From Shewanella waksmanii ATCC BAA-643 (GTDB lineage: Bacteria; Pseudomonadota; Gammaproteobacteria; Enterobacterales; Shewanellaceae): a DNA stretch of 64,000 bases. Of the stretch, positions 1 through 64,000 are shown piece after piece. Each line of letters opens with the position of its first letter. Positions within the stretch are counted from its first letter, which is position 1. Position numbers and translations under genes: made by a program. The stretch covers positions 1 through 64,000 of the forward strand of contig NZ_JAEH01000006.1 of assembly GCF_000518805.1 (NCBI RefSeq), read 5' to 3'. The notes under the pieces were generated by a model. It saw only the letters and a list, made by a program, of their open reading frames with translations, ran no database searches and was not told where the DNA came from.

Positions 1-192
1 GAGAGTTTTTTCTCACTCCTAAAGAAGGATAGAGTTAAGCGAAAAGTCTATAAAACCAGAGATGAAGCACGCTCAGAAATATTTAACTATATCGAATATT
101 TCTATAATCCAGTGCGCCATCATGGTAGTAATAACGGACTGTCACCAATGAAGTTCGAAAAGCAGTATTTTGAGAAACTAGAAAGTGTCTAG
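1..192 (+). CDS. IS3-family transposase OrfB, C-terminal 63 codons (5' end outside window)
   Basis: Frame 1 is open from base 1 to a TAG at 190-192. The peptide has the typical end of the IS3/IS150 OrfB DDE integrase domain: ESFFSLLKK, then a KTRDEAR segment, then FNYIEYFYNPVRHHG and a GLSPMKFE tail. The first residues lie close to the last acidic residue of the DDE triad. In the intact element this protein, made with OrfA by frameshifting, cuts and joins the IS ends. Only the end of the gene is visible, so activity cannot be judged. Confidence 0.85.
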   Translation, partial: ESFFSLLKKDRVKRKVYKTRDEARSEIFNYIEYFYNPVRHHGSNNGLSPMKFEKQYFEKLESV

Positions 193-210
193 ATAACTAG
201 GGGCTTACCA
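1..210 (+). mobile_element. Right end of an IS3-family insertion sequence
   Basis: The window opens inside an IS3-family element. The transposase OrfB stops at 192, and 18 bases later the sequence ends in ...GGGGCTTACCA at 210, consistent with an IS3-type terminal inverted repeat ending in CA. Immediately past 210 the minus strand reads as a fumarase coding sequence, so the junction is set by where that homology stops. The left end is outside the window. The exact terminal base is inferred, not proven. Confidence 0.75.
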
Positions 211-446
211 AGGAGTTCATCACAAGCCATTACAATAGCTTGCAAATAATCATCACTTATTAGCCCTTCGTCATAATTAACTTGTGCACATGCTCGCTTG
301 ATATTAATGAGCGTATCAATAAATTCTGTCGAGAAACTATGCTTACCAATATTAAAGTACTTTAACGACAACCGAGTTTGCTCTCCCCAGAGTTGTTTAA
401 GTGTATCCCTTTTAGCTGGGGTTTTATCTGTTGTTTGTTTGTTCAT
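211..446 (-). pseudogene. fumC: Class II fumarase (FumC), N-terminal fragment cut by the IS
   Basis: The minus strand from ATG 446 encodes about 78 residues resembling the start of FumC-type fumarate hydratases: LWGEQTRLSL near residue 20, then F.IG, IKRACAQVN, and an IVMACDELLG segment. The frame then enters the IS end and stops at 189-191 after K-P-L-V-I, so the catalytic body of the enzyme is gone. The ATG overlaps the aconitase stop (ATGA at 443-446) and lacks a clear ribosome-binding site, which suggests translational coupling to acnA. Aspartase shares this fold, but LWGxQTxxSL favours fumarase. The rest of the gene may lie beyond the IS, left of the window. Confidence 0.75.
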
Positions 447-3199
447 AAATATTGGTTTGCCACGTAAGGCAAAACCCCTCCAGCAATAAAATAATCTAAC
501 TCCAGTGAACTATTAATACGTAAAACTACAGGTAAAGTTACTGCTCCTTTTGTTTCATCATTTGCGGTAGAGTGTATCGTCACTAGTAACGTCTGGTTTG
601 GCGCTAAACGGTGACTGCTATTATTATTGTCGAATATAACATCAACTAATTCATTGCCTTGTAAATGTAAACTTTCAACAGATGTACCTTTTGGTAATTG
701 CAATGGCATGATCCCCATGCCAACTAAATTACTTCGATGAATACGTTCAAATGATTCTGCAATAACGGCCTGAACGCCAAGCAATTGACAACCTTTAGCT
801 GCCCAATCTCGGCTTGAACCAGTGCCATATTCTTTACCCGCAAAAATCACCAAGGGGATGTTACTCTTTGCGTAATACTCACTTGCTTCAAAAATTGAGA
901 CATGTGCTTTATTTTGTAAATATTTGTCATCAAAAATCCTCGTTATTCCCCCTTGTTTCGGCGCAATAATCTCATTCTGTAGTCTGTTATTTGCAAACGT
1001 ACCTCGCACCATCACCTCATGATTACCACGCCGAGCGCCATAACTATTGAGTTGCTCTGGTGTCACACCTTTAGCGATAAGATATTTGCCAGCGGGGCTA
1101 TACGGGCTAATTTGTCCCGCTGGGGAGATATGGTCTGTCGTAATGGAATCACCAAAAATTGCTAAAATGTTAGCTGATTTAATTTTGATTGGACCATGAA
1201 CTTGATTACAACTATTCAGCCCTTCATGGCCTGTTTGCGCTAATAACTCGAGAAAAGGAGGTTGAATAATATAAGTTGAACGGCTATTCCACGGATAACA
1301 GTCGGTATTACTTATTGGTAAATCTTCCCACGCATGATCGCCAACTAACATATCTTGATATGACAATGCATAACTCTCTTTGGTTATCGCACGCATTGTC
1401 TCGTTGACTAAGTAATCATTTGGCCAAATATCTCGTAAAAATGTCGGTTGACCATTCTTATCGATACCCAGAGGCTCATTATCAAAATTGATACGAGTAT
1501 GTCCAACTAAAGCAAATGCAATAACAAGCGGAGGAGACATTAGCCAGTTTAATCGAACGGAGGGATGAATACGGCCTTCAAAATTACGGTTTCCAGATAA
1601 AACAGCACCTACATTTAAATTACCTTCGCTAATTTGCTGTTCTATATCAGGATCTAGTGGCCCAGAATTACCGATACAAGTTGTACAACCAAAACCAATA
1701 CAGTTAAAGCCTAATTTATCAAGGTATTGCTGTAATCCCGTGCTATTAAGATAACGTGCAACAACTTGAGAGCCCGGCGCTAATGATGTTTTTACATTAG
1801 GGTTAATCTTCAGCCCTCGTTCAACGGCTGCTTTTGCCAATAATCCTGCCTGTAACATGACTTTCGGGTTAGAGGTATTAGTGCAGGAAGTAATAGCCGC
1901 AATAACAATATCTCCGCAGCTTAATGGCCTTAGTCTATAAGGTAAACTCTCTCTAGTAGGACAATGCCAGTCAAGTTCACTTACTTCTCTAGTTACTCGT
2001 TTTATGGTATTGAGTGGAAAACAATCTTGTGGTCGCTTTGGCCCTGCAATTGATGGCTCTATTGTGTTAAGGTCTATGACAATATTTTTAGGGTATGTTG
2101 CATGAGCCTTAGAATCTTCATTCCATAATTTTTGCGCTAATGTATATGTGTGAACACGTTCAACTAAAGCCGATGAACGATTAGTAAGCTTTAAGTATTC
2201 AATAACTTCATTATCAATGTGAAATAGACCACAGGTCGCCCCGTATTCAGGAGCCATATTGGCAACCGTTGCCCTGTCGGCGATACTTAATTCTGAAACA
2301 CCGGAACCATAAAACTCAACGAATTTGCCAACGACACCATAGTTTCTCAATATTTGAGTGATTGTTAAGACTAAATCTGTTGCTGTGGTACCAACCTGCA
2401 TTTTTCCTAGCAATTTAACGCCTACTATTTGAGGAGCACTTATACTCAACGGTTGGCCTAACATTACGGCTTCGGCCTCAATACCTCCGACTCCCCAACC
2501 AAGTACCCCCAAGCCATTAATCATCGTTGTATGACTATCAGTACCGATCAATGTGTCTGGAATTAACACATTAACTTCATCTCTAACCACTTGTGCTAAA
2601 TATTCGAGGTTAACCTGATGGCAAATACCACGCCCTGGCGGGATAATCGTTAAATTACTGAATGAAGCTTGTGCCCATTTTAAGAATTGGTAACGCTCAT
2701 GATTTCTTTCCATCTCACGTTGTTGATTATGCGCCAATGCATTGGGGCTTCCAGCCTGATCTGCAATAAGTGAATGATCTATTACTAAATCAACGGGGCA
2801 CACGGGATTTATAATAGTAGCATCACAGTCTTTATCTGCGATTGCATCCCGCATTGCTGCCAAGTCAACTAATGCAGGTACACCTGTATAGTCTTGCATT
2901 AATACACGACTGGGGAAAAATGGAAATTCAAAGTTAGTTGGAGATGTTGAATCCACTATATTTTTGATTGTTTTGACAACATTTTGATAATTAAAAGTGT
3001 CATTAGTTGAGCAGTTTCTAAGGACGTTTTCTAAAAATATCTTGGTAATGAATGGTAGGTCATCCAAATTGAACTGAAAATCTTCAGCAAGCTTGTTTAG
3101 CGACCAATAGTAATAAATTTTGCCTTTATTGCCTTTGTTATTATCAATTAATCGCGTTAAGTACCTTTCTTGCCATGCGGCTTTATTTATTGGGATCAT
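443..3199 (-). CDS. acnA: Aconitate hydratase, AcnA type
   Basis: Interconverts citrate and isocitrate in the TCA cycle. The protein is about 918 residues, normal for AcnA. Cluster cysteines are visible in ITSCTNTSNP and GCTTCIGNSGPL, substrate-binding arginine in GNRNFEGRIHP, and the swivel-domain signature GKEYGTGSSRDWAAKG near the C-terminus. An in-frame ATG at 3220 exists, but AAGGAG sits 6-7 bases before the ATG at 3199, which decides that start. The gene lies between an SPFH pair and a cut fumC, overlapping fumC by ATGA. The context on an island with an integrase suggests an extra copy beside housekeeping aconitase genes elsewhere. AcnD (2-methylisocitrate) is less likely from the overall sequence. 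Confidence 0.9.
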   Translation of the reverse strand: MIPINKAAWQERYLTRLIDNNKGNKGKIYYYWSLNKLAEDFQFNLDDLPFITKIFLENVLRNCSTNDTFNYQNVVKTIKNIVDSTSPTNFEFPFFPSRVLMQDYTGVPALVDLAAMRDAIADKDCDATIINPVCPVDLVIDHSLIADQAGSPNALAHNQQREMERNHERYQFLKWAQASFSNLTIIPPGRGICHQVNLEYLAQVVRDEVNVLIPDTLIGTDSHTTMINGLGVLGWGVGGIEAEAVMLGQPLSISAPQIVGVKLLGKMQVGTTATDLVLTITQILRNYGVVGKFVEFYGSGVSELSIADRATVANMAPEYGATCGLFHIDNEVIEYLKLTNRSSALVERVHTYTLAQKLWNEDSKAHATYPKNIVIDLNTIEPSIAGPKRPQDCFPLNTIKRVTREVSELDWHCPTRESLPYRLRPLSCGDIVIAAITSCTNTSNPKVMLQAGLLAKAAVERGLKINPNVKTSLAPGSQVVARYLNSTGLQQYLDKLGFNCIGFGCTTCIGNSGPLDPDIEQQISEGNLNVGAVLSGNRNFEGRIHPSVRLNWLMSPPLVIAFALVGHTRINFDNEPLGIDKNGQPTFLRDIWPNDYLVNETMRAITKESYALSYQDMLVGDHAWEDLPISNTDCYPWNSRSTYIIQPPFLELLAQTGHEGLNSCNQVHGPIKIKSANILAIFGDSITTDHISPAGQISPYSPAGKYLIAKGVTPEQLNSYGARRGNHEVMVRGTFANNRLQNEIIAPKQGGITRIFDDKYLQNKAHVSIFEASEYYAKSNIPLVIFAGKEYGTGSSRDWAAKGCQLLGVQAVIAESFERIHRSNLVGMGIMPLQLPKGTSVESLHLQGNELVDVIFDNNNSSHRLAPNQTLLVTIHSTANDETKGAVTLPVVLRINSSLELDYFIAGGVLPYVANQYL

Positions 3200-3356
3200 T
3201 GGATTGCTCCTTAGGAACACCTTTATCTAACGCTGCCGTATTTAATGCATCTTGAAAATTATTAAAATGTGAATTTTTATAACAATAAATTGTCATTTGT
3301 TTGTATAAAATACCGTATTTTTTCATCAATACGTTTTGAGCCGTCACTGTCATCAT
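3183..3356 (-). CDS. Small hypothetical protein between hflC-like gene and acnA
   Basis: A 57-residue product if translation starts at the double ATG at 3356/3353, which follows GGAG with about 8 bases spacing; a longer frame to 3419 lacks this. Its stop lies 16 bases inside acnA, so it sits in the operon with overlapping ends. The peptide is polar with KKYG, KNSHFNNFQDALNTAALDKG and a charged end; no membrane segment or known motif is recognised. The tight packing and the ribosome-binding site support a real gene, but no function can be given. Confidence 0.5.
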   Translation of the reverse strand: MMTVTAQNVLMKKYGILYKQMTIYCYKNSHFNNFQDALNTAALDKGVPKEQSNDPNK

Positions 3357-3425
3357 TATGCTCACTCCATTTACGTTTAAAAAGAAGCGGCGCGTAAATA
3401 CAAGCGAACCGCATAACAATTAGAC

Positions 3426-4403
3426 CTAGTAATTTTTGCCCGAATGGCTAATGCCATTAATAAATTTTAATAAATCACTGTCTGTTGACATAACCAGCGT
3501 TGTATTATCAGCAATAATGTCAGGATAGGCTCGCATGGTGCGCGTAAATTGATAAAGCTGCATAGCCTCTGGGCTTTGGCTGTAGGATTTTGCGTAAATA
3601 TTCGCGGCCTGTGCATCAGCTAATCCTCTAATGGTTTCAACCGCTTTATAAGCCTCAGATTGAATTTTATTTAAGTCTCTAACACGGTTACCACGTATTC
3701 TTGCTGCTTCACCGTTACCTTCCGATAAAAATCGTTCAGCAATTTGGCGACGCTCACTGATCATACGATCGTAAATTTTAGGGCGTACACTTTCATTGTA
3801 ATTAATGCGCTTAAAGCGAATATCAAGCAATTCAATACCAAATACTTTGACTTTCTCTGCAGCAGCAGTAAATATTTCTTCTTCAACCCATTTTCGACCT
3901 TTGTTAATGGGCACTAAATTACCCATTTTTAAATCTCTTTCTGCTTTGGTCAGCATGGCATCGCGGAGCGGCTTGCGGTCATTCGTGGTACGAATTATTT
4001 CGATGAGTTCATGTTTTGCCACAGCATTGCGCGTTTCACTGCCTAATATATCGTCGAGCCTCGACTGAGCACTACGCTCATCTCGTAACCTTAAGAAATA
4101 TTGCAGAGGGTCAGTTATTCGCCAGCGGGCAAAAAGGTCTACTGAAATATATAACTTATCTTTAGTTGGCATATCGGAGGGCGCACCATCCCATTCTAAT
4201 ATGCGTTTATCAATGGCGTTCACAGATTGAATGAAAGGCATTTTCGCGTTTAAGCCAGCCGTCATTACTGGTTCGCCAATTGGTTTACCAAACTGGGTAA
4301 TGATCACTTGCTCTACTTCATCTACGGTATAAAGTGATTGCTGCACTGTAATAACTAAACACACCAATACGACCAAGAAAATAGTAACTTTTTTAGAGAT
4401 CAT
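3426..4403 (-). CDS. hflC: HflC-like SPFH/band 7 membrane protein
   Basis: A 325-residue protein with one N-terminal transmembrane segment (about residues 5-23) and then an SPFH domain (YTVDEVEQVIITQFGKP, later RWRITDPLQYF and a long charged helix with SERRQIAERFLSEG.GEAARIRG), the layout of HflC. In Escherichia coli HflC pairs with HflK into a periplasm-facing cage around the FtsH protease and restrains it. The start overlaps the stop of the upstream HflK-like gene (ATGA at 4400-4403). The location away from hfq/hflX/purA and on an integrase-bearing segment suggests a second, divergent pair rather than the housekeeping one. Confidence 0.85.
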   Translation of the reverse strand: MISKKVTIFLVVLVCLVITVQQSLYTVDEVEQVIITQFGKPIGEPVMTAGLNAKMPFIQSVNAIDKRILEWDGAPSDMPTKDKLYISVDLFARWRITDPLQYFLRLRDERSAQSRLDDILGSETRNAVAKHELIEIIRTTNDRKPLRDAMLTKAERDLKMGNLVPINKGRKWVEEEIFTAAAEKVKVFGIELLDIRFKRINYNESVRPKIYDRMISERRQIAERFLSEGNGEAARIRGNRVRDLNKIQSEAYKAVETIRGLADAQAANIYAKSYSQSPEAMQLYQFTRTMRAYPDIIADNTTLVMSTDSDLLKFINGISHSGKNY

Positions 4404-5476
4404 CGTTTTTCTCCTATTTTTAACATTTTATTTGATTGTTCAAGGTTAAGCAGTGGCAATATACTGCTTGTTGATTTATCTATAATGATTTTAGAGTGCA
4501 CTTGAGGTAGCACTTGCTGCATGGTTTCAATATAGATACGGCGAAGTGTGACTTCAGGTGCTTTAACATATTGAACCAGTAGAGCATCAAATCTCGCTAT
4601 ATCCCCCTCCGCTTCATTGATACGTTTTAATCGATAGCCATCCGCCTCACGAATTCGCTGATCTTTCTCACCCAGTGCTAAAGGAATAATTTTGTTGTAG
4701 TCTCGCCTCGCTTCATTGATCAGTTTTTTCTTTTCTTGCTGTGCTTGATTCACCTCATTAAAAGATTCTTGTACAGGTTTAGGTGGGTTAATATTCTTTA
4801 ACTGCACTTGATCAATACTAATACCCATAGTGTATTTGGTTGAAAGGGTTTGCATTTTTACTAATGCTTGTGACTCTATTTCTTGACGACCAATCGTAAT
4901 CACTTCATCAACAGTTCGATCTCCAACTACTTCACGCATGACTGACTCAGAGACATACCTAAGTGTTTCACTGGGCTCTCTAACTTCAAATAGAAATTTA
5001 ACGGGATCCAAAATTCGATATTGTACGACCCACTCAACTAAGGCGGCATTAAGGTCGCCTGTCACCATTTGAGTTTCACGTTGTTCGTCATGATTTAAGC
5101 TATTTTGAAAAGGATCTTGTGCACCAGACGTTTTAAAGCCAAATTCCTGCTTTAATTGTCGCTTAACGGGAACAGTGGTTGCTGATTCAATACCAAAGGG
5201 AAGTTTAAAATGCAGCCCCGGAGGCACTTCTCTAGCATACTTGCCAAATCGTTTAACAATAGCGACAGAATCACTTGGAATCGTATAAACGGATGTCCAG
5301 GCAGTGAAACCCAGAAGAATTAAAAGCAGTAGCCAGAAGAAATTAAGGAAACTCCCACCAGGCAAAAAACCTTGATACTTAGGCAAAGCATTTTTAAAAA
5401 GTTGATCTAAATCGGGTGGAGCAGGCGATTTATCGCCCCATGGACCTCGAGGAGGAGGTGTGACGTTAGTTGGCAT
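4400..5476 (-). CDS. hflK: HflK-like SPFH/band 7 membrane protein
   Basis: A 358-residue protein with the short Pro/Gly-rich N-terminus of HflK (PPPRGPWG, DLDQLFK), one transmembrane segment at about residues 45-65, and an SPFH domain beginning YTIPSDSVAIVKRFGKY. The C-terminal part carries a long charged helical region (EVNQAQQEKKKLINEARRDYN). GAGGG lies about 7 bases before the ATG at 5476. It is the first gene of a minus-strand operon hflK-hflC-orf-acnA-fumC. Partnered with the HflC-like product it should form a membrane complex; whether it binds FtsH is inferred from the family only. Confidence 0.85.
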   Translation of the reverse strand: MPTNVTPPPRGPWGDKSPAPPDLDQLFKNALPKYQGFLPGGSFLNFFWLLLLILLGFTAWTSVYTIPSDSVAIVKRFGKYAREVPPGLHFKLPFGIESATTVPVKRQLKQEFGFKTSGAQDPFQNSLNHDEQRETQMVTGDLNAALVEWVVQYRILDPVKFLFEVREPSETLRYVSESVMREVVGDRTVDEVITIGRQEIESQALVKMQTLSTKYTMGISIDQVQLKNINPPKPVQESFNEVNQAQQEKKKLINEARRDYNKIIPLALGEKDQRIREADGYRLKRINEAEGDIARFDALLVQYVKAPEVTLRRIYIETMQQVLPQVHSKIIIDKSTSSILPLLNLEQSNKMLKIGEKR

Positions 5477-5551
5477 AATAATGCCCTCTGAATAAATGGC
5501 CTTAATTAGTCACTTATTTTTTATATATGGGGTCAAAAAATGAACAATCAA

Positions 5552-5560
5552 GGGGGGGGG
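5552..5560. repeat. G9 homopolymer tract upstream of the hflK-like gene
   Basis: Nine consecutive G residues on the plus strand, 76-84 bases upstream of the hflK-like start codon. Such tracts slip easily during replication, and in promoter spacers can alter expression. No promoter elements could be assigned around it with confidence. Confidence 0.7.
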
Positions 5561-5688
5561 ATCAATTTATGGATTAAAAAGGAGAATAAAGTTATTTTAT
5601 TTAATAATCTGCATAGAAAATAGCTATTTGGAAAGCGTTATTTTCAAGGCAGCGAGCTTGTCGGTCAGGGGATATTTTTCAGTATGAA

Positions 5689-5706
5689 TGACCAACCAAT
5701 TGGTCA
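5689..5706. promoter_or_regulatory. Palindromic candidate operator upstream of the hflK operon
   Basis: TGACCAA-CCAA-TTGGTCA is a perfect 7-bp inverted repeat with a 4-bp spacer, of the size and symmetry bound by TetR-family dimers. It lies about 215 bases upstream of the hflK-like start. No regulator gene is next to it in the window, so the binding protein is unknown. Confidence 0.4.
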
Positions 5707-5879
5707 AAAGGGAAAATAGTCGTTACGTAATCGATAGAAATGAATATGATTGCCTATCTCGTTTTGGGGCGAAAGAGAGATAGAAACCTGTTATTTTTCA
5801 AATATGTAAATTGATCAAGTCTAGAAAAATCAACGTGTTAAGAACTTCGTTTGAGCTGACTTATCGGTGAACTCAACTA

Positions 5880-5918
5880 TTTTAGAAGCCGCTTGCATTT
5901 GTAAGCGGATTTCTAAAA
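5880..5918 (-). terminator. Strong stem-loop downstream of the integrase gene
   Basis: TTTTAGAA-G-CCGCTT at 5880-5894 pairs with AAGCGG-AT-TTCTAAAA at 5903-5918, with one small internal mismatch and an 8-base loop. It lies 113 bases past the integrase stop. The flanks are A/T-rich on both sides but no long uninterrupted T run follows, so it may be a terminator or an element-end structure. Confidence 0.45.
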
Positions 5919-6031
5919 TTCATTTTTCAATTTTTATTGAATCGATAAATTCAAAGTTATTTAATAACAATGACTTACCTCTATTGTGAAAGTTAACTTA
6001 TGTGTCGGGTTTGATTTAACGTGGTTGGAGA

Positions 6032-7303
6032 TTAAATGCAGCCACGTTTTTTGTACTCGGCTTCCCAGCTTTTAAATCGGTTTTCGATAGTTGCTAAGGT
6101 ACTTGCTGACATAGGTTTCTCTTTCTTAGCCTGTTTTTTAAACTTAACACCCGACAGCTCTTCTTCAAACATGGATGGAACAACGTGACTGTAATGTTGC
6201 TCGATCATTGCGACACTGGTACCACACTGTTTGGCTAAAATATCTAAACGCAAATCACGGCGTAGTAACTGCCACGTAATGTAAGAATGGCGCAGTGAGT
6301 AAAGAGTGCGCGGACCATCAGGAGAATCTTTTAAATCACATTCCTCTAATGCTTTACGGAAGGCTACACCTAATTCATTGGTAGTTTCGCCATCTTCAAG
6401 TCTAAACAGTTTGTCGTAAGGTTTTCGGTTAGGAAAACGTTCACGTAATTCCTCCAAACAATCCCATATCTGATCGCGGGCTATTACTGTTCTAGTACCT
6501 GTATGTTTTGTTGTTTTGCCTTTACGAACTTTAACCTTAAAGCGTACATTATGATCTTGGCGAGTCATTTCAATATCGCCCCAAGTTATACCCTCCATTT
6601 CTGTACCGGGACGAATGCCAGTATTAACACAAAACTCCATATAGCTAAGAAGCAACTCACGGATCTGTTTTGTTTTTTCTTTTCGGCTGGTGCCAACCAT
6701 ATCGAGAATAGTGTCGTAAACTTTATCGTATTCTTCTTGGCTGAAGGCCGCACGCCTTTTACCGCTTTCACCTTTGGTATGTAATACTGGTACTTGAGCT
6801 GCAATCATCCATTTATGTTCTATGGCTTCTTTAAATACTAAGTTCATTGCAGAGTTGTGCGTCAATGAAGTGGATTTAGCTGGTAGTCTGCCAAATTCTT
6901 CTTTGCGCCACTTGTTGAATGCATTGATACTTTCTTGGTCGATGCTGGTTACGTAAGTGCGTTTGAAATAGGGGATGTGGTATTTATTTAATGCTTGAAT
7001 ATAGTCGCGGTAAGTCACTTTACCACCACCATTATCTAATTCGGCTTGAAGATTTTTAATGACTCGGTCAGCGACATCTTTAAAGCGTTTACTATTAACC
7101 AGTAAATTATTTTCAGCCTTAACTTTATATTCCATTAAGGTAATGTGGGCACGAGCAATAGCTTTATCGAGTTCTTTTTCTTTGGTCGCTTTGCTGTACC
7201 ATTTACCGTAAAGTACAAAGCGAGCGTACCAACGTTTACTGTTGGCTTGTTGATAGACGTACAGTCCGTCTTGGATATCGTGGCGTGCAGTTTGAGTAGA
7301 CAT
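6032..7303 (-). CDS. Tyrosine recombinase (island integrase)
   Basis: A 423-residue phage-type integrase. An N-terminal arm-binding part (GLYVYQQANSKRWYARF) is followed by a SAM-like core-binding region and the catalytic domain with the first Arg in NTGIRPGTEMEGITW, the His-x-x-Arg box as LYSLRHSYITW, and the nucleophile Tyr in MIEQHYSHV. It lies 105 bases from a tRNA-Leu 3' fragment, the classical arrangement for integration at a tRNA gene, and points into the presumed element. It is intact, so the element may still be able to excise if the other att site exists. Confidence 0.93.
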   Translation of the reverse strand: MSTQTARHDIQDGLYVYQQANSKRWYARFVLYGKWYSKATKEKELDKAIARAHITLMEYKVKAENNLLVNSKRFKDVADRVIKNLQAELDNGGGKVTYRDYIQALNKYHIPYFKRTYVTSIDQESINAFNKWRKEEFGRLPAKSTSLTHNSAMNLVFKEAIEHKWMIAAQVPVLHTKGESGKRRAAFSQEEYDKVYDTILDMVGTSRKEKTKQIRELLLSYMEFCVNTGIRPGTEMEGITWGDIEMTRQDHNVRFKVKVRKGKTTKHTGTRTVIARDQIWDCLEELRERFPNRKPYDKLFRLEDGETTNELGVAFRKALEECDLKDSPDGPRTLYSLRHSYITWQLLRRDLRLDILAKQCGTSVAMIEQHYSHVVPSMFEEELSGVKFKKQAKKEKPMSASTLATIENRFKSWEAEYKKRGCI

Positions 7304-7408
7304 GAACGCTAGTATTCAATAAAAAGTAATTTTTTGCAAAGAATTTGTAAAGTGTTTTCTTTTGCTTTTATTTCTTTGAAATATAAAGATAAATTTAGAC
7401 GTGTACTT

Positions 7409-7461
7409 TTCAAAATCCGTTGCTTTCGAGCGTGACGGTTCAAGTCCGTCCACCGGTACCA
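7409..7461 (+). other. Attachment site: 3' part of a tRNA-Leu(CAA) gene
   Basis: TTCAAAA (anticodon loop with CAA), anticodon 3' stem, a long variable arm of class II type, T stem-loop GACGG-TTCAAGT-CCGTC, acceptor 3' strand CACCGGT, discriminator A and CCA follow in order. The bases before 7409 do not complete the anticodon stem or the D arm, so this is a fragment, not a gene. It is followed by a terminator at 7504-7529. Together with the adjacent integrase it reads as the distal att copy left when an element integrated at the tRNA 3' end; the intact tRNA should lie left of the window. Confidence 0.75.
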
Positions 7462-7503
7462 ATCAAAATACTCTTTTGGAAGAGACTTTCATTAGAAAGT
7501 AAG

Positions 7504-7529
7504 AAACCTGCTAATAAGCAGGTTTTTTT
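7504..7529 (+). terminator. Rho-independent terminator, probably the original tRNA-Leu terminator
   Basis: AAACCTGCT (7504-7512) pairs with AGCAGGTTT (7517-7525) and runs into seven T residues. It lies 43 bases after the tRNA CCA end. Confidence 0.85.
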
Positions 7530-7605
7530 ATGCCTAAATTTTATCGGCAAGATCTTGCCTGCGCTTTTCCTGACAACCCATCAAGCTAATTAGGCTCTAA
7601 TTTAG

Positions 7606-8712
7606 TCAATGTTTCACAATGTGCTTTATATTATTTTGGCGTTTGATTTGTAGACCATCAAAGGCTTTGTGAATATAGCGAGAAGAGATGGCTGATAATA
7701 TCGCGCTGTAGTCTAAGTTGAATTGAATTTTCTGGCCGACAAAAAGTGCTGAGTCTGTAGCTTCAATAAGTAAATGGTCACTGGTCGATGACATGATTTT
7801 CATACCATCAGGCGGATGCAGTCCGGTTACACACACATCTTGACGACCCAATGCGAGAATAGCTTGCGTAACATAGCCCTTGTCTAGGATAGTTTCTTTT
7901 TCTCCGAAGGCATTTAACCCCCTTGTTCCCCAAGGTAAAGACGGTTTAGTCTTAGCCTCAATGACCTCGGCAGTCAACGTTATTGCATTGAATTGCAGTC
8001 CGGCTATTTTTGCTTGCTCTGCAGGAACACTGCCGAGAAAAATGGCTTCACCGATTCGAAGATGATTGATTCTAGTTTGACCATCGTGATTTAAAACCCA
8101 ATTGATTGAAGCAGAATTTCCAGCCGAAACGATATCAATTTTTAGTCCGAATGTTATGTCAACTTCATCTGCTAGTTCTGAAAGTAGTGTCATATTTCTA
8201 TCGTCGGGGGCAATACCGTATCGGCAGGCAAGATTGGTACCAATGCCTTTTATTGTGATATTGGGTAAGGTAATAATTTTACGAATGAAGCCAATAACGC
8301 GATCAGGCATCACGCCTTCGCGAAGATCCCCCAGTTCTACCATAATTATAATTCCGTGGGTGGTATTCATTTGCTTGGCGGCGATAGAGAGTTGCTGTAT
8401 GACTTCGATTTCCGTATTCAGGCTAATTTCACAGTATTTTACAATGCGTGATAACTGACTCAGCATGGGGGTTCTAATTAGCATTGCTGGTAGAGAAAAA
8501 CCCGCTTGTTTAATTCTTTGAATATTCTCTATACGAGAATCAGCAAACATCTTTGCCCCCGCATCGATAAGCAATTGATTAATAATAGGGTGACCTTGAA
8601 ATATTTTAGTCACAGGTGTCACTGTTACATTTTTTAGTGCGAGCTGGGTGATCAGCTGCGAGGCATTTTGATATATTTTTGCACAGTCAATGTTTAACTT
8701 AGGATAGTTCAT
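7606..8712 (-). CDS. PLP fold-III amino-acid racemase (ornithine/alanine racemase family)
   Basis: A 368-residue protein of the predicted amino-acid racemase group that includes ornithine racemase. The N-terminal alanine-racemase-like barrel carries the likely PLP lysine at residue 36 (VTPVTKIFQGHP), followed by ADSRIENI, a conserved MVELGDLREGV strand and GIGTNLACRYG. The substrate is not determinable from sequence. Its ATG overlaps the stop of the upstream DUF1611 gene (ATGA at 8709-8712), so the two are co-translated. It is the first chromosomal gene next to the island's att site. Confidence 0.8.
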   Translation of the reverse strand: MNYPKLNIDCAKIYQNASQLITQLALKNVTVTPVTKIFQGHPIINQLLIDAGAKMFADSRIENIQRIKQAGFSLPAMLIRTPMLSQLSRIVKYCEISLNTEIEVIQQLSIAAKQMNTTHGIIIMVELGDLREGVMPDRVIGFIRKIITLPNITIKGIGTNLACRYGIAPDDRNMTLLSELADEVDITFGLKIDIVSAGNSASINWVLNHDGQTRINHLRIGEAIFLGSVPAEQAKIAGLQFNAITLTAEVIEAKTKPSLPWGTRGLNAFGEKETILDKGYVTQAILALGRQDVCVTGLHPPDGMKIMSSTSDHLLIEATDSALFVGQKIQFNLDYSAILSAISSRYIHKAFDGLQIKRQNNIKHIVKH

Positions 8713-9887
8713 TCTTGTGTCACCTGTGTAGCCGATAGCTGAGGATATATAGACAGGACTATATGCAGTAGCTTTTCTTTTGGCTGAGATAGCGGGTCGG
8801 TCACCGGGATATCAAATTGCTCAGCATAATGCGCCATTGCACTAAGGAGATCATCGTTAGACATGTTTTCGTGATTTAGGGTTATAGCCATCACTTTAGT
8901 TTTGGAGAATGTTTCGATTAAATTAATTTCGGATGCGATAGAAGGCATCAACATATTTGGGAAATCACTGCGATATACGCGTTTGGGTGCATGTTGTAAA
9001 ATAACTGCTGTAGGGCAACTGCCGCGTAGGATGAAAGCGCTGGTCGAAAATGCAGGGTGGCTCAGTGCACCTTGGCCTTCAATAATGATAATATCCGGCT
9101 TTTCATGTTGATACGCTTTAACAATGACAGACTCCAATTCCCCTGCACAATATTGAGAAGGCACAGCGTCGAGAGCAACGCTATATGGTGCGCCTTGGAT
9201 GATCCCAGTTTGTCCTGTGGCTATCATGACAACATTAACGCCTATTTTACGTAATTCATCGGTTAAGATTGTCGCTGTTGTGCGTTTCCCTATGGCACAG
9301 TCGGTCCCCATTACAGCGATTCTAGGGCAATGGACATCGTGTATTTTCCCTGTAAATGTTGTTAGGCTTTTTTTATCTTTGGGTTTTCGAACATCCAATA
9401 TTGTTACCTTGGATTTTTGGCTAGCAGCGACAAATCTGGGGCTATCGGTTAGAAACTCATGCAGTCCATTAACGATATGCATTTTCTTGGTCATAGCGTC
9501 AAGAATAATACACTTCTCAATTTCGGACAGTAATCCACTGGATGGTGCGATACCAAAAATGAAATAGTCCGGGGTTGTCTTCGCATTAATCATGGCCTCA
9601 TTGATATTGGCCACAACAGGAATACCATTTTTTTGGTCATCTAATACTTCGCCTGAATCTAAACCTGCACACTGACTATCAATGACGGATAGAATACGAT
9701 AGTAGTGTGAATGTCTTACTAATCCATTAGCTGTCTTACCATCATTTTTTCCAAAATGGCCTTCACAATAAATAATTGCTGATGGTACTGCTCCGTTGCT
9801 GATTTTGCTAGAGGCGACTGACTGAGCTGCTTGTTCTTGGTTTATTCCATCTTCTAAAATAAGTGGGAGTTGTTTTTTTGATGACAT
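8709..9887 (-). CDS. DUF1611 P-loop protein (DgcN-like)
   Basis: A 392-residue DUF1611 family protein. The N-terminal third has a Rossmann-like fold (AIIYCEGHFG, YFIFGIAPSSG); the C-terminal part has a P-loop-like GTDCAIGKRTT near residue 196 and an IIIEGQGALSHP strand. Members named DgcN act on D-glutamate in marine bacteria, usually with a separate epimerase; here the partner is a fold-III racemase, so a role in D-amino-acid conversion is an inference from the family and the overlap. The exact reaction is unknown. Confidence 0.7.
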   Translation of the reverse strand: MSSKKQLPLILEDGINQEQAAQSVASSKISNGAVPSAIIYCEGHFGKNDGKTANGLVRHSHYYRILSVIDSQCAGLDSGEVLDDQKNGIPVVANINEAMINAKTTPDYFIFGIAPSSGLLSEIEKCIILDAMTKKMHIVNGLHEFLTDSPRFVAASQKSKVTILDVRKPKDKKSLTTFTGKIHDVHCPRIAVMGTDCAIGKRTTATILTDELRKIGVNVVMIATGQTGIIQGAPYSVALDAVPSQYCAGELESVIVKAYQHEKPDIIIIEGQGALSHPAFSTSAFILRGSCPTAVILQHAPKRVYRSDFPNMLMPSIASEINLIETFSKTKVMAITLNHENMSNDDLLSAMAHYAEQFDIPVTDPLSQPKEKLLHIVLSIYPQLSATQVTQE

Positions 9888-9947
9888 TGTTAAGCCTTAA
9901 TCTTAAGGCTTAGAAGGGCAACTAAGGAGTGCCGAAGTGATAATTCG

Positions 9948-9980
9948 GAAAAGAAAAGAAGTCCCTACTAAGCGGTAGGG
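9948..9980 (-). terminator. Probable terminator of the hybrid kinase gene
   Basis: On the minus strand CCCTAC-CGCTTA-GTAGGG (9980-9963) is followed by a T-rich stretch (ACTTCTTTTCTTTT). It lies about 130 bases after the kinase stop. The stem is only 6 bp. Confidence 0.45.
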
Positions 9981-10113
9981 AGAAGTTACACACTAACACA
10001 TTACAACAATATAGCGAGCACTTTTGCGGTTGTTTTTTAGCCAATAATAAGTATGTTTAATCGTAACTTTTCACATTGTTATTATTAGTATCAACCTTGC
10101 CAATACAGCGAGG

Positions 10114-13100
10114 CTATTCTGGCAATGCTTGTATTTGCTCATAAATCGTGAGGGCTAGCTCAAAATCATATTGGCTGACTGCCTCATTTAATTGTCTGCA
10201 CAAGACTGCTAGTCGCGCCGGCAGCTCGGACTGCAAAATTTCTTCTATGAGTATTTGCACTTCAGTGTTACCTGATTCAATCATTTGTAGCAATAGCGCC
10301 AACTTTTCATTGCGGACTTCGAGGCTAAGCGCGGGTTTTAGGTCTTTCTGTGGTTGTTGCTCAGCATCGAGCAACTGTGTTAACCCTTGCAATACCGCCG
10401 TTAGCTGCTCGGTGAGTGACTGAGTTAATGCCAATACCTGTTCTTTGGTTTGTGGCTGGTTGAGAGATTGCTCTAATTCAGCGGCGCTTTGCTGCAGTGC
10501 CACGGCACCGATGTTACCCGCCACACCTTTCATCGTATGGGCCATTAATTTAATTGACGATTGCGCTTGGTTCCAATCAGGAGAGTCCAGTGCTTGTTGC
10601 AATTGACTGACAAAAGATTGGTTGCCTTCATAAAACTTCAGTAGCACACGTTTATAAAGTTGCTGATTTCCTTGAATGGTTGCTAGGCCTTTGTCGATAT
10701 CAATACCGGCAAGAGTCATGTCGGAAAGATCTGACTCTAGGCTCGACTCTGGCTTTTTGTCAACTGGTTGTGACGTGAGATGTGCAGCATCTTGTGGCTT
10801 GCGACTGGGGGTGATCCAGCGTGCCATTGTGGCAAACATGTTAGGCACATTTATGGGTTTAGAGATGTGATCATTCATACCGGCAGCAAGTACCTTTTCG
10901 CGATCGCCAGCCATGGCATTTGCGGTCATCGCGAGAATGGGCAGCTTGTCCATATTTGGTAGCTGACGAATGATTTTTGTTGCTTGGTAGCCATCAAGTA
11001 CCGGCATTTGGCAATCCATTAATATGCCGTCATAGTGCTGCTGTTGAACCATATCAACGGCTTCTTGGCCGTTGTTTGCCACTTCGACAGTTAAACCATT
11101 TGAAGTGAGGATTTCACAAGCAAGCTCTTGGTTTATGTCATTATCTTCGGTTAGCAAGATATGGCTACCTGCAAGTTTTTCAAGCAAGCTACTGTCGACA
11201 TCATAGCGGTCATGTTGGCGTCGAATGTCCTGCTGGTGACCATAAGCGGACATAATGGAATCCAGTAAACTCGATGCGGTGACGGGCTTATTTAAAATGG
11301 CGCTAAAACTCACTTCGTTAGCAGCACTAAAGGCATCTTCTTTACCGTAAGCAGTGGCCATAATGATTTTGGGCTGCGCGGTTAGTGATAGCTCGCTTTG
11401 GATGATTTTGGTGGTTTCAATGCCATTTAGACCCGGCATTTTCCAGTCCATAAAGATAAGTTCTACCGGGCTTTCATCATTGACTTGTTTAAGCAACTCA
11501 ATCGCTTTCGCGCCTCTATTGACCTCTATGACATCAAGACCAAAGCTTTCAAGCATGGCGACCAAAATCTCTCTGGCGGAGTTATTGTCATCGACGACTA
11601 AGGTTTTAATGCCGGTTAGCTCGGTCAATTGTTCACGGCGTGGCGCGGGTTGATGCTGCTGAATGCCAAATACGCCGCTAAAGTGAAAGGTGCTGCCTTG
11701 TCCAGGTTCTGACTCGACACTGATCTCGCCATGGAGCATTTCGGTGAGTTTTTTACTAATGGCCAGCCCTAATCCCGTGCCGCCAAACTTTCGGGTTGTA
11801 GAGCTGTCTGCTTGGGAGAAAGATTGGAACAGCTTTTTAGATTGCTCTGGGCTGATACCGACACCAGTATCCCTAATTGAGAAAGCGATTTTGACCTGCT
11901 CAGCGGATTGTTCAATGGCGCGAGCCTTGATAACAATCTCACCCTCTTCTGTGAACTTAACGGCGTTGTTGCCGATGTTAGTTAAAATCTGCCCCAGTCT
12001 TAGGGGGTCGCCGATGAGCGCTGTAGGCAGATCTTTAGGGATATCAAAAATCAGCTCAAGGCCACTTTCTTCAGCGTTTAAACCGACAAGGTTAGCTAAG
12101 TTATCAAATACGTCTTCTAAGCGGAAATCGATGGTTTCCATATCAAGCTTGCCGGCTTCGATTTTTGAGAAGTCTAAAATATCATTGATAATGCCAAGCA
12201 GTGATTCTGATGAGCGATGAACTTTCTCAATATAGTTACGTTGCTGTTTAGTCAGCTGGGTTTTTAGCGCCAAGTGCGACATGCCTATGATGGCATTCAT
12301 CGGTGTGCGAATTTCATGGGACATGTTAGCAAGGAAGTCACTCTTAGAAGAGTTAGCACTTTCAGCGGCATGCATAGCGGCTTCAAGCTCATTCTTGGTT
12401 GATTCAATGACCCGTTTTTGCTCAGTGAGATTATCGGCTTGCTGTTGAGTTTGACTGAGCAACGCCTCGGTTTTAGCTCTATTTCTGGCCGTTAATATTG
12501 TCACAGAGATTGTTTCATTGACCTTACGCAACAGCTCCTGCTCTTGTGCTGTAAATGGAGTTAGCGACAGTAGTTCAATCAATGCCAACAGTTCGCCGTC
12601 ATAAACAATCGGATTTAACAGTGCATGTTTAGCGGGGGTGTTGCCTGTTAACGAGCTGATTTCAAAATAGTCTTCGGGTAGGGCGGAGATGCAGCTCATT
12701 TTAGGGTTGATAAGTTGCTGACCCGCTAAGCCTTCACCTGCGCGATATTCTCTATCGCTGAGCATATTGGCTCCGTAGCTCTCAAGATAAACTAGGCTGT
12801 CTTGGTCGGTTTTTTGATAGTAAACGCCGGCTTGTTTATCGAGATATTGGCACAGAAGCTCAAGGGTTTTCTTCGCAATGTCTTGCTTGGATAAGTGACC
12901 GATGATGGCACTGTTCATCGCCACTAAACCGCCTTCTAACCAACTTGCTTGCTGAGCGGCGAGGGCATTTTCCTGCAGGGTATTGGTCATGCGCGATAGC
13001 GACAGCATCAAAATGTCTTGTTTTGAACGCGGTAAAATCTCAACGGAGTAATCACCGCTGGCAATAATGTCAGCTTTGTTGGCGATTTCCTGCATATTGG

Positions 13101-14430
13101 AGATCAGTTTATTGATGGCTACCGCTAGTTCATCAGAGGGGGACGGTGCAACAATTTCGGTATCTAAAACCCCTATGGAGGCAGATTTTAATGCCTGCTC
13201 TTTGGTTCGGAAACTGTCGAGCATAGTGCGTAACGACTCACCTAACGAGTCGTTATTTGACAGCAGTTCGACTCGGGTTGCCAAATCGCCTTTGGCAACG
13301 TTGCTCGCCACGGTTGATTTAAGTTGAATGCTATCTAAAAAGTGATTAAAGGCTGTAGATATCGTACCGAGCTCATCTTTCGACTGGTGGTTTGAACGTA
13401 ATGAAAGGTCGCCAGTTTGCTTAACTTGCTCCACCGTATCGGCCAGTTGATTGAGTGGACGAGAGATGGCGCGAACCAGTAGCCAGCCTAAAATTATCGC
13501 GACTAAGGTGGCGAGAATGGAACTGGTTATACCGGTAGTTATACTCTGGGCATTGCTGTTTTCTACTCGGGGTCCAAGGGCATCTTGAGCATCTTTTATC
13601 GACAGCTTAATTTGTTCAGATATTGCAGCGATGTGTTTATCTAGCGGTACCATTTCCTGTTCAATAATCTGGTTGCGATCATTGATGGTGTTGACCATAT
13701 CTTCAAAGGCGGCCAAATACAGGCCACGAGCGTAAGAAAACTCCTGCAGCAACTTTTTACGCTGCGGATTTTGAATATTAACCACCATTTCTTGGAAGGT
13801 CGGCTCAAACCCCACACCAAGCGCCGAGTTGACTCTGTCGACGTATGTATCTCTATTTTGGTCTAAAAATTTCAGCACATAGAGACGGCCTAGTAACACG
13901 CTCCCCAGTGCTTTTCCGGCATGGAATGACGCTGCAGCATCATTGTCTTCAAATGCCGACACCATGATAGCTTCTAGGCTTTGGCGCATTAATAGCCCTT
14001 GAGGGTCGAGACGTTCGCTGAGAGTTAAATCCCGCTGGCGCATGTAGTTAAACACTTGCTTTGATGCATCTTGGTACTGCTTAATGTTGTCGACTAGTTC
14101 AACACTTAAGGTTTTTCTGATGGGGTCGTCCATCGCTTCAACTTGCTGACTAGAAAACTGCTTTGCCAGCTTAATACGGTGGTCAAACTCTTTGGCATAA
14201 TCTTCATTGCGGGTTTTTAGAAAGCGGCCGGCCGCCCGTGATGCCATTAACATATTGGCTTGTACTCGGCCTGAGAGTACACTTTCACGGGCGAATTCAC
14301 GGTATTGTTTGAAGTCTTCACTGCTAGATTGCAGGTTATAGATGATAAAGCCGATAGTCAGTAGCAGGACTGAAAGAATAGTGGCAAATACTAAGGTGAT
14401 TTTTGCCTTAATTTTGAGTTGTGAGAACAT
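10114..14430 (-). CDS. Hybrid sensor histidine kinase with two receiver domains and Hpt domain
   Basis: A 1438-residue membrane phosphorelay protein. Transmembrane segment 1 is at about 12-31, a helical periplasmic sensor follows, segment 2 is at about 300-322, then a HAMP region. A GAF-like domain spans roughly 500-655. The HisKA box [10 protein letters not shown] is near 702, the ATPase G boxes ([15 protein letters not shown]) near 850-880. Receiver 1 has its Asp in [10 protein letters not shown] (near 997), receiver 2 in [10 protein letters not shown] (near 1139), and the Hpt His in MAHTMKG (near 1298). It is thus a BarA/TorS-like relay in one chain, apart from an output regulator, which is not encoded nearby. 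The stimulus cannot be told from sequence. Confidence 0.93.
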
Positions 14431-14523
14431 GCGTTTTATCCCTTAGTTAACGGTGCTACATCCTCCTTGTTAAGTTGGACTGCTTTGATATTAAAGTCAA
14501 ATACAGCCCATTGCTTCGGCTTA

Positions 14524-14539
14524 TTATACTGATTGGTAT
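14524..14539. repeat. Solitary copy of a MITE terminal repeat
   Basis: TTATACTGATTGGTAT is identical to the 16-bp right end of the 279-bp MITE at 61773-62051. No inverted partner was found nearby. It lies between the M50 peptidase stop and the kinase start. Confidence 0.6.
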
Positions 14540-14547
14540 TATTACTA

Positions 14548-15681
14548 TTAGCTTTGCAATATCTTCAAAGGCAGACCAAGCATGTCATCACCACTGCCGG
14601 CGAAGTACCAAATAATGCCAACAAGCGCTCCTACAGTTAACAAATACCACACCGCCGAAAATAACTGACCGTACCTATCTAAGGGGAGCAAGTGACTTTG
14701 ATGGCGACTTTTCCATTCAAATACAATTTCGGCACTACCAATGAGTAGCAAGAAGCCTAGCAATGCCAGTCCTAAACTATAGCTGATAAATACACCGATC
14801 GCCGCACCTGCAATACAAGCTACCAATCCGAGTACACTGTTCATTGAAAAACTAATGCTCTTTAATATATGGCCACCGTCTAATGGCAAAATGGGCAATA
14901 GATTAAACAGGTTGAGCAGGGCATTAAAGGTGGCTAAGCCAGCAAAAAAGATATTGCCGGTAAACCAATAGGCAAACAGGGCGGCGATGGACATGAACAA
15001 GCCAAAAGTGGGCCCCATGATGGAGATCACCACATCTTGCCAGCGAGTATTAATTTTCTCATCGCTGAGTGCCAAGCCGCCCATAAACGGAATCAGATAA
15101 ATGCCTTTGGTTTTCATGCCAAAGTATTTCATCGCTCTAATATGGCCATATTCATGAAATACCAAACAGGCAATGAGTGCGAGGGCAAACTGAAATGAAA
15201 ACAACCACGAGTATGCTGCGACGCTGGCACCGGCGAGCACCACTTTAATCACTTTGGCACTTTTAAATAGTTTCAGCCCTAAAGACGCTAGTCCAATGAG
15301 GCTAAACTGGCGTTTAGCTTCTATCGGTTTTACCGGCACTTGGCGTTCAATATCTTTGGTGTCGCGCTGGCCCTGTTCTATCACTTGACCATTTTGTAGC
15401 AGCTCAAACTTGAGTAGGAAGGGCTGCCATTGCAGGTCAATGTCTAAGCGTATACTGATGGTTTCTGCGACTGGCGCCACGTTGACCTCGCCCTCTGGTG
15501 TGGTGCTGGCTTGTTGGCGCTGCATGCTGAGGTTGAACTCGTGGCTTCGTTGTCCTTGGTAATCCGCCGATGCAGGAATCACCGACACCAGATCATCGCC
15601 CCAGAAGAGTTGTTGCCAGCCTGCCATAGAACCTTCTAAACGCAGCGGCTTACCTAAACAATTGATATGTAATAATTCCAC
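14548..15681 (-). CDS. M50 family (site-2 protease-like) membrane metalloprotease
   Basis: A 377-residue protein. About 140 N-terminal residues form a soluble part; the rest is a multi-pass membrane domain with the zinc motif HEYGH near residue 175 and the third ligand in LPLDGGH near 267, the arrangement of SpoIVFB-like M50 enzymes. These cut substrates within the membrane. The start is at 15681, preceded by a plain A-rich stretch. The substrate is unknown; the neighbours (FapA-like protein upstream, sensor kinase downstream, all same strand) do not identify it. Confidence 0.85.
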   Translation of the reverse strand: MELLHINCLGKPLRLEGSMAGWQQLFWGDDLVSVIPASADYQGQRSHEFNLSMQRQQASTTPEGEVNVAPVAETISIRLDIDLQWQPFLLKFELLQNGQVIEQGQRDTKDIERQVPVKPIEAKRQFSLIGLASLGLKLFKSAKVIKVVLAGASVAAYSWLFSFQFALALIACLVFHEYGHIRAMKYFGMKTKGIYLIPFMGGLALSDEKINTRWQDVVISIMGPTFGLFMSIAALFAYWFTGNIFFAGLATFNALLNLFNLLPILPLDGGHILKSISFSMNSVLGLVACIAGAAIGVFISYSLGLALLGFLLLIGSAEIVFEWKSRHQSHLLPLDRYGQLFSAVWYLLTVGALVGIIWYFAGSGDDMLGLPLKILQS

Positions 15682-15740
15682 TAAAAACTCTCAAATTGAC
15701 CACAGGGATATAGGGGCAGATTATGCCTGTTATGCGCAGA

Positions 15741-15772
15741 TAAAGAAAAGGGCTACGTGTTGTACGTAGCCC
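15741..15772 (-). terminator. Terminator downstream of the FapA-like gene
   Basis: On the minus strand GGGCTACGT (15772-15764) pairs with ACGTAGCCC (15758-15750) and is followed by TTTTCTTT. Confidence 0.85.
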
Positions 15773-15793
15773 TGATGTGATACTGACCTTTGC

Positions 15794-17464
15794 CTATTTG
15801 CGATTATTGTAATCGAACTTGATCTCTTGGCCTTCGTTAAATGCCATGCAGGGTCCATGTTCGCGCTGGGTTTTGACAAAGGCTTGGCCGATATGTAGTT
15901 CAACATTAGCAAAGATGTGTTTCTTGGCTTCTATGCAGTACATTTGGTAATAGGCCTTTACTTCTTTTTCAAGCTCGTTAAATTCCGCTTCTTCGCGAGC
16001 GCGCTCTTCGGTGATACGTCGCTTTTCTTCTAGCATGGCTTTGACTTGCTCGACCATCATCTCATCATTTTGCCATTCAGCTTTAGGCGGTAACTTTTTT
16101 AACTGCGCTTCAATGTTGAGTTTGGCAACCACCATAGCTTTAACACTTTCATCCAGCTGTTTGAGCTGCTGTTTTAAGCTACTTTGTTTCATTGCGCAGA
16201 ACAGTTCGGTCTTGGTGCCTGCGGTGGCACCAATAATGACAGCACTGACGCCTTTATCGGTGTTAGCGATACCACCCACAAGGTCACCACGGCGACCATT
16301 GGCATCGCTGACAATGAGCTTTTCTTGGGTCGTGGTGTGGCTATGGAGCAGTTGTTTAGTGACCACAATATCGCGAGTTGCATTCAGGTTGGAATACTGC
16401 ACGAATTGTGCAGTTATCTGGCCTTTAGCATCGAGAGTTGTCGACAATTTATCATCTTTTAACTGACGACCAATGACACCTTTACTTACTGTAATATCGC
16501 CTGTGGCATAGAGGCTTGCTGAGTCAACAAAGCCCATTACGGTTATATCGCCACTGCTTTTTACTACCATGCCTTCGTGGACATCACCGGTGATCATAAT
16601 ACTGCCTTTAAAGTCGACATTGCCGTAGCCCACATCAACATCTTTTATTTGCAGTACATCATCAACTTGCATTCCTGACTTACTTTCAACAGGCTGGCCG
16701 GGGACCGTGGCGATAAGCACATTTTCATCTGATTGCAACAGAGCGCAGCCATTGCCGACCGTCATTTTTACATCTTTACCCGGTTGCGGAGCTAATTTGG
16801 TTCCGTGGACATCGTAGCCTGGGCTGCCAGGTGTGGCGGGTGTCTTAACCATCAGTACATCATTAGGTTTTACCATGATGATGTCGCCCAAATTACGCAT
16901 ATCTACCGTACCATCTTCACGCTGCTGTGGCTGCAGTAGGCGCTCACGAGCAAGGGAGACTTTACGGGTTAATTCTGCATTGGTGCCGTTTACTGCTGCT
17001 TTACCGTTTGCGATGGTTTCTGTGCAGCTTTGGCCAGGATCTAGTTGCGGTATTTGGCTGAGTAAGGCCTGAATTTTTAGTTTACTGAGCCCCATTGAAA
17101 TATTGGCGGCTTTCAAGGCTTTGAGTACCGCAGGTAAGGTGGCTTCTTCACCGCCCCAGGCGGCTGAAACTGTCATCTGCGCATGCATTTTGTCGTCATC
17201 AACAGTGAGGGTGATTTCGCCATCTCGGCGCTCAGCTATTTCAAAGAACAGCTCATATTGACCATCGTCCTGGCCTACGAGCTGATTCACTTTAATCACA
17301 GCTTGGTCGATCACATTCTTACGCGGGAAATATTGATAAAAACCAGGCAACTGCAATATCTCTTCAACTGCGGTAGCGGTTAAGGGGCCATGGGTGTTCG
17401 GGGTCACTTTAAACTCGACTAGGTTGCCGTCAGCACTTAGTTCGATTAACTCTGGATCCAGCAT
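15794..17464 (-). CDS. FapA-like DUF342 protein
   Basis: A 556-residue protein with the DUF342 layout: an alpha/beta N-terminal domain, a central right-handed beta-helix of short repeats (residues about 250-390: GSIMITGDVHEGMVVKSSGDITVMG and similar turns), and a C-terminal coiled coil rich in K, E and Q (LKQLDESVKAM to EVKAYYQM). Vibrio FapA, of this family, affects polar flagellation and binds the glucose-specific PTS protein; whether this copy does so is inference. No flagellar genes are adjacent. It has its own terminator downstream. Confidence 0.75.
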   Translation of the reverse strand: MLDPELIELSADGNLVEFKVTPNTHGPLTATAVEEILQLPGFYQYFPRKNVIDQAVIKVNQLVGQDDGQYELFFEIAERRDGEITLTVDDDKMHAQMTVSAAWGGEEATLPAVLKALKAANISMGLSKLKIQALLSQIPQLDPGQSCTETIANGKAAVNGTNAELTRKVSLARERLLQPQQREDGTVDMRNLGDIIMVKPNDVLMVKTPATPGSPGYDVHGTKLAPQPGKDVKMTVGNGCALLQSDENVLIATVPGQPVESKSGMQVDDVLQIKDVDVGYGNVDFKGSIMITGDVHEGMVVKSSGDITVMGFVDSASLYATGDITVSKGVIGRQLKDDKLSTTLDAKGQITAQFVQYSNLNATRDIVVTKQLLHSHTTTQEKLIVSDANGRRGDLVGGIANTDKGVSAVIIGATAGTKTELFCAMKQSSLKQQLKQLDESVKAMVVAKLNIEAQLKKLPPKAEWQNDEMMVEQVKAMLEEKRRITEERAREEAEFNELEKEVKAYYQMYCIEAKKHIFANVELHIGQAFVKTQREHGPCMAFNEGQEIKFDYNNRK

Positions 17465-17608
17465 AGTCGCTTCCGAAAAGGGTGATATATCATTAATAGT
17501 TATTATTTTGTCACTTTGAGTATAACAGCATAAACTTTGACCTATGAAGTGATATTTGACGCCAATTTGTAAGTAACTTCAAGCTTTCGTGATGGATGCC
17601 ACGCAAAA

Positions 17609-17636
17609 ATAAAGCGAACATTGAGTTCGCTTTATT
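17609..17636 (-). terminator. Terminator downstream of rsmC
   Basis: AATAAAGCGAAC (17609-17620 region) pairs with GTTCGCTTTATT (17625-17636). On the minus strand it continues with TTTTT, so it fits the end of rsmC, 18 bases after its stop. Confidence 0.85.
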
Positions 17637-17653
17637 TTTATCCACCTTTTGTA

Positions 17654-18685
17654 TTAGTGATTGTTTTTATTAGCATAGACTTTGTACTTATTATTTTCGG
17701 CTATCACGTTAACTTGGCCAAAAGTATTGGCGAGCGCATCGCTATAGGGCAAATGTCGGTTAGCGACAATATGTAACTCGCCATCGCGTTTTAAATGTCG
17801 CTGGCTATCGCCGACAAATTGCGTAGCGATATTAGTGGTACTGACTAAGCCGTCATGAAACGGTGGATTAGAAATGATAGCGTCAAATTGGCCTTGGCAT
17901 TGTGTCAGTCCATCGGATGCAAATACCTCAGCGGCCAAACCATTTTCAGCTAACGTTAGCTGGCACGATGCTAATGCCATTGCGTTGATATCGATACACT
18001 GTAACTTAAGTTCGGGCTGAGCTTTAAGTAAGGCGGCCGCCAATACGCCAGCGCCGCAACCAAAATCCAATACTTGACCAGATAGTGTTGGCAGGTTTTC
18101 TAGCAATAAGGCGGTACCCGCGTCTAACCGCTTTTCACTAAACACGCCCACTAGGTTACAGATAGTTAGCGGCCCCTGAGGGGTGTCGAGTTGGTAGCGA
18201 GTTAACCAGTCTTGCAGATCGATTTTTGGTGCTGCTGCGTTTAGCTCAGATGAAAACAAAATGCAGTGACGGGCATTATCTTGCTTAAAAGCCTTATCAA
18301 AATAGTCGGGTAACTGTTTGGGAATCGAACGGATACCGCCTTTGTTCTCCCCAACAATGAGCAGTTGTCCCCCTAACTTTAGGTGCAGAGCGGCTAAGTT
18401 AAGTAAGTAGGCAGTTAATGGTTTCGCTTTAGGATAATAAATAATGACTGTATCAAATTGCCTGTCACTATTAAGGCAATGACCAAAGTGTAGGGCTAAC
18501 TTGTCACTGGCATGGCTTTGCATCATCAGGTGATGATTGAAATCGAGTGCTAATGCGGTGACATGGTTAGCCACTTGCAGCAATGACTTAGCAAGGGTAT
18601 CGGATTCATAGTTGAGCAACAGTACATCTTGCCCTTCGAGCAAGTGGCTGTTTTTTTCAATGAGTAATGATGGGTTTGATAACAC
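17654..18685 (-). CDS. rsmC: 16S rRNA (guanine-1207-N2)-methyltransferase
   Basis: A 343-residue protein of two tandem Rossmann domains as in RsmC, which methylates G1207 in the assembled 30S subunit using SAM. The N-terminal half is the non-catalytic copy. The C-terminal half carries the SAM motif [14 protein letters not shown] near residue 203 and the catalytic ISNPPFHDG near 274. Length is normal. It stands alone on the minus strand with its own terminator. Confidence 0.92.
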
Positions 18686-18777
18686 AGCGGATCACAATCA
18701 ATAAATATTTGCGCTGATTATATCGTAAAACAGCAGACTGAGTAATTTTTAAGGCTGTGATGACCGTAATTGGCATG

Positions 18778-18802
18778 ACTGCCACCGCAGCCGGGTGGCA
18801 GT
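18778..18802. terminator. GC-rich 9-bp stem-loop after the alkaline phosphatase gene
   Basis: ACTGCCACC (18778-18786) pairs with GGTGGCAGT (18794-18802), 13 bases after the phosphatase stop on the minus strand. There is no T run on either side, so it could be an RNA-stabilising hairpin or a weak terminator. Confidence 0.4.
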
Positions 18803-18814
18803 GTTAAGGTGTGG

Positions 18815-20593
18815 CTAGTGAGTAGCAGGCTGTGTCGCTGACTGGTTGAGCTCAGGAGAACTTGGTGAAGCCGCTTGGGTTGCTTGCACTGTATCGGCAC
18901 TTTGTTGCGCTTTTGCTGGGTTGTCAGTATCAACGTTTGGCTGAGTGCCTGGGTTTTCATCACTAGTTGGCTGCGGCGTTTGCGCTTTGGACTCAGCTTC
19001 AGTTTCTATCGCTTTGTCGCTCGAAGGCTCTTCCGTCGTTAGGCTTGAAGGCTGACTTTCCGTTTGGCTCGAAGGCTTTTCCGTAGTCAGGCTCGAAGGC
19101 TCTTCTGTCGTTTGACTAGTCGTTTCAGGCTCTATTTCTGCCGCGTCGCTAGCCGGTGATTGGGTTTTGGCTTCGACCGTGTCAGTTGCACTTTCAGTCG
19201 TTAAACTTTCATCTTGATGAAACGCGCGCATGATTTTATCGGTTGCAGAGACTTCAGCGGCAGGCTGCTTAGGTTTAGTGGCCGCTTTACCAGGTCTTGG
19301 CAGCAAACTGAAAATCTTGTTGGCGATGTCGGTGTTATCTTGCTGCCCTGAAAACAACTTGGCCGCGGGACCGTTAGCAAACACGGGCACATCAATGCCT
19401 GTGTGACCACCTGTTGTCCAGCCTGTATTGGTGCGCTTGTCGATGAGCTGCTTAATTGCGGTTGCTAGCACCGCTTCGCCTTGCATACGTGCTTGGTCCA
19501 ATAGCCGTAACTCGTCAGTGTCAATGTCAAAACCTAGCTGCTGCACCAGCGATGTTTGCCACTGCGGATCGGCCAGGCTGGCATTAGCAAGTTTGCGTGG
19601 AGTGGCGCTAATATTCTTTAGATACTTTGGGTGCCATTCATAGGTGCCATTAGCCGCGATAGTCAGCCCGCCAGTGCTATGATCTGCAGTCACCACCATT
19701 AACGTATCTGAGTGTTGGCGAACATATTGCTCTACAACTTCAATGGCATTAGCAAATTCATGCATCTCCATCATTGCTGTGGCGATATCATTGTTGTGTC
19801 CCGCCCAGTCGATAAGGCTACCTTCAACTAGCAGTACAAACCCTTGTGGGTGCTGGGATAGCTGATCAAGTGCCACTTGCGTTAAGCGGCTAAGATGATT
19901 GCTGTTAGGTTCGTCAATCGCCCAGGGTAATTGCACGTCTGCAAAGAGCCCCAATACCTTACCGGGTTGAATTTGATCCAATTGCTGCATATCACTCAAA
20001 TACTGATAGCCGCGCTGTTCAAATTGTTCGATTAATGCTTGAGAAAAATAACGCTGACCGCCTCCAAGAATGACGTCGGCGTCAGTGTCGAGATAGTCTT
20101 TTGCGATGGCTTCATAGTTGCGACGACTCTCGTTGTGCACTAAAAACGCCGCGGGTGTAGCATGATTGACCTGCGAGCTCACCGCGACACCGATCGCCAT
20201 CCCCGCTTTTTTCGCTTGCTGCATTAAGGTGGGGATGGGTTGCTTTTCGCTGTCGACCGAAATAGCACCATTGTAGGTTTTGACCCCGGTGGCTAAGGCT
20301 GTTGCTGCGGCGGCTGAATCTGTCACATAGCCGCTTTCTCTTGCTGGGTAGGTACTGGCACTGCCAACCAATAACCGATCAAATACGGTTTGTTCAATCT
20401 CTTCAGTATCATGATTGTCACGATAATAGCGATAGGCGCTGGTGTAAGCTGGCCCCATACCGTCACCAATCATGATGACGATATTTTTAGGGACTGCCGG
20501 CGCTTCGTTTTCGAGTATTTGGGCAAAGCTGCCACTACTGAAACTGGCTAAAACAATGGCTATTAGGGTGGTTGGCAGCTTGGCAAACATCAA
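18815..20593 (-). CDS. phoA: Alkaline phosphatase, with a long low-complexity C-terminal tail
   Basis: Hydrolyses phosphomonoesters in the periplasm. A Sec signal peptide (residues 1-24, ending SFA-Q) precedes the catalytic domain with the metal site MIGDGMG near 45, the nucleophile serine in TDSAAAAT near 94, ADHSTGG near 299 and TGGHTGID near 397. After about residue 440 the protein turns into some 150 residues rich in S, T, E, P and Q, with four near-repeats of the type TTEEPSS; family members normally end before this. GshB stops 6 bases upstream, so the two may share a transcript. The symbol is given for the family; several paralogues exist in such genomes. Confidence 0.88.
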   Translation of the reverse strand: MMFAKLPTTLIAIVLASFSSGSFAQILENEAPAVPKNIVIMIGDGMGPAYTSAYRYYRDNHDTEEIEQTVFDRLLVGSASTYPARESGYVTDSAAAATALATGVKTYNGAISVDSEKQPIPTLMQQAKKAGMAIGVAVSSQVNHATPAAFLVHNESRRNYEAIAKDYLDTDADVILGGGQRYFSQALIEQFEQRGYQYLSDMQQLDQIQPGKVLGLFADVQLPWAIDEPNSNHLSRLTQVALDQLSQHPQGFVLLVEGSLIDWAGHNNDIATAMMEMHEFANAIEVVEQYVRQHSDTLMVVTADHSTGGLTIAANGTYEWHPKYLKNISATPRKLANASLADPQWQTSLVQQLGFDIDTDELRLLDQARMQGEAVLATAIKQLIDKRTNTGWTTGGHTGIDVPVFANGPAAKLFSGQQDNTDIANKIFSLLPRPGKAATKPKQPAAEVSATDKIMRAFHQDESLTTESATDTVEAKTQSPASDAAEIEPETTSQTTEEPSSLTTEKPSSQTESQPSSLTTEEPSSDKAIETEAESKAQTPQPTSDENPGTQPNVDTDNPAKAQQSADTVQATQAASPSSPELNQSATQPATH

Positions 20594-20599
20594 TCGTTC

Positions 20600-21553
20600 C
20601 TATTTTTTAGCGTTAATACGAGTTTCAATAGCATCCATCAACATGCCGGTAATATCGACATCGAAAGCCGCTTCAATCTCTTTGATGCACGTTGGGCTAG
20701 TGACGTTGATTTCAGTGAGTTTGTCGCCAATGACATCTAGGCCGACAAAGATTAATCCGCGTTTTTTTAGCTCTGGACCAATTGCACGCGCAATAGCCCA
20801 ATCTGATTCAGATAACGGCTGTGCGACACCACGGCCGCCAGCGGCTAAGTTACCACGGGTCTCGCCTTTTTGCGGAATACGGGCGAGTGAGTATGGTACG
20901 GGTTCGCCATCGACGACCAAAATACGCTTATCGCCTGAGGTGATATCGGGAATGAAAGCTTGTGCCATTGCGTATTGCTGACCATGGCTGGTCAGTGTCT
21001 CAATAATCACGCCTAGATTAGGATCTTTGGGCTTAACACGAAATATTGAACTGCCGCCCATGCCATCGAGAGGTTTGAGAATAATGTCGCCTTTGGCTTG
21101 GTAAAAATCACGAATGCGCTGCTCATCGCGAGTGACGATAGTTTCTGGGGTAAATTCGGCAAACCATGCGGTGAACAGTTTTTCGTTGGCATCACGTAGG
21201 CTTTGCGGCTTATTAACGATTAATGTGCCAGCCTCTTCAGCGCGCTCCAGCATATAAGTTGCGTAGACAAATTCGGTATCGAATGGCGGGTCTTTACGCA
21301 TTAAAATGACATCTAGCTCACTCATTGGCGTGTCGACGACTTCGCCAAGTTGATACCAGCTGGCGGCGTCATCGACTACCTTGAGCTCTCTCATGGTTGC
21401 CATCGCTTGACCATTAACCATGGCTAAATCGGCCATTTCCATATAGTACAGTTGGTAACCACGGGATTGGGCCGCGAGCAACATAGCAAAGCTTGAGTCT
21501 TTTTTAATGTTGATGTCACTGATGGGGTCCATCACAATGCCGAGCTTAATCAT
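20600..21553 (-). CDS. gshB: Glutathione synthetase
   Basis: Joins gamma-glutamylcysteine and glycine using ATP, the second step of glutathione synthesis. The 317-residue length fits. Visible family features are KLGIVMDPI at the start, LMRKDPPFD, the ATP-grasp core ILKPLDGMGGSSIFRV and the metal-binding EINVTSPT near the end. It lies 30 bases after rsmE, the same pairing (rsmE-gshB) as in many gammaproteobacteria. Confidence 0.97.
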   Translation of the reverse strand: MIKLGIVMDPISDINIKKDSSFAMLLAAQSRGYQLYYMEMADLAMVNGQAMATMRELKVVDDAASWYQLGEVVDTPMSELDVILMRKDPPFDTEFVYATYMLERAEEAGTLIVNKPQSLRDANEKLFTAWFAEFTPETIVTRDEQRIRDFYQAKGDIILKPLDGMGGSSIFRVKPKDPNLGVIIETLTSHGQQYAMAQAFIPDITSGDKRILVVDGEPVPYSLARIPQKGETRGNLAAGGRGVAQPLSESDWAIARAIGPELKKRGLIFVGLDVIGDKLTEINVTSPTCIKEIEAAFDVDITGMLMDAIETRINAKK

Positions 21554-21583
21554 AGTATCATCCTTTGTTGTGCGAGCTTGGAC

Positions 21584-22315
21584 TTAACCAAGGTCGCCAA
21601 ATTTGAGTTGCAATGCACTGATAGTCGTCAGTGCTGCTGTTTCAGTCCTCAACACGCGGGGACCGAGTTGAATTTCGGTAAATTGATGTTGTTCAGTCAT
21701 CAAGATTTCTTCAGCTGATAAACCACCTTCTGGGCCAATCAATAGTCGCGCTTTGCCCGTAGGCAAACTAAGGCCATTGACACCGTGGCTCGCACGCGGA
21801 TGTAGATTAAGCTTAACGGCGTCGGTACTTTGTGCACACCAATCATTGAGTTGCATTGCCGGACGAATTTGCGGTACCACACTGCGGCCCGATTGTTCGC
21901 AGGCGCTGACGACAATTTTTTGCCATTGTTGGATTTTTTTCTCTAAACGCTCGCCCGATAGTTTTACGCCACAACGTTCTGAAAACAGCGGTGTAATGGT
22001 GTTGACTCCCAGCTCAACCGACTTCTGAATAGTGAAATCCATACGGTCGCCGCGAGAGATCACTTGGCCCAAGTGTAATTTAAGCGGTGATTCGCTGTCG
22101 TTGCTGCTTGATGATAGGACCTGAACTTCGACATTTTTCTTACTGGCACTGACAATATCGCAAAGGTAGTCGTGACCATCACCATTGAATAATTGCAGTT
22201 GCTCGCCACTGGTCATGCGCAGCACACGGCCAACATGGCCTGCGGCTTCAGCGTCTAACATTAACGCTGCACCGACATTGATATCGCTGTCTTGATAGAT
22301 CCTTGGCACTCTCAT
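21584..22315 (-). CDS. rsmE: 16S rRNA (uracil-1498-N3)-methyltransferase
   Basis: A 243-residue SPOUT methyltransferase that modifies U1498 of 16S rRNA. The N-terminal PUA-like domain ([17 protein letters not shown]) leads to the knotted SAM-binding domain with [17 protein letters not shown], the [10 protein letters not shown] loop and [11 protein letters not shown]. It starts 4 bases after the endA stop, forming an endA-rsmE-gshB run as in other gammaproteobacteria. Confidence 0.96.
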
Positions 22316-22319
22316 GGTC

Positions 22320-23063
22320 TTATTCCGCTACTTGGTTATTCAACTTAAAAAGGTGACACTGCTGCTGCACGAAAGGATTATGGTTACCTTGCTTTGCAGC
22401 GATTTGCTGGTCTCTTCGGCATTCAATACTATCAACTGGATAGCTTTTATCCCATGCTTTAAATAATTTTAATTGGCTATTTGATATGGCCAAATTGTAC
22501 TTTTTTTGCATGTATAGGTAGGTGCGTGCTATTTGACCACGGCTCGCTGCTGGTGGCTGGACTTTGCGATCTTTAAAATCGACAGTCATGTCACACGCGC
22601 CATACTGCTCAGGTTTAGCGTTCCACAGACTAAAACGATAGTTACTGCGGTCGCCGTTCACTTCGCCGATGGCTGGCACTAAATTATGTAAATCTGCTTC
22701 CATTTTTTTGAATTGGCTATCGGTTTTAGCACAGTGCTTTCTGCCCCCTTGTTGCCAGCATTGGCGTTGATGACCGATTTCCCATGCTGGCACCACATGC
22801 TCCCACTCAATCCGATTGGCTCGGCGCTGCTGTTTGCGGACTTGGTAGCCACAGCTGGTTAAATCGGGTTGCCACTTTTTACCTTCAATAATAATGTTAC
22901 AGCCGCAATAAAAACTCTGGTGCGGCAAATAGTCAGCATAAATCGATTTAGCGATACGCTTAGCCTGATTGAAGCTGGTGGGGTGTTGCGCCTCGCTGGC
23001 GTTTATTTGTGGAACAAACAGCAGCAATAAGCCACTTAATGCAATTACAACGGCATTATTCAA
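22320..23063 (-). CDS. endA: Endonuclease I, secreted
   Basis: A 247-residue periplasmic or secreted DNase of the EndA/Vvn family. A signal peptide covers about residues 1-22. The catalytic segment is [14 protein letters not shown] (beta-beta-alpha metal His) and the metal Asn is in [23 protein letters not shown]. Eight or so cysteines (FYCGCN, TSCGYQ, RQCWQQ, HCAK) are available for the disulfides typical of the family. It heads the endA-rsmE-gshB run. Confidence 0.95.
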
Positions 23064-23170
23064 TGGGATTACCTACAGACAAAAATGGGCTTAATGCGCT
23101 GATCGTTTGTCAGCGTCGACGGGAATTCTACGTGATTGCTTCCATGACTGGCAATAGCCGATAGCGCGAG

Positions 23171-23749
23171 TTATTGCGATTGATATAATTGGGTTTTACA
23201 ACGCCGGCACTGGTATTGGGTTTCACCTCTGACGACTTTGTTGTGGCGCCTGACACTGAGCTTTACCGGTCCGCATAGGCATTGATAGTCAAACTGTTTA
23301 CCTATTACTGAGCCAACATCAAGTTGATGAGTGGTGCTGGGAGATAACCCAAACAGGTTTATCATTAGTGATTGCCACTCTTTGCCATGGGGACGCACGC
23401 GACCATACAGCTGGTGGGCAAGTAGGTGACATATTTCGTGGGGGACCACAGTGTTTACAAACTCTTGCTGATTTTCTACCAACAGCACAGGGTTAAACCG
23501 TAACTTGTTTTCGTGCAAATGGGCGGTGCCTGCACTTTTTCCACGTAAAGTGAAATATACGCTAGGGCGGGGAAATCTGCGGCACAGCTTAGTTTCTGCT
23601 AGCTGATAGCATTGCTCCACACGCAGTGATATTTGCTGTTGCTCGTCGGTCAAAGGCGGCAGCTTTTTATTCAAAACTGCCGTGCTTGGCGCGAGAGTTT
23701 GGCGATGCTCAGCAGTTAACCGCTGGCGGATACGATTAAACAAATTCAA
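23171..23749 (-). CDS. sprT: SprT-family zinc metalloprotease-like protein
   Basis: A 192-residue protein with the metalloprotease motif HEICH in a segment NTVVPHEICHLLAHQ near residue 103, a further His in RPHGKEWQ, and a C-terminal zinc ribbon (CLCG and CRRC pairs). This is the SprT layout, related to the eukaryotic SPRTN proteases; the bacterial role is not settled. It lies just upstream of endA, an association seen in other gammaproteobacteria. Confidence 0.9.
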   Translation of the reverse strand: MNLFNRIRQRLTAEHRQTLAPSTAVLNKKLPPLTDEQQQISLRVEQCYQLAETKLCRRFPRPSVYFTLRGKSAGTAHLHENKLRFNPVLLVENQQEFVNTVVPHEICHLLAHQLYGRVRPHGKEWQSLMINLFGLSPSTTHQLDVGSVIGKQFDYQCLCGPVKLSVRRHNKVVRGETQYQCRRCKTQLYQSQ

Positions 23750-23776
23750 AGGTCACTCGGTAACAACGACCTATCA

Positions 23777-24949
23777 TTATAAAGTAGTCGCTGCTGCTTT
23801 TACCATGGCTTTTACTTGTTTAACGATGTTCATTTCGGCGTCAGCGTCATAGGCACTGATCCTTGGCGTATGAATATGGCCAACAGGTATGGCGCTATTA
23901 AATTGCTGTTGTAGCAAGACTGCTCGATAAGATATCTCATTAGATAGGTAACCACCGCCAGAACCTTCTACTGACGTTTCACTACTTAACTCTAATAACG
24001 ATTTTGCTTGAAACTCCCCGCGGCTCACGCTCGAAACAGTATGGTTGTCTATGACTTTCCACGGTCCATCAGCCGATTGCATGGCACTAACTGGCAGGGA
24101 AAATTCAACAAACTCTGGTCCGTTGAGCGTGCCACCGTTAAATAAAGGTGCTTGCGGGTTTTGTTTAGTGGCGCCGGTATAAACGTTGAGATTATCTGGA
24201 GCGTCTGCGCTACGATTGCGCCCAGGAAAACGTTCAAGATCAAAATCATCGCGGCCCATACTGACAGTGACTATCATATCGACGCTATTGTCGCGGTAAA
24301 TGGGGGTCAGTAAAGATTCAATCATGCCTTGATCAAAGTCTGCAAAACGCACTGGAATCATTACCGTTTCAATCTGTGCTTGGCGGCCATTGACGCTAAA
24401 AGCATAGCCATCTAGCGCTAGGGCTGTTAAGCCTGACGGGTTGCTTTGATCTATGTTGCGATCTAAAAAGAATGGGTCAAAACCGGTTAGCAATATTTTG
24501 ATGTCTGCTTGGTCATCAAATTGGATATTGCTGAAGCCTCGAGATGCCTTTTCAACCGCATTGATAGCGACTTTCTGCTGCCAGTCAACCATATTAAATT
24601 GCGGGGATTGTTGCTTGAGCTGCTGGCGCATCATCAAACGGCCCCAATATAATGGTCTATCATCTTCACCACCGGACTGCACATCTCGCACCGCTTGTTG
24701 CCATAGTCGCTCGCCTTGTCGAGCCACCATTTTGGTGAGCTGTAGCTCATCCGTTTGTTGTTGGTATTGGGCGGTTAATGATTCAACCAAGGCTTGGTAA
24801 CGGTTTGCAACCTGCGGCATTTGGCTTACCGCCTTGTCGATACGTGCTTCTTCGACATCAAGTGCAGTTGTGGCAGCATGGGCCGCTGCATTGGCACTTA
24901 GAGCTAAAATTGTGGTGATAGTTAGCGGCAAAATACCCAGCTTAGCCAT
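23777..24949 (-). CDS. Exported C15 (pyroglutamyl peptidase)-like protein lacking the catalytic Cys
   Basis: A 390-residue protein with a signal peptide (about 1-25) and some 130 residues of extra helical N-terminal sequence before a peptidase C15-like domain: ILLTGFDPFFLD near 150, SMGRDDFDLER, and GHIHTP close to the end, which holds the likely catalytic His. In the region where C15 enzymes have Cys (Y-x-C-N), this protein reads GGGYLSNEISYR, that is Ser. The gene is the C15-annotated neighbour long known beside OXA-48-type beta-lactamases. Peptidase activity is therefore doubtful, though a serine nucleophile is possible. Confidence 0.75.
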   Translation of the reverse strand: MAKLGILPLTITTILALSANAAAHAATTALDVEEARIDKAVSQMPQVANRYQALVESLTAQYQQQTDELQLTKMVARQGERLWQQAVRDVQSGGEDDRPLYWGRLMMRQQLKQQSPQFNMVDWQQKVAINAVEKASRGFSNIQFDDQADIKILLTGFDPFFLDRNIDQSNPSGLTALALDGYAFSVNGRQAQIETVMIPVRFADFDQGMIESLLTPIYRDNSVDMIVTVSMGRDDFDLERFPGRNRSADAPDNLNVYTGATKQNPQAPLFNGGTLNGPEFVEFSLPVSAMQSADGPWKVIDNHTVSSVSRGEFQAKSLLELSSETSVEGSGGGYLSNEISYRAVLLQQQFNSAIPVGHIHTPRISAYDADAEMNIVKQVKAMVKAAATTL

Positions 24950-25141
24950 AACAATATCCTTTGTGTTGAGCAGGTAATCAATGAGTTAAACCAACAAGGT
25001 TTAACGTTTCAATGCGAGTAGTCCGTTAGTGATATTGCCTTTTTTTTGTCTTATTTGCACCCCATTTTATCGCTATCTCACCTTAGGTTTTTGCTAGAAT
25101 TAACCTCCCAGTGCGTAATCAGGCTATAGGAGTGAAGAACT

Positions 25142-25936
25142 GTGAGAATATCTGTGTTACATGGATTGCTGTTAATGAGCGCAATGTTGTGTTTAAGTGC
25201 GCAAGCCCAAGATTTACAGCACAGTGCTGATGTAGACCAAGTGATGGCGCAGCGCCAAGTTTCCGGGGTCATCGTGCTGTTTGATGAGCAGCATGACAAG
25301 TGGGTGACTAATGATACTCAGCGCGCGAATACAGGCTATATTCCTGCCTCAACCTTTAAAGTGCCCCACAGTTTATTACTGCTTGAAGCGGGCGTGGTAA
25401 AAGATCAGCATAGCCCGTTTCCATGGACAGGTGAAAAACACAGCTACGCTAGCTGGAATCAAGACCACAGCTTTGCGACCGCACTGCGTTATTCTGTGGT
25501 ACCAATATATCAAGCATTAGCCAAAGAGCTTGGTTCACAGCGGATGGCTGACGGGGTTAAGTTGTTGGAATATGGCAATATGGATATCAGCGGCGCCATA
25601 GATAGTTTTTGGCTTGAGGGCCAATTAGCGATTTCAGCCGTACAACAAGTTGAATTCATGCATAGTTTGTATCACCAAAATCTCCCGGTGAGCCAACGCA
25701 GCCAGAAAATTGTCAAACAAATGATGCTATTACCGGCAAATAATCCTGGCCAGTGGTTTGGCAAGACCGGCTATGGGGTAAGCTCATCGCCCGGTATTGG
25801 CTGGTTTGTGGGCTGGTATCAACAAAACCAGCGGGTGATATTTTTTGCATTAAATATGGATATTAGCGATCCGCATCTGTTACCGCTAAGGCAAAAGTTA
25901 GTCAAACAGGCGATAAAAGCGCATCTCTCTCAGTAG
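25142..25936 (+). CDS. Class D beta-lactamase of the OXA-48/OXA-54 chromosomal lineage
   Basis: A 264-residue periplasmic serine beta-lactamase that hydrolyses beta-lactams. A signal peptide covers about 1-22. The active-site motifs are complete: STFK near residue 77, SVV (YSVVPIY) near 125, YGN near 151, and KTGYG near 213. It starts with GTG at 25142 after AGGAG. Relative to OXA-48, the loop after KTG reads GVSSSPGIGW, so the arginine of the OXA-48 carbapenemase loop is replaced by Ser, with the loop length unchanged. Flanking genes (C15-like upstream, lysR, carboxylase downstream) match the native Shewanella location, so it is intrinsic, not acquired. Confidence 0.93.
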   Translation: MRISVLHGLLLMSAMLCLSAQAQDLQHSADVDQVMAQRQVSGVIVLFDEQHDKWVTNDTQRANTGYIPASTFKVPHSLLLLEAGVVKDQHSPFPWTGEKHSYASWNQDHSFATALRYSVVPIYQALAKELGSQRMADGVKLLEYGNMDISGAIDSFWLEGQLAISAVQQVEFMHSLYHQNLPVSQRSQKIVKQMMLLPANNPGQWFGKTGYGVSSSPGIGWFVGWYQQNQRVIFFALNMDISDPHLLPLRQKLVKQAIKAHLSQ

Positions 25937-25948
25937 CGGAGGTTCTTG

Positions 25949-26860
25949 CTACATCATCAGTGATTGCAGAGACTCTTGACTGCTAAATCGTTTAGTAAAA
26001 AAGTCGAGAAAAACACTGATGTTGGTCGCCAATTGGCGGCGGCTTGAGTACACACCATAAACCTTAAAAGCTTCGATAGGCCACTCTTGTAGCAACGGCA
26101 CTAATGCGCCGCTTGCCAGTTCGTTTTTGCACACTGAGTGCGACAGCATGGCAATACCAAAGTCATCGAGGACTAATTGTTTAACCATGACGGCACTGTT
26201 GACGCGAACTTTGCGCTTAAAGCTTGCCATGGTTTTATGAGACCCTTTGCCCACCGGCCAAATAGGCGCAGAGCGAGAAGTCCCTAACAAGATGCCACTG
26301 TGTTGAGTCAGGTCTTGCGGTGTGGCTGGGGTGCCATTGCTTTTTAAATAGTTTGGGCTGGCGACTAAAATGGGCTGTCTTTCAAATAGTAATCGCGCGA
26401 CAAGATCAGATGACTGCAGTGGGCCGTATTTAATGGCGATATCATAGCCTTCACCCACTAAGCCCACATCGCTGTCGGTAAACTGCACGTCCAGTTCTAC
26501 TTTGGGGTAGAGGCGCATAAAACTGCTGCATAAGTTGGCAATGAGCTCTTGGCTAAAAGATACCGGGATAGCAATGCGTAATGAACCTGAGACATCATTG
26601 TGGGTATTTTCGATGGTGGCTTTGGCGGCTTCGATTTCATCACTAATACTATTGCAATGCTGATAAAACAACACCCCTACTTGAGTCAGGCTTAAATTGC
26701 GGGTATCACGCTGCAAAAGCCGTACACCTAGCTGCTCTTCTAGCTGCGCAACTTTACGACTAATCGTGGATTTTGGCATGCCAGTTTCACGTGCCGCTTG
26801 CGAGAATCCCTTGGCTCTCACTACCGCCGCAAATAGCATCATACCGTTTAAATCAGGCAT
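25949..26860 (-). CDS. LysR-type transcriptional regulator
   Basis: A 303-residue LysR protein: winged helix-turn-helix at residues about 5-65 (FSQAARETGMPKSTISRKVAQLE) and a periplasmic-binding-like effector domain after residue 90 (GSLRIAIPVSFS). It converges on the beta-lactamase gene with 12 bases between stops, so it is not a classical divergent activator of bla. The group CrgA/DsdC-like with RDTRNLSLT is typical. Target genes are unknown; divergent transcription from the carboxylase gene (121 bases) makes that region a possible target. Confidence 0.9.
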   Translation of the reverse strand: MPDLNGMMLFAAVVRAKGFSQAARETGMPKSTISRKVAQLEEQLGVRLLQRDTRNLSLTQVGVLFYQHCNSISDEIEAAKATIENTHNDVSGSLRIAIPVSFSQELIANLCSSFMRLYPKVELDVQFTDSDVGLVGEGYDIAIKYGPLQSSDLVARLLFERQPILVASPNYLKSNGTPATPQDLTQHSGILLGTSRSAPIWPVGKGSHKTMASFKRKVRVNSAVMVKQLVLDDFGIAMLSHSVCKNELASGALVPLLQEWPIEAFKVYGVYSSRRQLATNISVFLDFFTKRFSSQESLQSLMM

Positions 26861-26981
26861 CTTTACTGTACTGTCTCAAATATGGAACAAAGCGTCTACT
26901 GCAGTTTAATAGCATTTGACCGCAATACAAAGTTATATTTATTGGCTAAAAATTTTAGAGGCTAAGCAGAGGATCAATTTA

Positions 26982-29900
26982 ATGACCAGCACAAATCAGC
27001 CCGCTGACACGACTCAGGCTCAAACTGCCGACCCGCTTTTTCTACAAGCTGAACATCTGGCACAAGATTTCTCTTTGTTTCCTGAACACAGTAAACAGAG
27101 TCTTTCAGAAGAAATTAAAGGTCTTCTGAGTGATGACGCTATTCAAGCCAACCTTAAAGAGCTTGAACAATTAGACGTTGACGGATACGTTGCTAAAGTT
27201 ATCCAACCTACCCAAGATAAGAATCGCGCAGGCGCCAAACGCGTTATTGCCGATTTAAAAGGCAAGGTCATTGCCGAAAACCACATGGGGTCTTTTTATA
27301 GTGCCGAGATTGAACTGAATTTTGGATCTCGTACTCGCCGCCTAGGTTTTATTGCACAAGAGCGTTCAACCAATAATGGCGCGTGGATGCCAGAACACCA
27401 TTTAGCGGCTTGTACTGCTATTCGCCACTTTGCCGAATTGTCTATGCCTATCGTATACCTTATTGACACCCCAGGTGCCGATGCTGGTGAGATAGCCAAC
27501 AGCCAAAACCAAGCGCATTCAATCTCAAAAGCGATTGCAGAAAGTGCCAATGTTGACGTACCGACTGTCGGTATCGTGATTGGTGCGGGTTACTCAGGTG
27601 GTGCAATTCCGCTAGCTGCAGCTAATATCTTGCTGTCGTTGCGTGATGGTATTTTCAATACCATTCAACCACAGGGCCTGCAGAGTATTGCTCGTAAATA
27701 TAACTTGTCTTGGCAAGAGTGTGCTAAGTCAGTCGGTGTGTCTCCAGAAGAGTTGTACACCTCAGGTTGTATTGATGGCATTGTTGATTTTTCTCCATCA
27801 GATAAAGATGAGCGTCAGCACAATCTTCGCCGTGCGATCATCAGTAGTATTGAAGCCGTAGAGCAAGCTGCAGTGCAATTTGTTCGTGAATCTAAAGATT
27901 TACGCGAGCATTACGACCGCAGTTTGACGCGCTTCTTAGAGCCTTCTAAGAACCTTGCTGCCCTAGAGCACCATGCAGAGTTGTCGGTTGCTAATAACCC
28001 AACGATGCACCTAAACTTATTCGGTAGCTCTTACCGTTATTTACGTTACCTGACTTTGCGTAGCCGTATCCATTCGATTTCTCAAGATCAATATGGTCGC
28101 CTATCGAAGGTGAGCGTACCTGAAGGTGATTTACTGGCACGTATTCAGCAAGAGCAAGATAAAGTATTCCAATCGTGGTTATCGACCCCAGATAAACTGG
28201 TTTACGACGAAGAGCTGAATAAGCTTTGGGGTAACTTTACCTCTAAGCGCGATGATATCTCGACCGAACGTAATATGCTGACTCGTTTGATTTTGGGTGA
28301 ACCAAAAGAGAACTATAAGAAAGCACGTAAGGCGTTATTATTTAATATTGGTTGGTCGCTGTACCATCGCTGGAAAGGCAACGCCGAAAATAATTTCAAA
28401 GGTTTGATTCAGTACTTAGAAACCTTACCAGCTGAAGTGACTCAAGCGGATTGGCCTGAGCTTAACAAGCTGACAGTGTTAGATGTGATTGTTCACGATG
28501 AACTGCGTGAAGACTTTATCTGGCAGTGCTATAACATTCTTATTTTTAACGCCTTATATGACAATGTAGTCGGTAACTTAGCCTCGATTGCTAAAGAAGC
28601 TATGATGGCGAAAAGCTTATCTCGTGCTTCTGTTGATAATCTCCTACATGACTCTATCGACCGTGCGATTTCTAAGCAAGATACCGCAAATGATAAGAGC
28701 AAGTTCTATAAGTGGCTTAAGTACTTCATGGACCAGTCCAACCGCGCTGAACTGTTAACTAAAACAGAGCAGTGGAAGAGTGTTGGTTTCCCACAGTTAA
28801 ATGACAGTTTATTTGTTATTTTGACTTACTTCTTTGAGCGTCTACTTCCTGAGTATTTCGCCAGTGAAGAAGAGAAGGGCGAATATACTGGTGCAATCAA
28901 CCCTGTGCGTATCGGTCGTCGTAAAGACTTCTGGAACCGCTTGACCATGGGTTATCAAGATCTCCTCATTCAAAAAGTGCTGCGTGACGAGAAACGTACC
29001 GGCAAGATGGGTTGGGAAAACGTTATCGGCAAATTCTTCACTGAGTTTGATGAAACCAATGGCGATAAAATGTCGGCTAACTTGCTTAACTTCCCAGGTT
29101 TCCGCTTATCGATTGAGGATGCGTTAGACAAAGGCATTCGTCCTTGCGGTCTGATCACCGGTACTGCAGATTTTGAACACAATGGTCAAAAGATTAAAGT
29201 CGGTGTAGCAGTATCAAATACCGCGTTCCAAGCTGGTGCATTTGATATGGCGAGTGCCGAGAAATTTAGTGCGCTATTGATTGAGTGTGCTAAACGTAAA
29301 TTGCCGGTTATCTGTTTCATTAGCTCTGGCGGTATGCAAACTAAAGAAGGTGCCGCTGCGCTATTCTCTATGGCGGTTGTGAACGATCGTATTACTCGCT
29401 TTATTCGTGATAACGAATTGCCGGTACTTATGTTTGGTTACGGTGATTGTACTGGTGGCGCCCAAGCAAGTTTTGTGACTCACCCGCTTGTGCAAACTTA
29501 CTACCTGTCGGGTACTAACATGCCATTTGCTGGCCAAATGGTGGTACCGGCTTATCTGCCTTCTACATCAACATTATCTAACTATTTGTCGAAAGTACCT
29601 GGTGCGATGAATGCACTAGTGACTAACCCATTTAGTACGACCATTGATGATCAGCTAAGCAGCATTGATCCACTTATGCCTAAGCCAACTGCGCAGATTG
29701 AAGATGTGATTGGCAATGCACTATCAACTTTAGTGCCAGAGATGATGGTAGCGGAAGAGGAGATTGTTCAAGACGATCCTCGTGCGCTAATGAAACCGAT
29801 TAATAAGGTACTTGTGCATGCACGTGGTTGTACGGCAGTTAAACTGATCCGCAAAGCCCATGACAACAACATCAATGTGGTATTGGTGGCATCAGATCCT

Positions 29901-31532
29901 GATATGACCTCAGTGCCTGCTGACATGCTAAAAGGTGATGACAAGCTCGTTTGTATCGGCGGTAACACTTCTGATGAAAGTTACCTCAATGCATATTCAG
30001 TGCTAAAAGTTGCCGAATATGAGCAAGTTGATGCATTGCATCCTGGTATCGGTTTCTTGTCAGAAAGCCCACAGTTTGCGGCTTTGTGTGTAAACAACGG
30101 CGTTAACTTTGTCGGACCAAGTGTCCACAGTATGACGACGATGGGTAACAAGTCGAACGCCATTAAGACTTCACAAGCGCAAAACGTGCCCGTAGTGCCT
30201 GGTAGCCATGGTATTTTGACCAACGCTGAGCAAGCAGTGAATGTGGCAAATGAAATTGGTTACCCAGTGCTGCTTAAAGCGGTACAAGGTGGTGGCGGTA
30301 AAGGTATTCAAGTTGTTGAACGCCCTGAAGATATGATTTCTTTATTCCAGAAAACATCTACAGAAGCCGCGGCGGCATTTGGTAACGGTGACTTGTATCT
30401 AGAGAAGTACGTGACGTCTCTGCGCCACATTGAAGTGCAATTGCTGCGTGATAAGTTTGGCAATACCAAAGTACTGGGTTTACGTGACTGTTCAGTGCAG
30501 CGTAACAACCAAAAAGTGGTTGAAGAGTCTGGCTCAACCATGTTGCCTGACGAGCTTAAGCAACAAGTTATGGAATATACCCGAGCATTGGGTGATGCCA
30601 CTGATTACATGGGTGCTGGTACGGTTGAGTTCATCTACAACCTAGATGCCAATGAAGTCTACTTTATGGAGATGAACACACGTCTGCAGGTAGAGCACCC
30701 AGTGACAGAAGCAACCTCAGGTATCGATATTGTTAGCGCTGGTTTTGATATTGCCGCTGGCCGCTCAATTGAAGATCTTGAGCCACAAGATATCGGTTAT
30801 GCGATTGAGGTGCGTGTTACAGCAGAGAAAGCTGCGCTTGATAGCAACGGTATTCTGCAGTTGCTACCTCATCCAGGTAAGATCACTGAATGCGTGATGC
30901 CTGAGCGTGACGATGTAGAGATCATCTCGATTGCCGGTCAGGACAAAGAGGTTTCACCTTATTACGATAGCTTGATTGCACAAATCATCTGTCGAGGTGA
31001 AAGCCGTGAAGATGTAATTAACAAGCTACATGACTACTTAGCCAATAGCGTAGTTATCAAAGGCATTGCGACTAACATTCCGCTGCTGACCCGTATCTTG
31101 AAAGATGGCACCTTCAATGAAGGTGTATATGACACTAACTATCTACCACGCTTTATGGCTGAACTTGATATTCCTGAGTTGATCGCTGAGATGGAAGCTG
31201 CGGCTGAAACCGAAGGGGTAGATACTGAGTCATTACGTGTTGGTGAAAGTAATGAACTGAAAGTCCTAGCTCAAGGTGCCGGTATCTTCTATACCTCGCC
31301 AGCGCCAGGTGAAGCCGACTTTGTTAAAGAAGGTGACATTGTTAGTGTTGATCAGACTTTAGCGCTGACAGAAGCGATGAAGATGTTCTCACAGGTGACT
31401 TTAGCCGGCTTTAACCGCAAAGATGCCGTGCTTTACCCTGAAGATAAGCAGTACCGTATTGAGCGTATCCTTAATGGCAATGGCCAACAGGTATCGCAAG
31501 GTGAGCTCTTGTTTGTGGTATCGCCAGTGTAA
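26982..31532 (+). CDS. Multifunctional acetyl-CoA carboxylase (CT-alpha, CT-beta, BC, BCCP in one chain)
   Basis: A 1516-residue fusion. Residues about 40-360 resemble the AccA transferase subunit (YLIDTPGADAGE, VIGAGYSGGAIPLA). A helical linker follows. Residues about 700-920 resemble AccD (GLITGTADF, CFISSGGMQTKEGAAALF), without an evident zinc finger. The biotin carboxylase part spans about 935-1390 (HPGIGFLSESPQFA, KAVQGGGGKGIQ, EMNTRLQVEHPVTE), and a biotinyl domain ends the chain with Lys in TEAMKMF near 1467. All steps of acyl-CoA carboxylation are thus on one protein. The ATG at 26982 after AGAGGA is preferred over the in-frame 26916. It is inferred to be additional to separate accABCD genes. 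Confidence 0.92.
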   Translation: MTSTNQPADTTQAQTADPLFLQAEHLAQDFSLFPEHSKQSLSEEIKGLLSDDAIQANLKELEQLDVDGYVAKVIQPTQDKNRAGAKRVIADLKGKVIAENHMGSFYSAEIELNFGSRTRRLGFIAQERSTNNGAWMPEHHLAACTAIRHFAELSMPIVYLIDTPGADAGEIANSQNQAHSISKAIAESANVDVPTVGIVIGAGYSGGAIPLAAANILLSLRDGIFNTIQPQGLQSIARKYNLSWQECAKSVGVSPEELYTSGCIDGIVDFSPSDKDERQHNLRRAIISSIEAVEQAAVQFVRESKDLREHYDRSLTRFLEPSKNLAALEHHAELSVANNPTMHLNLFGSSYRYLRYLTLRSRIHSISQDQYGRLSKVSVPEGDLLARIQQEQDKVFQSWLSTPDKLVYDEELNKLWGNFTSKRDDISTERNMLTRLILGEPKENYKKARKALLFNIGWSLYHRWKGNAENNFKGLIQYLETLPAEVTQADWPELNKLTVLDVIVHDELREDFIWQCYNILIFNALYDNVVGNLASIAKEAMMAKSLSRASVDNLLHDSIDRAISKQDTANDKSKFYKWLKYFMDQSNRAELLTKTEQWKSVGFPQLNDSLFVILTYFFERLLPEYFASEEEKGEYTGAINPVRIGRRKDFWNRLTMGYQDLLIQKVLRDEKRTGKMGWENVIGKFFTEFDETNGDKMSANLLNFPGFRLSIEDALDKGIRPCGLITGTADFEHNGQKIKVGVAVSNTAFQAGAFDMASAEKFSALLIECAKRKLPVICFISSGGMQTKEGAAALFSMAVVNDRITRFIRDNELPVLMFGYGDCTGGAQASFVTHPLVQTYYLSGTNMPFAGQMVVPAYLPSTSTLSNYLSKVPGAMNALVTNPFSTTIDDQLSSIDPLMPKPTAQIEDVIGNALSTLVPEMMVAEEEIVQDDPRALMKPINKVLVHARGCTAVKLIRKAHDNNINVVLVASDPDMTSVPADMLKGDDKLVCIGGNTSDESYLNAYSVLKVAEYEQVDALHPGIGFLSESPQFAALCVNNGVNFVGPSVHSMTTMGNKSNAIKTSQAQNVPVVPGSHGILTNAEQAVNVANEIGYPVLLKAVQGGGGKGIQVVERPEDMISLFQKTSTEAAAAFGNGDLYLEKYVTSLRHIEVQLLRDKFGNTKVLGLRDCSVQRNNQKVVEESGSTMLPDELKQQVMEYTRALGDATDYMGAGTVEFIYNLDANEVYFMEMNTRLQVEHPVTEATSGIDIVSAGFDIAAGRSIEDLEPQDIGYAIEVRVTAEKAALDSNGILQLLPHPGKITECVMPERDDVEIISIAGQDKEVSPYYDSLIAQIICRGESREDVINKLHDYLANSVVIKGIATNIPLLTRILKDGTFNEGVYDTNYLPRFMAELDIPELIAEMEAAAETEGVDTESLRVGESNELKVLAQGAGIFYTSPAPGEADFVKEGDIVSVDQTLALTEAMKMFSQVTLAGFNRKDAVLYPEDKQYRIERILNGNGQQVSQGELLFVVSPV

Positions 31533-31558
31533 CCTCAGTTCACTAAGCTAAATCAAAC

Positions 31559-31592
31559 AAAAACACCCATCATTTGATGGGTGTTTTTTTAT
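31559..31592 (+). terminator. Terminator of the carboxylase gene
   Basis: AAACACCCATCA (31562-31573) pairs with TGATGGGTGTTT (31576-31587), followed by T residues to 31591. Confidence 0.92.
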
Positions 31593-31623
31593 GTCCATAT
31601 TATCTGCAGACTGTTTAAGCAGA

Positions 31624-32214
31624 TCACTTATTACAGGTTAATCTGTTTGCTCGATCTTGATAAAGATTCCTAGTGCCATTAATAACAACCGCGCACAGAA
31701 CGAGTAAAATCATCATGGCCATAGCAAACTTGGACGGAGAGTAGATATTATAAATATACATAGGGTTAAACTCAGTCCATTTTCTAATAAGCCTTTCTAC
31801 TATCGAAGCGATGTTGAGTAATATAGAGACGCTATAAATGAGTATTATGGCTATTTCATTGCTTGTCAGTTTATAAAATTTCTCTGATTTTTTTGCAAAC
31901 TTGCTTACTATTGGAATATTTATCTTGGCTATTATCCTTGCAGATTCCTGCCGCTTTAATATAAGTAATATAGTTAGCAAGTCATAAAAGCTAATGAATA
32001 CATAAAAAAATGTGCCCCATGTGATGATGTTATCAATGAGTAGAACATCTAGGGTCTTCAATAGAATTAAAGTCCCTGTTAGCCATCGAATGTTTGGTGA
32101 CTGGACACTAACAGCAAAAGCGATAAACATCGCTATCCATTCGAGGCGATCAAACAGTAATTGATACTCTTGCATGTTCTGCAACGTAGCTCTTATTGTC
32201 CATAGTGCTCTCAT
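31624..32214 (-). CDS. Hypothetical membrane protein, last gene of an XRE-led set
   Basis: A 196-residue protein with about five hydrophobic segments (LEWIAMFIAFAVSV, LTGTLILLKTLDVLLI, FFYVFISFYDLLTILLIL, IAIILIYSVSILLNIA, FAMAMMILLVLCAVVI). No family is recognised. The gene is AT-rich compared with the neighbouring carboxylase. The start at 32214 has no clear ribosome-binding site; an in-frame ATG at 32175 is an alternative, and both lie within the upstream small gene, so coupling is likely. It may be the effector of a small accessory operon, but no function is assigned. Confidence 0.6.
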   Translation of the reverse strand: MRALWTIRATLQNMQEYQLLFDRLEWIAMFIAFAVSVQSPNIRWLTGTLILLKTLDVLLIDNIITWGTFFYVFISFYDLLTILLILKRQESARIIAKINIPIVSKFAKKSEKFYKLTSNEIAIILIYSVSILLNIASIVERLIRKWTEFNPMYIYNIYSPSKFAMAMMILLVLCAVVINGTRNLYQDRANRLTCNK

Positions 32215-32398
32215 GGCTATTCGCTAGTAGAGTTTGACGCGAATATACATTTGAGTCTTGGCCATTTATGGTCGGTGGTGGCTGATGGAGTCCGCCAGCA
32301 GGGCGTACATTAACTTCTACTACTTCCTCTTCGTGCTTAGGCTTTGTGGTAACACTTGCACTACTTTGTATTATGGGCGGCTGACTGGTGATGTTCAT
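32150..32398 (-). CDS. Small Pro/Ser-rich hypothetical protein
   Basis: An 82-residue polar protein without membrane segments; it contains EEEVVEVNVRPAGG and PPTINGQDS stretches that look disordered. The start at 32398 is backed by a near-consensus AAGGAGG six bases before the ATG, which is the main support. It overlaps the XRE gene by 38 bases upstream and the membrane gene by 65 bases downstream, suggesting a coupled three-gene unit. No homologue is recognised. Confidence 0.55.
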   Translation of the reverse strand: MNITSQPPIIQSSASVTTKPKHEEEVVEVNVRPAGGLHQPPPTINGQDSNVYSRQTLLANSHESTMDNKSYVAEHARVSITV

Positions 32399-32633
32399 CT
32401 TGTACCTCCTTGTCTGAAATATGTTGCCCTATTGCTTTTCTCGGCAGTAAATTATTCGGATTTAAGCCTACAACGACACACAATTTGATAAATTGCGACA
32501 GTTTAGGCTCTGAAATACCATCTTCCCAGTTATAGATAGTTTGCCGACTACAACCCATTTTTTGGGCTAATTCACTGACACTATATCCTTGTGTTAGGCG
32601 AAGTGATTTGACTATATCCGGTGTATTTAGCAT
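32361..32633 (-). CDS. XRE-family helix-turn-helix regulator
   Basis: A 90-residue Cro/CI-type DNA-binding protein: VKSLRLTQGYSVSELAQKMGCSRQTIYNWEDGISEPKLSQF holds the helix-turn-helix at about residues 17-40. The C-terminal 25 residues are charged and short, with no toxin-antitoxin or peptidase domain. It is the first gene of a small minus-strand unit with a small polar protein and a membrane protein and probably controls that unit. Its own operator cannot be picked out. Confidence 0.8.
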   Translation of the reverse strand: MLNTPDIVKSLRLTQGYSVSELAQKMGCSRQTIYNWEDGISEPKLSQFIKLCVVVGLNPNNLLPRKAIGQHISDKEVQDEHHQSAAHNTK

Positions 32634-33131
32634 AAAATCCCTTTTTGCTGTGTTGTATTAGCATCACGAGAAACATCCTTATTCTCAAATAATCGAGTGG
32701 TATATTATTATCACTTGTCGATAAATTAGTCTAATTTTTTTGACAGTGATTCAGGTATTGTGGATGCCGGCTTAACTTGTGCGTATAGATAAATAATAAG
32801 CTAGAAAACTAGCCTTCACCATTATTGAATGATAGTGAGTGACCACAAGTTTGTTTATTGAGAGGCCCAGGGTACTATTCAATAAGCGATGAAATTTGCC
32901 CCCAGAGCAAGTGCTATTCAAGCCAGAGTAACGTCGTACAGGCCAGAGTATCGGTGTTGCATTAGCCGCACCAGGGTGACATTCATATGCGGCAACATAC
33001 GCAACTTCATCATTGCCCAATATCATCAACTGATATTGGGTGATGGTGGTATTTTACTCACCATTATCATGCCTACTCGTGCGCTGTTTTCATAACGACA
33101 CAATTGCAGTGCTTTTCAATGAGCAGCTCGC
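32634..33131. other. Intergenic region between the XRE gene and the DUF502 gene
   Basis: About 500 bases. The left part should hold the leftward promoter of the XRE unit (A/T-rich around 32690-32750). The right part has only overlapping short frames without ribosome-binding sites and one perfect 10-bp hairpin (33016-33040). No gene is supported. Confidence 0.5.
33016..33040. repeat. Perfect 10-bp hairpin
   Basis: CCCAATATCA (33016-33025) and TGATATTGGG (33031-33040) form a perfect inverted repeat with a 5-base loop. It lies 92 bases past the DUF502 stop on the minus strand. No T run follows on either strand. Confidence 0.55.
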
Positions 33132-33788
33132 TCACATTGATTGTTTGCTCATGTCTTTGTGGACTAAGCTCGCATCTGATTTTTCTGCCTTAGCCAAACA
33201 ACTCAGGCCTAAGCTTCCTTGGCCCCATTGAGTGAGCACACCGCTGACCTCACCTACGCTATTAGGGGTAATGGTTATTCGGCCACGAGCGACTATTTTT
33301 ACTGGGCCGCTGAAGCCACACGGGGCATCAGGGAGTAAAATGGTGCAATATTTGTCGCTTTCTTCAATGATATACACCCACTGTAAGCTGTCGTCGACTC
33401 CGCGATATAAGCCTGTTGAGTAACTCGAATCCGTTTTATCGCCGAGTAGCCCCCGAGAAATTGACTTAATTGCTTGGTATAAGGGGACCTTGGCAAGTGT
33501 ATGTTGCTCAGCCTTGGTTAACCACTGACGAGCATATGGGCTGCGAAGCAAGGTGCCAAATAGTAATGAGGTTACCGTTAGTAAAGCGCATGCCTGGGCA
33601 AATGGTGAGGTGCTAAGCAGTTGCAAATGACTGGGCACCATCTCTGCAAGTGGATTGGAAATACTAACGATTAAGTCGATGATTTCACTAATCATAATGT
33701 AAAATAGTAACAGCGGTACCACAAATAACAGTCCACTGAATAAGCAGTGTTTGAATTTTTGAAGTAATGGGTTCATAGCGGCATCCAA
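33132..33788 (-). CDS. DUF502 family membrane protein
   Basis: A 218-residue protein with two transmembrane segments near the N-terminus (about 15-40 and 62-82) followed by a soluble domain (LRSPYARQWLTKAEQHTLAKVPLYQAIKSISRGL) typical of DUF502. The function of the family is unknown in bacteria. The ATG at 33788 is used; an in-frame ATG four codons on (MNPLLQ) is equally good. The C-terminal tail (KSDASLVHKDMSKQSM) looks specific. Confidence 0.8.
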   Translation of the reverse strand: MDAAMNPLLQKFKHCLFSGLLFVVPLLLFYIMISEIIDLIVSISNPLAEMVPSHLQLLSTSPFAQACALLTVTSLLFGTLLRSPYARQWLTKAEQHTLAKVPLYQAIKSISRGLLGDKTDSSYSTGLYRGVDDSLQWVYIIEESDKYCTILLPDAPCGFSGPVKIVARGRITITPNSVGEVSGVLTQWGQGSLGLSCLAKAEKSDASLVHKDMSKQSM

Positions 33789-33898
33789 AGGCAGTGTATG
33801 CCGCTATTGTATCGGTTTTAAGCTAATAACTAAGTTAGTACCTATAGGATAATCTAATAGGTTAAATGCTGAATCGGGCTGGTGTTTGTGGGTTAATG

Positions 33899-34159
33899 TT
33901 AATTGAGTAGCGCATGATCTTCAGGTAACTGGCGACTAATCCATAGAACCAGTTTATGCTTCATATTCGGGCCATCTTCTTTATCTGTCGCTAACGGTTG
34001 GATCAGCTTATCTTGCACGAGTAGTCGGTAGATACATTCGACCTTATCTTTCGGTGAGATGCCTTTGTCAAAATCGGCAAAGCCCCGTTTTTTTGCATAG
34101 CCGACGCCTATTTCTAATGCTAGCTTGAGCAATTGAGCATCATGTTTACCTTGCTTCAT
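33899..34159 (-). CDS. DUF5062 family small protein
   Basis: An 86-residue charged protein matching the small DUF5062 family of Shewanella and Vibrio (LLKLALEIGVGYAKKRG, ISPKDKVECIYRLLVQDKLI, MKHKLVLWISRQLP). No membrane segment is present. Function is unknown. It is monocistronic on the minus strand, with about 229 bases to the divergent gene at 34398. Confidence 0.75.
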   Translation of the reverse strand: MKQGKHDAQLLKLALEIGVGYAKKRGFADFDKGISPKDKVECIYRLLVQDKLIQPLATDKEDGPNMKHKLVLWISRQLPEDHALLN

Positions 34160-34397
34160 AAAACATCCTCAGTAGTCACACTCATTATGTCGCTGTTGTA
34201 GGGCTACCATAACAAACTTATCGGGTGATTAGCAGATGGCATTTCACAGAACTATGTTTATTTTCACTGTTTTAATGCAACTAGCGCGCGGGCTTACAAC
34301 TTAATACTGATTCTGTTCACCGTGACAGTGCTGCTATTGTTATTTGGCTAAATTTGGCTAGACTGAGCCACTAAATTTTTAAGCAAGGATGCGAAAA

Positions 34398-34709
34398 ATG
34401 ACTTCCCCACACTGGTTTATCATCGTTATCACCGTGGTATTTTTAATGGTTTGGTTTGCGGCGTCAATGACCTCACCGATGATGTTTGCAGTCCCCGGTG
34501 CCATGCAGCATAAAGGCAATATTATGCTGGTTTTATCTGTGGTGCACTCACCGATAGTGGTTTTTAGTTTTTTCTGGCTTATGCAGTGGACTTTTTTAGG
34601 CATGCACCCAGGTTGGGTATTAGGATTTTTGAGTAGCGTGATAATTATTGGGAGCTACAAAATCGGTTACTACGAACTTATTATGCCGATGCTCAAAGGC
34701 AGCTTGTGA
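34398..34709 (+). CDS. Small hypothetical membrane protein
   Basis: A 103-residue protein with three hydrophobic segments (WFIIVITVVFLMVWFAA, IMLVLSVVHSPIVVFSFF, WVLGFLSSVIIIGSYKIG). The ATG at 34398 is 8 bases after AAGGA and is preferred to the in-frame ATG at 34389 that overlaps that site. No family is recognised. It ends at a terminator shared with the nap operon. Confidence 0.7.
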   Translation: MTSPHWFIIVITVVFLMVWFAASMTSPMMFAVPGAMQHKGNIMLVLSVVHSPIVVFSFFWLMQWTFLGMHPGWVLGFLSSVIIIGSYKIGYYELIMPMLKGSL

Positions 34710-34720
34710 TCCCGCAAATT

Positions 34721-34758
34721 AAAAAAGCCCCGCTATACAAAAATAGCGGGGCTTTTTT
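34721..34758. terminator. Bidirectional terminator between a membrane gene and napB
   Basis: AAAAAAGCCCCGCTAT (34721-34736) pairs with ATAGCGGGGCTTTTTT (34743-34758). T runs lie on both strands, so it ends both converging units. Confidence 0.95.
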
Positions 34759-34772
34759 ATCTAAGCAGTCAA

Positions 34773-35198
34773 TTACTGAGCTGAGAAATCGTTCTCGACT
34801 AGTTGCTGCTTATTTTCCGCTTGTGGCGTGTGACATTGAGTACAGCTGTAGTACTCATTGTTTAACTTGCCGTTAGCAAGCATATGTGAAGGGTCAACCG
34901 CTGTTGCCTTCATACGCTGCGCCTTTTCTGGGCTGTGACAAGTAATACAGCCATTACGCTTTAAGGTGATTGGGTAATCAGCCTTATGAGGAATTAAAGG
35001 TGGTTGATGAGCAAATCCACGTTCAATTGATTCTCCGCGTTTTGGATAGGTTGGCATTGCATCAGCAGCACGTACATCGGTAATCTCTGATTTACCTAGT
35101 GAGCTGATATTTACAGGTTCGGCATTTTGGTTAGCTTGTTGGCCTGAACAAGCGCTAAGCGCCATGACCAGCGCGGCTAAGGTGAGTACTTTTTTCAT
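34773..35198 (-). CDS. napB: Periplasmic nitrate reductase small diheme subunit, predicted lipoprotein
   Basis: Passes electrons to NapA. The 141-residue protein has two heme-binding motifs, CITCH and CTQCH, and histidines for axial ligands (FAHQP, DPSHM). The ATG at 35198 overlaps the napH stop (ATGA) and is preceded by GGCGGAG; a longer in-frame start at 35288 lies inside napH and is rejected. Unlike most NapB proteins, the signal ends in a lipobox-like ALSAC-SG, so it may be lipid-anchored. It is the last gene of napDAGHB. Confidence 0.93.
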   Translation of the reverse strand: MKKVLTLAALVMALSACSGQQANQNAEPVNISSLGKSEITDVRAADAMPTYPKRGESIERGFAHQPPLIPHKADYPITLKRNGCITCHSPEKAQRMKATAVDPSHMLANGKLNNEYYSCTQCHTPQAENKQQLVENDFSAQ

Positions 35199-36052
35199 TG
35201 GTTGTTCTCCGCCTTTATGGCAATTCGGTTTTGATACTGGAAAACGCGTTGGGCACAGACATCGATACAACGTCCACATTGAGTACAATCACTGTCAACT
35301 ATCATTGGATTACTGCCCTTAAGTGCAGGTTTAAGCACTTGGCGTTCAGGGCAAACTTCAAAGCAATCCATACAGTTGTCACAGGCACTCGCACGAGTCG
35401 CAGATACTTTGATTGGGCTCACTTTGCCCAGTAGGGCAAATAGCGCACCGGTTGGACATAGGTGACCACACCAAGCTCGTTCACTTATCAGTAAATCGAG
35501 CAAAAATATGACCACTAATATCCACAGTCCAGTTAGCGACCCAAATAACACGGCACGATAAACCAGCGGTACCGGATTGACCCACTCCCAAGCTGTTATT
35601 CCGCTTAGCATGGGTAAAATCATTACCATAGCTAGCATGTAATAGCGCAAGTTGCGGGGCAGTTCGGCAATACGGGGCAGGGCCAGCTTTCTGCGTAACC
35701 AGCTGGCTGCATCGGTAATCATATTGACAGGGCAGACCCAGCTGCAAAATACACGGCCACCGGCCAATGCATAAAACAGCGCGATAAGCGCACCACCCAC
35801 TATCAGACTGATTTCTGGTAGGTGGCCTGTCATAAAGACCTGCAGTGTGGTTAGCGGATCGGCTAACGGCACGACTCCCATAAATTCACTGGCTGAGAGA
35901 TTACCTTTAAATAGCCACAAACCCAGCCAAGGGCCGATGGCAAATAGGCTAAGGACTATGAGCTGGCAGCTGCGGCGCAGCAACAAAAAACGATGGGCTT
36001 TAAACCAGCCTAACTCGTCTATTGCGGCCTGGGCGAACTTTGCCTGACTCAT
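35195..36052 (-). CDS. napH: Quinol dehydrogenase membrane component
   Basis: A 285-residue membrane iron-sulfur protein that with NapG moves electrons from menaquinol or ubiquinol towards periplasmic nitrate reductase. Four or more transmembrane segments (LIVLSLFAIGPWLGLWLF; LIVGGALIALFYALAGG; YYMLAMVMILPMLSGI; LWILVVIFLLDLLI) surround a CSWVCPVN motif, and two 4Fe-4S motifs follow near the C-terminus (CDNCMDCFEVCP, CTQCGRCIDVCAQ). It overlaps napG and napB by ATGA. Confidence 0.95.
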   Translation of the reverse strand: MSQAKFAQAAIDELGWFKAHRFLLLRRSCQLIVLSLFAIGPWLGLWLFKGNLSASEFMGVVPLADPLTTLQVFMTGHLPEISLIVGGALIALFYALAGGRVFCSWVCPVNMITDAASWLRRKLALPRIAELPRNLRYYMLAMVMILPMLSGITAWEWVNPVPLVYRAVLFGSLTGLWILVVIFLLDLLISERAWCGHLCPTGALFALLGKVSPIKVSATRASACDNCMDCFEVCPERQVLKPALKGSNPMIVDSDCTQCGRCIDVCAQRVFQYQNRIAIKAENNQ

Positions 36053-36780
36053 ATCTCAAACCCTTTATTCAGCATCTCTAGCGTGGTGCTCTCAGTATCG
36101 ATATACGTATCGTGTGAGGCAGTTTTGCCAAGTGCGATAGCACTGGGTAACACTCTAATTGCAGCTTCTTCCAATACACATACATGTTCACACTTTCCAC
36201 AGCCCGTGCAGCTGTCGCTGTTGACGGTAGGAAGGAACATCGCATGGTGATCACTGCGCTCATTGTGTTGCCGTTCAAGGGTGATAGCATCATCTATCAG
36301 AGGGCAAACTCGATAGCATACATCACATCTTAAGCCTTTAAAGTTAAGACAGTTTTTTTCATCTATTAGTACTGCAATTCCCATTTTTGCTTGGTCAATA
36401 TCGTCCAATGCTTGATCTAACGATCCCGAAGGACAAACTTTCACGCAAGGAATGTCATCGCACATTTCACATGGAATTGTGCGTGCAGTGAAATAGGGTG
36501 TACCGGTTGCAGCGCCTTCAAACCAGCGAGCTAGCTTGAGCGTGTCGTAAGGGCAAGCTTCGACACAAAGTCCACAACGAACACAGGCTGAAAGAAACTC
36601 CTGTTCTGCTAATGCGCCTGGCGGGCGAATAGCCAGAGGATCGAGGCGTGATGACTTCGCCACCCCTGTTACCCCTAACCCTACTAACCCCACAGCACAG
36701 CCTGCCTTAGCACTAGTGGCTAAGAACTGACGGCGGTTTACGCCTTTGGCTGTAGTGGAAGCTTGCTTCGCCCGACTCAT
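36049..36780 (-). CDS. napG: Quinol dehydrogenase periplasmic ferredoxin-type protein
   Basis: A 243-residue periplasmic polyferredoxin. A Tat signal (NRRQFLATSAKAG) is at residues 15-40. Four 4Fe-4S motifs follow: CVRCGLCVEACP, CEMCDDIPCVKVCP, CDVCYRVCP and CTGCGKCEHVCV. It works with NapH as the electron donor module. Its start lies 31 bases after the napA stop, and its stop overlaps napH. Confidence 0.95.
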   Translation of the reverse strand: MSRAKQASTTAKGVNRRQFLATSAKAGCAVGLVGLGVTGVAKSSRLDPLAIRPPGALAEQEFLSACVRCGLCVEACPYDTLKLARWFEGAATGTPYFTARTIPCEMCDDIPCVKVCPSGSLDQALDDIDQAKMGIAVLIDEKNCLNFKGLRCDVCYRVCPLIDDAITLERQHNERSDHHAMFLPTVNSDSCTGCGKCEHVCVLEEAAIRVLPSAIALGKTASHDTYIDTESTTLEMLNKGFEI

Positions 36781-36811
36781 TGTTATCTCCGTCTATGCAT
36801 CAATTAGGCTG

Positions 36812-39292
36812 TTAGGCCTTCATTACTTTCACAGGACACTTCTTAAAGTCTGTCTCTTTAGACAGTGGGTCAGTTGCATCAAGTAGTAACTTGTTAACCA
36901 GCTGACGCGCATCAAAGAACGGCATAAACACGACACCTTTAGGTGGCTTGTTGCGGCCCTTGGTTTCTACACGGGTTTTCACTTCACCACGAGGAGAGGC
37001 AACAACCACTTCATCGCCACGTTTTAATCCACGTGTTTTCGCGTCTTCAGGATGCATAAAGATTTGTGCATCTGGGTAGGCGCGGTAAAGTTCAGGTACA
37101 CGTGCGGTCATTGAACCTGTATGCCAATGCTCAAGTACACGACCTGTTGACATCCATAGATCAAATTCTGCATTCGGTTCTTCAGCAGCAGGCTCAAAAG
37201 GTAAGGCAAAAATTAGCGCCTTGCCGTCTGGTTTGCCGTAGAAGTCGAAATCTTTGCCATCTTTCACATACGGGTCACCTGCAGAGAAGCGACGTAGCGT
37301 TTCTTTACCGTCAACCACTGGCCAACGTAGACCACGGGTCTCATGGTAAGTATCAAAGTTGGCTAAATCGTGCTTATGACCACGGGTAAACTGTGCGTAC
37401 TCTTCGTAGATACCTTTTTGCAAGTAGTAGCCGAAATGCTCAGACTCTTCGTTCATTTCGCCTTTACAGTCAGAGACTGGGAACTTGTTAATGGTGCCGT
37501 TAGCAAATAATACGTCGTAAAGCGTTTTATCTGCATTTTCAGGTTGCTTAGCAATGAGCTCTGCAGGCCAAACTTCTGATACTTTGAAACGCTTAGAAAA
37601 CTCAACGAGCTGCCACAGATCCGATTTTGCACCCTTTGGTGCTTTGACTTGTTGGTGCCACATTTGAGTACGACGCTCTGCGTTACCGTACGCACCTTCT
37701 TTCTCTACCCACATGGCAGTAGGCAGAATCAAGTCAGCAGCCATGGCGGTGACAGTCGGGTAAGGGTCCGATACCACAATGAAGTTATCTGGATTACGGA
37801 AACCAGGATAGATCTCATCATTGATGTTTGGACCGGCTTGCATGTTATTGGTACACATAGTCCAGTAACAATTTAGCTTGCCATCTTTCAACATGCGGCT
37901 TTGCAGTACAGCGTGGTACCCCGGCTTCGGCGGAATAGTGCCTTCAGGGATTTGCCACAGCTTTTCAGTCAAGGCGCGATGCTTAGGATTAGCCACAACC
38001 ATGTCTGCAGGAAGACGGTGGGCAAACGTACCCACTTCACGGGCAGTACCACAAGCAGAAGGCTGACCGGTCAACGAGAATGGGCTGTTACCTGGAGTTG
38101 AGATCTTGCCGGTTAACAAGTGTAGGTTATACAACATGTTATTGGCCCAAACACCACGAACGTGTTGGTTAATACCCATGGTCCATAAGCTCATGACTTT
38201 CACTTTTGGATCGGCATAGGCCTTGGCTAGCTCAACGAGCTTCTCTGGCTCAACGCCACTCAATTCAGCGGCATACTCTAAGGTATAGCTGCTGACAAAC
38301 TTAGCGTATTCATCAAAGCTAATCGGTGTTGATTTACCATTACCTGGATTTTTGGCTTTTTTCTCTAATGGATGGTCTGGGCGCAGACCGTAGCCAATAT
38401 CTGTGGTACCTAAAACAAACTTAGTGTGTTTGCTAATGAAGTCTTTGTTGACTGCATTGTTTTCGATAATGTAGTTGGCGATATAGTTAAGAATCACCAA
38501 ATCTGTTTGTGGCTTGAACACCATTGGGTTATCAGCTAAATCGAAGCTACGGTTTTCAAATGTTGACAATACATGTACACGACCATCTGGATTACCCAAG
38601 CGGCGGTCAGATAAACGAGCCCATAAAATCGGGTGCATTTCTGCCATGTTCGCGCCCCAAAGCACGAAGTGATCTGCGGCTTCTAAATCATCGTAGCAGC
38701 CCATTGGCTCATCAATACCAAAGGTACGCATGAAGCCACCAACTGCAGACGCCATACAGTGGCGAGCATTAGGATCAATGTTGTTGGTGAGGAAACCGGC
38801 TTTATGCAGTTTTGATGCTGCGTAACCTTCCCACACTGTCCATTGGCCTGAACCAAACATGCCAACTGCTGTAGGACCCTTTTCTTTTAGGGTTTTCTTC
38901 CACTTGTCAGCCATGGTGTCTAGTGCGACATCCCAGCTTACTGGGGTGAACTCACCTTCTTTGTCGTATTTGCCATCTTTCATACGCAGTAAAGGCGAGT
39001 CTAGTCTGTCTTTACCGTACATGATTTTAGATAGGAAATAGCCTTTAATACAGTTAAGACCTTTGTTGACGGGGCTTTCTGGATCGCCTTTAGTGGCAAC
39101 AACTTTACCGTTGTTGGTACCCACCAAAACGCTACAGCCTACACCGCAAAAACGGCATGGCGCTTTATCCCACTTGATGTTGTCCTTCTGCTCAGCGGCT
39201 TCAACGATCTTCACTGGCAGAGTGACACCAACTGTGGTTGCAGCGGCAACGGCAGCGTTGGCTTTTAGAAACTCGCGACGGCTAATGCTCAT
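36812..39292 (-). CDS. napA: Periplasmic nitrate reductase catalytic subunit
   Basis: Reduces nitrate to nitrite in the periplasm using Mo-bis-MGD. The 826-residue protein has a Tat signal ([11 protein letters not shown]) at 3-30, the 4Fe-4S motif [10 protein letters not shown] beginning near residue 47, and the molybdenum-ligating Cys in [11 protein letters not shown] near 180. Its start overlaps the stop of napD (ATGA), the chaperone for its signal peptide. Length is normal for NapA. Confidence 0.97.
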
Positions 39293-39558
39293 GGTGTTTC
39301 CTCACTCTTTTCTTTTAATGGTTCAACTTGATGATATACAAGACTGCTTGATAGTACGCCCGTTAGGGCATTAATGGCTTCGACGTTATCCAGTATAGAT
39401 GCTTGTGTCTCACCCTCTAGGGTGACGACTAACTTTCCTTCGTCGGTCACGGCGTGGATCTCGGTGCCCGGGAGGACATCGATATTGTGTTTGACTTCAA
39501 CTAGTGCTTTGGGCGCAGCATGCACCACTAAGCTAGTTACATGATATTCTTGACTCAT
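39289..39558 (-). CDS. napD: NapA signal-peptide-binding chaperone
   Basis: An 89-residue cytoplasmic protein with the NapD ferredoxin-like fold ([34 protein letters not shown]). NapD holds the NapA Tat signal until cofactor insertion is complete. It is the first gene of napDAGHB and has a regulatory region upstream with NarP, FNR and CRP type sites. No napE, napF or napC is found in the operon. Confidence 0.93.
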
Positions 39559-39666
39559 TTTGGGACGGATCCTTAATGGCTATGATTACTGCTGTTTCGC
39601 CAATTGCGAAACAAAAACAATCTTCAAGCTATAAATTGAGTCTAAACCTCATATAAAGTGTGGGTA

Positions 39667-39682
39667 TACCCCACAAGAGGTA
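39667..39682. promoter_or_regulatory. NarP-type 7-2-7 heptamer pair upstream of napD
   Basis: TACCCCA-CA-AGAGGTA is two inverted heptamers matching the NarL/NarP consensus TACYYMT-N2-AKRRGTA except for one base (A instead of T). It is centred about 116 bases before napD. Regulation by NarQ-NarP of nap in Shewanella is known; use of this site is inferred. Confidence 0.65.
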
Positions 39683-39695
39683 TTGGGCGGTATTG

Positions 39696-39709
39696 TGGAT
39701 CTAGATCAA
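39696..39709. promoter_or_regulatory. FNR-like box upstream of napD
   Basis: TGGATCTAGATCAA matches TTGAT-N4-ATCAA at nine of ten fixed positions. EtrA/FNR of Shewanella binds such sites in anaerobic promoters. The overlap with a TGTGG-type half makes a CRP assignment possible. Confidence 0.5.
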
Positions 39710-39718
39710 ACTTTTGAG

Positions 39719-39734
39719 CGTGATATTTATCACA
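39719..39734. promoter_or_regulatory. CRP-type site upstream of napD
   Basis: CGTGATATTTATCACA matches TGTGA-N6-TCACA with a single mismatch. CRP is the main anaerobic respiration regulator in Shewanella oneidensis. It is about 160 bases before the napD start, so the promoter would lie between. Confidence 0.65.
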
Positions 39735-39904
39735 GATTGAAATTTATACAAATTGCTTGTATGAAAGCTTATTTAGGGGATGACGAACTAGCTCTATCAG
39801 TGGCTAAAATAATGATATTTAAGCCATTGCGATTGATTATCGTTTAGGGTTAAGTCTATTAACAAAGAGGTATAAATGGCGCCGATAGTCAGTCATAGCC
39901 ATGT

Positions 39905-41035
39905 TTAATACCCCGTTAACTCCATATAGCCTTGTGCGGTGTGGCTGCCTGTAGCATTAACTGGGCCTTCCCAATAGTTCACCGTTAAAGGTTGCAGCGC
40001 ATTGGCGTTTAAGGGAGAAACCTCTAGCGCTATCTGCTCTGAAGCGATACTCACTTGCCACTTTACTGGATAGTCTTGGTTGTTGATTTTATGCCAACCA
40101 ATGGGGCTGAGTTGAATATCTTCATTGGCAATCGCATGACCGGTGCCATCGGCAAACATGCGCCGCGCACTATAGAAGTTAGGTTGGCCACGCAGTTGAA
40201 ACACCATCAGAGCAGAGCCATCATCAAGTCGTAACGCAAACCAGTCCCAACCTTGCTGATTGTCTTTTAAAAACTGTGAACTCCACTCTCTATCAAGCCA
40301 AGCTTGTCCGGTGACAGCGACTTGTTCACCGTGTCGCTCAATCCAGCCGCTCACGTCGATAAAGGGCTGGCTGTAGTAATGAGAGGCCACTTCACCAGTT
40401 GGGTCTTTAATGCTATAGCCGTTATTACCTTGCAACTGATAGGGTGCTTGTGTCGTGAGCTTAAGCTCATAACGATATTGTGGGTCAGTGACCGATAAGG
40501 TGGCGGGAAATAAATCTTCGCCGCTGGCGCGCCATTGCCAGTTATCCAATACCACACTAAATGGCTTTGCGGTTGTGCCAGCGAGTTGATTGTGTTGTCT
40601 TGACCAGCGCTCACTGGCTAAATGACTCTGTTTGCTAGTTAGCGCACTGTGAGCCATATAAAGCTGATTGGTGGCCCATGCAGATGACTCACCACTATCG
40701 CTGCTTTGCTGTTGCGGTGGTGACATTGCAATTCTAAATTGGGTCCACTGTACCCCGATGGGCTCACCGGATGCGGTTTTTAAGTTAGCGGTGAGATACC
40801 ACCATTCTAAGCGGTAGTCATCATGGGCATTATGATCTGCTGGGAAGCGGATTTCTGTCGTGTCGAGTACCGGCGCAAAACCACTGCTCTGTTGTCCCAT
40901 GATATTACCCATTGACGCACTGCCTTGTGGGGGGCTATCAGAGCAGCCTAGCATTAGTATTATGGCTGTGAGCAGCAAATTTGTGGTGAGATATTGAGGC
41001 CAATTCTTGGTTGATTGAAGCTTGAGGATATTCAT
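39905..41035 (-). CDS. AttH-like lipocalin-domain lipoprotein
   Basis: A 376-residue lipoprotein. The N-terminal signal ends in a lipobox (ILMLGCSDS, Cys near residue 31). The rest fits the AttH/CrtC-like double-lipocalin family, with the signature YRLEWWYLTANL near 75 and GVQWTQFRI. AttH proteins are encoded with ABC transporters of unknown substrate; here the gene follows such a transporter and overlaps it by ATGA. Carotenoid hydratase activity, the other name of this family, is not supported by any carotenoid genes here. Confidence 0.8.
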   Translation of the reverse strand: MNILKLQSTKNWPQYLTTNLLLTAIILMLGCSDSPPQGSASMGNIMGQQSSGFAPVLDTTEIRFPADHNAHDDYRLEWWYLTANLKTASGEPIGVQWTQFRIAMSPPQQQSSDSGESSAWATNQLYMAHSALTSKQSHLASERWSRQHNQLAGTTAKPFSVVLDNWQWRASGEDLFPATLSVTDPQYRYELKLTTQAPYQLQGNNGYSIKDPTGEVASHYYSQPFIDVSGWIERHGEQVAVTGQAWLDREWSSQFLKDNQQGWDWFALRLDDGSALMVFQLRGQPNFYSARRMFADGTGHAIANEDIQLSPIGWHKINNQDYPVKWQVSIASEQIALEVSPLNANALQPLTVNYWEGPVNATGSHTAQGYMELTGY

Positions 41036-43530
41036 AATAGCTCGCTTTGAAGACTGCTGACCAAGGGGCGGCGAGTTTGTTTATAGAGTGGCAGTATGAC
41101 CGCTAACGTACTGGCTAATAAGGCGAGCACAATAACCTGAAAATACGCCTGCCAATCCCAAACCATGGCGATGGTCCAGCCAAAGGCCTGGTAGGTGATC
41201 TTGTGGATGAGTAAATAGCCAAGTAGGGCGCCAGTAGGCAAAGCCACTAAGCAGGTAAGCAGAACGATAAGCCACATCTGCACGAATACCATAAGTCTAA
41301 GTTGGCCACGATTGATACCTAGACAGTATAAGCGGGCGATAGGAGCCAAACGCGATTGAGTTAGCATGAAGCAAGCGCTAAATAGGCCCACAGCAGCCAC
41401 TATTAAGGTCAAGCTGTTGAGTACTTGGGTAATTGAAAAAGTCCGCTTAAACATTGTCACCGCCAGCTGCTTAATTCCTTGCTGACTATAGATTTGCGCG
41501 TCCGACAATTCGAAGGTTTGTTGAATGCGTAAAATAAGTGCTTGTTCATCGCCTGTGACGGCAACAGCTAAGCTGGTGGGGATTGCGGGGAGATTTTGTT
41601 GTTGCCACAGTGCTGGTGGAATCAGCAGTTCGCCGTAGGGGTTACCGTAATCAAAATAGACGCCCGCTAAGGTAAATGGCTTGTCACCTAGTGCTGTAAT
41701 GGTGAGTTTATCGCCTACATTGAGCCCGAGCTTGAGGGCCAGTGGCTCGCTGAGTAGCACGAATCGGCCATCAAAAAACTGCTGCCAAATGTCCTCCATT
41801 GCCTGTTTCAATACGGTAGTTTGTTCAATGGAGTTGGCATCACGGGTGAGGATAAAGCTGGGGTAGCCTTGATAGCTGCTTTTAAGGTACCACTGCTTGT
41901 AGACCTTGTCGGCATCGGGTTGCTGTTGTAGATAGCGGGCGATATCTTCGACTTTATCGCTAGGCGGACGCATATAAAGATCGGCGTGTAGCCTTGCATC
42001 TAGCCATTGTTTTAAGGTGATTTCGAAACTGCCGACTAAGGTATTCATGGAGATATTGGCAGTCAGTGCTAACAAAATTGCCATCATCGCCAATGATAGT
42101 GGCGGCACCAACTCTTTAGTTTCAGCCACCTGATAACCGACTAACCCCTTAGTGAATAAGCGACTTATAAGGCTAACCAATTGCATCAGTGTCCAGGGTA
42201 AAGCCAATGGAATGGCAATAACCACTAAGCCAAGCAATACCATGGTGATCCGATAGTCATCACTAAAAGGCATGCCGATTGTGGCAATTGTGCCTAGTGC
42301 CAAAGCAATGAATAGCATGGCTTTATGGGATTGGTGTGCGCTATGTTCATTGATGAGTTTATTACTATTACGTGCCAAAGGCTGTCGATACAGATCGACA
42401 AACAGTGAACTACAGGCCAACAGTGCAGCGAAGAAGGTTAATAGTAGTGCTTGGGCGAGCCAGCTCCAATGCCACTTGCCGGGCAAAATATTGGCACCAT
42501 ACAGTTGCTCTAAAGTCACTGAAACCATAGGCTGAAGCCAGTAGCTCAGTTGAAGCCCTAAAATAAAACCAATCACGGCACCGATAATCACCAGTACTAA
42601 TAATTCGCTGATCACGGCTGCAATTAAACTGATTTTTAAAATGCCATGCTGCTGTAATTGAGTCAGCAGGTGTTGACGTTTCAGCAGACTGTAGCGTACG
42701 CCGTTATAGGCGATGAACAAGCCAACAATAAACGCTAATAGGCTCATTGCAGTCAGGTTAAGGTGAAAACTGTCTGTCAGCGCGGTCATGCTTGCGCCAT
42801 TATCATTTTCGACCAACAGTGCTTGCTGGGCGATCAAGCTTTCTAGTTGCGGTATTTGATATGTCAGCTCACCAAACAGCGCGATATAGCTCAGTTGACC
42901 CTCTTGCCCCATTAAGCGCTGTGCCAAAGAGATGTCCATAAGCAAACGTTGACCTAGGTTAAAATCATCGCTTACAGCAATGATTTCAAGTGGCTGCCCC
43001 GCGAGTGAAAATGGTTGCGTGAGATATTTGTTGGCTAAGCTTTGACTCATTAACACCACGGGGGCGCCATTAAGCAATCGAGCTAGCGGAATATCACCGC
43101 TAAAGGGGTTAGGGGCGGAAGCTGTGCTATGGCTATCGTCTGCAACTTGATGACTTAGGGCGCTAACAGCTGCAATTAAATCGCTGCCTTGCACTCGCCA
43201 AGGTTTCTGTTTGGCGTCCATCAGTACGCCCTCTATGACGGCGAGTGACTGACTGATACCTTGTTGCCTGATATCGAAATAGAGTGATTCATTAATATGG
43301 GACTGGGCGAACTTTGGCGAGATGGTATAGCTTGCCTGCTGGCTAAGTAATTCAGTGACTGAGGCATAGCTGGCAATGGCGTTTTCATTGGTGGCCCTGA
43401 CGCCGGTTAGTAAGGTCACCGCGAGTATGATCCCGACTAAAATGGCACTGGCTTGCAATGGAGATTGCCGATAATGGGCCGCAAAAATAGCTAAGCTGTG
43501 CCAATAGCCTTGTACGCCAAAGCTATTCAT
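41032..43530 (-). CDS. FtsX/MacB-type ABC transporter permease (AttFG-like fusion)
   Basis: An 832-residue permease. Two FtsX-like halves are visible, each with an N-terminal helix, a large periplasmic domain and three closing transmembrane segments; the first triplet lies around residues 250-380, the second close to the end (IVAAVGLFSACFMLTQSR and following), with additional helices between about 410 and 500. The MacB-type architecture usually moves envelope substrates rather than small nutrients. It overlaps the ATPase gene upstream by 8 bases. Confidence 0.85.
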   Translation of the reverse strand: MNSFGVQGYWHSLAIFAAHYRQSPLQASAILVGIILAVTLLTGVRATNENAIASYASVTELLSQQASYTISPKFAQSHINESLYFDIRQQGISQSLAVIEGVLMDAKQKPWRVQGSDLIAAVSALSHQVADDSHSTASAPNPFSGDIPLARLLNGAPVVLMSQSLANKYLTQPFSLAGQPLEIIAVSDDFNLGQRLLMDISLAQRLMGQEGQLSYIALFGELTYQIPQLESLIAQQALLVENDNGASMTALTDSFHLNLTAMSLLAFIVGLFIAYNGVRYSLLKRQHLLTQLQQHGILKISLIAAVISELLVLVIIGAVIGFILGLQLSYWLQPMVSVTLEQLYGANILPGKWHWSWLAQALLLTFFAALLACSSLFVDLYRQPLARNSNKLINEHSAHQSHKAMLFIALALGTIATIGMPFSDDYRITMVLLGLVVIAIPLALPWTLMQLVSLISRLFTKGLVGYQVAETKELVPPLSLAMMAILLALTANISMNTLVGSFEITLKQWLDARLHADLYMRPPSDKVEDIARYLQQQPDADKVYKQWYLKSSYQGYPSFILTRDANSIEQTTVLKQAMEDIWQQFFDGRFVLLSEPLALKLGLNVGDKLTITALGDKPFTLAGVYFDYGNPYGELLIPPALWQQQNLPAIPTSLAVAVTGDEQALILRIQQTFELSDAQIYSQQGIKQLAVTMFKRTFSITQVLNSLTLIVAAVGLFSACFMLTQSRLAPIARLYCLGINRGQLRLMVFVQMWLIVLLTCLVALPTGALLGYLLIHKITYQAFGWTIAMVWDWQAYFQVIVLALLASTLAVILPLYKQTRRPLVSSLQSELL

Positions 43531-44191
43531 GGACTGTGCCCAATTTTACATGGCAGCGACGCTGCATAAAAGCAGCGCACTCTTCACTGTGAGTCACCAT
43601 CAATACACTGGTTTGCTGCTCTGTTGTCAATGCCGTCATTAGCTGCATCACTTCCATACTAGCTTGCTGATCGAGATTGCCTGTCGGTTCATCGGCGAGT
43701 AACAGCGCCGGTTGATGCGCTAATGCTCGTGCGATGGCCACCCGCTGTTGTTGACCGCCAGATAACGACTGCACATGTCGTGATAGCAGGTCTCCCAACC
43801 CTAAAGTGGTGACTAAATGATCGCACCAGTCATTCCATTTATGGCCATTCAAACTAAGGGGAAAGACGATGTTATGTTTAACATCGATTGGCGTTAGTAG
43901 ATTGAACTGTTGAAACACGACGCCTAATTGTTGATGTCGAAAACGACTCCACTGTTTGTCTTGCCATTGCTGAGTGTCTTCGCCACGAAGGATGATTTGA
44001 CCACTTGATAATGGTTCAAAGCCAGCAATGAGATTTAGCAGGGTGCTCTTACCACAGCCACTGGCGCCGGTTAACGCCACGCTATCAGCTTTGTTGAGCA
44101 CAAAATTGACTTGATTAAGTACTTGGTGTTGTTGCTCGCCATCCATAAAAGACTTGGATAGATTATTTAGCTCAACGATTGCATGACTCAT
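43523..44191 (-). CDS. ABC transporter ATP-binding protein (AttE-like)
   Basis: A 223-residue LolD/MacB-type ATPase. Walker A GASGCGKST is near residue 42, the Q loop FQQFNLL near 90, signature LSGGQQQR near 138, Walker B LLLADEPTGNLD near 162 and the H loop VTHS near 195. The ATG at 44191 is preceded by GGAG at 5-6 bases; the longer frame to 44305 adds a non-homologous hydrophobic stretch and is not preferred. It forms an operon with the permease and the AttH-like lipoprotein. Confidence 0.92.
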   Translation of the reverse strand: MSHAIVELNNLSKSFMDGEQQHQVLNQVNFVLNKADSVALTGASGCGKSTLLNLIAGFEPLSSGQIILRGEDTQQWQDKQWSRFRHQQLGVVFQQFNLLTPIDVKHNIVFPLSLNGHKWNDWCDHLVTTLGLGDLLSRHVQSLSGGQQQRVAIARALAHQPALLLADEPTGNLDQQASMEVMQLMTALTTEQQTSVLMVTHSEECAAFMQRRCHVKLGTVHE

Positions 44192-44506
44192 TATCACTCC
44201 ATTGCTAACTGCTGCAATTATCCCACTCGAACCCATACCGAATATTAACGCGATGGTGAGTGGATTTGACCCATATGCCACTAACAACTCTTTAAATGGC
44301 GACACTATCGCTTTGCGATAAAATCTTGATTCTGAATGCTACATATACAAGATCTAGGTTGGTTCGCTTCACTTCACAAATTCATCATACCTGAATCGGT
44401 ATTAGATAATACATACTTAACTCGTGCCTAGAACGATCATTTATCATATCGATAATGGCGGTATTTATTGGTCGGGGTTGGGCGGTTGAGTGTGCGGGAC
44501 ATAGAT

Positions 44507-44531
44507 AAGAAAAAGGCGCAAGATGCGCCTT
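44507..44531 (-). terminator. Terminator of ygfZ
   Basis: On the minus strand AAGGCGCA (44531-44524) pairs with TGCGCCTT (44520-44513) and runs into TTTCTT. It lies 48 bases after the ygfZ stop. Confidence 0.85.
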
Positions 44532-44578
44532 ATAATGAACTCGTTACCGTATTGTAATTGCGATGGCTGAGGCTTGTA

Positions 44579-45541
44579 TTATGCTTCGTCCAGCGAATAG
44601 GGCAGCGCCTGAATAGTCAGCGACGATGCTGGCATGTCAGCAATACGTAGTTGGGTACCGATTTCAGTATCATTAGGCAGCACGGCACTAAGCAGCACTT
44701 GGTTGTCTTGCTGAGCAACCTCAATAATGGTGCCGAGTTTTTTAAAGCCATCTTCGATGGCGATTTCCAATTTACTGTCGGTATTAACCGCTGACTCTGC
44801 TGTGCCAGTAATAATATACAGTGCACGCTTGTTGCCACCACGGTATTTCATTCGGGCGACGGTTTCTTGGCCCATGTAACAGCCTTTTTCAAAGCTGATG
44901 CCATTGATAGCTTGTAAGTTACACATCTGCGGCACAAATTGACCTTGATGACTGGCAGCAATATTAGGGTAGCCAGCTTTGATATCAAGCGCTTGCCAAG
45001 CTGTGGCGCTGTATAAAGGCTCACTAATTGAGCCCAATAATGGCTGCGCAGCACTTTGTTCTAATACCATGATGTAGCGCTCGCCATCTTTAAGTAAAAC
45101 GCCGCCGGGAATTCCGCTCAGCTCTTGGTCGATTTCGCCAAAATGATCTTGTATCCACTGGCTAGCATCAGTGCCTGCTACGCCCAATATAACAAAGTCT
45201 TCACTGGCATCGGTTAGCTCTGCTTTACTAAATACGGCGTATTTAGCTAATTGAGGTAAATCGGCTGCTAAGGTGTCTTTTGGCATCATTAGCATCAGTG
45301 CATCATCGATAGCAAATGTTCTGAATGCCGCTAACATTTTACCTTTAGGGTCACAATATGCCCCCCAACGCCACTGATCGTTAGCTAAAGAGCTGATATC
45401 GGTGGTAACTTGTCCATGAATAAAGCTTCGACCTTGCTCTCCGGTGACGCGCATCAGGCCAAAATGGTCAAGTACAGATAGCATTACAGCAGGAGTAGAG
45501 TCGGTTGCTAGCCATTGTGGCTGCGAAAGGCTTAAAGTCAT
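44579..45541 (-). CDS. ygfZ: Folate-binding iron-sulfur/tRNA-modification factor YgfZ
   Basis: A 320-residue YgfZ protein, which uses tetrahydrofolate and supports iron-sulfur enzymes such as MiaB. The family signature KGCYMGQETVARMKYRG is near residue 222, and the N-terminal GCV-T-like domain shows GEQGRSFIHGQVTTDI and GAYCDPKGKMLAAFR. Length is normal. It is transcribed alone, with its own terminator. Confidence 0.95.
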   Translation of the reverse strand: MTLSLSQPQWLATDSTPAVMLSVLDHFGLMRVTGEQGRSFIHGQVTTDISSLANDQWRWGAYCDPKGKMLAAFRTFAIDDALMLMMPKDTLAADLPQLAKYAVFSKAELTDASEDFVILGVAGTDASQWIQDHFGEIDQELSGIPGGVLLKDGERYIMVLEQSAAQPLLGSISEPLYSATAWQALDIKAGYPNIAASHQGQFVPQMCNLQAINGISFEKGCYMGQETVARMKYRGGNKRALYIITGTAESAVNTDSKLEIAIEDGFKKLGTIIEVAQQDNQVLLSAVLPNDTEIGTQLRIADMPASSLTIQALPYSLDEA

Positions 45542-45717
45542 GGTAATCGTCCTAAGCTAAAGCGGGTAGAATCACTAAAGAGTGTCATCCTATCGTGTGG
45601 TTAGATAAAGATATATGGGCATTTATAAAAATATAAAGGGATCAAATGTGATCCGTAGAACAAAAACAATATTTGAGCATAGATAAGCATAACAACTGAG
45701 CCAATTAAGGAAGGAAT

Positions 45718-46146
45718 ATGTCCAGCAATAGCGCAACCTTAAACACTATTAACCAGCAAGATGACGCAGTTTTTGAGCAGCTTGTCGCTGGGGTTAGGCA
45801 GTTTAATGTCGAGCACATGGGGGATGAAAAATCGCAGCCACTCATGGTGGTTGCCCGTGATGAACACGGGGTGTTGATTGGCGGCGTGGCAGGATGCACC
45901 ATATACCGAAATTACTTGATAGAGGTGGTGTGGGTCGCTGAAAATCAGCGTGGTAGCGGACTTGGAAAGCGCTTAATGATGCAAGCTGAAGCGGAAGCTA
46001 AGTCTCGTGGCTGTGTGGTGGCACAACTCGACACTTTGGGGTTCCAAGCACAGCCTTTTTATCAAAAGCTAGGTTTTGAAGTGGTCGGTGAGGTGCCAGA
46101 ATTAGTGGCAAGTCCAGCGCGCTATTTTATGCTGAAACACTATTAG
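45718..46146 (+). CDS. GNAT-family N-acetyltransferase
   Basis: A 142-residue acetyltransferase. The acetyl-CoA-binding strand and loop read EVVWVAENQRGSGLGKRLMMQAEAEAKSRG near residues 75-100, followed by QAQPFYQKLGFEVVGEVP. The ATG at 45718 follows AAGGAAGG. The acceptor cannot be inferred. Confidence 0.9.
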   Translation: MSSNSATLNTINQQDDAVFEQLVAGVRQFNVEHMGDEKSQPLMVVARDEHGVLIGGVAGCTIYRNYLIEVVWVAENQRGSGLGKRLMMQAEAEAKSRGCVVAQLDTLGFQAQPFYQKLGFEVVGEVPELVASPARYFMLKHY

Positions 46147-46213
46147 CGTTTAAGGTAGCGGCTTTGACGTCCAAACAACGCAGTTTTTGAGTGTTCATCA
46201 TGGCCTTTAAATG

Positions 46214-46244
46214 AAAAAAGCACATGTCATACATGTGCTTTTTA
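46214..46244. terminator. Bidirectional terminator between the GNAT gene and serA
   Basis: AAAAAGCACATGT pairs with ACATGTGCTTTTT around a CAT loop, with A and T runs on the two sides; both genes converge on it. Confidence 0.92.
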
Positions 46245-46261
46245 ATGACCGATGTGCCGGA

Positions 46262-47491
46262 CTAGTTGAGCAGTCTAGCGCGAATGGTACCGTCGATAGC
46301 TTTCATCTGCTCTAGCGCTTCTACGGCTTGGTCAGAGTCGACTTCCATCACTACATAACCAATGTCAGCGGTAGTTTGTAGGTACTGCGCCGCAATATTG
46401 ATGCCTTTCTCCGCAAACGCTTGGTTAATCTTAATTAGAATACCGGGTTTGTTATGGTGAATGTGCAATAGTCGCGAAGCATTCTCATGCTGAGCCAGCG
46501 AGACTTCAGGGAAGTTAACCGCTGTTACCGTTGAGCCATTGTCTGAGTATTTCGCCAACTTACCCGCGACCTCGATACCAATGTTCTCTTGAGCTTCTTG
46601 GGTGCTACCACCCACGTGAGGAGTCAAAATAACATTATCTAAGCCACGTAGCGGACTGATAAATTCATCGTCATTGGATTTTGGCTCTACAGGGAACACA
46701 TCAATGGCGGCGCCAACAATACGCTCACTCTTGATCGCTTGTGCAAGGGCATCGATATCAACGACTGTACCGCGAGAGGCATTGATTAAGATGCTTCCTT
46801 GCTTCATGCAGTCAAGCTCGGCTGCTGCTATCATCTCTTTAGTCTGTGCCGTTTCTGGTACATGTAAACTGACTACATCAGCAAGAGATAGCAATTCAGG
46901 TAGCGAGTGGATCTGTTGCGCATTACCGAGTGGCAGCTTGTCTTCAATATCATAAAAGATGACTCGCATGCCTAAGGTTTCCGCCAAAATACCTAGTTGG
47001 GTACCGATATGACCATAGCCAATAACGCCAAGAGTTTTGCCGCGGGCTTCATAACTGCCGACCGCGCTCTTTAACCAGCCACCGCGGTGTGCCAGTGCGT
47101 TTCGCTGCGGAATGCCGCGAAATAGCATGATTATCTCGCCTAATACCAATTCTGCTACACTTCGAGTGTTTGAGAACGGCGCATTGAATACCGGAATACC
47201 GCGTTTTTCGGCAGCGGCAAGATTGACTTGGTTAGTGCCGATACAAAAGCAACCAATACCAACTAATTTTTCGGCATGATTCAGCACAGTTTCAGTGATT
47301 TGGGTACGCGAGCGAAGGCCAACAAAGTGAGCATCTTTAATGGAAGCTAATAGTGCTTCCTCCCCGAGTGATGCCTTGTGATACTCTATGTTGCTGTATC
47401 CTGCACGTTTAAATACATCAACGGCAGACTGGTGGACGCCTTCCAACAGCAGGATCTTGATCTTATCCTTGTCCAGCGAATGTTTCGCCAT
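46262..47491 (-). CDS. serA: D-3-phosphoglycerate dehydrogenase
   Basis: Makes 3-phosphohydroxypyruvate, first step of serine synthesis. The 409-residue length equals the E. coli-type enzyme. The NAD motif LGVIGYGHIGTQLG is near residue 155, the catalytic segments are INASRGTVVD and VILTPHVGGST, and a C-terminal ACT domain (HHNKPGILIKINQAFAEKGINIAAQYLQT) allows serine inhibition. The ATG is at 47491 after GAGGGTACCC. Confidence 0.96.
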   Translation of the reverse strand: MAKHSLDKDKIKILLLEGVHQSAVDVFKRAGYSNIEYHKASLGEEALLASIKDAHFVGLRSRTQITETVLNHAEKLVGIGCFCIGTNQVNLAAAEKRGIPVFNAPFSNTRSVAELVLGEIIMLFRGIPQRNALAHRGGWLKSAVGSYEARGKTLGVIGYGHIGTQLGILAETLGMRVIFYDIEDKLPLGNAQQIHSLPELLSLADVVSLHVPETAQTKEMIAAAELDCMKQGSILINASRGTVVDIDALAQAIKSERIVGAAIDVFPVEPKSNDDEFISPLRGLDNVILTPHVGGSTQEAQENIGIEVAGKLAKYSDNGSTVTAVNFPEVSLAQHENASRLLHIHHNKPGILIKINQAFAEKGINIAAQYLQTTADIGYVVMEVDSDQAVEALEQMKAIDGTIRARLLN

Positions 47492-47654
47492 GATATGGGT
47501 ACCCTCTTGTTTGTTGTTGCTACTATGTCACTATCAATGATGTAATTATTATTATGCCCGTCCAAAATAGCACTTTTTTTCGCCACTGTGGAGGGCTAGA
47601 TGGCTAAAGTTATTATTCTGATAATAAAACAATATCGTCTAAGGAGTTCTTATT

Positions 47655-48263
47655 TTGAATAAAAGCGCTATTTGGCTCACGATTTTTTTATCGGTGTTGC
47701 TTTGGTCAGGTTACCAACCCAAAGATCAGTTCACTTGGTTTTTAGAGGTGCTCCCCGCAATTGCGGCCTTACCCCTACTATTTTTTACGCGAAAGTCTTT
47801 TCCGTTAACCTCATTGGCCTATGGTCTAATTTTAGTGCATGCGGTGATTTTGATGGTGGGCGGTCACTATACCTATGCTGAAGTGCCACTGTTTGATGAT
47901 ATTGCACAGTGGATGGGGTCAGATCGCAACAATTACGATAAAGTCGGTCATTTGGCTCAAGGGTTTATTCCGGCGCTTTTGGCTCGAGAGGTGTTGATTA
48001 GGCAGGCTGTGTTGCAGCCGGGCGCTTGGTGCCACTTCTTAGTCTGTTGTTTTGCCCTAGCGCTATCAGCATTTTATGAGTTAATTGAGTGGTGGGTGGC
48101 GCTAGCAACCGGTGAAGATGCTGAGGCGTTTTTAGGCACACAAGGTTATGTATGGGATACGCAATCGGACATGATGATGGCACTCATTGGCGCTATAAGC
48201 TGTCTTGTATTACTTAGCCGCGTACATGACAGATTAATTAGCGATATTAATGCGGTGAGATAG
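47655..48263 (+). CDS. DUF2238 (YjdF-like) membrane protein
   Basis: A 202-residue polytopic membrane protein of the DUF2238/YjdF family, with family segments HYTYAEVPL, NNYDKVGHLAQGFIPALLARE, FYELIEWWVALATG and the ending GYVWDTQSDMMMALIGA. The function is unknown. Translation probably starts at a TTG (47655) eight bases after AAGGAG; no ATG lies in a comparable position. Confidence 0.85.
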   Translation: MNKSAIWLTIFLSVLLWSGYQPKDQFTWFLEVLPAIAALPLLFFTRKSFPLTSLAYGLILVHAVILMVGGHYTYAEVPLFDDIAQWMGSDRNNYDKVGHLAQGFIPALLAREVLIRQAVLQPGAWCHFLVCCFALALSAFYELIEWWVALATGEDAEAFLGTQGYVWDTQSDMMMALIGAISCLVLLSRVHDRLISDINAVR

Positions 48264-48524
48264 CTTTTTATTCTGTATAAAATAAATTATGTGCACTTTT
48301 TAATTCCACATATTCTATATTTTCTACTCTTTATAACTAAATGTTATTCCTCTGTAACATTTGTTGATATAATATTGGCGTTCATACTTTTTTACTATGG
48401 TAATTCGGTAGGATTTATTCAAACCTACTAAACCTTATCAGATAGAGTCATTATTCTGGTTGATAGGGAAATGTGATTAACCTGGTTATTGAGTTAATTA
48501 CTGACTTTTCAGGGAGAGAAGTAA

Positions 48525-49190
48525 ATGAGTAAAATTGACGAGTTAGTCTTTCTGCATCAAGTGGCAGCGCCTTGCCATTTAGCAGTACTGGCCGAGTCTA
48601 TCGGTCTAAAAACACGGATTGTTAAGCAAGTTTCAGAGCTTGATCCTGAGCGGGATAATAATAGCTTTTATCTTATCGCCCAAAAAGGGGCGGCATTAGA
48701 CAATAAAGGAATCCCTTTATTAGCCTCTCGATTGGTGCCTCATGTGCCCGTTGCGCTATATCAAGTGGAGCGAGATACTTTAGAAGCCGAATCAGCATTA
48801 CTGCTCGGTATTCGAGGCTTACTGTATGCCGATCAGCGCATGGATCTATTATTAACCGGTTTGCGGAAAATGGTAGGCGATGAGCTTTGGTATGATAGAA
48901 CGTTGATCTCTAAAATGTTTCGTCAGCTAGTTAAACGGTTGGATGGTGCTAATGACTTTTCCCAAGATACGGTAGCGATGTTGCAAATGCTCACTGGTCG
49001 AGAGAGAACTATTATTCAGCTAGTTTCTAGCGGTGCTAGAAATAAAGAAATTGCGCATCGCTTATGTATCAGTGAACATACTGTTAAAGCACATATTTCT
49101 TCTATTTTTAGAAAAACACAATCACGTAATCGAGTTGAGTTATTACGCTGGGCACAAACTTATCAAAGTCATTTCGAATTGTGCTCTTAA
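48525..49190 (+). CDS. csgD: CsgD-like LuxR-family regulator
   Basis: A 221-residue transcription factor. The N-terminal 140 residues form an atypical receiver-like domain (HLAVLAESIGLKTRIVKQ, LLLGIRGLLYADQRMDLLLTGLRKM) and the C-terminus is a LuxR helix-turn-helix (LTGRERTIIQLVSSGARNKEIA, SEHTVKAHISSIFRKT). This is the CsgD layout, and the position next to the curlin genes supports it. The ATG follows AGGGAGAG. It converges with csgA rather than being divergent from csgBA as in E. coli. Confidence 0.8.
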   Translation: MSKIDELVFLHQVAAPCHLAVLAESIGLKTRIVKQVSELDPERDNNSFYLIAQKGAALDNKGIPLLASRLVPHVPVALYQVERDTLEAESALLLGIRGLLYADQRMDLLLTGLRKMVGDELWYDRTLISKMFRQLVKRLDGANDFSQDTVAMLQMLTGRERTIIQLVSSGARNKEIAHRLCISEHTVKAHISSIFRKTQSRNRVELLRWAQTYQSHFELCS

Positions 49191-49210
49191 TAGTCACTTA
49201 TTTTTAAATT

Positions 49211-49239
49211 AAAAAAGGGAGCATTTGCTCCCTTTTTTA
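49211..49239. terminator. Bidirectional terminator between csgD and csgA
   Basis: AAAAAAGGGAGCA pairs with TGCTCCCTTTTTT (49211-49239) with A and T runs on both sides. Confidence 0.92.
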
Positions 49240-49255
49240 TTGTTGATATATTGAC

Positions 49256-50776
49256 TTAGTTTTGAATAACAGTCGCGGTATTGAAGTCACCCATTTGGGT
49301 CACGCTGATCATGTTTTCAGTACCTGTCTGAGAACCCATCACTAGGTTATCATTACCGGTTTGCGACACAGTTAAGCTGTTGTTGTCACCAACTACGGCA
49401 AACTCAGCAGTACCGTTATCACCGCCAACCCAGTTACCATCACCAAGTTGGGTAATGTTGGCGTAGTTTTCATCGCCGCTGATGAGCAAGTCAATAACGT
49501 TCAAGTCACCCGTTTGCAGGGTATCGACTTCAACATTGAGGTCGCCAGCTACAGTGACAATTGCTTCATTCTCATTGCCAAATTGCTCTGAAGTAATGAC
49601 ATTATCAAACCCTTCAGCAACCACTTCAGTGTAGTTTAAGTCACCTTCTTGCTCGACATTGATCTCATTGCCATCTAATACTGCAAAAGCAACGATTTGG
49701 TTATTGTCACCAGTAGAAACCAGAGTTAAATCATTTTCGTCGCCGTAAACACCAAATGTAGCAAAGTTAGTGTCACCAGTTTGGTCTAAATCTATCGTGT
49801 TCTCATCACCCCAAACTTGGAATTCAGCGCCGTTGGTATCGCCAACTTGGTCAATCGTGATGGTATTTTCACTGCCTTGTACATCAGCAATTAAGATATC
49901 GCCAATAACGTTACCATCACCATTTTGGGTAATTGTCACGTCATTGCCATCGCCGGCTGTAAACTCCATAAACGCCAGGTTTGAATTTCCATCCTGGTCG
50001 ATGTTAATTGTGTTGTCATCACCGACTAAGGCATAAACCAAACCGAGGTTTGAATCACCAACTTGGTTTACATCAAAGGTATTATTGTTACCATCTACAC
50101 CTTGAACAGCGCCACCGTTAAAGTCACCTTCTTGGTAAATAGTGACATCGTTGTTATTACCTAGGTTAGGTGTAACCAATAAAGATACCATGCCGCCTAA
50201 GTTGTCATTACCAATTTGAGTAATGCTACCGTCGTTATTGTCACCCTCTACCAAGAACAAAGCTTCGTTATTGTCACCTGCTTGATCAACAACAGCGGTG
50301 TTGCTATCACCAATAAGGTCAATGTCTGAGGTATTTGTCACGCCAACCTGTAACACATCAACGCTGTTTTCATTACCAATAACATTGGCATCAGATTGGT
50401 TCCAAAAGCCTGTTTGATCAGTGATTGCTTCGTTGCCGTTGCCTTCAATGTCGATGCTTGATACATGCCAATCATCAACTTGGTCAACTTCAACGTTGTT
50501 ACTTTCACCTTCAGATGTTACGTAAGCTTCATGCCATACACCATCTTGAGTAATCGTAGCTGTTTGGTCGTCACCAGTTTGGTCAACAGTGGTGATGTTT
50601 AAATCACCTGTCTGGGTAACCACAACTTCTTGGCCAACAACAGCGGCATCAGCTGCGACTGAAATTGTCTGATTGATGGTGGCTTCGTTATCTGAAGCAG
50701 CAAAAGCTGATGCAGACATACCGATGCTTGCGGTAATAGCTAACGCGATAATAGACTTCTTTGCTTGCGATCTCAT
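49256..50776 (-). CDS. csgA: Large CsgA-type curlin major subunit (about 20 repeats)
   Basis: A 506-residue amyloid fibre protein, secreted. A Sec signal (residues 1-26, ending AFA-A) precedes about 20 curlin-like repeats of 22-23 residues with the core x-Q-x-G-x-x-N (for example TQTGDLN, VNQVGDSN, IDQVGDTN, TQMGDFN), each alternating with an asparagine-containing strand (GDNNEA, GNGNEA). CsgA of E. coli has five repeats in about 150 residues. Unlike that protein, this one is strongly acidic. GGGAG lies 6 bases before the ATG at 50776. It follows csgB by 13 bases. Confidence 0.9.
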   Translation of the reverse strand: MRSQAKKSIIALAITASIGMSASAFAASDNEATINQTISVAADAAVVGQEVVVTQTGDLNITTVDQTGDDQTATITQDGVWHEAYVTSEGESNNVEVDQVDDWHVSSIDIEGNGNEAITDQTGFWNQSDANVIGNENSVDVLQVGVTNTSDIDLIGDSNTAVVDQAGDNNEALFLVEGDNNDGSITQIGNDNLGGMVSLLVTPNLGNNNDVTIYQEGDFNGGAVQGVDGNNNTFDVNQVGDSNLGLVYALVGDDNTINIDQDGNSNLAFMEFTAGDGNDVTITQNGDGNVIGDILIADVQGSENTITIDQVGDTNGAEFQVWGDENTIDLDQTGDTNFATFGVYGDENDLTLVSTGDNNQIVAFAVLDGNEINVEQEGDLNYTEVVAEGFDNVITSEQFGNENEAIVTVAGDLNVEVDTLQTGDLNVIDLLISGDENYANITQLGDGNWVGGDNGTAEFAVVGDNNSLTVSQTGNDNLVMGSQTGTENMISVTQMGDFNTATVIQN

Positions 50777-50789
50777 TGGACGCTCCCTG

Positions 50790-51218
50790 TTAATATTGAG
50801 TTATAGTGATTGCGGCATTATCTGCAATCTGTTCAATTGAAAAATTCGCACTTCCGAGTTGGTTGAGCTGGACTACATTGCCGTCACCCACTTGAGTGAT
50901 GTCGGCCTGATTTGACCACCCAACTTGCAAAAGCTGTACTTCATTACCACTACCGTATTGGTGAACATTGGCTTGATTTTCAGCACCAAATTGCAAGGTC
51001 GCATTGGTATTATCATGGCCAGATTGCAACATTTCCGCGTGATTGCTATAGCCAAGTTGCATCAGGCCAATGGCGTTATCTCTGCCGCCCTGCTCAAGCA
51101 ACACTTGGAGAGTAATGGGAAGTTCGCTGACTTGATTGGCTCGAATATCATTAGCGTACAAGTCAAAGGTCGACATAAGGAGTACAAAGCTAACAACGCT
51201 TTTTATTAAAGCAGACAC
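50790..51218 (-). CDS. csgB: CsgB-type curlin nucleator
   Basis: A 142-residue exported protein with a signal peptide (1-22) and about five curlin repeats (LEQGGRDN, MQLGYSNHA, LQSGHDN, LQFGAENQA, HQYGSGNEV, TQVGDGN). CsgB nucleates CsgA at the cell surface. It starts with GTG at 51218, six bases after AAGGAG, and is the first gene of the csgBA operon. Confidence 0.87.
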   Translation of the reverse strand: MSALIKSVVSFVLLMSTFDLYANDIRANQVSELPITLQVLLEQGGRDNAIGLMQLGYSNHAEMLQSGHDNTNATLQFGAENQANVHQYGSGNEVQLLQVGWSNQADITQVGDGNVVQLNQLGSANFSIEQIADNAAITITQY

Positions 51219-51995
51219 TAAACACTCCTTTGTTATGTGCCAAACAGATACAACAGCTCGTCAATGAGCAAGACTATTTAGCGGTTCGTATAAAAAATTA
51301 ATTCACTATCAGCACAAAGTTCTGTTGTGAACTAATTTAGTCTGCCGAATGTAGAACAAAGGTACGGAGTGAACGTCAATTGAACAATTGGAAGAAGGTC
51401 TATTTGTTGGTTAATTTTCATTCACTGAGATTGCAGTTCAATTGATTGAAAAATAGGGGGTTATTTTTGGAGTGCTTGCAAATAGTCGCCTGTTTGTAAT
51501 CCAATGCGCTTAGTAGAAAAGTATTATTTGCTCGTTAAAAGCAGATGAGATGCAACGACTGAGGCCCTCAATTATTGAGTTTAACTGCAATTTTAAACTG
51601 CAAAAATATTCTTTCGTGGTGAATTGGACTAAATACAGCGCCTACTGCTTGGCAGGCATGTTTTTTGAATGGATTTTCGATCACAAAATTACTTAATTGA
51701 AATTTTATTACGTGTGTTTGTACTGCTTATTACGATAAATCATCATTCATCTAATCAGCTTAAAAGTGTCACTATTGGGTGTTAGTTGTTGTTGGTGTTA
51801 ATGTTGTTGTTATTTTCTTTATGGATTGATGCGCTATTGATGCATATTTATTGATATTTTTGAGCGCTTTACCAAAAGTTATTACCAAGTTAGCAGTTGA
51901 ATGAAATAAATTCTGCAAAGTGATTTTGATCCCTTGTCTGTACTAGCCAGCTGTATACACTGCCGCCATAACAAAGTTTATGGGGGTAAAAATGT
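51219..51995. other. Long intergenic region between csgB and nupC
   Basis: 777 bases with no supported gene. It holds two divergent promoter regions: csgBA leftwards and nupC-deoD rightwards. The sequence is AT-rich with stretches of A/T (51400-51470, 51660-51860), which would suit binding of nucleoid proteins such as H-NS; CAATTGAACAATTG at about 51378-51391 is a short palindrome. No curli export genes (csgE, csgF, csgG) lie here. Confidence 0.5.
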
Positions 51996-53222
51996 ATGGA
52001 AGTTTTCATCAGTTTGTTGGGGATGGCAACGCTGATCGGGATTGCCGTGTTGTTTTCAGAGCAACGCCACGCGATTAGTGTCAGAACGGTAGCCGGTGCA
52101 TTGGCGTTTCAGGTCGCTTTTGGCGCATTTGTTATGTATGTACCATTTGGTCAAACCGTATTGGATAGCGCATCAAACGGTGTGATGCACGTAATCAACT
52201 ACGGCAACGAAGGCTTAGCTTTTTTATTTGGTGATTTGGCCAAGTTCGGGGTTGGGTTCATTTTTGTGATTAATGTGCTGTGTGTAGTGGTATTTATTAG
52301 TGCACTAATTGCTGTGCTGTATTACCTAGGCATTATGCAGCTGGTGATTGGCATTATCGGCGGAGCGTTATCTAAGTTACTGGGTACTAGCCGTGCAGAG
52401 TCACTGTCTGCCACTGCCAATATCTTTGTTGGTCCGATTGAAGCGCCATCTATGGTGCGTCCTTTTGTTAAGCACATGACCCGCTCAGAGCTTTTTGCGG
52501 TGATGACCGGTGGTTTAGCTTCTGTGGCCGGCGGCACCATGATTGGTTATATCCAGATGGGCGTCGACATTAAGTATGTACTGACCGCCGCCTTTATGAC
52601 AGCGCCCGCAGGTCTACTATTTGCCAAACTAATGTGGCCAGAAACCGAAGCACCGCGAAATGACATCAAGAAAGTCATGGATGAGCAGGAAGATAAGCCG
52701 ACTAATGTACTCGATGCTGCAGCGGGCGGCGCAGCAATGGGGATGCAGCAAGTACTTAATGTATCGGCATTACTGCTCGCGTTCGTCGGATTGATTGCGC
52801 TGGTCAACGGTATAATTGGCGGTGTTGGCGGCTGGTTTGGTTATGGTGAGCTCACTATGCAGATGATCTTAGGTTATCTGTTAGCTCCGCTAGCATGGCT
52901 AATGGGGGTGCCGTGGAGTGAAGCAACGCAAGCGGCTTCGTTTATTGGTCAGAAGATGGTGATCAATGAGTTTGTTGCCTATATCGACTTCCTCAAAGTG
53001 GCGGAAGACCTGTCACCTAAAACCCAAATTATCATTAGTTTTGCGTTGTGCGGTTTTGCCAACATTGGCTCACTCGCCATGGTAATAGGCGGGTTAGCTG
53101 CATTGTGTCCTGAGCGTCGTCACGACCTCAGTGCCATTGGAATGAAAGCGCTAATTGCAGCGGCTTTAGCCAACTTAATGAGCGGTACTATTGCTGGTCT
53201 GCTATTTAGCCTAGCTGGCTAA
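51996..53222 (+). CDS. nupC: Concentrative nucleoside transporter
   Basis: A 408-residue inner-membrane CNT-family symporter for nucleosides. The family signatures are visible: ALSKLLGTSRAESLSATANIFVGPIEAPSMVRPF near residues 128-155, GGLASVAGGTMIGYI, and the C-terminal IGQKMVINEFVAYIDF and CGFANIGSLAM. GGGGG lies about 9 bases before the start. Together with deoD 76 bases on, it forms a nucleoside salvage unit. Confidence 0.92.
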   Translation: MEVFISLLGMATLIGIAVLFSEQRHAISVRTVAGALAFQVAFGAFVMYVPFGQTVLDSASNGVMHVINYGNEGLAFLFGDLAKFGVGFIFVINVLCVVVFISALIAVLYYLGIMQLVIGIIGGALSKLLGTSRAESLSATANIFVGPIEAPSMVRPFVKHMTRSELFAVMTGGLASVAGGTMIGYIQMGVDIKYVLTAAFMTAPAGLLFAKLMWPETEAPRNDIKKVMDEQEDKPTNVLDAAAGGAAMGMQQVLNVSALLLAFVGLIALVNGIIGGVGGWFGYGELTMQMILGYLLAPLAWLMGVPWSEATQAASFIGQKMVINEFVAYIDFLKVAEDLSPKTQIIISFALCGFANIGSLAMVIGGLAALCPERRHDLSAIGMKALIAAALANLMSGTIAGLLFSLAG

Positions 53223-53298
53223 TCCACTGAACTAAATACTTGATATCCATACTTACTTACAAAAGGCGAGTGTGGAGCATGAATAACGGAGTAACACG

Positions 53299-54009
53299 AT
53301 GACACCACATATTAACGCACCAGCTGGTGCTTTTGCTGATACGGTTTTAATGCCAGGCGATCCATTGCGGGCGAAGTACATTGCCGAGAATTTTCTCGAC
53401 AACGTCACTTTAGTGACTGATGTACGTAATATGCTTGGCTATACCGGTGAGTTTAATGGTCAACGTATCTCAGTGATGGGATCGGGGATGGGTATTCCTT
53501 CAATTTCTATTTATGCCAAAGAGCTCATTACTGAATATGGTGTGAAAAACATTATTCGCATCGGGTCGTGTGGCGCTGTGAGCGATAAAATCAAGTTGAT
53601 GGACGTCGTTATGGCTATGGGCGCGAGCACTGATTCAGCGGTTAACCGCAGTCGTTTCGCCAATACTGATTTTGCCATGATTGCAGACTTTGGCCTGCTT
53701 CGAGGCGCCGTCGATGCTGCTGAAAAACTGGCGGTCAACTATCATGTTGGCAACCTATATTCTTCTGATCTTTTCTATAGCGCCGATGAAAGCCGTTACG
53801 ACTTAATGGAAAAATACGGCATTTTAGGTGTGGAAATGGAAGCGGCTGGTCTTTATGGCGTAGCCGCTGAATATGGCGCAAATGCACTTGCCATGATGAC
53901 AGTGACCGACCATTTACGTCAGGGCTTGCACCTTAGCGCTGAAGAGCGTCAACACACGCTTAATGAGATGATTAAACTGACGCTAGAAGCAGTCAGTAAG
54001 CTGAAATAG
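53299..54009 (+). CDS. deoD: Purine nucleoside phosphorylase
   Basis: Cleaves purine (deoxy)nucleosides with phosphate. A 236-residue hexameric DeoD type with [24 protein letters not shown] at the start, [21 protein letters not shown], and the base-binding [10 protein letters not shown] region near 180. GGAG is 8 bases before the ATG. It follows nupC, which supplies the substrate. Confidence 0.97.
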
Positions 54010-54043
54010 TGATTCAGTTCTAACCTTTCTCCCTACACCCTAC

Positions 54044-54091
54044 GGCTTTCAAGTGTGCACCAACAAATACCCATAAGCATGCTTGAAAGCC
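54044..54091. repeat. Inverted repeat with long loop after deoD
   Basis: GGCTTTCAAG (54044-54053) and CTTGAAAGCC (54082-54091) form a perfect 10-bp stem with 28 bases between. No T run follows. It may act as the nupC-deoD 3' structure. Confidence 0.45.
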
Positions 54092-54196
54092 ACCCCTTCA
54101 TATTCTCTGCGACTAGAGCCAATACTCTTAACTGGCTTTTATCTTAGCTATGGACACAGTAGACTGGCAGCATAATCAATTGAAATGGATGTAGTA

Positions 54197-54634
54197 ATGA
54201 GTATTTGGTTTAGGCCGGTCACGCTTGCACAATGCAATAAGATGGACGAAGGGATGCATGGTAAAGGTACTTTGATGCAAACCATGGGGATTAAAATATC
54301 CGAAATTGGCGACGACTACATGAAAGCGACCATGCCAGCTGCACCGCAAGTACACAATCCGCTCGGTATTGTGCATGGCGGAGCCAACGTGGCTCTTGCA
54401 GAAACTGTCGCCAGTTATGCGGCAAATTTTGTAGTGGACTTTGATAACTATTATTGTGTCGGCCAAGAGATTAATGCGAACCATTTAAAAGCATCTCGCA
54501 AAGGCACGCTAACAGCCACAGCTAAGCCGGTACACTTGGGTAAGCGTAGCTCAGTGTGGGAGATCCTTATTCACAATGGAGCCGGTGAGCTCTGCTGTAT
54601 CTCAAGAATGACTGCTGCGGTAGTTAAGCGATAA
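54197..54634 (+). CDS. Hotdog-fold thioesterase (PaaI/EntH-like)
   Basis: A 145-residue thioesterase. The fold is seen in GTLMQTMGIKISEIGDDYMKATMPA, the catalytic HGGANVALAETVASYAA region (with HNPLGIVHGG near residue 50) and GQEINANHLKASRKGTLTATAKP. The ATG at 54197 is preferred over 54185, since GGATG lies a short distance before it; both are possible. Substrate is unknown. Confidence 0.88.
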   Translation: MSIWFRPVTLAQCNKMDEGMHGKGTLMQTMGIKISEIGDDYMKATMPAAPQVHNPLGIVHGGANVALAETVASYAANFVVDFDNYYCVGQEINANHLKASRKGTLTATAKPVHLGKRSSVWEILIHNGAGELCCISRMTAAVVKR

Positions 54635-54731
54635 CCGCAGTTTATTGCGTGTGGATGGGTAAATGGCCTGTTACAAACCTATTTAGTTAGCCATAATAAG
54701 TTTAATTAACTTTAATACCAATGGAGAGCGC

Positions 54732-54977
54732 ATGGATAACGCAACTATTTGGGAGTGGGTCGGCTATTTGGCATCGGTGGTCGTGGCTATTTCGCTGATG
54801 ATGTCGAACATTAAGAAGCTACGCTGGTGGAATTTAATTGGTGCAGCGTTATTTGTTGCTTATGGCTTGGCCATTGGCGCCATTCCCGTTGCATTGGTTA
54901 ACTTCTTTATTGTACTTATTGATATCTACTATTTAGTTAAAATCTACCAAGAAGAGCGGCAACAGGCTTCTGATTAG
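54732..54977 (+). CDS. Small YgjV-like inner-membrane protein
   Basis: An 81-residue protein with three hydrophobic segments (VGYLASVVVAISLMMS, LIGAALFVAYGLAIGA, ALVNFFIVLIDIYYLV), the fold of short YgjV-like proteins. GGAGAG lies 6 bases before the ATG. Function unknown. Confidence 0.75.
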   Translation: MDNATIWEWVGYLASVVVAISLMMSNIKKLRWWNLIGAALFVAYGLAIGAIPVALVNFFIVLIDIYYLVKIYQEERQQASD

Positions 54978-55010
54978 CCCTGTACGACAGTTAGCAAATT
55001 TGTCGTTTAG

Positions 55011-55047
55011 CGGCAATCCCTGCGTCAGTGGATTGCCGTTATTATTT
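55011..55047 (+). terminator. Terminator of the YgjV-like gene
   Basis: CGGCAATCC (55011-55019) pairs with GGATTGCCG (55030-55038), followed by TTATTATTT. Confidence 0.8.
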
Positions 55048-55355
55048 ACTTATTTAGATAACCCTCCTTTACACAGCTTTACCTCCCAAATGATTCCCCC
55101 TTTCATACCTAATTAGTAGTATCACTTGGTTGTCAATTTTACTCGCTTTCTGCAAAAGCGATTAAAGTCATCGGTTCTAATCGTTTTAATTGTTGGTTAT
55201 TACCGACTATTATTTAGCTATCGGGATAACTCAGCAGGTAATAGCCTTCGCTGCCCACTGTGAGGTCAATATGGCGACGATATTTGATGTTATTGAAGAT
55301 TGGCTTAGCTAAGCCAGGTACAGCATTTTAGATTACGGAATTTTTGGAGATGACT
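55048..55355. other. Intergenic region upstream of the catalase gene
   Basis: About 308 bases, AT-rich. It must hold the catalase promoter. An OxyR-type site (ATAG-N7-CTAT repeated) was looked for and no convincing match was found, so the regulator is open. Confidence 0.4.
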
Positions 55356-56822
55356 ATGACTACGCAAAAAGATTATTTAACCAGCCAAAACGGCGCCCCA
55401 ATCGCAGACGATCAAAACTCATTGTCAGCAGGTGAGCGCGGCCCGCTATTACTACAAGATTGGCAGTTGATTGAAAAGCTTGCTCACTTCAACCGCGAAC
55501 GTATTCCTGAGCGTGTTGTGCACGCAAAAGGTACTGGGGTATATGGCACCTTTACCTTGACCAAAGATTTAAGCGAATACACCATAGCTGATCACTTTAA
55601 CGGTGTGGGCAAACAAACCGAAACTTTTGTTCGCTTCTCAACGGTGGGCGGTGAAATGGGCTCTGCTGATGCTGAGCGTGATCCACGTGGTTTTGGTTTG
55701 CGTTTCTATACTGCTCAAGGCAACCATGACATCGTGGGTAATAACACCCCGACATTCTTTTTGCGTGATGGTATTAAGTTTCCGGACTTCATTCATACTC
55801 AAAAGCGTAATCCACTGACTAACCTTAAAGATCCACAGGCAATGTGGGACTTTTGGTCACTTAACCCTGAAGCGATGCATCAAGTGACTATCTTGATGTC
55901 AGACCGAGGTATTCCTGCAAACTACCGTCAGATGCACGGCTATGGTTCTCATACATTCTCATTGTGGAATGCCAAAGGCGAGCGTTTTTGGGTTAAATTC
56001 CACTTCAAATCGCAACAAGGCGTTGTCAATCTCACCAACGAGCAAGCAGATAAGCTCAAAGGTATTGACCCTGATTCATCGCAGCGCGATATGGTGGCAG
56101 CGATTGCCGAGCAAAACTTCCCTCGTTGGACAGTGAATGTGCAAATCATGCCAGAAGCGGATGCCAATACTTACCACATCAACCCGTTTGATTTGACTAA
56201 GGTATGGCCGCACAGCGATTACCCACTTATTGAAATTGGTGAGCTTGAGCTTAATCGTATGCCACAAAACTATTTCGCTGAAGTAGAGCAGGTGGCTTTA
56301 GCACCAAGTAACCTAGTTCCAGGTGTTGGCGCGTCACCAGATAAGATGCTGCAAGCGCGAATCTTTGCTTATGCAGATGCACAACGTCATCGCATCGGTA
56401 CTAATTACAATCAGTTGCCAGTCAACTGCCCACATGCGGCAAAAGCGAATCATCATCAGCGTGCTGGTGCTATGGCTGGAACCCAATGTCAGTTCAGCGG
56501 CAGTCAAACAGGTGGCGATGCAGCTGCTAACTATGGTCCTAGTAGCCGTGAAGATGCGTTGGTTGAGCCTGCACACTTAGCTGAGCCACCACTGCGTTTG
56601 GATGGTGAAGCTGATCGCTATAGCCGCTACGACCAAGATGACTATAGCCAAGCGGGCAACCTATACCGTATGTTCTCTGAAGATGAAAAAGCGCGCCTAG
56701 TGGATACCATCGCCGGCTCTCTTAGCCAAGCAAGTGCCGATGTACAAGCACGTATGCTAGCGCATTTTGACAAAGCAGATGCTGACTACGGAGCGCGAAT
56801 TGCTAAGGCAATTCAAGGTTAA
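55356..56822 (+). CDS. Monofunctional heme catalase
   Basis: Disproportionates hydrogen peroxide. A 488-residue small-subunit (clade 3) catalase. The active-site His is in RERIPERVVHAKG near residue 55, the distal Asn in NNTPTFFLRDGIKFPDF near 127, and the heme-ligating Tyr in ARIFAYADAQRHRIG near 336. GGAG lies 6 bases before the ATG at 55356. It is similar to the KatB of Shewanella; the gene name is not certain. Confidence 0.95.
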   Translation: MTTQKDYLTSQNGAPIADDQNSLSAGERGPLLLQDWQLIEKLAHFNRERIPERVVHAKGTGVYGTFTLTKDLSEYTIADHFNGVGKQTETFVRFSTVGGEMGSADAERDPRGFGLRFYTAQGNHDIVGNNTPTFFLRDGIKFPDFIHTQKRNPLTNLKDPQAMWDFWSLNPEAMHQVTILMSDRGIPANYRQMHGYGSHTFSLWNAKGERFWVKFHFKSQQGVVNLTNEQADKLKGIDPDSSQRDMVAAIAEQNFPRWTVNVQIMPEADANTYHINPFDLTKVWPHSDYPLIEIGELELNRMPQNYFAEVEQVALAPSNLVPGVGASPDKMLQARIFAYADAQRHRIGTNYNQLPVNCPHAAKANHHQRAGAMAGTQCQFSGSQTGGDAAANYGPSSREDALVEPAHLAEPPLRLDGEADRYSRYDQDDYSQAGNLYRMFSEDEKARLVDTIAGSLSQASADVQARMLAHFDKADADYGARIAKAIQG

Positions 56823-56845
56823 AAGCCAACTTATTAACTGAGATG

Positions 56846-56881
56846 AAAAAGCCAGTCACTGTAAAGTGACTGGCTTTTTTT
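56846..56881 (+). terminator. Terminator of the catalase gene
   Basis: AAAGCCAGTCACT (56848-56860) pairs with AGTGACTGGCTTT (56865-56877) and is followed by T residues. It would also work for the converging exporter gene. Confidence 0.92.
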
Positions 56882-56930
56882 AGCTGTGAACGTCAACGCT
56901 ATGTGGGTATTTTATTTACTACCCTGTTAA

Positions 56931-57485
56931 CTAAAGTAGCAATGTCATCACGCCCAATAGCGCAAATAGCGCAGCGCATAGGCGATGAATTAACGTCAAA
57001 GGTAGCTTTTCAGCACTGTAATGGCCGGCGTAAACCACTGGCACATTGGCTAGCATCATGCCTAAGGTCGTGCCGATGACAACCATTGCCAATGCATCAT
57101 ATTTGGCTGCCAGTACCACTGTTGCCACTTGGGTTTTGTCGCCAATCTCAGCTATGAAGAACAACACAAAAGTTGCGATGAATGGGCCCCATTGATACAA
57201 ACGACTTTCTTCTGATTCAACTTTGTCGGGGATCAATACCCACAATGCAATGGCAAAGAACGATCCAGCCACGATGTAACGGCCAACTTCCGGTGAAATA
57301 AGGCCCATGGCCCATTGACCCAACCAGGCTGCAGCAAAGTGATTCGCCAGCGTCGCCAGAAAAATACCCATGACAATAGCGGTTTTGTTCTTAAACCGGG
57401 CGGCAAGTAGCAGAGCGAGTAATTGGGTTTTATCGCCGATTTCGGCAATTGCAACAGTTAAGGTTGAGGCGAGTAGTGCTTCCAC
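56931..57485 (-). CDS. mneA: GDT1/UPF0016 family manganese exporter (MneA-like)
   Basis: A 184-residue inner-membrane protein with six transmembrane segments in two repeats, each with the family motif E-x-G-D-K-T (AEIGDKTQLL near residue 14 and AEIGDKTQVAT near 112). Vibrio MneA of this family exports Mn2+. GTG at 57485 follows AAGGA at 7 bases and is chosen over the TTG at 57506, which would translate the Shine-Dalgarno region. A yybP-ykoY riboswitch upstream supports a manganese function. Confidence 0.9.
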   Translation of the reverse strand: MEALLASTLTVAIAEIGDKTQLLALLLAARFKNKTAIVMGIFLATLANHFAAAWLGQWAMGLISPEVGRYIVAGSFFAIALWVLIPDKVESEESRLYQWGPFIATFVLFFIAEIGDKTQVATVVLAAKYDALAMVVIGTTLGMMLANVPVVYAGHYSAEKLPLTLIHRLCAALFALLGVMTLLL

Positions 57486-57495
57486 AATGAGTTCC

Positions 57496-57537
57496 TTAGG
57501 GGGCAAAATTAGCTAAGCAGAGTCCGCCGCCCCCTAA
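57496..57537 (-). promoter_or_regulatory. Shine-Dalgarno-sequestering hairpin of the Mn riboswitch
   Basis: On the minus strand TTAGGGGGC (57537-57529) is perfectly complementary to GCCCCCTAA (57504-57496), which includes the start of the CCTAAGGA ribosome-binding site. A second pairing, AGCAGA with TCTGCT plus GTCC with GGAC (57557-57516), encloses the TTAGGGGGC segment, so the two structures compete. This is the layout of a translational expression platform. Confidence 0.7.
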
Positions 57538-57555
57538 TATTGGACGGGATCTCTG

Positions 57556-57664
57556 CTCAGGTCTTGCTGGGTGATGGCTCACTGTATTCACCATGGCATG
57601 TGGCCAATTATGTTGATGAATACCCAACCAAAAACGACGATTGGTTGGTAGCTACTCCCCTGAG
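57556..57664 (-). ncRNA. yybP-ykoY manganese riboswitch aptamer
   Basis: The minus strand shows the family's conserved parts: AGGGGAGTAG at the 5' side and AGCAAGACCTGAG at the 3' side, closed by helix CTCAGG (57664-57659) with CCTGAG (57561-57556). Between them lie an inner hairpin (TACCAACCAA with TTGGTTGGGTA) and further stems. These RNAs bind Mn2+ and usually turn on export genes. The downstream gene is a GDT1-family manganese exporter, as expected. Confidence 0.92.
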
Positions 57665-57689
57665 AAGGTTGGCGCCATTATAATCGCCC

Positions 57690-58135
57690 TAAAAAAGGTT
57701 GCAAGTGCAACATGTTTTTTGCGCGACTTTGCCGTAGTTTTGCTGGAAAAATCAGCAATAGTAAACGGCTTGTGGTGAGGGTGTTGGCAACTTATTTGTG
57801 CGCTGTACAAAGTTGTTTACGATTGCCTTTGATGGCTTGTACACAGTGATTGCCTCTGTTAATGTCCCTAACAGTCAATTTTTTAGAGTTTAAGGTAGTG
57901 ATGAAACAAACCTATCGATATTTTTACCGATTTACGCAGCCTCAGGGGCTTAGCTAAAGATTAGGTAAAAGTAATGTTAGCCAAGCTGTTGAGGCCAAAC
58001 CCAATCGAAATAGGGCAGTATGATGCCATTCGATTAGGAGGCTAAAAGCTTAGTTGTTTTGTTACTAATCCCCTCCTTGTCGTTGTTCTAAATCTGACCC
58101 AAAACTATTAAAACAAATCAAGACAGGACAATGTA
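57690..58135. other. Intergenic region between the riboswitch and the amino-acid permease
   Basis: About 446 bases holding the divergent promoters for the riboswitch leader and the permease. AATCGAA near 58003 and TTCGATT near 58030 form a 7-bp inverted repeat in the permease leader. No TyrR box (TGTAAA-N6-TTTACA) was found, and no gene is supported. Confidence 0.4.
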
Positions 58136-59335
58136 GTGAACTTAAAAATCCTCGGCTCTATTGCCATTGTTGCAGGTACTGCTATTGGTGGCGGTATGCT
58201 TGCCTTACCTCTGGCGACAGCTTCTTTGGGTACCATTCCCGCGCTATTACTTTTAGTGTGTATTTGGGGGGTGTCCATCTACACCAGTTTGTTGATGTTA
58301 GAGATCAACTTACGTACGGGAGTTGGGCTTAACGTCCACGCCATAACCGGTAAAACACTCGGAAAAACTGGCCAGTTATTACAGGGGGGCTCACTGCTGA
58401 GCTTACTCTTTGCCCTGACGATGGTGTATTTGATGGGGGGCTCATCGCTGCTTGAGTCACGCTTTGATCAAATGGGCATTGAAATTGATAATAAAGCGGC
58501 AGTGTTGCTGTTTACCCTAGTATTTGGTGGCTTTATTGCGGTTGGCGTAGCTTGGATTGATAAAGTTTCACGTATCTTATTTACTGCGATGATCGCCCTG
58601 TTTGTACTGGTGGTTGTGTTCCTATTGCCGGAAGTTAGCCCCGCTTATATATTGCGTGAATCATCGGCTAATATTGTAGAGAAAGCTGAGCTGGGTGACT
58701 TGTGGTTAGCGGCGATCCCCGTTGTGTTTACCTCATTTGGCTTCCACGTGTGTATTGCCACGATTGTGCGCTACTTAGATGGCGATGCCATGTCACTGCG
58801 TAAGGTGTTGATCATTGGTTCAACCATTCCACTAGTGTGTTACATCCTGTGGTTGATGGTGACTTTAGGTACTGTGGGTGGGGCAACCGTGCATGGCTTT
58901 GAAGGCTCATTGCCAAAACTTGTGACAGCCCTGCAAGCTATTGCGCAGTCATCAATTATGCAGCAGTGCATTGATCTGTTTGCTAACTTAGCGTTAATCA
59001 CCTCTTTCTTAGGTGTGACCATGAGCCTGTTCGATTACATTGCCGAGCTAACTCGAGCAAGAAATGATGTGATGGGCCGCGCTAAAACCTGGTTGATCAC
59101 TTTCGTACCGCCATTATTGTGTGCGCTATTTTACCCTGATGGTTTCATTCAGGTGTTGGGTTTTGCTGCAATTCCATTGGTGATGATGATTATCTTCTTG
59201 CCGATTGCCATGGCGTTAGGACAGCGTAAACAGCAGTTAGGGGGTTACCAAGTCAGTGGCGGCACGCCAGCCTTAGCGGTTGCAGGTTTGCTTGGTGCGG
59301 TGATCATTGCGGCACAACTTTGGGTAGCGCTATAA
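58136..59335 (+). CDS. tyrP: Aromatic amino-acid permease (TyrP/Mtr family)
   Basis: A 399-residue member of the hydroxy/aromatic amino-acid permease family with about 11 transmembrane segments. The start GSIAIVAGTAIGGGMLALPLATA is the family signature; FTSFGFHVCIATIVRYLDGD is near residue 205. It starts with GTG at 58136 after AGGACA. The family members TyrP, Mtr and TnaB carry tyrosine or tryptophan; the substrate here cannot be fixed by sequence. Confidence 0.88.
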   Translation: MNLKILGSIAIVAGTAIGGGMLALPLATASLGTIPALLLLVCIWGVSIYTSLLMLEINLRTGVGLNVHAITGKTLGKTGQLLQGGSLLSLLFALTMVYLMGGSSLLESRFDQMGIEIDNKAAVLLFTLVFGGFIAVGVAWIDKVSRILFTAMIALFVLVVVFLLPEVSPAYILRESSANIVEKAELGDLWLAAIPVVFTSFGFHVCIATIVRYLDGDAMSLRKVLIIGSTIPLVCYILWLMVTLGTVGGATVHGFEGSLPKLVTALQAIAQSSIMQQCIDLFANLALITSFLGVTMSLFDYIAELTRARNDVMGRAKTWLITFVPPLLCALFYPDGFIQVLGFAAIPLVMMIIFLPIAMALGQRKQQLGGYQVSGGTPALAVAGLLGAVIIAAQLWVAL

Positions 59336-59413
59336 CAAATGTTTACAACAAAGCCGGGTTAGATTGCGGTTTGTTGTGCCTCGTTAGCTGTTTGTTGAAT
59401 GAGGTTGTGTGAT

Positions 59414-59440
59414 AAAGTCGGGCACTTGCCCGACTTTTTT
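59414..59440 (+). terminator. Terminator of the permease gene
   Basis: GTCGGGCA (59417-59424) pairs with TGCCCGAC (59427-59434), flanked by AAA and followed by TTTTTT. It also shows that a longer N-terminus of the next gene (from 59409) is not real. Confidence 0.93.
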
Positions 59441-59516
59441 ATTGCTAAATTTTGTAGTTGGACAGCATATATTCTCAAGCAATCGACGTAATAACGATAA
59501 AAACGGACTTAACAGC

Positions 59517-61673
59517 ATGAAAAAAATTATGTTAACCGCAGCGCTAGCGGCTTCATTTGCTGCACAAGCGGATGAGGGGATGTGGCAGCCTTACCAGCTT
59601 CCTGCCATGGCTGACGAACTGAAAGCCAAAGGCTTAGAAATTGATGTTAAATCCATTTCTAAATTAACCGAGTTTCCAATGAATGCGGTTATCAGCCTCG
59701 GTGGCTGTACCGCATCATTTGTGTCACCTAAAGGCCTAGTCGTGACTAATCATCACTGTGCATATGGCTCAATTCAATACAATTCAACGCCTGAAAATAA
59801 CCTACTAAAAGACGGTTTTTTAGCGAAAAGCTTTGCTGATGAACTGCCGGCAACACCGGGTTCGCGCATCTATGTGACCGAGTCAGTTGTCGATGTCACT
59901 GACAAGGTGAAAAAGGGCTTAGATAGTAAAACGGGCAACGCGTTTTATAAGGGTATTGAGCAACAGGAAAAAAGCTTAGTAGCCGAGTGTGAGCAAGAAG
60001 ATGGTTACCGCTGTAAGGTGTATAGCTTCCATGGTGGGCTTGAGTACTACTTGGTTAAGCAGCTTGAGATCCGTGACGTACGTTTAGTGTATAACCCGGC
60101 CGGTAGTGTAGGTAAGTATGGTGGCGATATTGATAACTGGATGTGGCCTCGTCACACTGGCGACTACTCTTTCTATCGCGCCTACGTATCTAAAGACGGC
60201 AAGCCTGCTGATTTTAGCGAAAACAATGTGCCATTTGAGCCAAAAAGCTTCTTAAAAGTATCGGCTAAAGGTGTGAGTGAGGGCGACTTTGTTATGGTGG
60301 CTGGCTACCCTGGCCGTACTAACCGCTATCGCACAGCCAATGAAGTACAAAACCAATTTGAATGGGCTTATCCAGAAGGCAAAGTTCTGCGTGAGCGCAT
60401 TATTGATATCATCAAAGAGACAGCACCAGAAGGCAGCGACGAGCGCATTAAGTATGAAAGCGCCATTGCAGGTTTAGCTAACTACGCTAAAAACTTCACT
60501 TCGATGATTGAGTTCTATGGTAAATCAACCATGCTTGACGACCGCAAAGGTGTAGAGCAAGACCTTGCCAACTGGATTAAAGCCGACAAAAAGCGCCAAG
60601 CTAAGTACGGTGAAGTATTAGCGCAACTGGACAAGCTAATCGCAAAAGGTCAGCAAGGCCAAGAGCGCAACCTACTGCTTAGCTACATGGGTTACAGTAC
60701 CATGATGAGTACCGCTGAGCGCTTATATCGCTTAGCGAATGAAAAAGCGCTACCAGATATGCAGCGTGAACCAGGCTATCAAGATCGTGATATGACCCGC
60801 TTTACCTCAGGTATGGAGCGTATTGAGCGCCGCTATGCCGCAAGTGTCGATAAAGCGATATTGGCAGATTTAGTGGGTCGTTATGCCGCATTGCCGAAAG
60901 ATCAGCGTTTAACAGCGTTCGATAAGGCCTTTGGTATTGGTAGTAACTTCGACAAGGCTAAATTTGCCAAGACATTAGATAACATGTACGCCAACACTGA
61001 GCTGTCTGATAAAGACACTCGCTTAGCCTGGATGGACAAATCTGTGGCTGAGTTTAAAAAGTCTAAAGATCCTTTCATTCAGTACGCTGTTGCTACTTAT
61101 GATGAGCGCATGAAGCGTGAACAGGAGAAAGAGCAGCTTGCCGGTGATCTAATGAAAGTGCGCCCACAATATATGGACGCCATCATTGCCTATAACCGTG
61201 AGCAAGGCAAACCAGTGTATGCCGATGCTAACTCAAGCCTACGTGTGACTGTGGGTCATGTTAAGGGCTACTCACCACAAGATGGTTTGAAAGCGGTGCC
61301 TTTCACTCGCCTTGAAGGTATCTTAGCCAAAGACACGGGTGTTGATCCGTTTGATGCGCCAGCGAAACAGCTAGAGCTCATTGCCAATAAGCAATACGGT
61401 GACTACTACATGAAGGAGATTGATTCAGTACCGGTTAACTTCCTATCAACCCTAGATACCACTGGTGGTAACTCAGGCTCGCCGACCTTAAATGGGCGTG
61501 CAGAGTTAGTCGGCCTGCTGTTTGATGGCGTTTACGAAAGTATCATTGGCGATTGGGGTTACGACCCACAAACTAACCGTTCAATCCAAGTGGACAGCCG
61601 GTATATGCTTTGGGTTATGAAATACCTAGATAATGCAGATAACCTATTGGAAGAGATGGAAATTGTGCATTAA
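59517..61673 (+). CDS. S46 family dipeptidyl-peptidase, DPP7 type
   Basis: A 718-residue periplasmic serine exopeptidase that removes dipeptides from N-termini. A signal peptide (MKKIMLTAALAASFAAQA) covers 1-18. The catalytic triad is visible: His in VVTNHHCAYG near 80, Asp in GGDIDNWMWPRHTGDYSF near 205, Ser in TTGGNSGSPTL near 652. After the Ser, the specificity position reads FDG (Gly), the DPP7 state; DPP11 enzymes have Arg there (FDR). Start at 59517 gives a clean signal peptide and lies past the terminator upstream. Confidence 0.9.
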   Translation: MKKIMLTAALAASFAAQADEGMWQPYQLPAMADELKAKGLEIDVKSISKLTEFPMNAVISLGGCTASFVSPKGLVVTNHHCAYGSIQYNSTPENNLLKDGFLAKSFADELPATPGSRIYVTESVVDVTDKVKKGLDSKTGNAFYKGIEQQEKSLVAECEQEDGYRCKVYSFHGGLEYYLVKQLEIRDVRLVYNPAGSVGKYGGDIDNWMWPRHTGDYSFYRAYVSKDGKPADFSENNVPFEPKSFLKVSAKGVSEGDFVMVAGYPGRTNRYRTANEVQNQFEWAYPEGKVLRERIIDIIKETAPEGSDERIKYESAIAGLANYAKNFTSMIEFYGKSTMLDDRKGVEQDLANWIKADKKRQAKYGEVLAQLDKLIAKGQQGQERNLLLSYMGYSTMMSTAERLYRLANEKALPDMQREPGYQDRDMTRFTSGMERIERRYAASVDKAILADLVGRYAALPKDQRLTAFDKAFGIGSNFDKAKFAKTLDNMYANTELSDKDTRLAWMDKSVAEFKKSKDPFIQYAVATYDERMKREQEKEQLAGDLMKVRPQYMDAIIAYNREQGKPVYADANSSLRVTVGHVKGYSPQDGLKAVPFTRLEGILAKDTGVDPFDAPAKQLELIANKQYGDYYMKEIDSVPVNFLSTLDTTGGNSGSPTLNGRAELVGLLFDGVYESIIGDWGYDPQTNRSIQVDSRYMLWVMKYLDNADNLLEEMEIVH

Positions 61674-61703
61674 TCGCTATGATTAAATTAGCATGATTTG
61701 CAT

Positions 61704-61735
61704 AAAGGGCTTAGGTGAAAATCTAAGCCCTTTTT
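61704..61735 (+). terminator. Terminator of the DPP7-like gene
   Basis: AAAGGGCTTAG (61704-61714) pairs with CTAAGCCCTTT (61723-61733), with T residues to 61735. Confidence 0.9.
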
Positions 61736-61772
61736 GTTGGCTGCTTTACCTGTCGGTACTGCTATTTGCATA

Positions 61773-62051
61773 ATACCAATCAGTATAAGAATTTGATCTA
61801 CTCAGCGCGCTTTTGGCAAACTAATTCAAGGCCGGCTAATTCAAAGTGAGCACTGAAACAATGGTTGCTCCCTTGTGAGGTTATTCAACGCAGAAGTAGG
61901 TAGCCAAAAACGCGCCAGAATGGCGAGTTTTAGCAGTCCTGATGCTGTGTTAACGAGCTTAACCGTAGAACAACTATGATCTTCACTCGTTGCCTTGCCT
62001 CAGAACCGCTAAACTCTCGCTGAGTGACTAAATGTTTATACTGATTGGTAT
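61773..62051. mobile_element. Non-coding MITE with 16-bp perfect inverted ends
   Basis: ATACCAATCAGTATAA (61773-61788) and its exact reverse complement TTATACTGATTGGTAT (62036-62051) bound a 279-bp stretch without an open frame of note, between a terminator and the rluF-like gene. The right-end 16-mer also occurs alone at 14524-14539. Short repeats of this type are common in marine gammaproteobacteria. No transposase is linked. Confidence 0.7.
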
Positions 62052-62081
62052 AACCCATCGGGCGCTGCACAGCCTAGTCCA

Positions 62082-62783
62082 TTAACCTTTGAGCGCAGTA
62101 ATCTCTGTCGCAGTCAGCGGTCGCATTTCACCTGCGGCCAAATCGCCAAGTTGCAGTGATTCAATGGTCACTCGTTTGAGATCAATAACCTGATAGCCCA
62201 GTGCTTGGCTCATTCGGCGTATTTGCCGGTTGAGCCCTTGAGTTAAGGTGATGCTAAAACGGTCTTCATCCGTTGCTGCGACCGTGCAGGGGAGGGTGGT
62301 GATATCTTTGTAACTGACCCCTTGCGCCATCAACTGACAAAAGTCGTCGTCAAGGGGGCGGTTAACTTGAACAAGGTAGTGCTTTTTATGGGCAAAGCTT
62401 GGGTGCATCAAACGCTGGGTGAGTTCACCGTCATTGGTCAGTAGTAGTAATCCGTGGGAGTCTTTGTCTAGGCGGCCAACAGGATAGAGACGTGGCGCGG
62501 GCGGCAGAAAGTGTATCAGGCTAGCAGGATTATCTGGGAGCAAGCGGCTATCAATGCCTACGGGCTTATGGAAGGCGTAATAGTGCGGCGATTCAATGGC
62601 AGCTATGGGCTCACCATCAAAGAGTATGACTTGCAGGCATTGGCGCTGATCTTGATCTAGGCTTATGGTGTCGATATGGTTGGCGATGCGGCCATCGATA
62701 TTAATTCGGCCATCACGGATAAATCGCGTTGCGGCGCGCCGTGAGCATAGTCCGGTAAGCGCAAGGTATTTGGCTAGTCGCAT
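62082..62783 (-). CDS. rluF: RsuA/RluF-family pseudouridine synthase
   Basis: A 233-residue pseudouridine synthase. An S4 RNA-binding domain (MRLAKYLALTGLCSRRAATRFI) is at residues 1-60, and the catalytic Asp in GRLDKDSHGLLLLTNDGEL is near 105, followed by KHYLVQV and GLNRQIRRM. The RluF branch, which modifies U2604 in 23S rRNA and tRNA-Tyr, is the best fit; RluE or RsuA remain possible. Confidence 0.85.
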   Translation of the reverse strand: MRLAKYLALTGLCSRRAATRFIRDGRINIDGRIANHIDTISLDQDQRQCLQVILFDGEPIAAIESPHYYAFHKPVGIDSRLLPDNPASLIHFLPPAPRLYPVGRLDKDSHGLLLLTNDGELTQRLMHPSFAHKKHYLVQVNRPLDDDFCQLMAQGVSYKDITTLPCTVAATDEDRFSITLTQGLNRQIRRMSQALGYQVIDLKRVTIESLQLGDLAAGEMRPLTATEITALKG

Positions 62784-62808
62784 AGCAACAAGTTGTCGCC
62801 TTTAGTTA

Positions 62809-63489
62809 TTACAGCGCAGGCTGCTGTAGCGTGTGGGTCAATTTCTTAATGGTCAATGCTAACATTAAACACCACAACATAGTGAGGTTAGTTTGGCCCC
62901 ACATATTAATTGCCACGTAGCAATTTTCCCCGGTTTGTGGGATGCAGGCATCAAAGTCTAAGGTCTGCCAATTGAGTTGAAAAACTAGCCCCAATGCACT
63001 GGCAAGCCCTAATGAGCTAATGAAAAATAGGCGCTTTGAGCAGATCTCTTTATGGTTAATTCGCGCCGCTAAGGTTAAAAAATGCAGAATTACGGTGCCA
63101 AGTAAAAAACTAGTAGAGGACAGGCGATGTTCGCTGAGGTAGTTGATTGGAAATACGCCCATCAAGATAATTGAGCCACCAACCCAGAGTCCGGCAAACG
63201 ATATATAGAGGCCAAAATGCCCTAGTTTAAGTAAAAATAAGCCGTACATGGCCAACAAGATGCATAAACCCGCGACAATTAACGCCATGTTATACACATA
63301 AGCCAGCGGTGTGCGCATATAATCGCCTAAAAAGTCGGCCCGTAGTGCAAATACCGCTGGACCTATTTCTTGATATTGGGCCCATACACAAATTGAGATA
63401 CCGGTCGCTGAGACTATGGCACCACCAAAAATCATCCAGATAACCAGTTTGTGTAGGTCAGTATTGATCGGTTGCTGTGCCAGCTGCAT
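62809..63489 (-). CDS. DUF998 family membrane protein
   Basis: A 226-residue membrane protein with about six transmembrane segments; the pattern GLWVGGSIILMGVFPINYLSEHRLSSTSFLLG near residues 100-130 is typical of DUF998. Function is unknown. It starts at 63489 and lies 25 bases upstream of the rluF-like gene on the same strand, so the two may be cotranscribed. Confidence 0.75.
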   Translation of the reverse strand: MQLAQQPINTDLHKLVIWMIFGGAIVSATGISICVWAQYQEIGPAVFALRADFLGDYMRTPLAYVYNMALIVAGLCILLAMYGLFLLKLGHFGLYISFAGLWVGGSIILMGVFPINYLSEHRLSSTSFLLGTVILHFLTLAARINHKEICSKRLFFISSLGLASALGLVFQLNWQTLDFDACIPQTGENCYVAINMWGQTNLTMLWCLMLALTIKKLTHTLQQPAL

Positions 63490-63511
63490 AGGGCTCCCAT
63501 TAATCAGGCAA

Positions 63512-63545
63512 TAAAAAAGGAGTGCATGGTGAGTGCTCTCCTTCT
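63512..63545 (-). terminator. Terminator of the NhaC-family gene
   Basis: On the minus strand AAGGAGAGC...GCACTCCTT with a single-base bulge forms a stem followed by TTTTTTATT (63518-63511). It separates the antiporter gene from the DUF998 gene. Confidence 0.7.
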
Positions 63546-63649
63546 CCGTCCCCGCCTGTAATGGGCAAGTTAGCTATCCTTATCTCAGCTAGTGTATGCC
63601 ATAACTAGGCGATTACCAACATGTTGATAACAATTTGCGTAAATAGTTA

Positions 63650-64000
63650 TCAGTGAGTACGTTTCCGCAGTATCACAATAGAAATGGCGACAACAGCAAG
63701 AATCATGCAGTACCAAGCGTGAGTTACGGCTTCAAGCGGACTAATACTGAAGGTTGATGCAATCAGTAATGCCTGCGCACCGTAAGGAATTAAGCCTTGA
63801 ATAATACAAGAGAATATATCCAAAATACTGGCTGCGCGTTTCGGCGTGACTTGGTGCTTTTGCGCTAACTCTTTGGCGATGTCACCTGTTACAACAATCG
63901 ATACGGTGTTGTTCGCTACGCAAGTATTGGTCATTGCAACAATGCCAGCCATGCCAAGCTCAGAAGCACGAGTTGATGCTTCGCCTTTAGCCTTAGAAAA
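63650..64000 (-). CDS. NhaC-family Na+/H+ antiporter, C-terminal part (5' end outside window)
   Basis: The minus strand is open from the window edge to a stop at 63650. The end of an NhaC/YuiF-type antiporter is visible: FSKAKGEASTRASELGMAG continues into VAMTNTCVANNTVSIVVTGDIAKELA, then AASILDIFSCIIQGLIPYGAQALLIAS and a final transmembrane segment. An internal ATG at 63952 is not the start. Such antiporters keep sodium and pH balance in marine bacteria; some relatives carry amino acids or malate instead. Confidence 0.85.
   Translation of the reverse strand, partial: FSKAKGEASTRASELGMAGIVAMTNTCVANNTVSIVVTGDIAKELAQKHQVTPKRAASILDIFSCIIQGLIPYGAQALLIASTFSISPLEAVTHAWYCMILAVVAISIVILRKRTH

Follow-up and report, generated by a model that had tools for sequence, protein, structure and literature searches.

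Curli of Escherichia coli are encoded by csgBAC and csgDEFG, with a CsgA of 5 repeats. Outside this model CsgA can be much longer. The accessible portions of two papers give ranges of 4–62 (PMC10192328) and 3–52 (PMC12822426) for its repeat number, and that of Dueholm et al. 2012 lists CsgA homologues of up to 529 aa with 22 repeats and places the Csg proteins of Shewanella in two distant clusters (PMC3521004). According to the same portion of the latter paper csgC is found among Gammaproteobacteria only in Enterobacteriales and Aeromonadales, and it is therefore not defining for the wider curli family. A long acidic curlin, R15.5 of Pontibacter korlensis, is described in the available part of PMC10192328: it has 15.5 repeats, 20% Asp+Glu and a pI of 2.98, and it polymerises in vitro.

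Here we analyze a curlin locus in a 64,000-nucleotide stretch of the Shewanella waksmanii genome (the window). Based on computed gene identities, gene layout, both csgEFG sets of the genome, a predicted all-beta fold and genus-wide conservation, we read it as the intact, vertically inherited first of two curli systems, in the split layout that is usual for the genus; VpsT/CsgD-like regulation, export through CsgG and seeding by CsgB are added to it from known curli biology. We assign this reading a probability of roughly 0.87.

The curlin locus and its regulator

The features of the locus are collected in Table 1. An initial annotation of the sequence had described a curlin locus with csgBA and a csgD-like gene converging on it, and the searches bear this out. 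CsgA matches the Pfam family Curlin_rpt (PF07012) at E 7.3e-69 in 14 stretches and CsgB at E 1.1e-11. The csgB gene is intact and lies in tandem 13 bp upstream of csgA; its product contains 8 QxGxxN motifs and scores 50 bits with the NCBIfam CsgB model, below the cut-off of 165. The CsgB–CsgA order, the curlin repeats, the CsgE/F/G exporter and a CsgD-like regulator are shared with E. coli. In contrast to E. coli, csgD is convergent and unlinked from csgEFG, csgEFG is located far from csgBA, and csgC was not found. As for the hairpin between the regulator gene and csgA, the whole scan for terminator-like sites, this one included, returned 3 sites where shuffled sequences averaged 3.1, and the promoter scan returned 7 where they averaged 10.

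Table 1. Features of the curlin locus in the window
Feature	Position	Strand	Description
csgD-like regulator, VpsT/CsgD kind, LuxR-type HTH	48525-49190	+	221 aa; reading frame
WYDR motif of the regulator	48888-48899	+	residues 122-125
13-pair hairpin, T runs on both strands	49210-49239		between the convergent regulator gene and csgA; possible shared terminator
csgA, major curlin subunit	49256-50776	-	506 aa, about 20 repeats, acidic; reading frame and PF07012
csgB, minor curlin/nucleator	50790-51218	-	142 aa, GTG start; PF07012

The regulator carries a GerE domain (PF00196, Pfam E 5.4e-17). Its top NCBIfam row is CsgD, but the score of 69 bits is below the cut-off of 250, and the nearest PDB sequence is VpsT (E 3.4e-19). 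Identity to 8 orthologues ranges from 74 to 84%. Within the WYDR motif W and R are invariant in nine orthologues, two of which have WFDR or WYER in its place. The basis of comparison is the c-di-GMP motif of VpsT, which we take to be the counterpart; by this analogy WYDR may bear on c-di-GMP binding.

The CsgA protein

CsgA contains 36 GxxN half-repeat motifs, of which 18 have the form QxGxxN. The 479 residues past residue 27, where the leader has ended, fit about 20 repeats of about 23 residues each, and they include 18.2% Asp+Glu and neither Lys nor Arg, in line with the long acidic protein noted initially. AlphaFold2 predicts an all-beta structure (pLDDT 88.9, pTM 0.84). Comparison of the CsgA sequence profile with the PDB gave 8c50 at E 1.3e-41 and 8enq, a major curlin subunit, at 3.1e-5, while a fold search of the PDB with the model returned nothing at E ≤ 0.001, its top rows being alginate lyases. 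The entry 8c50 is probably R15.5 itself. Pontibacter korlensis belongs to a different phylum from the window organism. Its R15.5 resembles the CsgA studied here as a long acidic curlin; it is classed as centrosymmetric in the accessible part of PMC10192328, whereas the half-repeats here look unequal, as judged from the QxGxxN form in 18 of 36. Named relatives from a CsgA contig scan were two Alkalimonas (35 and 39%, best-segment identity) and one Dokdonia (28%).

The length had also been called exceptional. This is not supported: 68 of 129 genus genomes carry a CsgA of this type (253.9 bits or more for their best match to the window CsgA), and the accessible portions of PMC3521004 and PMC10192328 contain homologues of 22 repeats and of as many as 62, as well as an acidic one. 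The long acidic CsgA is thus an already known kind, and the locus is ordinary but well conserved.

Conservation of the repeat array

A comparison of repeat number had been proposed along with the initial annotation. Across the 31 species compared (a non-random sample of the window's own sequence, G008 and the 29 others with the highest scores) CsgA measures 495–506 aa, with 54–61% identity to the window protein. A free variation of repeat number in this family was therefore rejected. Over 48 genomes the length ranges from 478 to 527 aa, with one outlier, G115, at 604 aa and with several long copies. In this genome three tandem long CsgA-like genes lie downstream of csgB, off the usual site (L182); G116, G119 and G121 also show several CsgA matches, in one place each.

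We compared 17 repeat units with those of 30 species. In 401 of 510 comparisons a unit was matched best by its counterpart at the same position, where 1 in 17 would be expected if position were irrelevant. Units at the same position share a mean identity of 0.57, those at different positions one of 0.30; these scores rest on a MAFFT alignment, which is itself biased toward pairing like positions. The identity of repeats at the same position indicates that the rungs of CsgA are not freely duplicated or levelled. The gene is also constrained overall, with pN/pS of 0.10–0.27 in 13 pairs and dN/dS of 0.04–0.134 in the 11 pairs with computable dS. The array thus looks position-locked throughout the genus, unlike the repeat number in Burkholderiaceae, which the available text of PMC12822426 describes as “seemingly random”.

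Many position-specific invariant residues lie beyond the Gln/Asn ladder. Such residues would be in keeping with a soluble or surface beta-solenoid with some role other than that of a curli subunit, and the accessible portion of PMC3521004 mentions four large adhesion proteins of Shewanella that contain curli-like repeats. Yet csgB is located directly upstream, the CsgD-like gene is convergent, and csgF is present in all 68 genomes with this CsgA, so that we regard a role outside curli as scarcely credible.

Two csgEFG sets elsewhere in the genome

The initial annotation had found csgE, csgF, csgG and csgC missing from the flanks and placed the export parts elsewhere. Both statements hold. In a whole-genome search the window contig (C5), on which csgA lies 49 kb from the end at the window start, gave no CsgG or CsgF match, so csgEFG does not lie just outside the segment. 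CsgG was detected twice, on contigs C14 and C1 (E 5.2e-81 and 2.4e-80, both above the Pfam cut-off), CsgF likewise twice above the cut-off in the same places, and both sites show the row csgE-csgF-csgG. The idea that export genes are missing from the genome was accordingly rejected. CsgC (PF10610) had no match in the genome, with a positive E. coli control. The CsgE of C1 matches the NCBIfam CsgE model at E 8.3e-11, below the cut-off, and that of C14 was identified by its BLAST grouping with relatives. Both CsgE/F/G sets stay below the NCBIfam cut-offs. On C1 all three genes are intact frames, more than 110 kb from either contig end; on C14 the nearer end lies 23 kb away from the set.

The CsgG proteins of C1 and C14 share 49% identity. 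A CsgG tree of 81 of 82 loci (in the one omitted, the CsgG match covered no more than 150 residues) separates two clades with 100/100 support, with the C1 protein in the type-1 clade and the C14 protein in the type-2 clade. The NCBIfam CsgG model gives 308 bits for the type-2 and 222 bits for the type-1 protein of this genome. Within its clade the C1 protein groups with CsgGs that adjoin a long csgA (22-row group, support 86/88). No curlin is encoded in the stretch examined around the C1 csgEFG, and a repeat search likewise detected none on C1. The C14 locus (L003:8984-12055) also carries a CsgD-like gene and a CsgB-like curlin of 177 aa, the sole curlin there, with no long CsgA alongside.

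A further curlin-repeat protein of 890 aa with 42 GxxN motifs is located on contig C39 (L013:8981-11653) with no csg genes alongside. Its middle repeats contain Asp runs (QDDDN), and AlphaFold2 predicts an all-beta structure (pLDDT 78.4, pTM 0.61). Relatives of 765–814 aa occur in G073, G074 and G086, with identical neighbors in G073. This giant curlin may be a moved or replacement subunit of the C14 locus.

Gene layout across the genus

The window CsgA was matched in 97 of the 129 genus genomes at E ≤ 1e-5. Among the 68 with a CsgA of the window type, type-1 csgEFG adjoins csgBA in 19, with csgF convergent and 1.1–2.0 kb from csgA. The remaining 49, our own genome included, are split: csgF is more than 93 kb away in 22 and on another contig in 27, the latter being separate contigs of draft genomes. 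The layout is therefore not odd for the genus, nor is it unique to the window. We examined the csgA region of 24 other split genomes: 23 have csgD-csgA next to the serA/ygfZ neighbors of the window, and in 19 of these 23 neighbors match on both sides (also PaaI, kat, nupC or deoD); the exception is G115.

None of the seven linked genomes examined has the window neighbors around csgA. In four of the seven csgD is located between csgEFG and csgA, and in the other three (G073, G124, G074) it was not found within 19 kb. In G074 two overlapping fragments match type-1 csgG, as a frame shift would produce (L106:9827-10578), and type-2 csgF is present too. The gene order at the C1 site, ALDH-TetR-csgGFE, recurs in G065 and G008 and was not found around csgEFG of G042, G120 and G106. 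Both window sites are common to distant split species, yet the C1 CsgG groups with those of linked ones, from which we infer that the split layout is older than the linked one. For the Shewanella systems in the available part of Dueholm et al. 2012 csgD is likewise apart from csgEFG; two operons are divergent there, whereas here csgEFG is unlinked, and in the linked relatives it is convergent on csgBA (PMC3521004).

A csgB-like frame is found upstream of csgA in all 41 scanned relatives with type-1 csgEFG, 40 by flank scan and G115 separately; the flank scan row for G115 was a wrong pick (a 567-aa frame), and the true csgB there is 52% identical.

The large distance between csgBA and csgEFG might suggest a decaying remnant, cut off from its exporter and out of use. 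Intact frames, a near-fixed length, low dN/dS and a split site shared by many species all speak against decay, which we consider very improbable.

Relatives with csgA and type-2 csgEFG alone

Seven split genomes (G063, G046, G094, G027, G037, G091, G087) have type-2 csgEFG only. Querying whole genomes with the C1 CsgG returned a single CsgG in each, at 51–53% identity, compared to 80–89% in three controls (G042, G065, G102). At the usual site all seven retain csgD1 (82–84% identity) and a csgA1 without breaks. None has a csgB-like frame upstream of csgA1, and no orthologous csgB1 was found when their whole genomes were queried with the CsgB of the window: the best matches, 1e-10 to 3e-6, are short system-2 curlins or CsgA repeats, compared to 1e-33 to 3.6e-38 in the same controls. 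In 4 of 5 pairs from the seven, csgA1 shows dN/dS of 0.085–0.134, the fifth pair being saturated; in other genomes the values are 0.040–0.119 in 7 of 8 pairs, with one saturated. The csgA1 of the seven genomes is thus under purifying selection. Each of them has a system-2 locus in which a curlin of 179–186 aa lies beside one of 410–529 aa. Since the seven cluster closely in the CsgG tree, the seven losses possibly represent one event.

These genomes suggest that the long CsgA in the seven relatives is able to use the exporter and nucleator of the other system, and on a plain reading system 2 would export CsgA1 there and might seed it as well. For the window genome one could likewise propose that the C14 csgEFG and the 177-aa CsgB-like curlin are the main partners of the long CsgA, with the C1 set serving something else or being a remnant. 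The seven relatives, with csgD1, csgA1 and type-2 csgG and without orthologous csgB1, point in this direction, as does a C14 locus without an adjoining long CsgA of its own. Against it, type-1 csgEFG adjoins csgBA in 19 genomes, and csgE, csgF and csgG on C1 as well as csgB1 are intact here. We judge service mainly by C14 to be unlikely.

Proposed function and implications

We prefer the reading of the window locus as system 1 of two. Its functional steps (regulation, export, nucleation, fibre formation and the choice of exporter) are carried over from known curli biology. By analogy, the VpsT/CsgD-like regulator probably turns on csgBA. CsgA would be exported in the unfolded state through the CsgG pore, aided by CsgE and CsgF, and the type-1 set on C1 is the most likely source of these three proteins. 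CsgB would then seed CsgA, which is expected to fold into a 20-rung acidic beta-solenoid, stacked end to end.

We tentatively propose, at somewhat less than even odds, that the long CsgA is common to two distinct curli systems. It would have outlived its own nucleator and exporter in one lineage, where it was kept as second subunit of the other system; mixed fibres of two long curlins would be made through one CsgG, and in the window genome both exporters could serve CsgA. In the open-licence literature we found no paper on a long CsgA outliving its own csgB and csgEFG. Lineages with csgA and without the matching csgB and csgEFG provide a natural test of the specificity of curli exporters and nucleators, and the main interest of the locus lies in this hint that curli subunits and exporters can be swapped between systems.
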